The notes: generated from the sequence alone by a model not told the origin. A stretch of 33,544 nt of DNA from Candidatus Sungiibacteriota bacterium (GCA_016181585.1 JACOYX010000004.1:1-33544); one strand, 5' to 3'; positions 1 to 33,544 are shown, counted from the first letter of the stretch. Program-made: numbers and translations.

Positions 1-55
1 TCTTTGAGCATATTTTTAGCACTATTTTATGTCTATTGCACAAAAGTAGCTAATC

Positions 56-832
56 TTGTGCACTACAAGTAGTATAATGCACAAAACAAGGAAATGCAAT
101 GGCCGGATAACCTGGGAAATACAGCGCGGCCACTGGTACGGCCACTGCAACCATTACAAAAACTGCCAACAACGGGAGTTTGTCCGGCAGGAAGTCTTGG
201 ATGCGCAGTTGATAGAAACAATCAATACCTTAAATCCCAAAGGCGAGCAGGCCGTGGAAAGCATGCTCACTTGGGTCCAGGAAGCTCTCAAGGAAAGCCA
301 TAGCGAGGAGATAGAATTCCGCGACAAGTCCACGGCCGAGCTCAACCGCCGGTATGAAGTGGCGACGCAACGGCTAGACAAGATATACGATGACAAGATC
401 GACGAGAAAATCAGCGAGGACTTTTACAAAAAGAAGTACGAGCAGTACAAAGTCGAGCAGGAACAGATACTGGACAGCCTTAATAAGCACAAAGATGCCA
501 ACCTGAAGTATTATGAGATGGGTGTGACGGTTCTGCAGGTGGCCAAGCAGGCATGGAAAATTTACATCAACCGGGACAAGACGGAGATGGTAGACGACAA
601 GAAACTGCTTTTGTCCCTGATTTTTTCGAACACCACGCTAAATGGCAAAAAAGTCGAGGCTTCCTTTCACAAAGCGTTCAAAATCATCTTTGACCGAGTC
701 GGCGAGCTTATGGGAGAGAAAATAGACCAAAATAAAATATTCGAACATCTGAATAAGCCCGTAAATAAAGAGAAAAGCCCCATATGGCTCCGGCGGCAGG
801 GTTCGAACCTGCGACCTTCTCGTTACATGTAA
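56..832 (+). pseudogene. Large serine recombinase, C-terminal remnant
   Basis: This is the C-terminal part of a large serine recombinase. It begins inside the zinc-ribbon (CNGRITWEIQRGHWYGHCNH, with C and H/C ligands), followed by a long charged coiled-coil region (about residues 75-150) and a helical tail. The catalytic resolvase domain and the recombinase domain are absent, and the reading frame is closed upstream by stops at 5, 14 and 44, so the gene is truncated rather than cut by the window edge. The first CxxC of the ribbon is also missing. Starts available are TTG 56 and ATG 77; neither is likely to be authentic. The last residues (RRQGSNLRPSRYM) are antisense to the 3' half of tRNA-Asn and the stop codon lies in the tRNA intron, which marks an old attachment junction. 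The element it belonged to would lie to the left. Confidence 0.8.
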
Positions 833-1089
833 CCCACTACTTTCATAATGGCATGGACTATATCTTTGCCATATTCTCAAAAAATTTTGAGAATTTAGGC
901 ACTCTGGTATCTAGTCTCTACGGCGTCCCCCCATTTTCAAAAAAAACGAGGGTTCCCACGGTATTACCCATTCCTGATATATAGGAATTAGGGCTTCACC
1001 GTTATCCCAGAGAGTTCATTCCTAAATTTCTTTAGGAAGCTGCGTAAACCGCAACACAGCGAGCCGCTCTACCACTGAGCTACGCCGGA
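785..1089 (-). tRNA. tRNA-Asn(GTT), interrupted by a group I intron
   Basis: Reading the minus strand, exon 1 (1089-1056) and exon 2 (825-785) fold into a full cloverleaf. The acceptor stem is TCCGGCG/CGCCGGA, the D arm is GCTC/GAGC, the anticodon loop after splicing is CTGTTAA (anticodon GTT), and the T arm is GCAGG-TTCGAAC-CCTGC. Discriminator G and an encoded CCA follow. The anticodon stem closes with a G-A mismatch at 27-43. The intron lies between anticodon positions 35 and 36. A remnant serine recombinase gene converges on the 3' end of this tRNA. Confidence 0.93.
826..1055 (-). ncRNA. Group I self-splicing intron in tRNA-Asn (230 nt)
   Basis: The 230-nt insert has the marks of a group I ribozyme. 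The 5' exon end GCTGT pairs with an internal guide GCAGC about 12 nt into the intron, leaving the diagnostic U-G wobble at the 5' splice site. The intron ends in G, followed by exon TAACGAG. The conserved core strands are visible: GAGACTAGA (P7 5' strand) and AAGATATAGTCC (P7 3' strand/J8-7), with a hairpin (ATTCTCAAAA/TTTTGAGAAT) between them. There is no homing endonuclease ORF. Bacterial tRNA introns of this class are known in cyanobacterial tRNA-Leu and some proteobacterial tRNAs. The exact boundaries are inferred from the P1 pairing and the cloverleaf. Confidence 0.9.
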
Positions 1090-1112
1090 ATACTTTATTA
1101 AATCATAGGACT

Positions 1113-1141
1113 ATTATATCTCAATACTATTTATCTCGCAA
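1113..1141 (-). promoter_or_regulatory. Sigma70-type promoter for tRNA-Asn
   Basis: On the minus strand TTGCGA (1141-1136), a 17-nt spacer and a perfect TATAAT (1118-1113) lie 24 nt upstream of the tRNA 5' end. This is a strong match to the housekeeping consensus. Confidence 0.8.
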
Positions 1142-1207
1142 GTGGGTTTTTGGGACAGCTATTTGTTTTTTTAAAATATGTGCTATGGTTTTTTGAGTTC
1201 TTGGGTT

Positions 1208-1217
1208 GGGGGGGGGG
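1208..1217 (+). repeat. Homopolymeric G10 tract at ribosome-binding position
   Basis: Ten consecutive G residues precede ATG 1222 by four bases. Tracts of this length are prone to slipped-strand length change; here a change would alter the ribosome-binding distance. Confidence 0.75.
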
Positions 1218-1221
1218 TATT

Positions 1222-1458
1222 ATGAACCAGCAATTTGTATGGAGCTCTCCCTACGATGAGTATATCGTATCGTTTTCAGAAATGCTTACCGAAGAAGAAG
1301 CAAGAGTAATTATGGAAACATGCGGCGTCACGCTCGCAAATTTTATGAAAAAGCTTTCTATGGCAGTGGCATATGTACCCCGTAAAACCAGCGCGGAAGT
1401 GCTCAATAAACTGGCAAATCACCAAAAAACAAAAACTATTCACTCCAATAAGAGTTAA
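1222..1458 (+). CDS. Small hypothetical protein behind a poly-G tract
   Basis: This is a 78-residue acidic-to-basic helical protein (MNQQFVWSSPYDEYIVSFSE...) without a recognised family. ATG 1222 is preferred because a G-rich run sits directly upstream, in ribosome-binding position. A TTG 1150 start would add a hydrophobic, low-complexity N-terminus. The G10 tract at 1208-1217 ends 4 nt before the ATG and is the only possible ribosome-binding sequence. The gene converges with rpoD and shares a bidirectional terminator with it. The centre (SEMLTEEEARVIMETCGVTLANFMKKLSM) looks like two amphipathic helices. The evidence for coding is the length and the plausible residue composition only. Confidence 0.5.
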   Translation: MNQQFVWSSPYDEYIVSFSEMLTEEEARVIMETCGVTLANFMKKLSMAVAYVPRKTSAEVLNKLANHQKTKTIHSNKS

Positions 1459-1484
1459 AAAAACCTATCCCGCTTAAATAAAGC

Positions 1485-1516
1485 AAAACCCGTTCCGGAA
1501 TTCAGAAACGGGTTTT
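1485..1516. terminator. Bidirectional intrinsic terminator between 1222-1458 and rpoD
   Basis: AAAACCCGTT and AACGGGTTTT form a 10-bp stem around a 12-nt loop, with A/T runs on both sides. It ends the plus-strand small gene and the minus-strand rpoD. Confidence 0.8.
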
Positions 1517-1524
1517 AACATCTC

Positions 1525-2721
1525 TCAATAACTCTCCAATTTTTTTGCGGTATCGTGCATACGGATGCGCTCAAGGGCTTTCGCTTCAATCTGGCGGATG
1601 CGCTCGCGAGTTACTCCAAATTCTTTGCCCACTTCCTCAAGTGTATGCGTTACGCCGTCTTCCAATCCAAACCGCATGCTTAAAATTTTCTGTTCGCGCG
1701 GTGTAAGTTCGCTGATAATCGTCATCAACTGATCGCGCAAAAGGCGACGTGCCGCAACCTGCGAAGGTGAGAGCGTTTTTTCATCGACAATAAATTCGCC
1801 AAGCACCGAATCCTCATCATCCTCCCCCACAGGCGCTTCAAGTGATACGGTGTCTTGCTCGATTTTCTCTATATGCCGGACTTTCTCCACCTCAAGTCCC
1901 ATTTCGGAGGCAATTTCTTCCGCAAGCGGCTCGCGCCCCAAATCCTGGAACAAGCGGCGCTTCACCTGCTGATATTTCGAAATAGTTTCCACCATGTGCA
2001 CCGGAATGCGAATAGTCCGTGCCTGATCCGCAATCGCGCGCGTAATCGCCTGGCGGATCCACCATGTGGCATACGTTGAAAATTTATAACCCCTTCTATA
2101 ATCAAATTTTTCTACCGCCTTAAAAAGGCCGATATTTCCCTCCTGAATCAAATCAAGCAGGGTTAAGTGCGGCGAGCGGCCGACGTAACGCTTGGCAACG
2201 GAAACCACAAGGCGCAAGTTTGCCTGCAATAATTTCTTACGCGCTTCTTCATCGCCTTTTTCAATGCGGCGCGCCAAATCTTTTTCTTCATCGCCAGTAA
2301 GGAGCGAAATCCGCCCGATCTCGCGCAGATACATCTGCACCGAATCCTGCGAGAGCTGGTCGAAGTCGATCATGTCGTCTTTCTTTTTTTTCTTGGCGGT
2401 TTTTGCATCCGGCGATTCTTCGATAAAATCTTTCGTCTCAAGCACTTCTATATTTTCCGCAGTCAGTTTGTCGTACAAATCTTCAAGAAGCAAAATATCT
2501 TCCTCGATATGAGGAAATGCATAAAGAATTTCAGCATAGGTAACAAAACCGCGTTCCCTGCCGCGTTTTAAAATAACCTGTATTTTTGCTTCCACCTCCG
2601 CCGCGCTGTCCCTTTTTACCGGCTGTTTCAAAAGCTTCACTTTTTTAGCCGGCTGTTTTTCTGCGGATTTTTCTGATGTTTTCGTGGGTTTTTTTGCGGC
2701 TATTTTTTTCTTTGTCGCCAT
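1525..2721 (-). CDS. rpoD: RNA polymerase primary sigma factor RpoD/SigA
   Basis: This 398-residue sigma70 directs RNA polymerase to housekeeping promoters. A lysine/alanine-rich N-terminus (about 1-40) is followed by a region 1.1-like segment (about 45-100), region 1.2 ([15 protein letters not shown]), region 2 with the core-binding and -10-recognition helices ([33 protein letters not shown]), region 3, and region 4.2 with the -35 helix-turn-helix ([20 protein letters not shown]). The length is shorter than E. coli RpoD (613 aa) because the large non-conserved insert is missing, as in SigA of many bacteria. It follows dnaG by 17 nt, a common macromolecular-synthesis operon order. No Shine-Dalgarno is seen before the ATG. 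Clean TTGACA/TATAAT promoters elsewhere in the window agree with the conserved regions 2.4 and 4.2. Confidence 0.97.
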
Positions 2722-2738
2722 GTATAAAGATATAAAAA

Positions 2739-4490
2739 TTAGTTGAGTTTGCTAAGAGCCGCCGAAAGCTCTTTAAATGTTTGGAGGAGAGGCTCGACCT
2801 CGCGCTCCCTAGAGATTCCCTGATGTTCTATATTTTTTATCTCGCCTCCCACCCGCGTAAGCTCGTCTCTGATGCAGGCTTTCTCCAGTTCGCAGGCAGA
2901 ACTCATGAATTCCTGATGAAGATCGTCCACACTATTTACAATAGCCTCCCCTTTGAGCGAAAGCAAGCTCAATGCGTCGCGATGCGAAGCGGCAAGCTCC
3001 CCCGCCTTCTTATCCGTTAAAAACTGGAATAGATCGTTGTGGAAAGCAGAGAGAAACACAATGCGTGAATATTCATACTCTGGTGCGATGTTTTTCTCGC
3101 GCATGATGGCAAGAAGCGAAATGAGGCGATCTTCCAAAACTTCACGGCGCGACACTTTTTTTCTCTCTTCTTCTTTTTCCGGGCGACGCAAAATGTCAGG
3201 ATGTAAAGTTTTTTTATTTATCTCTTTCCATACCGCATCTTCCGGCGTTCCGAGGCGCTCCGCCACCGAGCGCACCCAATGCGCTTTTTCTATTTCATTC
3301 GGCAACGCGGCAATATGCGGCAGAATCATGGCGGCAATCGCCTTTTTCCCTTCCGCACGCTCCGTACTGAAATTTTGAAACGCTTTGTCAAAATAAAATT
3401 GAATAACGCTTTTTGCCTCTTTTACCGCCTGTATCCACTGCGTGGAGTTTTCGAGCACTGCATCGGCCGGATCTTTTCCTGAGGGGATTTGCGCAATTTT
3501 TCGCATAAAATCAAATTCGGCGGCGAGTGCAAGCGAGCGCTTGGTTGCGGAATCTCCCGCAGCGTCAGTATCGAAAGAAAATACAATATGCTCCGCAAGG
3601 CGTCGAAGCATTTTCAGTTGTTGATGCGTGAGTGCCGTTCCGGAAACCGCTACTGCATTTTTCACTCCCGCTTGATGCGACATCACGCAGTCCATATATC
3701 CCTCTACAATCACCGCTTCATTTTTTTCCCTGATTTCATGCTTTGCTTTGTCGAAGCCGTAGAGAACGTTGGATTTGTCATAAATCGGCGTTGCGGGGGT
3801 GTTTACATATTTTGCCTCAGTTTTTTCCGGATCTTTTGGGGATCCCGACGGCTCAAAAATACGTCCGCCAAAACCAATAACACGGCCATTGGCATCAACA
3901 ATAGGAAACATGATCCGGCTCCGAAACCGGTCGTACCACGAAGCTCCGTCCTGCGAACGCGCCGCGAGACCGGCTTTTTCAAGTTCTTCTTTTTTAAATC
4001 CTTTTTTTACCAGAGCGTTCGTGAGAAAATCCCAGCTTTGCGGAGCAAAACCGACTCGAAAAAGACGCACCGTCTCTTCCGTCATACCGCGTTTTTTTAA
4101 ATATTCTTTTGCCGGTGCGTTTAAAAGAAGCGTGCGTTCAAAAACTTTTGCCGCCGCTTCGCAGGTATCGTAGAGTCGATTCCGTTCCGAACGAATAGCC
4201 GGGTCTTCGCGCTTGAGTTCCACTCCTGCTCGCGCCGCAAGAAGCCGCAAAGCCTCCGGAAAATCGTGCCCCTCGATTTCCATGATAAATTTAAAAACAT
4301 CGCCGCCTTTGGAACAGCCGAAACAGTGCCAAATTTGCCGCGAGGGAGTGACATAAAAGGAAGGTGTCTTCTCGGAATGAAAAGGGCAGTTCGCCTTAAA
4401 GTTCACTCCCGATTTCTGAAGCCGCACATAGCCTTCCACCAGATCAACAATATCGATACGAGATTTTATTTCTTCAATAGGAGAAAACAT
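2739..4490 (-). CDS. dnaG: DNA primase DnaG
   Basis: DnaG makes RNA primers at the replication fork. The 583-residue protein has the N-terminal CHC2 zinc finger (C35, H38, C56, C59 in [11 protein letters not shown] and [11 protein letters not shown]), the catalytic core, and a TOPRIM domain ([10 protein letters not shown] with the catalytic Glu, then SFDTDAAG with the metal-binding Asp). A C-terminal helical region (about 430-583) would bind the replicative helicase and is poorly conserved. ATG 4490 is chosen because [22 protein letters not shown] is the usual DnaG N-terminus; the frame stays open to TTG 4574 but that extension is not DnaG-like. The ATG has no Shine-Dalgarno of its own; the only strong one nearby drives a 31-codon ORF overlapping the dnaG start. 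It is followed by rpoD. Confidence 0.96.
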
Positions 4491-4561
4491 ATGGTTAAAA
4501 GCAGAACTAAAAACAACTCCAGCATAGCAAAAATGGAGCTCTTTCGCAACAATAAAAACAT
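4466..4561 (-). CDS. Possible 31-residue hydrophobic leader peptide overlapping dnaG start
   Basis: In a frame different from dnaG, ATG 4561 (or GTG 4564 just before it) opens a 31-codon ORF (MFLLLRKSSIFAMLELFLVL...) ending in TAA at 4466, 22 nt past the dnaG ATG. A strong AAGGAGGT at 4581-4574 lies 9-12 nt upstream. The peptide is almost entirely Leu/Phe/Ile and would insert in a membrane. The dnaG ATG lacks its own ribosome site, so translation of this ORF could feed dnaG by coupling. It is too short for composition to prove coding. Confidence 0.35.
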   Translation of the reverse strand: MFLLLRKSSIFAMLELFLVLLLTICFLLLKK

Positions 4562-4664
4562 CACCGCTCAGCAACCTCCTTCAATTTCGCTGAATGTATA
4601 AACTTGGCAGAGGCGAGAGAATTCGCCTCTCGCTTTGATAGGCTCTAAACCCTCGCCTCCTTCG

Positions 4665-4742
4665 GGGCTTCGGCGCTAATGTCGGCTAAAAGAATATTAG
4701 CTTTCCGGATAAAATGGAGGGTATTGGACGAAGTTAGAACCT
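4665..4742. repeat. 78-bp direct repeat, copy 1
   Basis: This copy is identical over 78 bp to 6310-6387 in the same orientation; flanking bases differ at both ends. It holds an internal hairpin (GCTAA-AAGAATA-TTAGC). The two copies bracket the methyltransferase and kinase-like genes. A second hairpin (GAGGCG/CGCCTC region, about 4608-4635) lies just outside it. Confidence 0.9.
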
Positions 4743-4806
4743 GTTTTCAGACTGTCACCACGATGTTTTATATTCCAAAATTATCTTTGACGGGAGTAAA
4801 AATCAA

Positions 4807-5502
4807 CTAAAAATCTATAAAATGCGGATACGATCGCGGAATAGGTTCGTGCACCGTTCGCAGAACGACCCATTGATGGCGTTCATCCGAAGGCGCCATT
4901 TCTTCGATTTTCCACCCCAAATTGCTCAGACAAAATGACACGGCCTTGGCGACAGCCGGAGCCTGATAATCATCGGCGAATATCACTCCTCTGGGGCGCA
5001 CAAGACGCCCAAGATAAATCAAATCGAGAAATACTCGATCAAAAAGGTGGCTGCCATCTACGAACGCGAGGTCAAACTGCCGTCCTTCACTCACAAACTT
5101 TGGAAGTGCTATTTGCGATTCTGTTTTTGTGTGCTCTATAAAATTCAAAACTCCAGCCTCTTCAAGCAACTGCAACCCGCAATCTTTGAAATGATGCTGA
5201 AATGGGTCAATGGTAATATGATGTGCATTTTGGTCGCCATTCGTGAGAAGTCCTTCGCATATGTGAAGTGCTCCTAAACCCCACGCTAAACCGATTTCAA
5301 TCGTTTGTATTGCTTTTTCTTTGATAACCCAGTTTCGCAATGCCTCGCCCTGGACTGCATTTATGGCGACAGGGGAAATGTCGTTAACTGAATTATCAGA
5401 GCGCGCAACCACTTTGCCATTATGAAGTACACGTTCAATTACTGAACGTATACGCTGTAACACAATATCATTGTTTGTTATTTCGGAGTCCATGCTGTTC
5501 AT
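4807..5502 (-). CDS. Class I SAM-dependent methyltransferase (Methyltransf_24-like)
   Basis: This 231-residue protein has a Rossmann methyltransferase core. Motif I reads IEIGLAWGLGALHI (E-x-G-x-x-x-G), followed by the acidic cofactor-binding strand HITIDPFQ, then FDLAFVDGSHLFDRV and VRPRGVIFADDY, a pattern typical of the Methyltransf_24 family that acts on sugars or small molecules. No substrate domain is seen. ATG 5502 was chosen to limit overlap with the upstream gene to 35 nt; the frame is open to TTG 5535. A GGAGGT sits about 15 nt upstream. It is paired with a kinase-like gene and the pair lies between 78-bp direct repeats, suggesting both moved as a unit. The substrate is unknown. Confidence 0.85.
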   Translation of the reverse strand: MNSMDSEITNNDIVLQRIRSVIERVLHNGKVVARSDNSVNDISPVAINAVQGEALRNWVIKEKAIQTIEIGLAWGLGALHICEGLLTNGDQNAHHITIDPFQHHFKDCGLQLLEEAGVLNFIEHTKTESQIALPKFVSEGRQFDLAFVDGSHLFDRVFLDLIYLGRLVRPRGVIFADDYQAPAVAKAVSFCLSNLGWKIEEMAPSDERHQWVVLRTVHEPIPRSYPHFIDF

Positions 5503-6154
5503 TATCTGATAATTTTGACCTCCAATATTTATCAAGATTCTCCAAGGTTACATAGGTATCCATCTCGCCTGCGAAAAAACTTTTTATATCATCAGATGAG
5601 TGAATATAGGAAGCGCGTGAAAGCCATTGTTTGTTTTTCACCCTTTCTGCAACGGTACATTTTAAAAAATCCAACTCTCCGACATCTATCTGAATTACTC
5701 TGCCTTGTGAGTCAATACCGCTGTTCGTGGCGAAATTAAAAATACTGTCGGAACAACCATACTGCCAAAGCTTTAAAATTAATTGGATATATTGTGTAAG
5801 GATTTTATTGATTTCACTTTTTTCATGTTCCTGAAAATACAGAAGAAGTGGCGTTGCAAAGTCCTGCTCATAATTAATTCCATCCAAGAAATGTATATTT
5901 CCCGTGAGGTACGCTGGCATATAGGGTAGAATGCTCTTAAACTTTTGTACATCCTCATCGCTCGTGTGTGAAATTCGGCGCATTTCCTGATAGCTTAAAA
6001 CTGGATTAAAGCGCATTTTTTTATTCTTTTCAAAAAACTTCGGCATGAAAAAAATGCGACAAAAACTGTCAATCGGGGTACGCTTTATTTTTCTCACCCG
6101 CCTGCTACCGACATCATAAACGCGGTATTGCCATCCTTTGCCGATAAGTTTCAT
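5468..6154 (-). CDS. Kinase-fold protein, YrbL-like
   Basis: This 228-residue protein resembles the PhoP-network YrbL/lipopolysaccharide-kinase-type small kinases. The N-terminus MKLIGKGWQYRVYDV resembles a short glycine-containing nucleotide loop, RRVRKIKRT supplies a lysine in the place of the ATP-binding Lys, and FNFATNSGIDSQGRVIQIDVGELDF looks like a catalytic Asn/metal-binding Asp region (D-x-G). The classical HRD motif is not seen, so activity is uncertain. It overlaps the methyltransferase gene downstream, consistent with a two-gene operon that phosphorylates and methylates the same class of molecule. Family assignment is by pattern only. Confidence 0.6.
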   Translation of the reverse strand: MKLIGKGWQYRVYDVGSRRVRKIKRTPIDSFCRIFFMPKFFEKNKKMRFNPVLSYQEMRRISHTSDEDVQKFKSILPYMPAYLTGNIHFLDGINYEQDFATPLLLYFQEHEKSEINKILTQYIQLILKLWQYGCSDSIFNFATNSGIDSQGRVIQIDVGELDFLKCTVAERVKNKQWLSRASYIHSSDDIKSFFAGEMDTYVTLENLDKYWRSKLSDNEQHGLRNNKQ

Positions 6155-6309
6155 TGCTTGTTTAATAGCATGTAATTGTGCACTTAAACCACACTAATTA
6201 GTTTCAAAGGCTTAAAAATTTCACTCTCTCTCAAAAATATCAGAAACTGAAAAATAGAGTATTTATTAGGGTGTTTAGGTGAGAGTCCTATTGGCAAGAC
6301 AGTCTGGCT

Positions 6310-6387
6310 GGGCTTCGGCGCTAATGTCGGCTAAAAGAATATTAGCTTTCCGGATAAAATGGAGGGTATTGGACGAAGTTAGAACCT
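6310..6387. repeat. 78-bp direct repeat, copy 2
   Basis: Perfect match to 4665-4742. The 6155-6461 gap otherwise holds no supported gene; it lies between the start of the kinase-like gene and the promoter of the next plus-strand unit. Confidence 0.9.
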
Positions 6388-6461
6388 CGTTGATAGAAAG
6401 TGTTACCAATTAGCTCCATATTATTCTATACCACGATGCTTGTTCTTGCCAGTGGCTAAAC

Positions 6462-6489
6462 TTGACATTTTTATCTACTATGCTATTAT
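6462..6489 (+). promoter_or_regulatory. Promoter of the 6642-7514 unit
   Basis: TTGACA (6462-6467), 16-nt spacer and an extended -10 TGCTATTAT (6481-6489). Transcription would start near 6496, giving a 5' leader of about 145 nt. Confidence 0.75.
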
Positions 6490-6526
6490 ATGTATAACAT
6501 CGTTCCTTCAATTTTTATAAAGCAGT

Positions 6527-6583
6527 TTGAGACGAGTATTCTGGTTATTTCTTCGTAAGAGATACACAGAATACTCGTCTCAA
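6527..6583 (+). promoter_or_regulatory. Long hairpin in the 5' leader
   Basis: TTGAGACGAGTATTCTG and its exact complement (6567-6583) make a 17-bp stem. After a 2x2 internal loop the inner bases continue with TATTTCT/AGAGATA around TCGTA, about 24 bp in all. There is no T tract, so it is not a plain terminator. A second smaller hairpin (GTGC..CCAA/TTGG..CAC, about 6588-6618) separates it from the ribosome site. Confidence 0.8.
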
Positions 6584-6641
6584 CAAGGTGCGAGTCCAAT
6601 GCTATTCGGTGTTGGCACAAAAACCAAAGGAGGTTGTCGCC

Positions 6642-7514
6642 ATGATGACACAACATGTTGTTTCAAATGACGACCTAGGGATGGTGAATCGCCGTCGCTG
6701 GGAAATCGAACGCCGCATGATGGAGGGTACACTTGATCCGAGCTTCGTCGCTCGGAACTTCCAGCTCACGGCAGAAGGCGTCTCACTACAACCGGCCGTA
6801 ACCATACCCGCCATCGTTTCGCCATTTTTCGCGAATGAGGAGGTGGCATCTGATCTGGTCTATCCAACCGGCTATGCGGTTAAACCGATGTGCGAGCAAC
6901 TTATCCCACTGGTCCCACACTTCCCAAAACTAAATCCTGACCCAATTCTGTCCTGCGCCAAGGAACTTCCACAGCTCCCTGTCGGAGCCGAAGGTGCATT
7001 CGTGATTCCGAAGTGGCAGAAAGTCGCCGCAACCTACAACGATGCAACGGAGATGGTGCTTTTCGCTCTCGCCAAGACCCGCATATTAAATAACTGGCGG
7101 CAAGGCAAGCTCGGCCAGAAGTATCTCAAGCTCTCGGAACGCACTGAGCGGGCACACCAAATGCTCGATCAGAAGTATCCGGGCGACTACTTGCTGATTT
7201 TCGCACAACTCGGGCTTACGTGGCGCGGCCGTTCGGTCAGAAAGGTGCGCGTCAACTACGCGCCGCACGAATTCGGGCTTGGACCATACGAGACTGGAAT
7301 AATCCTGATCTCGCATCCAGAACGCCTCAGTGGAAACTCAGGCGAGCTTTGCATGGACTGTCCGGGTGGAGAGTACGCTCCTCCGGAGGCCAATGGTCGG
7401 TTCTCGGGCGCGCCGTACTTCGGTGGGCGCGATGGCGAGTTGCATTTCGGCACGGGCAGTGTGGACGGCCCGTGCTCCGATTTCGGTTATGCTTCGGGCT
7501 TACTCCCGCAGTAG
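6642..7514 (+). CDS. Conserved-looking hypothetical protein with structured leader
   Basis: A 290-residue soluble protein of unknown function. ATG 6642 is set by a strong AAAGGAGGT at 6626-6634 with 7-nt spacing. The N-terminus (NRRRWEIERRMMEGTLDPSFVARNFQ) is a basic helical segment of a kind I associate with small unknown proteins of this group; the centre has WRQGKLGQKYLKLSERTERAHQMLDQKYPGD; the C-terminal third is Gly/Pro-rich (GPYETGIILISHPERL, CMDCPGGEYAPPEANG, GAPYFGGRDGELHFGTG), perhaps a beta-rich fold. No signal peptide or TM segment. It is more GC-rich than its neighbours and is a single-gene unit with its own promoter, hairpin leader and terminator. Function not recognised. Confidence 0.85.
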   Translation: MMTQHVVSNDDLGMVNRRRWEIERRMMEGTLDPSFVARNFQLTAEGVSLQPAVTIPAIVSPFFANEEVASDLVYPTGYAVKPMCEQLIPLVPHFPKLNPDPILSCAKELPQLPVGAEGAFVIPKWQKVAATYNDATEMVLFALAKTRILNNWRQGKLGQKYLKLSERTERAHQMLDQKYPGDYLLIFAQLGLTWRGRSVRKVRVNYAPHEFGLGPYETGIILISHPERLSGNSGELCMDCPGGEYAPPEANGRFSGAPYFGGRDGELHFGTGSVDGPCSDFGYASGLLPQ

Positions 7515-7574
7515 CCCTTGTCTCCTTGAACGCTTGAGTCTTTTGTTTTTTTGATCCTTGTTTTCGCCGCAACT

Positions 7575-7606
7575 AGGGCTATCCGTACATACGGATGGCC
7601 CTTTTT
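7575..7606 (+). terminator. Intrinsic terminator after 6642-7514
   Basis: AGGGCTATCCGTA and TACGGATGGCCCT form a GC-rich stem followed by TTTTT and a further T-rich stretch. Confidence 0.85.
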
Positions 7607-7611
7607 CATTT

Positions 7612-8367
7612 TTATGTTTTTACTTTTAACTTTTCTTCTTTTACCCATATTTCTCCTGGTATTTCAAATACCCTCAAAACGTCTTTTCTCTCAAATGGAC
7701 TAAAATAACTATCAATAATTTTATGCAAGATTTGTACCGCCTTCAATGAATCAGGCTGAGGATCAAAAGCTGATTGGAAATGAACCGCTCTGTTGCGAAT
7801 ATCAAGCAAGTTCTTAAACCAGCTTCCTTGATTTGGAGTGAGTAAATTCCACGCTCGCAATACTTTCATATTTGATTCAAACGACTGCAAATTTTGATTA
7901 CGAGAGTGAACATACTTTTTTAATTGAGCATCCAAGAGGGATTGATCATATAAATCTCTCATTTTGATAATGAAAAGATTCACCAATCTCTCAGCCAAAG
8001 TCGTACAGGAGGTAGCAACAGGATAAAAGGAGCCAATTATATAAGAATTGATTATCTCTTCAAAATATTGATCAAAATCGTAAACCAACCATAACTTTGG
8101 TTGATTAATCTCATTTTTGCGATTGATCTTATTTTCGACGTCATGTACTCCATAAAAAGTGGATATCCTTTCTCTGTCTTCGCTCTTAGTGAACGGTGCG
8201 TTTTTTGTAAAATCAATGCGAAAACTGCTAACCCTGAGGAGTCTTTTTATATTCAGACAAGCGAGATTAAGGGTTAAACCAGAATCAATATCTTTTTGGG
8301 GAATATTGTAGGAATGACTTTCACTGCATCGGTCGCATTTAATCGCTATTTCATTATATTTATTCAT
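7612..8367 (-). CDS. HEPN-like domain protein, overlaps end of guaA
   Basis: A 251-residue protein of unknown role. A short N-terminal CDRC pair (C11, C14) may be half a zinc knuckle. The C-terminal half is all-helical and carries R191-x4-H196 (DIRNRAVHF), the Rx4-6H pattern of HEPN domains, preceded by a helix with TTLAERLVNLFIIKMRD. HEPN proteins are often RNases in toxin-antitoxin or defence systems, but some are nucleotide-binding or structural. ATG 8367 overlaps the guaA stop by 8 nt (ATGAATAA), implying translational coupling. No antitoxin-like partner is adjacent. The domain call is by motif and helical character. Confidence 0.6.
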   Translation of the reverse strand: MNKYNEIAIKCDRCSESHSYNIPQKDIDSGLTLNLACLNIKRLLRVSSFRIDFTKNAPFTKSEDRERISTFYGVHDVENKINRKNEINQPKLWLVYDFDQYFEEIINSYIIGSFYPVATSCTTLAERLVNLFIIKMRDLYDQSLLDAQLKKYVHSRNQNLQSFESNMKVLRAWNLLTPNQGSWFKNLLDIRNRAVHFQSAFDPQPDSLKAVQILHKIIDSYFSPFERKDVLRVFEIPGEIWVKEEKLKVKT

Positions 8368-9892
8368 ATTCAATAGTCGCTGGAGGCTTTTGGGTTATAT
8401 CGTAGAGCACTCGATTTACTCCTCTCACTTTGCCGATAATTGTGCTGGAGATCTTTTCCAACAACCCATTCGATATTTTATGCCAATCGGCGCTCATGCC
8501 GTCTATCGAATCAACTGCACGGAGTGCGATGACATATTCGTAGGTTCGGCCGTCGCCCATGACTCCAACAACCTTGACTGGAAGGAGGGCGGCAAACGCT
8601 TGCCAGATTTTTTCGTATTCTCCAGCTTTCCTTAATTCTTCAATAAACACAGCGTCGGCTTCTCGCAAGATTTGAAGTCGTTCTTCGGTAATTTCTCCGA
8701 CAATACGTACCGCAAGCCCTGGGCCGGGGAATGGGTGTCGCCAGAGTAATTCTCTCGGAAGTCCGAGGGTCAAGCCTACTCGTCGCACCTCGTCTTTGTA
8801 TAAATCTTTTATAGGCTCAAGGATTTTAAAACCCATCTTTTCGGGAAGTGTAAGATTGTGATGGCTTTTTATTTTTGCGGCGGTCTTTGACGTGGAAGCA
8901 GACTCGATACGATCAGGATAAATTGTTCCTTGAGCCAGATATGCGATTGAATGCTTTTTGAGTTCATTCTTGATTGCCTTTTCAAATACTTCAATAAAAC
9001 CATGTCCGATGATTTTTCGCTTCTGTTCCGGATCAGAAACGGCCTTTAATCGTTTTAAGAAAAGCTCGCTCGCATCAACAACATGAAGTTGCTTAAATCC
9101 ATTCTTGCGCAGGTATGAAGCTACCTGTTCAACTTCTCCTTTGCGTAGGAGACCAGTATCTACAAAAACTGCATGAAGACGATTACCAATGGCGCGATGG
9201 ATGAGGGTTGCGGCTACAAGTGAATCAACACCGCCAGAGATACCTACTACGACATGCCTGCTTCCAACCTCATTCTTAACCTCTGCAATGATGTTTTTTG
9301 CTACTGAGCTGATCTTCCAATTCTTCTTGGCTTTACAGATTGAAAAAAGGAAATTCTTGAGCAATTTTTCTCCGTGCTGAGTATGAGTGACTTCCGGATG
9401 GAACTGGATGCCGTAGAAGTTATTCTTTGAATCAGCAAAAGCTGCATATTTGCAACCAACAGTAGATGCTGTTTGTTTAAACCTTTTTGATAAGACTGAT
9501 ACTTGGTCGCCGTGAGAAAACCACACAACTTCTTTTGAGGAGAGCGCCTGAAAAATTCCTTTCTTGTCTTTAATACTTAAAATCTCTTTACCGAACTCTC
9601 GATGTTTCCCTTTGGTAACTTTGCCGCCAAGTATGTGCGCCATGACTTGATGCCCGTAGCAGATGCCCAGAATCGGAATACCGAGTTTGAATATTGCTTT
9701 GTCCGGTCGCGGGCTACCTTTTTCTAATACTGATGCAGGCCCACCAGAGAGAATGATGCCAATTGGATTATGCTTCAGAATTTCAGAAGCAGGAGTATCA
9801 AAAGGCAAAATCTCGGCTTTTACGCCGAGATCCCGCACGCGTCTTGCTATGAGATGGGCAAACTGACTTCCGAAATTAAGGATTATGACCAT
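8360..9892 (-). CDS. guaA: GMP synthase (glutamine-hydrolysing)
   Basis: GuaA converts XMP to GMP using ATP and ammonia from glutamine. The 510-residue protein has the class I glutamine amidotransferase domain (catalytic C78 in GICYGHQ; His and Glu in GIQFHPEVTH, about 167-172), the ATP pyrophosphatase domain with the P-loop VVGISGGVDSL (about 220), and the C-terminal dimerisation domain ending RGVNRVLYDITQKPPATIEYE. Length and ends are normal. ATG 9892 (MVIILNFGSQF) is the usual N-terminus; the frame opens a few codons earlier. A short hairpin (TTGAACC/GGTTCAA, 9922-9947) lies in the leader. The downstream gene overlaps the stop codon. Confidence 0.97.
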   Translation of the reverse strand: MVIILNFGSQFAHLIARRVRDLGVKAEILPFDTPASEILKHNPIGIILSGGPASVLEKGSPRPDKAIFKLGIPILGICYGHQVMAHILGGKVTKGKHREFGKEILSIKDKKGIFQALSSKEVVWFSHGDQVSVLSKRFKQTASTVGCKYAAFADSKNNFYGIQFHPEVTHTQHGEKLLKNFLFSICKAKKNWKISSVAKNIIAEVKNEVGSRHVVVGISGGVDSLVAATLIHRAIGNRLHAVFVDTGLLRKGEVEQVASYLRKNGFKQLHVVDASELFLKRLKAVSDPEQKRKIIGHGFIEVFEKAIKNELKKHSIAYLAQGTIYPDRIESASTSKTAAKIKSHHNLTLPEKMGFKILEPIKDLYKDEVRRVGLTLGLPRELLWRHPFPGPGLAVRIVGEITEERLQILREADAVFIEELRKAGEYEKIWQAFAALLPVKVVGVMGDGRTYEYVIALRAVDSIDGMSADWHKISNGLLEKISSTIIGKVRGVNRVLYDITQKPPATIEYE

Positions 9893-9958
9893 AGTAAATA
9901 ATATCACTAATTATTGGACGATTGAACCTTATTTTACCACGGTTCAAACTTGGACATC

Positions 9959-10048
9959 TGGCGGAGGCGAGAGGATTCGAACCTCTGATGCCGGTTAAGG
10001 CATATTCGCTTTCCAAGCGAACGCACTAGGCCTCTATGCGACGCCTCC
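9959..10048 (-). tRNA. tRNA-Ser(GGA)
   Basis: A 90-nt class II tRNA with encoded CCA. Acceptor GGAGGCG/CGCCTCC, anticodon loop CTTGGAA (anticodon GGA), a long variable arm (ATGCC..GGCAT), and T loop TTCGAAT between AGAGG and CCTCT. The position between guaA and a small gene is not part of a tRNA cluster. Confidence 0.95.
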
Positions 10049-10053
10049 ATGTT

Positions 10054-10311
10054 TTAATTCTTTCCATTCAAGTATTCTTTTGCTTTTTTGGCAAGATCCA
10101 TTGCTTCCCGCATCACTGCTTGCGCCTGACCTTCTTCCTTAAAGCGCAAATTGAGCCGTTCGATTTTTTTGATCGCGCTTTCACCGGAGATGAAGTCATC
10201 GGGAATCTCTCCCTGCATGACAAGAAATTCAATACGCCCCAAAATTGACATAAGTTTTTCTTCCGGCCAAGGATCCTTTGTCCCTGATTTTTCAAAAGAA
10301 TGCGATTCCAT
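10054..10311 (-). CDS. Small hypothetical helical protein
   Basis: An 85-residue charged protein (MESHSFEKSGTKDPWPEEKLMSILGRIEFL...) with two predicted helices and no recognised family. There is no obvious Shine-Dalgarno before ATG 10311. It starts 62 nt after the terminator of rdgB and ends just before tRNA-Ser. Coding is supported only by its open frame and plausible composition. Confidence 0.5.
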   Translation of the reverse strand: MESHSFEKSGTKDPWPEEKLMSILGRIEFLVMQGEIPDDFISGESAIKKIERLNLRFKEEGQAQAVMREAMDLAKKAKEYLNGKN

Positions 10312-10373
10312 TTTTTCATATTACCAGCTTTTTACCATTTTTCCCAGCGGGAATGCCATCCGAAAAAATAAAA

Positions 10374-10419
10374 ACCACTCTTATTCAAATATTCTTGAGA
10401 ACATTGGAATAAGAGTGGT
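10374..10419 (-). terminator. Intrinsic terminator after rdgB-like gene
   Basis: ACCACTCTTATTC and its exact complement form a 13-bp stem with a 20-nt loop; on the minus strand it is followed by TTTTATTTTTT. The plus-strand side also has a T run, so it may work both ways. Confidence 0.8.
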
Positions 10420-10446
10420 TGGTTTTTGGCGCCGCATATTGGAGAC

Positions 10447-10986
10447 CTACCGCTTCAGAAAATATTTTAATTTGCCGATCGCAATACCTCGCATACCGAT
10501 AGCATGTTTTTCTTCCCGCGCCATCTCACCAAATGTTTTTTCATGCCCCTCGGGTTTAAAAATCGGTCCCCACCCAAAATCTTTGTCTCCTGTGGGAGAC
10601 ACTATTGTCCCGCGAAGCGTGCCTTCGAAAAAATGCATGATACCGCTCGCATCGGCATACCCGATGATCGTTTTTGCTGTCGCGCCTGTGTTTCCCATTT
10701 TCTCCGCAAGCGCGGCGATATCTGCAATACCTATCGCTTTTTCAAACCACTTGATAAGCGGTCCCGGCAATGCACCGCCGAGACAATCGAGATAAAACGA
10801 TGTGTCTTCCACAATATATTCGCTTTTCCCGTGCGCTTCTGCAGCAATTAATTTCTGCTCAATAATTTTCTTTGCGCTGATTTCTTGAATTTCGGGTAAA
10901 TCTATATCGAGCTGTTCAATTTCCGGAAAAAACGACTGCACTTCCGCGAATTTGTTTTTGTTTCCGGTGATAAAATAGAGCGACAT
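10447..10986 (-). CDS. RdgB/HAM1-like non-canonical purine NTP pyrophosphatase
   Basis: A 179-residue member of the HAM1/ITPase family, which hydrolyses dITP, XTP and related damaged nucleotides. The N-terminal ITGNKNKFAEVQSFF is the family SxNxxK-like substrate loop (here TGNKNK), EDTSFYLDCLGGALPGPLIKWF matches the conserved EDTGL..LPGxxxxxF block, and the C-terminal FGWGPIFKPEGHEKTFGEM matches GYDPIFxPxG..TF. The last helix EKHAIGMRGIAIGKLKYFL has IG-x-R instead of the usual SHR. ATG 10986 follows AAGGAGA with about 7-nt spacing. It is a single gene ending in an intrinsic terminator. Confidence 0.9.
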   Translation of the reverse strand: MSLYFITGNKNKFAEVQSFFPEIEQLDIDLPEIQEISAKKIIEQKLIAAEAHGKSEYIVEDTSFYLDCLGGALPGPLIKWFEKAIGIADIAALAEKMGNTGATAKTIIGYADASGIMHFFEGTLRGTIVSPTGDKDFGWGPIFKPEGHEKTFGEMAREEKHAIGMRGIAIGKLKYFLKR

Positions 10987-11018
10987 AGTTTTTTCTCCTT
11001 ATCAGCTTACTGGTAAGC

Positions 11019-11942
11019 TTAGCTTCCAAGTTTGTTGTGTTTTCCTAAAAGAGCGGAGATTCGTTCTTCAACCGGCGGATGGGTTGAGAAGATTTTAATA
11101 AGCCACGGAGTTTTGCGGTTTGCTCTTTTATCCGCCCCAAACGGATTTTCAAAGAAAAGATGCGCTGTGGCATTGGTGGCCGTTTGCAAAGGCCGCGAAT
11201 AGCCGCTGATTTTTTCCAATGCGGAGGCAAGCCCTTCGGGGTAGCGTGTCAGAAGCGCGCCCGAAGCATCGGCGAGAAACTCCCGTCGACGCGAAACCGC
11301 AAATTGGATAAGCATTGCAAAAATCGGTGCGAGAATAGAAAGAACAATACCTACCAAAACAAGCGAATTGCCATGCTTGCGATCGTCGCCACCTCCGATT
11401 CTGCCAAACCACATCGAGCGCATAAACATGTCGGAGAGGATGGATACAAACCCAGCAAGCACCACGGCAATGGTGGAAACCAGCATATCGCGGTTGCCGA
11501 TATGCGAAAGCTCGTGAGCAAGCACCCCCTCAAGTTCGGTGCGGTCGAGAATTTCCAAAAGTCCGGTAGTAACCGCAATGGCCGCATGGTTTGCGTTTCT
11601 TCCGGTGGCAAATGCATTGGGACTTGGATCACGGATGATGTAAAATTTTGGCATGGGAAGCCCCGCGGTGATCGTTAGGTTTTCCAAAATGCGATAAAGT
11701 TCTTGGTTGATTTTTGGATCCACTGGTTGCGCATGGTGCAAGGCAAGCGCAATTTTATCCGAAAACCAATAGCTTATGATATTCATGAAAATACTAAAGA
11801 AAACCGCGATATAGAGAATGCCGGGGTTTTGGTAAATTTGCGCGAATATCCAGCCGATGCCAATAACAATCCCAAAAAACACAGTCATCAAAAGCCATGT
11901 TTTGCGGACATTTTTTGATTGTTGAGTGTAGAGCGTTGTCAT
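11019..11942 (-). CDS. htpX: HtpX-like membrane zinc metalloprotease (M48)
   Basis: A 307-residue inner-membrane protease of the HtpX family, which degrades damaged membrane proteins. Two TM segments near the N-terminus (about 15-35 and 38-58) precede the zinc motif HELSHIGNRD (about 140) with its HExxH pair. Two more TM segments follow (about 155-175 and 190-215, the latter ILAPIFAMLIQFAVSRRREFLADASGA carrying the third zinc ligand Glu in EFLAD). The C-terminus STHPPVEERISAL is the family signature. Length is normal. No Shine-Dalgarno is seen. A repeat copy lies about 50 nt upstream of the start. Confidence 0.94.
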   Translation of the reverse strand: MTTLYTQQSKNVRKTWLLMTVFFGIVIGIGWIFAQIYQNPGILYIAVFFSIFMNIISYWFSDKIALALHHAQPVDPKINQELYRILENLTITAGLPMPKFYIIRDPSPNAFATGRNANHAAIAVTTGLLEILDRTELEGVLAHELSHIGNRDMLVSTIAVVLAGFVSILSDMFMRSMWFGRIGGGDDRKHGNSLVLVGIVLSILAPIFAMLIQFAVSRRREFLADASGALLTRYPEGLASALEKISGYSRPLQTATNATAHLFFENPFGADKRANRKTPWLIKIFSTHPPVEERISALLGKHNKLGS

Positions 11943-11993
11943 AAAGATTTTAGCGGACGAGTTTATTATACCAGAATACTATATTTTTTCAAC

Positions 11994-12072
11994 AGACCTA
12001 CAGCGTAAAGATTTTCGTAACGAAATTTCTTAATTTAGAGACAAAATCGTTGAATAAATTTCGAGGCCTATC
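11994..12072. repeat. Dispersed AGACCTAC repeat, copy A
   Basis: AGACCTACAGCGTAAAGATT followed by TTCGTAACGAAA and TTTAGAGACAAAATCG..GAGGCCTATC. It matches the left half of copy D (30739-30951) in the same orientation, but without the extra nested hairpin. Its right part encodes the last 14 codons of the 12030-12437 gene. Confidence 0.85.
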
Positions 12073-12437
12073 GGCTTAGATACTTCGTTCATTGGTTCAC
12101 TCGGTGAATGTAAAAGTATACTTTTACATTCACCTCCCTGCAGAATAATCTTGAGTCGTTTCAGGTTGGCGATATCTTTGCTCGATATCTCACCCAAATC
12201 TTCCCACCCGAATTTTTGATCATAGAACTCGCCCAAAAACTCCGACTCGTAATCACCTTTCGCGGCGACGATCTCCTCTTGAGTCATCCCGACAAGTTCT
12301 GGCCATTGATTGCGGCGGAACTTCTTGTTGATATAGCCGTAAATTTCGCCATCGCGAGCGACAACCACATATCCAAGGATTGCCTCTTCGTCTAGATCCT
12401 TGCCCCAAAAATGTGTTCTTATCTTATAGAGTCTCAT
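12030..12437 (-). CDS. Hypothetical protein with repeat-derived C-terminus
   Basis: A 135-residue soluble protein (MRLYKIRTHFWGKDLDEEAILGYVVVARDGEIYGYI...), Trp-rich and mixed alpha/beta, no family recognised. Its ATG overlaps the upstream 108-aa gene by 14 nt, so the two form an operon. The last about 35 residues are encoded by a 32-bp palindrome and by copy A of the dispersed repeat, so the original C-terminus was probably replaced or extended by insertion. The pair size and overlap resemble toxin-antitoxin pairs, but nothing in either protein identifies one. Confidence 0.65.
   Translation of the reverse strand: MRLYKIRTHFWGKDLDEEAILGYVVVARDGEIYGYINKKFRRNQWPELVGMTQEEIVAAKGDYESEFLGEFYDQKFGWEDLGEISSKDIANLKRLKIILQGGECKSILLHSPSEPMNEVSKPIGLEIYSTILSLN
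12103..12134. repeat. Perfect 32-bp palindrome inside 12030-12437
   Basis: GGTGAATGTAAAAGTA is followed directly by its exact complement, with no loop. It lies at the 3' end of the gene beside repeat copy A and could act as a cruciform, a binding site or a transcription end. Confidence 0.9.
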
Positions 12438-12750
12438 CGAAACCCCCCTTCGATTTACAGTTTAAACCGCCGATCATCAATATCTGTGTCTGCGTTTTTT
12501 CCAATTCTCTCCGCATATTTCGGATGTAGTCTGCAACCGCACCGAAGTCACGACATAGATGCGGCTGTTCATAAAATGAAACCTCAAGCCAACTGATGGC
12601 AATTGCAATGCTTTTAAGAAGCCCTTTTGCTAACTCAAAATTTTTTGGCGGAAATTGCGTATGCACAAAATCAAAAATTTTTCGCGCATTTGCAAAATTT
12701 ACTCCGAGTACCTCTTCCGGCAGATAATAATCATCCAAAATTGAATGCAT
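12424..12750 (-). CDS. Hypothetical helical protein, first gene of a two-gene cassette
   Basis: A 108-residue, mainly helical protein (MHSILDDYYLPEEVLGVNFANARKIFDFV...), no family recognised. ATG 12750 is set by AAGGAGGT with 5-nt spacing. The frame is open 11 codons further upstream, but without a ribosome site. It overlaps the downstream 135-aa gene by 14 nt. The sequence has two long amphipathic helices (FELAKGLLKSIAIAISWLE and DFGAVADYIRNMRRELEKTQ). Confidence 0.75.
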   Translation of the reverse strand: MHSILDDYYLPEEVLGVNFANARKIFDFVHTQFPPKNFELAKGLLKSIAIAISWLEVSFYEQPHLCRDFGAVADYIRNMRRELEKTQTQILMIGGLNCKSKGGFDETL

Positions 12751-12799
12751 TTTTACCTCCTTACCTGCCGATAAATTTAACATTAATAATTATTATATG

Positions 12800-13873
12800 T
12801 CAACGCCCTATCAGCGCCACCACCATCCCGATAATCCCAGCAACGACGCTGATGATCCAAAAGCGCATGGTTACTTTTTCCGGCGGCCACCCCTTGGCCT
12901 CGAAATGATGATGAATCGGCGCGATCAAAAAAACTTTTTTTCCGCGGAAGCGTTTTGAAGCAAATTGGATTATATTTGATGCAACTTCGGCCATTAAGAT
13001 AATACCGATGATTGGAAGCGCAAACACCGAATCAGTGAGAAATGCTACCACCGTGAGTGATGTCGTAAGTCCCAAAATGCCGGACTCTCCCATATAAAAA
13101 CGCGCCGGGGGAATGTTATACCAAAGAAATGCGAGAAGCGAGCCCAACACCACGGCGGCAAAGGTTGCGATGTCTATCTGCCCGCGGAAAAACGCAATAC
13201 CGCCGTATGCCGCAAAAATTGAACCGAACACCCCTCCCGCAAGCCCATCTATGCCGTCCACCACGCTTGAGGAAAACAAAATAATCATTGTTGCGATAAA
13301 AAGCGGAATATACCAAAGCCCGATATACAAATCACCGTAGCCGGGAATATAAATAGTGCTTGCGCCAAGACGATAATAAAACCACAGAGCACCCGCAAGC
13401 GCAATAAAAAAGACGACCAGTAAGCGATGCCGAAATCGTATCCCGCCGGCAACGTATTTCCCCTTCCCCCATACTTGGAAAAGATCATCCGCGAGCCCCA
13501 AAAAAGATGCCGCGATCATGGTAAAAAACGGGAGCCATGTCTGATTGCGCGAAAGAAAATTAGCTTTATCCCAAAACGAACTTTCGGTATATTTCGATAA
13601 AAGCCACAAGACCAGTGCGAGCACAACCGACGTAACCCAAATCAGCATACCCCCAAGACGCGGCACCGATGTTTCGCGGTCTTTATGAAGCGCGGCAAAA
13701 AGCGGCGTTTTGGTGCCGTCGGGCGCGGTATCGCGCACACTTTTTCTCCAAAGTTTATATTTATATAAATAATGCGTGAGCGCAGGTGTCCAGAGAAACG
13801 CCAAAATAAAAGAAATCCCGGCAAGACCGAAGACTTTTATGACATTTGCAATATTGTGAAGCTGGGATTCCAT
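12800..13873 (-). CDS. mraY: MraY, phospho-MurNAc-pentapeptide translocase
   Basis: MraY attaches phospho-MurNAc-pentapeptide to undecaprenyl phosphate to form lipid I in the membrane. The 357-residue protein has about 10 TM segments and the family blocks: an early PRLGGML, the catalytic Asp pair (FLGLADDLFQ), SSSVVDGIDGLAGG in place of NLTDGLDGLA, and PIHHHFEAKGWPPEKVTMRFWI near the C-terminus. The metal-binding block usually written MGDTG is YMGESGILGL here, so Asp is replaced by Glu. Its ATG lies 1 nt after the dacA stop, so it is the last gene of scpA-scpB-dacA-mraY. Confidence 0.94.
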   Translation of the reverse strand: MESQLHNIANVIKVFGLAGISFILAFLWTPALTHYLYKYKLWRKSVRDTAPDGTKTPLFAALHKDRETSVPRLGGMLIWVTSVVLALVLWLLSKYTESSFWDKANFLSRNQTWLPFFTMIAASFLGLADDLFQVWGKGKYVAGGIRFRHRLLVVFFIALAGALWFYYRLGASTIYIPGYGDLYIGLWYIPLFIATMIILFSSSVVDGIDGLAGGVFGSIFAAYGGIAFFRGQIDIATFAAVVLGSLLAFLWYNIPPARFYMGESGILGLTTSLTVVAFLTDSVFALPIIGIILMAEVASNIIQFASKRFRGKKVFLIAPIHHHFEAKGWPPEKVTMRFWIISVVAGIIGMVVALIGR

Positions 13874-13874
13874 A

Positions 13875-14918
13875 TCAAAATGCTTCTTCGAGCCAGTGAA
13901 TTAATTTTCTGCCATCTTCAAAGCGATTTTCGGAGCCAAGTATGACAATAATCGCGGTATGCGATGGAGATACGGGATATAGGAGCACTAGCGTACCTTT
14001 TGCTTTATCGGTAAGCCCTGTTTTCCCGCCCTGAAGCGCGGGAAACTCTCCAAGAAGTTCATTTGTATTTTCAAGTGCATATAGCCGGTTTTCAATCGAG
14101 ACTGCTTCATCGATTGATAGCTTGGTAATCTCCCATAATTCAGGATGCTCCCGTAAAATATATTCCGCAAGTTTTGAAAAATCTTCCGCAGTAGCCATGT
14201 GCCCATCCATATCGAGACCGGTCGGATTGAGAAAATGTGAATTAACCATGCCGGCATGCGCCGCAATCGCGCCCGCGCTTTCCAAAAAATGCGGCAGGCC
14301 ATCCTCCGGATTATTTCCTGTTTTCGCCTTTTCTACCGCTTCCGCAAGCGCCCATGCAACATCGTTTGCGGATTCAATAAGCATAATACGAATTGCGGTA
14401 TCGCGCTGAAAATGATCGCCGGTACGCACTTGGCTCATTTTTGGTCCAACCGCTTTCGCATTCTTTGAAATTTCAATTATTGTTTCGGGCGCTAAAGTTT
14501 CAAGCGCGGCCGCCGCTGTGATGAGCTTTGTAATGCTTGCCGGAGCAAGCGGCTTCCACTCGCGCTGATACGCGATCGGCGCCAAAAATCCCGCAAAACG
14601 AACCGAGTAAGCCTGTGCCGAAAGCTCGGGCGGAGACACGGCAGGTACCGGATTTTCGGGTTTTTTTTCTTCGCCCGCTTCCACCGCCGAAGCACGGCTT
14701 AACTCACTGCCGAATTGCGGCAGTCCGGTAGTGGTAACGGTCAACACAAGTACCAGCAAAAAAGTTCCGGCCACAAGCTGAATGCCTTCGCGGCGCTTTT
14801 TTTGAAAACGAAAATCCGCCGCTTCTCCGATAAGCATTGGATCCTCGCCGCCTTCAAACCACTGCACAGGATCGCTGATGTGCGGATCGGAAAAAAAAGT
14901 ATGGTGATCAGGAATCAT
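13875..14918 (-). CDS. dacA: D-alanyl-D-alanine carboxypeptidase (PBP5-like, S11)
   Basis: A 347-residue serine peptidase that trims the terminal D-Ala of peptidoglycan stems. The three active-site motifs are present: SxxK at S128-K131 (ASITKL), SxN at S183-N185 (ESANDV) and KTG at K299-G301 (QGGKTGL). An N-terminal cytoplasmic tail of about 45 residues precedes one TM helix (about 46-66), so the catalytic domain is exported and anchored by its N-terminus. There is no C-terminal amphipathic PBP5 domain. It lies 26 nt after scpB and is followed by mraY. Confidence 0.92.
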   Translation of the reverse strand: MIPDHHTFFSDPHISDPVQWFEGGEDPMLIGEAADFRFQKKRREGIQLVAGTFLLVLVLTVTTTGLPQFGSELSRASAVEAGEEKKPENPVPAVSPPELSAQAYSVRFAGFLAPIAYQREWKPLAPASITKLITAAAALETLAPETIIEISKNAKAVGPKMSQVRTGDHFQRDTAIRIMLIESANDVAWALAEAVEKAKTGNNPEDGLPHFLESAGAIAAHAGMVNSHFLNPTGLDMDGHMATAEDFSKLAEYILREHPELWEITKLSIDEAVSIENRLYALENTNELLGEFPALQGGKTGLTDKAKGTLVLLYPVSPSHTAIIVILGSENRFEDGRKLIHWLEEAF

Positions 14919-14944
14919 AAAAATTAAAAAAATCTACGAATTGT

Positions 14945-15517
14945 TTAAGACGCCGCATTAGTTGCCGCTTCTTTTACCACCGAAGCGAGCTCTGCGCGAA
15001 ATTCCGCATAGCTCGGCAGTTCTTCTCCTTTTTTAATGCCTAAATATTTCAGCAAATCGAAACTTACGCGATAGAGAGGCGAACGCGCATCTTTCGGATT
15101 TTCTGTGCGCTCGACCAACCCGCGAAGCAGAAGATTTCTCATGGAAAACGAAGAATTCACCCCACGGATGTATTCTACTTCAGCGCGGGTAAGCGGCCCT
15201 TTATATGCAACAATAGCCAGAGTTTCCGCGGCGGCGCGGGAAAGTTCCTCGCGCATATCCCTTTTTATCAGCTCTGCGACATATTCGGCATATGCAGGAT
15301 TCGTACCAAGCTGATACATGCCGTCTTTTTCCAAAATGACGAAACGATCAGTGCCATAAGCTTCCTCAAGCTCCCGCAAAGCCGCTTTAATTTCCGTCTC
15401 CTCTTCCTCAAGCAATTTTGCCATGTGCGCAAGCGCCATCGGCTCGCCGTAAGCAAAGAGCAGAGTCTCAACAATCGCCGGAAGATTTTTTTCTTTTATT
15501 ATTCTTTTTGCAGTCAT
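14945..15517 (-). CDS. scpB: Segregation and condensation protein ScpB
   Basis: ScpB is the winged-helix kite subunit of the SMC-ScpAB condensin. The 190-residue protein has the family blocks IVETLLFAYGEPMALAHMAKLL, ALRELEEAYGTDRFVILEKDGMYQLGTNPAYAEYV, LSRAAAETLAIVAYKGPLTRAEVEYIRGVNSSFSMRNLLLRGLVERT and SPLYRVSFDLLKYLGI. Length is usual. It follows scpA by 4 nt, implying coupled translation. Confidence 0.95.
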   Translation of the reverse strand: MTAKRIIKEKNLPAIVETLLFAYGEPMALAHMAKLLEEEETEIKAALRELEEAYGTDRFVILEKDGMYQLGTNPAYAEYVAELIKRDMREELSRAAAETLAIVAYKGPLTRAEVEYIRGVNSSFSMRNLLLRGLVERTENPKDARSPLYRVSFDLLKYLGIKKGEELPSYAEFRAELASVVKEAATNAAS

Positions 15518-15521
15518 AAAG

Positions 15522-16235
15522 CTATTGCACAGACCCGGAACATCTGACTTCTATATCTTCAAAAAGACCTTTCTGGTCGAGCTCAACAAATTTCTGTTTT
15601 GCGAGTTCGAGAATAGCGAGAAAACTAATAATAACATCAACTTTTTCGTTGGTATTTTTCACAATCTCGGAAAAAGATTTGGTGATCGCTCCATCAAGAA
15701 ATATGCGGATACTTGCGATGCGGTCTTCGAGCGACACAATGCGCCGTATTTTATCTTCAGCGAGTTTCTCCACTTTCGGTATGGCGGCAAGCAGTGATTG
15801 CACCACACCGCCAAGCAAATCGGCGGTAAGCCCCGAGGGCGGATAAAAAATCGGCTCCATCCCTGCATAATGCTCGCGCGTTACAATGCCGGCGCGGCGC
15901 TTTTCAAGCGTTTTCAGCCCGCCTGCAAGATCGCGAAACCGTTTATATTGCTCCAGGCGTTTCCCCAATTCGCCGATTGCCGCTTCATCTTCACGGGTAA
16001 GCTCGATCCCCGGCAGAAGCGAACGGGATTTTACCAACATAAGCTGTGCCGCCACTACCAGAAATTCCGCAAGCACTTCAGGATCTATTTTTTCAAGCGA
16101 CCGCACATAGCGGATATAGTCGTCCGTCACTTTGGAGAGCGAAATTTCTGAAACCGCCAGTTTTTCAGTTTCGATCAATTCCACCAAAAGTTCCAGCGGC
16201 CCTTCAAATTTTTCCTGCCGTATCTCGAAGTTCAT
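15522..16235 (-). CDS. scpA: Segregation and condensation protein ScpA
   Basis: ScpA is the kleisin that bridges SMC heads and binds ScpB. The 237-residue protein opens with the typical FEGPLELLVELIETEKLAVSEISLSKVTDDYIRYV block, continues with AEFLVVAAQLMLVKSRSLLP, and ends with the winged-helix FLAILELAKQKFVELDQKGLFEDIEV. It is the first visible gene of the scpA-scpB-dacA-mraY run. The 16236-16338 gap upstream shows nothing clear. Confidence 0.95.
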   Translation of the reverse strand: MNFEIRQEKFEGPLELLVELIETEKLAVSEISLSKVTDDYIRYVRSLEKIDPEVLAEFLVVAAQLMLVKSRSLLPGIELTREDEAAIGELGKRLEQYKRFRDLAGGLKTLEKRRAGIVTREHYAGMEPIFYPPSGLTADLLGGVVQSLLAAIPKVEKLAEDKIRRIVSLEDRIASIRIFLDGAITKSFSEIVKNTNEKVDVIISFLAILELAKQKFVELDQKGLFEDIEVRCSGSVQ

Positions 16236-16338
16236 CCCATTAGAAGTTATAAAGTAAATAACTATAAAAAATAAAAAGTGATGTATAGACGCGCATTTGA
16301 TTATAGCGCATTATATTATAGCTTCTAACAGGATTCAC

Positions 16339-16638
16339 CTATGTAGTATAAAACAATCCAATAGGAGAGTAAACCAGAAGATTTATGTATGAACCAAAAT
16401 TAGACCTACTGCGTAAAGATTTTTCTGCTGCAATTTCAATTCGCGCCAAAATCGCCTCAAAACTTTTTGGATTATCTTCCAGATGTGTCTCCTGAACAAA
16501 ATCCGAACTTTTTACCAAACGAATCCAGACGAATAAAGCCGCCTCGCCGCCGCTCGCTATCCACTCGCCAAACAAATCGGCGTACGCCGACAGTGGATTA
16601 AAAAATAAAACAGCGAACAGAAAAGTGCGTACGCGCAT
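16339..16638 (-). CDS. Small secreted hypothetical protein, tail from repeat B
   Basis: A 99-residue protein with a clear signal peptide (MRVRTFLFAVLFFNPLSAYA, cleavage after AYA). ATG 16638 follows AAAAAAGGAGA with 6-nt spacing. The mature part starts DLFGEWIASGGEAALFVWIRL. The stretch FEAILARIEIAAEKSLRSRS is encoded by repeat copy B and is nearly repeated in the plus-strand frame of copy D (FETILARIEIVAELSLISRS). The tail is therefore probably repeat-derived. No family recognised. Confidence 0.6.
   Translation of the reverse strand: MRVRTFLFAVLFFNPLSAYADLFGEWIASGGEAALFVWIRLVKSSDFVQETHLEDNPKSFEAILARIEIAAEKSLRSRSNFGSYINLLVYSPIGLFYTT
16402..16473. repeat. Dispersed AGACCTAC repeat, copy B
   Basis: AGACCTACTGCGTAAAGATT continues as TTTCTGCTGCAATTTCAATT and CGCGCCAAAATCG. 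It matches the right arm of copy D read in reverse complement over about 70 bp. On the minus strand it encodes the C-terminal half of the 16339-16638 gene. Confidence 0.85.
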
Positions 16639-16751
16639 TGATCGTCTCCTTTTTTGGAAAGATAAAAAAACTGCATATGCCAGCCCATAATACAGATACA
16701 GGCTTTAATATATGTAGTTTGCCGTAGATTAGTTTTTTATTGCGAAAGTCT

Positions 16752-18143
16752 TTAATTCAATTTATGCACTTGAATACCCAGTTCAGCAAGCTGTCGCGCA
16801 TCTACTTCAGACGGAGCATTCATCATGGGATCGCGCGCAGTGCCGGTTTTGGGAAATGCAATGACTTCGGCGATGCTCGTTTCTCCAGCCAAAATCATTA
16901 CGAGGCGGTCAAGCCCGGGTGCCATGCCCGCGTGCGGCGGCGCGCCATATTCGTACGCTTTTATAATATGTCCAAAACGTTCTTCAGTTTGTTCCGGCGT
17001 AAGACCCATAATTTCAAATACTTTTCGCTGGACATCGGGATTTGAAATACGCACGCCGCCGGAAGCGAGCTCAAAACCGTTGCACACCAAATCGTACTGC
17101 TGGGCGTGGATGTGTTCCAAGTCTTCACCGCGCATGAGTTTTTCCACATCTTCGGAACGCGGCGCGGAAAAGGGATTGTGCGCAAATGTTAAGCGTCCCG
17201 TATCCCCATCTTTTTCAAAAAGCGGAAAATTTACTACCCATGCAAAAGCAAGTGTGTCAGGATCTTTCGGATCCGTCCGCATATCAAATTTATCCGCACC
17301 AAACTTTTGCACCACTTCTTCATGCGTAAACACCGGAAACGGTTTATTTAAAATTTTTTTGCCGCATTCTTCCGCCACCACTATCATCATTTCTTCCACC
17401 ACCGCCCGTACTTCTTTTTCTGTAACAAACGACATCTCCATGTCGATTTGGGTATGCTCGTACTGCCTGTCTCCCCGCAGATCTTCGTCGCGAAGACACC
17501 TTGCAATCTGGTAATATTGTTCAAAGCCTGCCAGCATCAAAAGCTGCTTATATTGTTGCGGAGACTGGGGAAGCGCAAAAAACATCCCGGGATATTTTCT
17601 TGAAGGAACCAAAAAATCCCGCGCTCCTTCGGGTGAAGTTTTGGTTAAAAGCGGCGTCTCTATTTCCACAAACCCCTTCTGGTTTAAAAATTCGCGTATC
17701 TGCGTAGCCACTTTATAGCGCAATAAAATATTTTTTTGCATGCGCGCGCGGCGCAAATCGAGATATCGGTATTGCAGACGCGTCTCCTCGTCTATTTCGC
17801 GTCCGTCGCTATCGAGCGGAAGCGGAGGAGTTTTTGCCTCGCTCAATACTTCAAATTTCATGGCTTCGATTTCAATAGTTCCGGTGGGAATCTCCGAATT
17901 TTGCATGCCCTTCGGGCGCTCGTTTACTTTTCCTTCAAGCGCAATAACCCACTCCGGACGCAGACGGTCGGCTTCTTTTAAAAGCTCTTTATTGCCGGGA
18001 GTGAAAACCACTTGTACATAGCCCCAGCGATCGCGAAGATCAAGAAAAATAAGTTTGCCGTGATCGCGGCGCGCGGAAATCCAGCCCTTTAAAAGCACTG
18101 TTTCACCGATTTTATTCGGCGTATCTTTGGTGAGAGTTCGCAT
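16752..18143 (-). CDS. aspS: Aspartyl-tRNA synthetase, GAD-less form
   Basis: AspRS charges tRNA-Asp. The 463-residue protein has the N-terminal OB-fold (LKGWISARRDHGKLIFLDLRD), class II motif 2 (FEQYYQIARCLRDEDLRGDRQYEHTQIDMEMSF) and motif 3 (GAPPHAGMAPGLDRLVMILAG). Typical bacterial AspRS is near 590 residues; here the GAD insertion domain is gone, the sequence passing from KFGADKFDMRTDPKDPDTLAF straight to AWVVNFPLFE. Whether it also charges tRNA-Asn cannot be read from the sequence. It has its own promoter immediately upstream. Confidence 0.94.
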   Translation of the reverse strand: MRTLTKDTPNKIGETVLLKGWISARRDHGKLIFLDLRDRWGYVQVVFTPGNKELLKEADRLRPEWVIALEGKVNERPKGMQNSEIPTGTIEIEAMKFEVLSEAKTPPLPLDSDGREIDEETRLQYRYLDLRRARMQKNILLRYKVATQIREFLNQKGFVEIETPLLTKTSPEGARDFLVPSRKYPGMFFALPQSPQQYKQLLMLAGFEQYYQIARCLRDEDLRGDRQYEHTQIDMEMSFVTEKEVRAVVEEMMIVVAEECGKKILNKPFPVFTHEEVVQKFGADKFDMRTDPKDPDTLAFAWVVNFPLFEKDGDTGRLTFAHNPFSAPRSEDVEKLMRGEDLEHIHAQQYDLVCNGFELASGGVRISNPDVQRKVFEIMGLTPEQTEERFGHIIKAYEYGAPPHAGMAPGLDRLVMILAGETSIAEVIAFPKTGTARDPMMNAPSEVDARQLAELGIQVHKLN

Positions 18144-18150
18144 ATATAAA

Positions 18151-18181
18151 TTATAATAAAATATAGGTGAAAAAGCAAAAA
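18151..18181 (-). promoter_or_regulatory. Promoter of aspS
   Basis: On the minus strand TTGCTT, a 17-nt spacer and TATAAT lie only a few nt before the aspS ATG, so the transcript would have little or no leader. Endpoints are approximate. Confidence 0.5.
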
Positions 18182-18236
18182 AGATTATGCTCTAATCATA
18201 GCATTTTCTAACCGATTTGTAAAGTATTCAAAAACA

Positions 18237-19868
18237 TTATTTTATCGGCAAAGCGGCAAAGAAAGTACTCCCCTTGCCTGAGCCTTCAGATTCAACACCC
18301 ACCTTTCCGCCATGGTCTTCTGTCACACGCTTAACAAAATACAATCCGATACCCATACCATTCGGATCGCGTGCACGCGCTTCATCGGTGCGGTTGAATT
18401 TAATAAAGAGTTTCTTGATATCTTCTTTTTTAATGCCGATCCCTTGGTCACGCACGGAAAAGCGCACCCAACCAGCCCGCCGCTTCTCGAGCATAACGGC
18501 GACTTGTGTTCCCTCCGCCGTATATTTAATGGCGTTGTCGATAAAATTGATCACCACTTCGCGCATCTTATCCGCATCCAGAGAAAGCAAAGGGATCCCC
18601 TCCGCTTTGTTTTCAAATATCAAAACAACTTTTTTTGCATCGGCGTTATGTTTAAATTCCCCAAGCACTTTTTGGATTATTTCTACAAAGTTTGTCGGCT
18701 TAAATTCATAGCGGATTTTCCCCGACTCAATGCGCGAGAGATCAAGAAGGCTTGCGACAAGTTTTATGAGTTGTTCCGCGGAAATATATGTTTTCTGCAA
18801 AGCATCGCGCACGGAATCTGCAATGTGCCCCATCGAGCCCTCAAGAATCATTGAAGTATACCCCTTGATTACCGTCAGAGGAGCACGCAATTGATGCGAA
18901 GCAATTGAAATAAATTCCGATTTTGCCTGATCGAGTTTTTTTAATTCCTCGTTTGCCTCTCCGAGCGCTTTAGAGAGTTCTTCAAGCTTTTCACGCAATT
19001 GCACTTCTTTCGACACACTGCGAATCAAAAAAATACCAAAAACTATGACAAATACCAATAAAATACCATTTATCAGTAAATCTTGATTTGTTTCCGAAAG
19101 TACCGTTTCAATCAAAATAAATATCCAGATCAGCGCGGTCAAGATCTCCGTTGCTATAACTTTCATATTAAATAGATGGTGTTGCGATATCGCATACGCA
19201 AGCGTACCAAGATGAAACGGGACAAGTAAAAGTAAATACGGCTCAAAGGAAATGCCATACACAAGCGGCACCACCGAATTACCTCCAAAAAAACCAAGAA
19301 TTGATGAAAACACAATTAGCTTAATCTGTTGTGCTTTTTCTCCACTCGTATCTCGAAGTGCACGAAGCATGATAAGCAGAGTAAATATGGGAATAAAAAG
19401 ATAGTTAATAAGATGCAAATTATAAAAAGTTCCGGGAACCTCATAATAAGCAAATTGGAGTTTTGGAATTACTGTTTGTATAAAATAGCGAGAACCGGTA
19501 AAAAAATCTATTCCATTGATAGAAACCAAGATGAACGCATTGAAATAAAATGCAAAAAGAAGGGTTTTATATTTATTTTCAAGGTTCAAAAAGACGAGAA
19601 TGGTATGCAGAAACAATACATGCACGAGGATTGATCCTGTATACAAGATTCTAACCCAAAAAAGCGCTTGACCAAACTCCGTGGCAGTGAGCACAAAAAA
19701 ACGACCAACCGCCCAAATTATCAAACTGAAAGCCACCATGCCGTACACAACGTCAAAACGAGAGTGCGTGCCACTCTTTTTAAAAAGAATATTACCAAGA
19801 ATAACAAGCGCTCCAAAAGCAGTAACTGCCAAGGCGATCTGATATGCAACAATCATATATATGATCAT
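18237..19868 (-). CDS. Multi-TM sensor histidine kinase
   Basis: A 543-residue membrane histidine kinase. About eight hydrophobic segments (residues 5-28, 40-60, 70-95, 102-120, 152-170, 182-200, 208-228, 240-285) resemble the HisKA_7TM-type sensory domain that binds small ligands. A linker coiled coil (287-318) leads to HisKA with H325 (SHQLRAP), then HATPase_c with N-box NFIDNAIKY (441-449), G1 DQGIGI (474-479) and G2 GMGIGLYF (504-511). There is no receiver domain and no response regulator gene in the window. Its ATG overlaps the formyltransferase stop as ATGA. It is the third gene of an operon with an alpha-oxoamine synthase and a formyltransferase, the basis of the signalling hypothesis in the findings. 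Confidence 0.93.
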   Translation of the reverse strand: MIIYMIVAYQIALAVTAFGALVILGNILFKKSGTHSRFDVVYGMVAFSLIIWAVGRFFVLTATEFGQALFWVRILYTGSILVHVLFLHTILVFLNLENKYKTLLFAFYFNAFILVSINGIDFFTGSRYFIQTVIPKLQFAYYEVPGTFYNLHLINYLFIPIFTLLIMLRALRDTSGEKAQQIKLIVFSSILGFFGGNSVVPLVYGISFEPYLLLLVPFHLGTLAYAISQHHLFNMKVIATEILTALIWIFILIETVLSETNQDLLINGILLVFVIVFGIFLIRSVSKEVQLREKLEELSKALGEANEELKKLDQAKSEFISIASHQLRAPLTVIKGYTSMILEGSMGHIADSVRDALQKTYISAEQLIKLVASLLDLSRIESGKIRYEFKPTNFVEIIQKVLGEFKHNADAKKVVLIFENKAEGIPLLSLDADKMREVVINFIDNAIKYTAEGTQVAVMLEKRRAGWVRFSVRDQGIGIKKEDIKKLFIKFNRTDEARARDPNGMGIGLYFVKRVTEDHGGKVGVESEGSGKGSTFFAALPIK

Positions 19869-20704
19869 ATTATTTCACGGAAATAGCGTTTCAGTGAAAA
19901 TAATTTTATACCGCACCTATATAATCTGTTTATATCATTTTTTGTAGGAAAAGATACATAAAATCCTTCGCTCTCTTGCGTTAAAGCGATTACATCGCCA
20001 TACTCCATTTTCGCGATAAGTTCCAATAAAACGTCAGCGGATTGGGATAAAGCATTTCTGTCATGAAACAGTATATCATATTTACTATCGAGGTCATACG
20101 GTACCTGTGCATAAATTGCTCCGGTATCCAATGTTTCATCCACCGCGTGAATAGTGATAGCGCCTGATATATTGCGCATAAATGAACACATAATCGGAAA
20201 CGGCCCGCGACACTTCGGTAAAAGCGCGGTATGCGTGTTTAAAATGCCGTATGAGGGAATTTGAATGATATCTCTTCCGATTTTATGGTCAAAATAAAAT
20301 GAAATTACAAGGTCAGGATTATTTTCTTTAATTCTATTTATTACTTGAGGCGTATTGATTTCTTTTACCTCAATAAAAGGAATATTATACTCCCGCGCCA
20401 TGTCATATAAAGAAAATAGATGCCAAGGGATTCCCAATCGTCTCAAAAATCGCGCGCAATGCGCGAGAAAATAATAAAAACTTAGGTTAAGTCCTTGATA
20501 AATTACAAATAAAAAACCGGAACGAGAAAGATTTTTCCGAAACTGCCGGAAAAAAGAGCCGTATTTACCGCCAAAGCGCTGTGATGAACAAACAAGCACT
20601 ATCTTTCCATGAAGCGCTCTAAGGATTTTTTGAACACCCGCGCCAGAAGCGAAACTATCTAAATTTAGAAGCACTATTCGTTCAATCCGCTTTGGAGTAC
20701 TCAT
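19865..20704 (-). CDS. Formyltransferase (Fmt/PurN N-terminal fold)
   Basis: A 279-residue 10-formyl-tetrahydrofolate-dependent formyltransferase-like protein. The catalytic triad of the family is present: N156 and H158 in GILNTHTALLPKCRGPFPI and D193 in ETLDTGAI. The Fmt C-terminal OB-fold is not recognisable, and it is more like sugar- or small-molecule N-formyltransferases than Fmt proper. ATG 20704 is 2 nt after the stop of the alpha-oxoamine synthase gene; a longer frame to 20743 would overlap it. The stop overlaps the histidine kinase start. The context suggests it formylates the amino product of the upstream synthase; that substrate is inferred. A folD relic lies about 5 kb away. Confidence 0.85.
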   Translation of the reverse strand: MSTPKRIERIVLLNLDSFASGAGVQKILRALHGKIVLVCSSQRFGGKYGSFFRQFRKNLSRSGFLFVIYQGLNLSFYYFLAHCARFLRRLGIPWHLFSLYDMAREYNIPFIEVKEINTPQVINRIKENNPDLVISFYFDHKIGRDIIQIPSYGILNTHTALLPKCRGPFPIMCSFMRNISGAITIHAVDETLDTGAIYAQVPYDLDSKYDILFHDRNALSQSADVLLELIAKMEYGDVIALTQESEGFYVSFPTKNDINRLYRCGIKLFSLKRYFREII

Positions 20705-20706
20705 GG

Positions 20707-21915
20707 TTATATAATCTTTACCGCTTTCCCCAAGTCCCTGCAAATGGAAAGAAGTGTGTCAATTTGTTCTTTTGTGTGCGTTGCCATCACGGAAAATCGG
20801 ATACGCTCTTTTCCTTCAGCTACCGCCGGCCTGCGTATGCAAGGCGCTAAGATTCCTTTCTCAAACAATGCCGTTGAAAACTTCATTGCTTTTTTCTCGG
20901 AACCGATGAAAAGCGGAATAATGCTTGTCTCTTTGCCGAGCACGGTAAACCCCATTTCTTCCAGACCAGAGCGCAATTGTACGGCATTTTGAAGCACTTT
21001 TTGACGAAGATCTTCGCCGTTTTCAATTATTTCTACTGCTTTGAGAAGTCCTGCAACCACTCCGGGGATAATAGGATCAGAAAAAATATAACTCCTTGTC
21101 GTAATTCTTAAATAATCTGCTACTTTTTGATCTGTAACGACAAAACCGCCAATACTCCCGAATGCTTTCGTAAAGCTTCCCATAATCACATCAATATCTT
21201 TCCCAACCCCGAGGTGATGAGCAGTACCTCTGCCTTTCGGCCCTAGGACACCCATCCCATGCGCATCGTCCACCATCACTATCGCATCATATTGCTTAGC
21301 AAGTTCGGCAATTTCTTTAAGCGGCGCCAAATCGCCATCCATACTGAAAACTCCGTCTGTAAGAATAAGTTTTCGCTTATTTTTGTATTCCTTCAAAATT
21401 TTCTCAAGATGCGCTACATCATTATGCGCATAACGAACACGCTCGGATTTCGCCAAGCGGCAACCATCGATAATGCTGGCGTGATTAAGTTCATCGCTGA
21501 TTATAACTCCCGGCTCCTCGTTATAGAGAGTAAAATAAGGAAAAGGATCAACCAGCATGCGAATTACTCCCACATTTGCAAGATATCCGGATGAAAATGT
21601 GATCGCATCATCGCGTTCAGTAAATCGCGACAATGCCTGCTCAAGTTTGAGTTGAATATCAAGCGTTCCCGAAAGCAGACGCGTACTCCCGGAACCTACG
21701 CCAAACTGTTCAATTCCTTCAATAGTAGCCTTCTTTATTTCTTCATTCCCCGCTATGCCAAGATAGTTGTTGGAGCTAAAGGAAAGATATTTTTTTCCTT
21801 TTACCATAACCTCCGGCGAGGAAGAGACGCCATCGACAGTATAAATCGTCGGATAGAGAGAGTGCTTTTCTAAAAACTTAAGATAGTTCTCAAAATATTC
21901 ATGTGTTTTTTTCAT
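20707..21915 (-). CDS. Alpha-oxoamine synthase (BioF/KBL/SPT/CqsA family)
   Basis: A 402-residue PLP enzyme that condenses an amino acid with an acyl thioester to give an alpha-amino ketone. Marks: SFSSNNYLGIAG (43-55), HASII with H145 stacking on PLP, VDDAHGMGVLGPKGRG (215-230), and the PLP lysine K250 in GSFTKAFGSIGG. The subfamily (8-amino-7-oxononanoate synthase, glycine C-acetyltransferase, serine palmitoyltransferase, CqsA/LqsA) cannot be decided by eye. No biotin genes are nearby. It is first in an operon with the formyltransferase and histidine kinase, driven from the 21991-22019 promoter. Confidence 0.93.
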   Translation of the reverse strand: MKKTHEYFENYLKFLEKHSLYPTIYTVDGVSSSPEVMVKGKKYLSFSSNNYLGIAGNEEIKKATIEGIEQFGVGSGSTRLLSGTLDIQLKLEQALSRFTERDDAITFSSGYLANVGVIRMLVDPFPYFTLYNEEPGVIISDELNHASIIDGCRLAKSERVRYAHNDVAHLEKILKEYKNKRKLILTDGVFSMDGDLAPLKEIAELAKQYDAIVMVDDAHGMGVLGPKGRGTAHHLGVGKDIDVIMGSFTKAFGSIGGFVVTDQKVADYLRITTRSYIFSDPIIPGVVAGLLKAVEIIENGEDLRQKVLQNAVQLRSGLEEMGFTVLGKETSIIPLFIGSEKKAMKFSTALFEKGILAPCIRRPAVAEGKERIRFSVMATHTKEQIDTLLSICRDLGKAVKII

Positions 21916-21990
21916 AATATTTTTTATTCCTTAACAAAGCGCAAAATATTGTATACTTCCTGCAGAAACATTGGTTTCTTCATTAATTCC

Positions 21991-22019
21991 ATTATAATCT
22001 AAAATAAGTTTGAATGCAA
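21991..22019 (-). promoter_or_regulatory. Promoter of the synthase-formyltransferase-kinase operon
   Basis: On the minus strand TTGCAT (22019-22014), 17-nt spacer, perfect TATAAT (21996-21991). It is divergent from the plsC promoter, with the two -35 boxes about 10 nt apart. Confidence 0.75.
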
Positions 22020-22027
22020 TGGTGTAC

Positions 22028-22056
22028 TTGCCAAAATATAAAAAGCATGATATAAT
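22028..22056 (+). promoter_or_regulatory. Promoter of plsC
   Basis: TTGCCA (22028-22033), 17-nt spacer, perfect TATAAT (22051-22056); a start near 22063 leaves a leader of about 20 nt with no Shine-Dalgarno. Confidence 0.75.
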
Positions 22057-22083
22057 CTAAAGCATAACAATACGTCCTTATTT

Positions 22084-22719
22084 ATGTTCGGCTTCCTCAT
22101 ATATTTTATCCTTCAAAAGATCTATTGGCCGCTCCTGCGAGTGACGCTTTTTACTCTATTTAATGTAGAGATCCGCGACCCGCATGGGACACTCTCAAAG
22201 ACCCCCCGCGGAACGATAATCGTAGCAAACCATAAAACCCCGCTCGATCCTTTCATTATCTCAATCGCATTTCCGTGGCTTTCTTCCATATATCCGATTC
22301 GTTTTATGGCTAATTTTCGGAAATTCAACGACCAAGCGCTCGAATTTTTGCGTAAAATCGGCATAATCTATGTTATTTACTTTCTTTTCGGCGCTTTTTC
22401 TTCGCGAAGAGGGCAAGGTATTGAACGCGCATTGGAACTGCCGATTTCTTTTTTAAACCATAAACAAAGCGTCTTAATTTTCCCTGAAGGAAGCATGGTG
22501 CTGGGGCACGAGCTTGGCACGATACGCCGCGGCGCAGGAATACTCGCCGCAAAAACAGGAGCTCCTGTTTTGCCGGTTGCCCTCCGCTATCGCCGGAAAA
22601 AATATATACTGAATATAGGTGAGCTGTTTCAAGTGCCATCGTATGCCATTGAGACGGAATCTACAGAAAAAGTGCACATGGCGCTCCAGCCGCTTTTTCA
22701 AGAAGTTATCCGAAATTAG
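22084..22719 (+). CDS. plsC: 1-acyl-sn-glycerol-3-phosphate acyltransferase-like (PlsC family)
   Basis: A 211-residue membrane-associated acyltransferase, which in the family forms phosphatidic acid. It has the NHKTPLDP (NHx4D) catalytic motif near residue 49 and FPEGS near 138, plus an N-terminal hydrophobic segment and a second one (IIYVIYFLFGAF). Length is usual. There is no ribosome site before ATG 22084. It is divergent from the alpha-oxoamine synthase operon and is followed by an RND exporter, so it may serve acyl-lipid work. The exact substrate is unknown. Confidence 0.88.
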   Translation: MFGFLIYFILQKIYWPLLRVTLFTLFNVEIRDPHGTLSKTPRGTIIVANHKTPLDPFIISIAFPWLSSIYPIRFMANFRKFNDQALEFLRKIGIIYVIYFLFGAFSSRRGQGIERALELPISFLNHKQSVLIFPEGSMVLGHELGTIRRGAGILAAKTGAPVLPVALRYRRKKYILNIGELFQVPSYAIETESTEKVHMALQPLFQEVIRN

Positions 22720-22791
22720 CTAAAAATTTATAAAAACATCCTGCTTATTTTTTAAAAATAACCGTGATGTTTTATTTGTCCGCTATTTTCT

Positions 22792-22820
22792 TTGACATGT
22801 GCATATTTTTATAGTATAAT
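22792..22820 (+). promoter_or_regulatory. Promoter of the MMPL exporter gene
   Basis: Perfect consensus TTGACA (22792-22797), 17-nt spacer, TATAAT (22815-22820). The exporter ATG is 50 nt downstream, with AAAAAGGAGA at 22851-22860. Confidence 0.9.
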
Positions 22821-22869
22821 TGGAATTATTGAACATTGACATTTAACAAGAAAAAGGAGAGAAGTGGTT

Positions 22870-25254
22870 ATGAGAAAAAAACCGGTAGTCATTGCAGTAC
22901 TGCTAACAATCTTTTTGGGATATGGGGCAGGTTTTGTGAAAGACCGCTCCCCTATTGAAGACCTTATTTTGGATGGGGAAAACCCTATTCGCCTGGGGGA
23001 AGAATATGTCCGCTCAAAAGTGAATGAGGGTTTTGCCCCAACCGATCCGGTGCTGTATTTAACCGACACACGAAGCAGTCCCGGCTGGTCACGCACACTA
23101 TGCAACTTTGAGAAGTATGCGGGGTTCTTCGGCACCGTGTTCGGGCTTTGCACAACACCATTTTTTTATATCGAGCACGGAGAGGAGATCGATATAGCCC
23201 ACGACGAGGCGCCTTTTGTTGTAGACGGTGTTTTATCCGCCGATTGGCAGACGCGATTGGCGAAAAGTATGGTGTTCAAGAACTTCGCCGGCGACAATTT
23301 CGGCTATGTCGTGACGGCAGTGTTTTTACCGCAAATGGAAAGCGAGCTCAAGCAAGCCGAACTTGCGGTAAAAATTGCACAAATGGGAAAAGGAATTTCG
23401 TGGTATGAGATTCTGAATCTCGATGTGCGTTCACTGTGGTACGGAGTCAGTGCAACAGGATGGGTGGTGGGAAGATATCTCATCCACGTAATGCTGATGG
23501 CTTCTACCATGCTTCTGGCAATCGGAGGAGTAGGGATCGTGCTTATGCTGGGATTTCGAAGCACGTTTGGATCTTGGCGGCTGGCAGGAATCGCTGTCTT
23601 GCATATTTGGGCGGCGCTTATCTGCCAAACCGGAGCAATGGCTTTATTTGGCGTCCAGCGGAGTGTATTCACCCTGGTCGCACAAATGATTCCTTTTCTC
23701 ATCGGAACCTCTGCCATGCCGGAGGTATTTGAAAAGCGCGGAAAAGCCACCACGCCTTACCTCTGGGCGGGCGGACTCACGATCGCAAGCGCGCTCATGT
23801 ATGTCTTGCCTTACCTCGGTTTTGAGGTAACGCATATTCATGAATTCTCCTATGCAGTGATTCTCGGCACTTTCTTCATGACGTTTTTGTCCTTATACTC
23901 TTTTCCCTGTTTCCTGCGGAAAAGCGATATTCCGCAAAACACCGAAGGATCGCGCATCAATCTTGTTTCCAATTGGTTGAATAAAAAACTGATCGCCTCT
24001 GCGCGATGGTTTTCAGAAGGCAGTAAAACATATGCGCTGATTGTCGGCGTCTTGCTTCTTTACATCAGCACTGCTTGGATGGTCGCCGTAGGAGAAATTA
24101 AAACGGCCACCGATTCAAAGGTATACATAAAAAATACATCGGTGGCGAAAGGGCTTGATAGGCTCGATCGTCCCGGGGGAATGGGACAATCACTTGTGGA
24201 AATGCTGATTGAATGTGATGGCGGAAGATCAATCGTTGATCCAACCTGCGCTAAAGAACTCATCGTATGGCATCACGCCGTAGAAGAGAAATTTGCTACC
24301 GAGCATCAGGAGCTTCGAGCGATCTTCTCCATAGTAAAGATGTTTGAAGAGATCGCAATAGGAACCGAAGAAGACCCAGGCATTCTGGCGCACATGCCCA
24401 AATCCACAGAGGAAATTAATCTGGTGTGGCCTGCGATGAAAAGCCGGCTTGCACAGCTTGATAGGCCAGGCAAGCCGACGTATCAGTCGCAACTCTGGTG
24501 CGGTAGAAATGATGATTGTTTTCGCGTGATATTCGGCATTTCCATTGTAACAGACGCTGAACTCCGTCAAACAATCACAGCCCTGCAGGAGTTCAATGCA
24601 AAAAATTTTCCTCACTTACGAACAACGTTTTACGGAAAAAATGCATTGTATTCCCAACTCGGTCCGTATGTGACCGAAGGGAAGGTAAAGAATTCGTTCA
24701 CTTCCGTGGCGGCCGTGGGTATTACCAGTTTTATTTTCCTCGCCGCCATACAGCGGAGGAGAGCACGTAAAATTTCCCCTCTGACGGGGGGATTGGTTGC
24801 GGTTGTACCATTTCTTTTCGCACCAAGCGTGTTTCTTTTTGTGCTGTGGATCGGCAAGAGCCCGCTTGATGTGGTAGCCGCCACAGTGAGTTCGTTTGCC
24901 ATAGCGGCCGCGGGAGATTTCATGGTATTGCTCCTCTTCGCTTTTGTGGAGAATATCAAGAAAAATCCCAACCTGAACTTGTACGGCGTACTGCTTCCGA
25001 CGCTGGAACAAGAGGGGCCGCTTCGCACAAGGGACATGATTCTCAACATAGGAGCGTTTTCCGTCTTTGCACTGTGCGTATTGTTCGAGCCGGTGCAAAT
25101 GCTCGGCATCTCGATGATGCTGATTACGTTCCTGTGTTTGGTGGGAACATTAGTTTTTTCAATGGCAATCCTTATGCGCATTCTGCGTCCCGCGGAACAG
25201 CCGCATGCGGATTCGCCAACCGCGGTTGTTGCCGCGCGCAATGATTTAAGATGA
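22870..25254 (+). CDS. RND-superfamily/MMPL-type exporter
   Basis: A 794-residue membrane transporter with the two-fold RND layout: TM1 (about 5-20), a large extracytoplasmic loop (20-195), a TM group (about 205-350), TM7 (about 385-405), a second extracytoplasmic loop (410-620), and a final TM group (about 628-775). AGDFMVLLLF in the C-terminal group resembles the GxDY TM motif of MMPL proteins, with Asp as a possible proton-relay residue. Such proteins export lipids or hydrophobic molecules by proton motive force. ATG 22870 has AAAAAGGAGA about 9 nt upstream; GTG 22864 is an alternative. It has its own strong promoter and terminator, so it is a separate unit beside plsC. The substrate is unknown. 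Confidence 0.85.
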   Translation: MRKKPVVIAVLLTIFLGYGAGFVKDRSPIEDLILDGENPIRLGEEYVRSKVNEGFAPTDPVLYLTDTRSSPGWSRTLCNFEKYAGFFGTVFGLCTTPFFYIEHGEEIDIAHDEAPFVVDGVLSADWQTRLAKSMVFKNFAGDNFGYVVTAVFLPQMESELKQAELAVKIAQMGKGISWYEILNLDVRSLWYGVSATGWVVGRYLIHVMLMASTMLLAIGGVGIVLMLGFRSTFGSWRLAGIAVLHIWAALICQTGAMALFGVQRSVFTLVAQMIPFLIGTSAMPEVFEKRGKATTPYLWAGGLTIASALMYVLPYLGFEVTHIHEFSYAVILGTFFMTFLSLYSFPCFLRKSDIPQNTEGSRINLVSNWLNKKLIASARWFSEGSKTYALIVGVLLLYISTAWMVAVGEIKTATDSKVYIKNTSVAKGLDRLDRPGGMGQSLVEMLIECDGGRSIVDPTCAKELIVWHHAVEEKFATEHQELRAIFSIVKMFEEIAIGTEEDPGILAHMPKSTEEINLVWPAMKSRLAQLDRPGKPTYQSQLWCGRNDDCFRVIFGISIVTDAELRQTITALQEFNAKNFPHLRTTFYGKNALYSQLGPYVTEGKVKNSFTSVAAVGITSFIFLAAIQRRRARKISPLTGGLVAVVPFLFAPSVFLFVLWIGKSPLDVVAATVSSFAIAAAGDFMVLLLFAFVENIKKNPNLNLYGVLLPTLEQEGPLRTRDMILNIGAFSVFALCVLFEPVQMLGISMMLITFLCLVGTLVFSMAILMRILRPAEQPHADSPTAVVAARNDLR

Positions 25255-25260
25255 CAAACC

Positions 25261-25292
25261 AAAAGTCGTCCCGACACGTCGGGACGACTTTT
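25261..25292 (+). terminator. Intrinsic terminator after the exporter
   Basis: AAAAGTCGTCCCGAC and GTCGGGACGACTTTT form a 15-bp stem with a tiny loop; A and T runs on the two sides make it potentially bidirectional. Confidence 0.88.
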
Positions 25293-25363
25293 AAATTTGA
25301 TTTTCTTATGAAGATGGGCTATTATTTTTCTAGAATATATCGAAGCACTATTGTTAGTATTTA

Positions 25364-25430
25364 CCCCCTATAGCTTAATGGGTTAAAAGCAAACAATTTT
25401 GCTTTTAACGGGATTGCTTCCTTAAATTGA
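25364..25430 (+). other. tRNA-like relic or decoy hairpin
   Basis: CCCCCTATAGCTTA is identical to the first 14 nt of tRNA-Lys at 25471 and is followed by a D-arm-like GCTT..AAGC. The anticodon and T arms then fail; instead GTTAAAAGCAA/TTGCTTTTAAC forms an 11-bp hairpin. It is best read as a decayed duplicate of the tRNA 5' half. Confidence 0.5.
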
Positions 25431-25452
25431 TAAGTTTTTCTTTTTATATTAT

Positions 25453-25553
25453 GTCAGTTTTCAACTGACTCCCCCTATAGCTTAGTGGTAAAGCAGTTGC
25501 CTTTTAAGCAATTGATCCAGGTTCGATTCCTGGTGGGGGGAGTCAGTTGAAAA
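25453..25553 (+). promoter_or_regulatory. Competing hairpins around tRNA-Lys
   Basis: TTTTCAACTGACT (25458-25470) and AGTCAGTTGAAAA (25541-25553) are exact complements enclosing the tRNA. A third copy, GTCAGTT (25453-25459), can pair with AACTGAC (25463-25469) instead. The two pairings exclude each other. Confidence 0.75.
25471..25541 (+). tRNA. tRNA-Lys(TTT)
   Basis: A 71-nt tRNA without encoded CCA. Acceptor CCCCCTA/TGGGGGG (one T-G pair), D arm GCTT/AAGC, anticodon loop CTTTTAA (TTT), T arm CCAGG-TTCGATT-CCTGG, discriminator A. Flanking bases extend the acceptor stem by 13 more pairs. Confidence 0.92.
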
Positions 25554-25578
25554 AACTTTTTACAGAAAAAAACTTATA

Positions 25579-25629
25579 AGACCTACTGCGTAAAGATTTT
25601 CGTTACGAAAATCTTTACGCAGTAGGTCT
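25579..25629. repeat. Dispersed AGACCTAC repeat, copy C (perfect hairpin)
   Basis: Two 24-bp arms beginning AGACCTACTGCGTAAAGATT in exact inverted orientation around TTA, 51 bp in all. It is two left ends of the repeat placed head to head, with nothing between. Confidence 0.92.
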
Positions 25630-25705
25630 ATACAATAAAAACAGTCCCATGGCCTTGCCGTCAACCGTCTGAAGTTCCGCGTTTATTACAGCACGTTTGT
25701 AAACA

Positions 25706-25942
25706 ATGAAAAAATTATTGTTGCCAATTGGAAATGCAATCCGTCCACTTCGCGCGAGGCGCATAATTTGCTTTTGGCGATACAAAAAACAGTTCTCAAA
25801 AGGAAACACGTTGAAATGGTAATTTGTCCGCCTGATATTTTTCTCTCCGCTCTTAAACATCGGGTTCCATGCATTACATTTGGCGTTCAGGATGTGTTCT
25901 GGAATAAACGGGCGCTTATACGGGCGCGGGGAGTAAGCGGCG
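25706..25942 (+). pseudogene. tpiA: Triosephosphate isomerase fragment
   Basis: The plus strand encodes a TpiA N-terminus. From ATG 25706 the reading starts MKK, then one A is missing from the A run, after which another frame gives ANWKCNPSTSREAHNLLLA, VEMVICPPDIFLSALKH, ITFGVQDVFW and VSG. ANWKCN and the CPPDIFL..FGVQDVFW spacing are TIM hallmarks. The gene stops after about 80 codons, before the catalytic His and Glu blocks, and joins a folD fragment. It is a broken gene; a functional copy elsewhere is not ruled out. A minus-strand ORF over this region is a shadow. Confidence 0.8.
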
Positions 25943-26485
25943 CTTAACAGTATTCCGCCAAAAAAAGACGCTGACGTATTGCATGCGGACTCATTTGGCA
26001 GATATGAAGCTGGCAGTAAAACAGCTCTTGTGCCTCCGGTGATAGGCGCTATGGAAGAAATATTGCGGAGAAAAGCTCCGGACATTCTTGCAAGTTTGGA
26101 TCAACAACGAGTGGTGGCGGTGGTGCAGGTACTTGTAATCGGGAGGTAGGTTAATCGGTGGGCGGTGCGGAATAACGCAATGGAATTGGTTGGCCTGCGA
26201 AAGGGCAGTGATGTAAGGCGATACACCGAAAACGTTGATATTATTGTTTCCGGTGCGGGACAAGCAGGTTTGATAACCAAAAAAATGGTGAAAATGGGCG
26301 CGGTTATTTTTGATTTCGGGTTTTCAAAAAAGAGCGGCGTTATTTGCGGAGATGTAGACCCGGCGGTTGCCGATAAAGCGCGTTTACCAACACCGGTACC
26401 CGGCGGTATGGGCCCGCTTGCGGTTACTATGCTCTTTTGGAAAGTTGCGCGAATTGCAGGAGTGAAGCTGGTGCGATATTTTTAA
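25943..26485 (+). pseudogene. folD: FolD 3' fragment fused to tpiA relic
   Basis: The plus strand reads LNSIPPKKDADVLHADSFG, LVPPVIGAMEEIL, VQVLVIGR, then an in-frame TAG (26147-26149), then ENVDIIVSGAGQAGLI, GAVIFDFG, GDVDPAVADKARLPTPVPGG and MGPLAVTMLF. These are the folate-binding and NAD(P)-binding blocks of methylenetetrahydrofolate dehydrogenase/cyclohydrolase. The N-terminal about 100 residues with the catalytic Lys are missing, and the RGRLxGxP segment after VIGR is disrupted by indels. The fragment is joined directly to tpiA in a shifted frame, so a deletion fused two neighbours. It converges with the alginate-lyase-like gene. Confidence 0.85.
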
Positions 26486-26493
26486 TTCGGACT

Positions 26494-28725
26494 TCAGGAG
26501 GTGTTTGGATTCTGCAAAACTATGGAGTCGATGTGCACGGTAATACCCGACGTGTTGACGGGGTCAAATCGCAGTTTGTTTACAACGCCTTTCCACGCCG
26601 TGTTCGTTTTCAAATTGAGCGTATAGGTGCGATAGGTGTTGTCAACGAGCGCGAGGAAGGTTGCCTTGTTTTCACTAGAGAAAGCATTATTTCCTTCGGC
26701 CCAAAAAAGTTGTGCCGGCAGTGTATTACCTGCGTTTACTCCGTTGCTAAGCTTCATGCGTACCACAAGCGTTGAGAATTCTTTTGTTTGGACTGATATT
26801 TTAAGAGTTTCAATCCATGCATCATCGTGCGTCGTAACAAACGACAGCAAGCCATCTTTTACATCCAAGTTTTTTACCCGATCGGCGTTATTCGCGCTCC
26901 ACTCTTCCATTATATTGTTCAGGTGAAAATACCAGCCGGTTTCTTTTTTATCAAATATTTTGCCAAAAAATTCAGGCGTATCTCTTTGATATGTGCGTTC
27001 TGTCGGAAGCGCGTTATCAAATGCGCGAGTTACCAATGAGTGATTATGATACCGATACGCAAGAATTTCAAACGCGCTGTAGTGGCCGATTCCCGTAACT
27101 TCGTCAATATAGCCGTTTTCCCCTTCATAACCCGTTGTTTTAATAAGCTGAGGTGTCGGACTGAATTTGTTCAGGTAGTATGAATAGTATACGCCGGGCA
27201 GAAGTAATTGTTCGCCTTGGGGCGCGCGGTATTGATAAAGATCAATGCCGTTATGCAGGGCGGCTTCCGCGACTGCCGTAAGGCGGCTTGTGGAGAAAAG
27301 CGAATATCCGTATCCGCGGTTCAGGTTTGCCCAAGGATCAGATCCGGGAGCGTCATAGTGGCGGTATCTATCAAACACTTCGCCTTCAAATGTAGGGTTT
27401 TTGTCGCACCCCGCTGACGGTTCGCCACGCATATAAATAGCTTTACTCATGAGAGTCTTCCAGTTTATGGGAATGGTGGTTCCTTCAATGGCCTCGTTAA
27501 ATAGTTGGGGGTCGTTTAGCACAAACCCAATAACGGCAAGTCCGGCGATATGCGCTGTTTGGTGATTTGAATATGTATGACAGGAAACATTCTGAATCCA
27601 ATATGAAACACTCTCTTTTATAAGTTGATGTCCCTTGCGAAGCCAGCTTTGAATTACGATGTGGTCTTCCGGAGACAGAATATCAGCATTGTAAATGAGA
27701 TCATACACATTGCTGAAATTTATGAATCCATTACTGAGGCGAAGCCCAGCGTTATAGCGTTTTTGAGGCGGCACATCCGCAAAGTCATCGTGCGAGTTTA
27801 TTTGGTGTAATGAACCGGAAGCCCATGCTACCAGGAATTCTTTTGCCCGATTTGCATATTTTTTATCGTTAGTAAGAACATAGAGTAATGCGTTACGGGC
27901 GGCATGCGGCGCGTCTTTTTGTTCAAACTTCGCAAGATATTGATTCACATCGGTGCCGTCGTATACGTCAGGAGCCGCCGTATAATTATCTTCTCCTGCC
28001 TTCATGCGCGAAAAAGATCCCATCCACGGTTCTCGTTTCTGATTTATTTTTGTTTTGATATCGTCAATTTCCCGTTGATTAAAAAAGAGATTAGGATGTA
28101 CTGGAGTGGTTTGTGACACAGGTTCGCCTTCTTCTATTGGTGTGTAGGTTAAGTTGCTGGTGATAAGTATTTTATCTATTTTAGTGCCGTCTTCGCGCTG
28201 AATGACAGTAAGTGTGTGCATTCCTGTGGCAAGATCAAACACGACCGGATCTACTAAAGAGCCGCTTGCATAGTCGCTTACTTCATCCCATCGCCACCTA
28301 TTCGCCGGGGACATGCCCCATTGTTTTAGGCTCCCCCCATCAATTTGCACATAGAATGAGTTGTCGGTATCATTTGGTGCAAGAATGCGCCCCCATATTT
28401 TATATGTTCCCGCCTGCGAAATAGTAAAGGAAAAATTTGTTTTACCTTTTATTCCCGCGCCATTGGGCACCCAAACGAACTCATTTTGCGAGGCGTTGGG
28501 ATCATTGGCGGTAAGCATGGGGGAGGTGAGTATTCCTCTTTCTGCCTCCAGCCAAATGGCACTTACATTGGCAGAGCCCTTTTTCCAAAATTTTCCTTCC
28601 ATCGGGGAGAGCAGAGAGATTATGCTTCCAATTCCTATCAACAGGCCGACGATTAGCCATGCCTGCCAGGGTCGGAGCGCTTTTTCATTGTCTGTGGCAC
28701 GATCTTTTTTGTGTTCGGCGATCAT
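26494..28725 (-). CDS. Membrane-anchored alginate-lyase-like protein with CBM-like domain
   Basis: A 743-residue protein. A short cytoplasmic tail and one TM helix (about 20-41) anchor it outside the cell. Next is a beta-sandwich resembling CBM6/35 (about 55-200: AIWLEAERG, AGTYKIWGRILAPNDTDNSFYVQIDGG, GMHTLTVIQREDGTKIDKILIT). An (alpha/alpha) toroid of the alginate lyase superfamily follows (about 215-560), with HPNLFFNQREIDDIK, the NVSCHTYSNHQTAHIAGLA block holding likely catalytic Asn/His, and FEGEVFDRYRHYDAPGSD. A second beta domain closes the protein (about 610-743). The substrate, probably an acidic polysaccharide, is not determined. ATG 28725 is chosen at MIAEHKKD; the frame opens 9 codons earlier. 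Confidence 0.78.
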   Translation of the reverse strand: MIAEHKKDRATDNEKALRPWQAWLIVGLLIGIGSIISLLSPMEGKFWKKGSANVSAIWLEAERGILTSPMLTANDPNASQNEFVWVPNGAGIKGKTNFSFTISQAGTYKIWGRILAPNDTDNSFYVQIDGGSLKQWGMSPANRWRWDEVSDYASGSLVDPVVFDLATGMHTLTVIQREDGTKIDKILITSNLTYTPIEEGEPVSQTTPVHPNLFFNQREIDDIKTKINQKREPWMGSFSRMKAGEDNYTAAPDVYDGTDVNQYLAKFEQKDAPHAARNALLYVLTNDKKYANRAKEFLVAWASGSLHQINSHDDFADVPPQKRYNAGLRLSNGFINFSNVYDLIYNADILSPEDHIVIQSWLRKGHQLIKESVSYWIQNVSCHTYSNHQTAHIAGLAVIGFVLNDPQLFNEAIEGTTIPINWKTLMSKAIYMRGEPSAGCDKNPTFEGEVFDRYRHYDAPGSDPWANLNRGYGYSLFSTSRLTAVAEAALHNGIDLYQYRAPQGEQLLLPGVYYSYYLNKFSPTPQLIKTTGYEGENGYIDEVTGIGHYSAFEILAYRYHNHSLVTRAFDNALPTERTYQRDTPEFFGKIFDKKETGWYFHLNNIMEEWSANNADRVKNLDVKDGLLSFVTTHDDAWIETLKISVQTKEFSTLVVRMKLSNGVNAGNTLPAQLFWAEGNNAFSSENKATFLALVDNTYRTYTLNLKTNTAWKGVVNKLRFDPVNTSGITVHIDSIVLQNPNTS

Positions 28726-28789
28726 GATATTTAGTATACCATGCTGTAACATTTTGTGCGCACACTTTAGAAAAAGGCAAGCCAGAGGA

Positions 28790-28846
28790 AGCCGCCTCGC
28801 GGAGTTTATCCCGCACCGAGCTTGCTCTGGTGCGGGGCTCGGCGGC
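28790..28846. other. Compound GC-rich hairpin upstream of the lyase-like gene
   Basis: CCCGCACC-GAGC..GCTC-GGTGCGGG (28810-28836) sits inside an outer GCCGCC/GGCGGC pair. The 28753-28951 gap holds this structure and no gene. Confidence 0.6.
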
Positions 28847-28951
28847 CAATTCGTATTGAATTTTGGGCTAAAAAATCAGTTGGCGATTCAGTTTTTGGGA
28901 AAAGAAAATTTTTAATCATAGAATTTATTTCAAAAATGGCGGTAGCTGTTT

Positions 28952-28980
28952 TTGACTTTTAATGTTGTTGGTGCTTTAAT
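28952..28980 (+). promoter_or_regulatory. Promoter of the 29032 gene
   Basis: TTGACT (28952-28957), 17-nt spacer, TTTAAT (28975-28980), about 50 nt before ATG 29032. Confidence 0.6.
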
Positions 28981-29031
28981 CATCATTGATAAATAGAACC
29001 TCCAAAACTTACAGAAAGAGGGGAACGAAAC

Positions 29032-29904
29032 ATGAAAGCTCTACTTATAGGACTTGGACAGATTGGTCTTGGTTTGGTTGTTCCTGTCTTTAAGAAAGCA
29101 GGATATACACTCACCGGTACTGATGCAAGCCGTGATCGTATCAATGCCCTCCGCAACGGATATTTTCTCCAAACTCCGAGCGGAGTTGAGAAGATTGATG
29201 TTGATGTTGTTAGCATGGACGAAGTCGCAGATGAGTTCGAGGTCATCATTACTTCTGTCGGTCGGCAACATCTCGAAAAAGTTGCGGCGTGGTGTCGAGA
29301 AAAGCACTTTTCGGTTCCCGTACTTCTAGCCGAGAATTTGCCCGACACAGTCAACCATTTTCCTCGGCAGATTCCGATTGTTGTTGACAGAATTTGCCCA
29401 AGAATTGTAACTCGCGATGGTTGCTTGTCCGCGGTTGCCGAGGACTACTACAAAATCGTGGTCGTGGACGATCCGATTACCCGTCAACTCGGTGTTGTCA
29501 ACTGCGTCGAGTTGATTGCGACCGAGGAAGAAGTAGAACAGAGACGAAAGCAAAAGATGTTCACAGTGAACACCTCACACGTTCTCACTGCTCTCTTCGG
29601 ACAACAACTCGGCTGCTTGCTAGTCGAAGAGGCAATTGCGAGGTCGGAAGTTTCCACAAGAATTCGCTCTATGGTATCCGAGGTCGCGCCATGGCTTGGC
29701 TTTGATTCTAAAGATGCCGAGCAAAGAGCCAGTGAGATCATCAGGCGATTCGGAAGTCCTGTTCAGGATTCGCTTTCGCGAATTTTTGGGTCGGTCAACC
29801 GCAAATCCGCCCTGCGATACGTCGAAGTTCCACTCAATGGTGTTCGATCGGTTGGTGCAGCAGCGCCAACGCTTGAAGAAGCCCGAGAGCTTCTAAACTC
29901 GTAG
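29032..29904 (+). CDS. Mannitol-1-phosphate 5-dehydrogenase-like oxidoreductase
   Basis: A 290-residue NAD(P)-dependent dehydrogenase resembling the polyol-specific long-chain family (MtlD). The N-terminal Rossmann fold begins ALLIGLGQIGLGLVVPVF with GxGxxG; a C-terminal helical domain carries MFTVNTSHVLTALFGQQLG, matching the KLFTVNTGHA..AYLG block of MtlD, and EEAI. It is shorter than MtlD (about 380), with parts of the C-terminal domain missing, so the substrate could differ. ATG 29032 follows AAGAGGGG by 8 nt. It stands alone, with its own promoter and terminator. No PTS or mannitol gene is nearby. Confidence 0.75.
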   Translation: MKALLIGLGQIGLGLVVPVFKKAGYTLTGTDASRDRINALRNGYFLQTPSGVEKIDVDVVSMDEVADEFEVIITSVGRQHLEKVAAWCREKHFSVPVLLAENLPDTVNHFPRQIPIVVDRICPRIVTRDGCLSAVAEDYYKIVVVDDPITRQLGVVNCVELIATEEEVEQRRKQKMFTVNTSHVLTALFGQQLGCLLVEEAIARSEVSTRIRSMVSEVAPWLGFDSKDAEQRASEIIRRFGSPVQDSLSRIFGSVNRKSALRYVEVPLNGVRSVGAAAPTLEEARELLNS

Positions 29905-29918
29905 TCAGTTTATTCGCG

Positions 29919-29951
29919 GGCCGTTCGGTTACAAACCGGCGGCCATTTTTT
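29919..29951 (+). terminator. Intrinsic terminator after the dehydrogenase
   Basis: GGCCG-tt-CGGTT and AACCG-g-CGGCC form a stem followed by ATTTTTT. It ends the 29032-29904 unit. Confidence 0.8.
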
Positions 29952-30253
29952 AAAGGAACAAAGAATTTGCCGCCAAAGCTGAAATTCTATTAGAATTTAG
30001 GTAGTTCGCTACGCTAACCTAAAAACTTGAAATTGTCAGCGGTGCGGCTCTCTAAGCCGTGCGAGGCACAGCCGAGCAATAGGCCGCCGCATTTAGGATT
30101 TCTCGCGGGCCTTCGCCTCGCCGAAGTGGCTTCGCCAAAGGCTACGCCGAGGCGAGAATGGCTTCGTCCACGCAAGCGGGGGAAATTCCTCGTACCTACT
30201 GCAGTCGCGGACGAAAACCGGTCGAACTATTTTAAGAATATTGCACTTTAAAA
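29952..30253. other. Intergenic stretch with no supported gene
   Basis: About 300 nt rich in short hairpins (TTAGGTAG..CTAACCTAA near 29996-30020; GCCTCGCCG..CGCCGAGGC near 30115-30155). A plus-strand 74-codon frame is Arg/Pro-rich, has no ribosome site and is not accepted as a gene. It may be an old element junction. Confidence 0.5.
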
Positions 30254-30278
30254 AACACAGCGAGTGTTTCGCTGTGTT
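30254..30278 (-). terminator. Intrinsic terminator after 30290-30709
   Basis: AACACAGCGA and TCGCTGTGTT form a 10-bp stem with a 5-nt loop, followed on the minus strand by TTTTT. Confidence 0.75.
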
Positions 30279-30289
30279 ATCGTCTCTTT

Positions 30290-30709
30290 TTATTTTTTGG
30301 ATCTTTCCCTTTTTTTATCTTCCTGCCGCATACCTCGTTCGGCTTTTTTAAGCAAAGATGCCAATTTACTTTCCCAACGCCCCTGTACATATATTATTTC
30401 TCCTAGATAAACTGGTTTTCCGCCAGTAGCTTTCTCATAATGCGCAGAAAATACTTCTTTCCCTCGGTACACGATTTTTAGCGATTCAGAAACAACAAAC
30501 CCCGCTTTACCCTCATCAAAGATATGCGTACCAACAGAGTGTTCAGTAATAGCCAAGATATCGTCTTTATATCCGCGCAGACTGTCCCATTGAATATTAC
30601 AATTAGGTTCTTCATCATAATATTCGCGTCCGCGCGGAATATCGTTGCCAAGATAATCCGCAACCACTTTTATTTTCCCCGCAATCGCATTTATTTTTTT
30701 CTTGTTCAT
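30290..30709 (-). CDS. Small soluble protein, possibly DUF5680-like
   Basis: A 139-residue basic protein (MNKKKINAIAGKIKVVADYLG...). The middle HIFDEGKAGFVVSESLKIVYRGKEVFSAHYEKATGG resembles the beta-rich core of DUF5680-type proteins, but this is a weak impression. ATG 30709 is taken since the first seven codons upstream (from 30730) look like leader. The C-terminus is Lys/Arg-rich. Repeat copy D ends directly upstream, so its promoter may lie in or near the repeat. Function unknown. Confidence 0.6.
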   Translation of the reverse strand: MNKKKINAIAGKIKVVADYLGNDIPRGREYYDEEPNCNIQWDSLRGYKDDILAITEHSVGTHIFDEGKAGFVVSESLKIVYRGKEVFSAHYEKATGGKPVYLGEIIYVQGRWESKLASLLKKAERGMRQEDKKRERSKK

Positions 30710-30738
30710 TTGCAACCCTCTTTGCGCCAAAGAACTTT

Positions 30739-30951
30739 AGACCTACTGATTAAAGATTTTCGTTACGATTCCGACATGTCGGGACAGGATTTAGAGACAA
30801 AATCGCTTCACCCCGTTAGAAGTTTTATACAAAAATTTCTAACGGGGTGAACAAATTTTGAGGCCTATCTACTTGCATAAGCCAAGAAATTTTGAAACGA
30901 TTTTGGCGCGAATTGAAATTGTAGCAGAATTATCTTTAATCAGCAGGTCTT
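30739..30951. mobile_element. MITE-like element, copy D of the AGACCTAC repeat (213 bp)
   Basis: The left end AGACCTACTGATTAAAGATT and right end ATCTTTAATCAGCAGGTCT are inverted repeats. The left half matches copy A (TTTAGAGACAAAATCG, GAGGCCTATC); the right half matches copy B (CGATTTTGGCGCGAATTG). Inside is an extra 15-bp hairpin (TTCACCCCGTTAGAA/complement, 30807-30851) absent from copy A. No transposase is encoded; a plus-strand frame in the right half is the source of the peptide tail seen in copy B. Confidence 0.8.
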
Positions 30952-30980
30952 ATATATTACCGAATGAAACTGCTCTATTT

Positions 30981-31706
30981 TTATGCGCCCATCCTGCGCT
31001 CGCGCCGCGCATAGTTTTGCATTATCGCATCAAACTCTTCGGTAGTAAAATCCGGCCAAAGTGTTTCGGTAAATGAAAGTTGGGCGTTTGCCATCTGGAG
31101 CATTAAAGCTCCGCCGGAAAGATGAGGGTCTCCTTCACAGCCAGTGCGAATATATAAATCCACATTTGGAATACAGCCGCTGGTCAAACAAGTTCGCAAA
31201 AGTTTTTCGGAAGTAAAACTATTATTAAACATTTCTCCGTTTGGCGGTAACTGCCCTATTGCGGAGCAAATATCCCGCACGCCATCATACGCAAGTAAAA
31301 GCGCAAACACGCGTTGATTATTCTGCGCCGTTTTATACTCAAGCGCCCGAATATCGCTTGCGAGCTTCTCCGGCAATTTAGTTCTCCATTCCCCTATTGC
31401 GCGAAATTGGATTCCTCGTGCATCATTCCTAAGTTTCTTCTCCACTTCAACAATCGCCTCACGGAGCAGGAGGTATAAATACTGAAGCTCAATTTCCGAC
31501 CGCCGCTCAAGATTTTCATACGACAGCGCCCAAAAAACAAGATGCTTAATATCATATTCCCACGCCGCATCAAATATTTTTTTGAAAATTTCAAATCCAG
31601 TCCGATGACCTGCCCATTGCGGAAATCCCCGCCGCCGCGCATAACGCCTGTTTCCGTCCGGAACAATAAATACCGCTTGAGGGAACTCTCTTTCACTGCT
31701 TGCCAT
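30981..31706 (-). CDS. uppS: Isoprenyl transferase, divergent UppS-like
   Basis: A 241-residue cis-prenyltransferase that would make the undecaprenyl carrier for peptidoglycan. Family blocks: IVPDGNRRYARRRG with the metal-binding Asp, GHRTGFEIFKKIFD, LVFWALSYENLERRSEIE, and DLYIRTGCEGDPHLSGGALMLQMANAQLSFTETLWPDF. The usual RTGGExRxSNF is altered to RTGCEGDPHLSGG, which may affect the diphosphate site. ATG 31706 has AAAGGAGGA about 9 nt upstream. The start overlaps the 3' end of the adjacent recombinase frame by 14 nt, but that frame is an integration by-product. Confidence 0.87.
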   Translation of the reverse strand: MASSEREFPQAVFIVPDGNRRYARRRGFPQWAGHRTGFEIFKKIFDAAWEYDIKHLVFWALSYENLERRSEIELQYLYLLLREAIVEVEKKLRNDARGIQFRAIGEWRTKLPEKLASDIRALEYKTAQNNQRVFALLLAYDGVRDICSAIGQLPPNGEMFNNSFTSEKLLRTCLTSGCIPNVDLYIRTGCEGDPHLSGGALMLQMANAQLSFTETLWPDFTTEEFDAIMQNYARRERRMGA

Positions 31707-33249
31707 TTCGCCATTCCTCCTTTAAAATATCGTGGAAGGTACTAGATGGTACAACGAGTGTGGAGAGAATAAGTTTTCGGGCCTGTAGCTTAGTGGCAGA
31801 GCACCCGCCTTGCACGCGGGGTATGGGAGTTCGATTCTCCCCAGGTCCACCAGAATGAATTTGAAGAAAAATTTGGCTCGGTGCTTCGCGCCTCGTTGGG
31901 CAAATCGGCAAGGAAATCCCACGGAGTTTTCCAATCCACCGAGAGGCCTCAGTTATCCAGTTACGCATAAGTCCGAGCGAGCGGCTTCCTTTGCGTTCAA
32001 AATCACTCAACTGCTCCTCTAAAGTCTTCTTTTCAGACATAAGGCGGTTCTTAGTCTCTTGATACTCCACAAGCTCAAACGAACCTCCAAGATAGCCGTC
32101 CGTGAGGCGGTCAATTTTAGTTTTCAGTTCGGCTATCTTGCCTCGTAGATTTTGAACGAAAATATCTGATGAGTGGCGGGCTTCGCCCGTTTCTTTCTCT
32201 AACCTCTCTAAATACTTTTCTCGCCACTCATCGGGTAAAGAAACTTTTTGAACTTGCTCTATCACTTGTTTCGTTAATTCCTCCTCACGCAAAAAGCGGG
32301 TTTGCGAACAAACAACAGTTTTGCTTTTGAAAGTGCAATGATAATAGTGATAAACTTTGCCGTTTCGTTTTATTTTCCGCTCGGCAGTAATCGCATAGCC
32401 ACACTCTCCACAAGTCGCAAACCCGAGAAATTGAAAGTTTTTATCTCCTCGCTTTTTGCGTGGCTTTCCATTTTGAATAAGTGCCTCCTGTATGCGGTCA
32501 AAAAGTTTCTTAGAAATCATCGGCTTATGCGTTCCTTCGTGCACCTCTCCACGATAACGAAAATGTCCGTAGTAAAATGGGTTAGTGAGAATATTAAAAA
32601 CAGAGGAGAGGTGCAACGGCTTGCCACCATTGCCAACAAGCCCAAGAGAAAACATTTTGTCTCTGATTCTCGTAAGCGTATATTGTCCCGAGGCAAAAGC
32701 TTCCAAAGATTCTTTTACTTTTCCGAAAGTCTTTTTGTCTGGCTCAATCGTCCGAAGTCGTGGCTCGTTGAAATATCCTAAAGGAGCTTTTGCCGATAAC
32801 TCGCCACGCCTGATTTTCTGCCGTATGCCTCGCAAAATGTTTTCTCGTAAATTGTCGGTGTAATACTTTGCCTGACCGAAAGCGACAGAGAGCATAAACT
32901 TGCCTTGAGGCGTAGCCTCAAACCAAAAAGTGGGGAATTTTAGCGACTGAATTTTCAAGGTATCCACAAGATAGATAACCCTGCCACCGTCTATGCTATT
33001 CCTCGCTAATCTATCGGGATTCCACGCTAAAATGCCCCGTGCCGTGCCTTTCTCCACTTCGCCAAGCATTTCATTAAACACCGCTCTACCCGGCTCTTTG
33101 GCGGTCTTACTCTCGTAATATTCCTTGGTAATAAAAAGATTGTTCTGCTTTGCGAATTCCCTAAGCTCCGTAAGCTGTGCCTCAATAGAAAGCACCTGTC
33201 GCTCTTCGTCCTCCGATGATTTCCTGCAATAAATGAAATATTTAGTCAT
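31693..33249 (-). CDS. Large serine recombinase inserted at tRNA-Ala
   Basis: A 518-residue site-specific recombinase of an integrated element. Resolvase domain 1-145 (YCRKSSEDEERQ with the catalytic Ser at 11/12), recombinase domain about 165-265, zinc ribbon about 285-325 (CGECGYAIT..YHYHC..VVCSQTR), coiled coil about 370-435. The last about 45 residues (GENRTPIPRVQGGCSATKLQARK and beyond) are antisense to tRNA-Ala and the uppS leader, so the true protein end probably lies near residue 470. From WITEAS on, a different minus frame gives TPWDFLADLPNEARSTEP, so a frameshift near 31940 is possible. The element lies to the right of the window; the tRNA 3' end is the attachment site. Confidence 0.9.
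   Translation of the reverse strand: MTKYFIYCRKSSEDEERQVLSIEAQLTELREFAKQNNLFITKEYYESKTAKEPGRAVFNEMLGEVEKGTARGILAWNPDRLARNSIDGGRVIYLVDTLKIQSLKFPTFWFEATPQGKFMLSVAFGQAKYYTDNLRENILRGIRQKIRRGELSAKAPLGYFNEPRLRTIEPDKKTFGKVKESLEAFASGQYTLTRIRDKMFSLGLVGNGGKPLHLSSVFNILTNPFYYGHFRYRGEVHEGTHKPMISKKLFDRIQEALIQNGKPRKKRGDKNFQFLGFATCGECGYAITAERKIKRNGKVYHYYHCTFKSKTVVCSQTRFLREEELTKQVIEQVQKVSLPDEWREKYLERLEKETGEARHSSDIFVQNLRGKIAELKTKIDRLTDGYLGGSFELVEYQETKNRLMSEKKTLEEQLSDFERKGSRSLGLMRNWITEASRWIGKLRGISLPICPTRREAPSQIFLQIHSGGPGENRTPIPRVQGGCSATKLQARKLILSTLVVPSSTFHDILKEEWRNGKQ
31779..31852 (+). tRNA. tRNA-Ala(TGC)
   Basis: A 74-nt tRNA with encoded CCA. Acceptor GGGCCTG/CAGGTCC (one G-T), D arm GCTT/GAGC, anticodon CCCGC-CTTGCAC-GCGGG (TGC), T arm GGGAG..CTCCC, discriminator A. 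The recombinase at 31693-33249 is transcribed through its antisense strand. Confidence 0.95.
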
Positions 33250-33253
33250 ATTT

Positions 33254-33442
33254 TTATCGGTCTTTTTTCAAAGCCATATACCAAAGAGCAATCATTATGG
33301 GTGGATTGATATAAAAGTGCTGTTGTAATTGTGGGTGTAGTTGAACGCCGTCAGCCCATGACTGAAACAGCATGAGAAAATCGAACGCAACTATTATAGA
33401 AAATAATATTGCGAAAACACCATAAGACCATTTAATACGCAT
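33254..33442 (-). CDS. Small two-TM membrane protein in the right-hand element
   Basis: A 62-residue hydrophobic protein (MRIKWSYGVFAILFSIIVAFDF...) with two membrane helices (about 5-27 and 40-58) and a basic C-terminus. It ends 4 nt before the recombinase ATG, so the two are co-transcribed. No ribosome site is clear; ATG 33442 is the first in a good context, with the frame open 15 codons further. It probably belongs to the integrated element. Confidence 0.55.
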   Translation of the reverse strand: MRIKWSYGVFAILFSIIVAFDFLMLFQSWADGVQLHPQLQQHFYINPPIMIALWYMALKKDR

Positions 33443-33544
33443 ATGTATTTTTAATTTTAGCCCATCGGCTCTTGCGTGATAACGCAAAACAAATTTTATT
33501 TGTAGAACCGCCGCCTTGCTTCGGGAACGCTCTCGGTGGATTGG

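Follow-up and report, generated by a model that had tools for sequence, protein, structure and literature searches.

A candidate autoinducer-like cassette in a patescibacterium: an alpha-oxoamine synthase, a formyltransferase and a 7TM histidine kinase

In the CqsA/CqsS system of Vibrio and the LqsA/LqsS system of Legionella, a PLP-dependent synthase of the alpha-oxoamine synthase (AOS) type is encoded next to a multi-TM histidine kinase. A BLAST survey of the CPR identified 362 CqsA homologues, 51 of which adjoin kinases matching a CqsS profile, and AHK quorum sensing in these bacteria was proposed from the homology to CqsA/CqsS (Bernard et al. 2020; PMC7567580). A sequence-only reading of the locus described here had put forward a possible new signal system of this kind. 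Because those 51 pairs are published, the general idea is not new, and they are probably the same class of loci as the cassettes reported below. Our additions are a distinct AOS clade, an insertion in the synthase, the sensor family, a swappable slot, a formyltransferase and acyl-CoA supply genes. Formyl groups are not mentioned in the main text of PMC7567580, and a literature search retrieved no paper with both 'oxoamine synthase' and 'histidine kinase'. These loci bear on the open question of how host-dependent Patescibacteria sense one another or their hosts, for which the cassette offers a compact, testable synthase-receptor pair.

The window analyzed here is a 33,544-nucleotide stretch of DNA from Candidatus Sungiibacteriota bacterium (GCA_016181585.1 JACOYX010000004.1:1-33544), which is a very small, probably host-dependent bacterium and whose genome is 86% complete. 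On the minus strand, the synthase, formyltransferase and kinase genes follow one another in that order:

20707..21915, minus strand: alpha-oxoamine synthase, PLP-dependent, 402 aa (Pfam/NCBIfam, trees, AF2 model)
21481..21576, minus strand: AOS residues 114-145, with the subfamily insertion (alignments)
19865..20704, minus strand: formyltransferase, 279 aa, Formyl_trans_N, between synthase and kinase
18237..19868, minus strand: sensor histidine kinase, 543 aa, phosphoacceptor H325 present
19164..19829, minus strand: HisKA_7TM sensor region of the kinase, aa 14-235 (PF16927; hydrophobic segments)
18720..18926, minus strand: HisKA dimerisation/phosphoacceptor domain, aa 315-383 (PF00512)
18243..18578, minus strand: HATPase_c domain, aa 431-542 (PF02518)
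21991..22019, minus strand: promoter-like TTGCAT-17-TATAAT 5' of the AOS, read directly and under the threshold of the consensus scan
22084..22719, plus strand: divergent acyltransferase (PF01553), of uncertain membership in the cassette

The coupling of the three genes described earlier proved exact: the AOS stop codon (20707-20709) is separated by 2 nt from the formyltransferase ATG (20702-20704), and the formyltransferase TGA (19865-19867) overlaps the kinase ATG (19866-19868) as ATGA. The three family assignments were borne out by Pfam (all above cut-offs) and NCBIfam, and each of the catalytic residues that had been named (K250 in the AOS, N156/H158/D193 in the formyltransferase and H325 in the kinase) was found. 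The 'one strong promoter' held in part; its TATAAT -10 element is perfect, but its TTGCAT -35 element is weak (3/6 matches) and the site is missing from the list produced by the consensus scan. Similarly, of the two divergent genes that had been pointed out, the acyltransferase is real, and its family also adjoins the AOS in loci L192 and L280 and, weakly, in L252, but the supposed RND exporter (22864-25254, 796 aa) had zero matches among Pfam models, NCBIfam models and PDB chains. Its resemblance to RND proteins is confined to the arrangement of TM helices and large loops, and profiles and the PDB lend no support to a role as signal exporter. Near this putative RND-like gene, at 22792-22820, is a promoter that matches the consensus perfectly (TTGACA-17-TATAAT).

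The AOS matches Aminotran_1_2 with 217 bits, above the cut-off, and has an intact active site (K250, the PLP lysine, with H145, D216 and H219 conserved); the catalytic lysine, histidines and aspartate are common to CqsA and LqsA. Its AF2 model (pLDDT 93) shows the SPT/KBL/ThAOS fold, which BioF also shares; the TM-score is about 0.9, and sequence identity with the solved members (SPT, KBL, BioF and ThAOS, 7poa) is roughly 30-40%. Serine palmitoyltransferase is among the nearest folds and sequences, and the enzyme probably couples a fatty acid with an amino acid. Its scores fall under the curated cut-offs for CqsA/LqsA-type AHK synthases (NF005526, 234 vs 428 bits), BioF (NCBIfam, 419.5 vs 426.45), KBL (411 vs 460) and SPT (368 vs 640); the AOS of a linked relative, L062, passes the NCBIfam BioF cut-off (438). 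In a careful tree, a placement that the sequence-only reading had set as a test, the window AOS fell outside the BioF, KBL and SPT groups, apart from the E. coli Kbl clade and from a separate SPT clade (100/100), and its cassette has no Tdh neighbor. Scores and tree both support a synthase that is not BioF, KBL or SPT. Relatives of CqsA and LqsA formed a 100/100 clade excluding the window AOS, which, judged by this placement, is not a CqsA/LqsA orthologue. Kinase-linked AOS lie on the same side of the tree as CqsA/LqsA, a grouping that is modestly supported (78/89) and, given the long branches, not proof.

Besides belonging to another clade, the window AOS differs from CqsA and LqsA in a long insertion. 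From N114 to H145 it has 31 residues, compared with 21 in the BioF, KBL, SPT and CqsA references (the V. cholerae CqsA reference sequence differs from PDB 2wk8 at one residue); in linked AOS this span is 30-42 residues. With a loop cut at 31, a kinase link was found for 26 of 30 long-loop AOS (4 not linked) vs 1 of 59 shorter-loop AOS (58 not linked), a difference with a Fisher p of 3e-17 in a test that counts related rows as independent and uses a cut picked after viewing the data. Two of the long-loop exceptions lie at or near a contig edge (L252, L290), the sequence around L281 shows no kinase, and L070 is Tdh-linked. Because loops of 28-30 residues occur in some KBL-like clades, the insertion is a good but not unique mark.

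The pairing of AOS and kinase recurs in about 30 patescibacterial loci, with the AOS upstream and the sensor downstream on the same strand, which supports a conserved pair of AOS and multi-TM kinase across Patescibacteria. Twenty-seven AOS rows (window included) are linked to a 7TM kinase or 7TM protein, to which the partial genes L061, L198 and L311 add. The arrangement, a synthase gene adjoining a sensor kinase gene as in AHK quorum sensing, consists of the AOS, optionally one gene, and the kinase, with gaps mostly of -8 to about 115 nt and often of 0-20 nt; L062, L205 and L289 are linked more loosely, with other genes between AOS and kinase. A second set of AOS has no kinase neighbor and clusters either with E. 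coli Kbl or close to the Thermus AOS. It includes the KBL-type AOS beside Tdh-like epimerases, which served as a negative control and had no kinase neighbor in any case. SPT, BioF and KBL differ from the window AOS in their separate clades, the 21-residue loop of the references and the lack of a kinase partner in the loci read. Away from the AOS, kinase genes are rare: of 489 ORFs in the patescibacterial loci sampled, two encode kinases, and each of these lies in a cassette locus. The kinase or 7TM protein is the only constant partner of the AOS across loci. Since the window's genome has four histidine kinases and the pair recurs in so many loci, the pairing exceeds chance, and we ruled out a chance neighborhood. 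In a scan of named genomes, a kinase lay in the same gene run for 2/81 AOS rows: L091, whose AOS groups with a BioF, and L081, a long-loop AOS with a 7TM protein. The L081 cassette (9205-10380) occurs in the unclassified bacterium STD1_36, with a 7TM-DUF835 protein encoded between the AOS and the kinase; the pairing may extend beyond Patescibacteria.

The window kinase has HisKA_7TM, HisKA and HATPase_c domains (45, 55 and 90 bits, all above cut-offs) and the phosphoacceptor histidine, which makes it a HisKA_7TM kinase. Pfam detected HisKA_7TM in most linked kinases tested but gave no match for the main kinases of L063 and L081, nor for L061, L064, L077 and L226. By hydropathy, L061, L063, L064, L226 and the second kinase of L077 show the same many-helix N-terminus, and in L063 and L081 a 7TM protein is encoded separately. 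Stand-alone extra 7TM proteins are found in the cassettes of L063, L081, L191, L287, L288, L291 and L294. The proposed grouping of the sensor with CqsS and LqsS was not supported: comparison of 15 sensors with the TM region of four CqsS/LqsS-like sequences by hhalign gave a probability of 0.1, and the window sensor, unlike theirs a HisKA_7TM domain, is by sequence not a CqsS homologue, though it may be remotely related in fold. A structure model from three sequences (pLDDT 46) was too poor for a fold search. To our knowledge, HisKA_7TM sensors have no established ligand, and the adjacent synthase would offer one.

Also unlike CqsS and LqsS, the window kinase has neither a receiver domain nor an adjacent receiver. 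Alongside its four histidine kinases the genome encodes five receivers (a fifth HATPase match, in a 689-aa frame, is unmatched by the kinase model), and the window kinase stands out among the four as the sole 7TM kinase and in having no receiver beside it; the other three have adjacent receivers. A co-occurring response regulator had been suggested as a check. Receivers follow the kinase in L200, L288 and L296, but none adjoins the window kinase. Of the receivers in this genome, the orphan G000:C29:35227 matches those three best or nearly best (42, 41 and 31%) and ranks first by E-value; on this similarity the window kinase's receiver is probably this orphan on contig 29.

The formyltransferase scores 54.2 bits against PF00551 (cut-off 26.1) and shares the Formyl_trans_N domain and N-H-D triad with ArnA-type, sugar and linear-gramicidin formyltransferases. 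It differs from these in its N-terminal ~90 residues and in that no sugar-pathway genes lie between synthase and kinase. The closest full-length relative that the searches recovered (33.5% over 97%) is encoded by a Nostoc plasmid, where its cluster also contains genes for a desaturase, an aminotransferase, an acyl-CoA dehydrogenase and a glycosyltransferase; this setting fits a small-molecule amine substrate without proving it. Further full-length relatives are on Methylobacterium plasmids. A genome-collection scan with the formyltransferase had zero matches, and a search of 142 relatives and 380 phylum genomes found weak or partial matches, with the gene absent from the kinase cassettes that were read. 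Conservation of the three-gene order across Patescibacteria, which had been suggested as a check, is therefore not supported, the formyltransferase being found in the window cassette alone. In L223 (G710, 2350-4601), an AOS that groups with the tandem AOS pair of L076 (G114) adjoins a distant formyltransferase-domain protein, with no kinase nearby. In L314 (G658:C23), a formyltransferase relative is broken by stop codons; that genome also has an AOS-kinase cassette.

A tailoring enzyme between synthase and kinase genes sets the window apart from CqsA/CqsS and LqsA/LqsS, and this slot varies: it holds the formyltransferase in the window, an amidohydrolase in L063, an ADC-like gene in L282, an SDR/3-beta-HSD-like (reductase) gene in L291 (its AOS and the window AOS are 59% identical) and, in L280, an ADC-like gene followed by a 7TM gene truncated where the contig stops. 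ADC-like denotes a weak, decarboxylase-like assignment (E about 0.004, under the cut-off), and Pfam does not match the L280 homologue. Elsewhere in cassettes, there are amidohydrolases in L064, L279 and near L205, ADC-like genes in L062 and L252, a class IV aminotransferase in L294 and lipase-like alpha/beta-hydrolases in L282 and L287. Acyl-CoA ligase genes, the expected acyl-CoA supply, lie 5' of the AOS in L282, L285, L287 and L289. Because no AMP-binding acyl-CoA ligase was detected in the window's genome (at its 86% completeness), the acyl donor there may be short-chain or host-derived.

We favor, with a probability of roughly 0.55, an autoinducer-like cassette in which a two-gene core and a tailoring enzyme yield an alpha-amino ketone, N-formylated or not, that is sensed by the cassette's own kinase. 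The AOS would condense an acyl-CoA with an alpha-amino acid, releasing CO2, and the formyltransferase would transfer a formyl group from 10-formyl-THF to the amine of the resulting amino ketone. After export, the 7TM kinase, whose gene ends the operon, would sense the membrane-soluble product and signal through an unlinked single-domain response regulator, the orphan receiver being the best candidate. The signal probably carries the formyl cap; the absence of the formyltransferase from other kinase cassettes counts against an N-formyl signal, and the enzyme could act on another amine.

Alternatively, the AOS may make a structural membrane lipid, such as a sphingoid- or capnine-like base (N-formylated here), with the 7TM kinase monitoring membrane lipid state to control its synthesis and no signal passing between cells. 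The kinship to serine palmitoyltransferase in fold and sequence, the nearby acyltransferase genes and the acyl-CoA ligases of some cassettes would suit such a lipid. We consider it unlikely, as the recurrent neighbors of the AOS include no ketosphinganine reductase, N-acyltransferase or headgroup enzyme, and its sole constant partner is the kinase or 7TM protein; the SPT clade is separate, and near-absence from the window's own order would be odd for a basic membrane lipid. An ordinary BioF or KBL metabolic enzyme beside an unrelated kinase, to which the score just below the BioF cut-off might point, is very improbable and is disfavored by the recurrence of the pair, as well as by the trees, the insertion and the KBL-type genes of the same phylum, which often adjoin Tdh-like genes instead.

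Patescibacteria are mostly host-dependent, and the product might target hosts or neighbors as a manipulating small molecule while the kinase senses the host rather than the product. The AOS occurs sporadically in different families and classes, as if a dispensable trait had been transferred, in keeping with such a role, and Bernard et al. (PMC7567580) discuss host-directed products for unpaired synthases. We judge this distinctly improbable, because synthase and kinase are coupled tightly and in a set order, which better fits a matched pair. The autoinducer-like reading can be taken further, although only tentatively and with more doubt than belief: Patescibacteria may have a large, largely undescribed cassette family in which a fixed synthase and 7TM receptor are combined with a swappable tailoring enzyme to give private amino-ketone signals, partly from scavenged fatty acids, the window being the only N-formylated version found. 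The variable middle gene would then predict a route of signal diversification.

AOS-type matches were found in 34/384 same-class genomes, 39/380 phylum genomes and 46/334 genomes of a second class, sets that overlap and in which neighborhoods were read for most matches. In the careful tree the window AOS pairs with that of G073 (100/100); in a wider tree, which excludes the partial G073 gene, its nearest kin are G837 and G964 (60%), from the same phylum but another class sample. Because these kin lie in another class sample and the window's own order is almost without the gene (2/23 genomes, one a fragment), the trees suggest that the AOS spread horizontally. As a counterpoint, G073, from another family, shares the window's downstream neighbors (scpA- and scpB-like genes and others). 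An N-terminal AOS-like fragment stands alone inside a longer contig of a genus-mate of G073 (L079, G093:C31, 8558-8797) and is perhaps a decayed copy. One KBL-like AOS clade (L203, L204, L207-L209, L213, L219, L221, L222, L224 and L225) has a recurring setting of its own, with neighbors of ~400 and ~610 aa.
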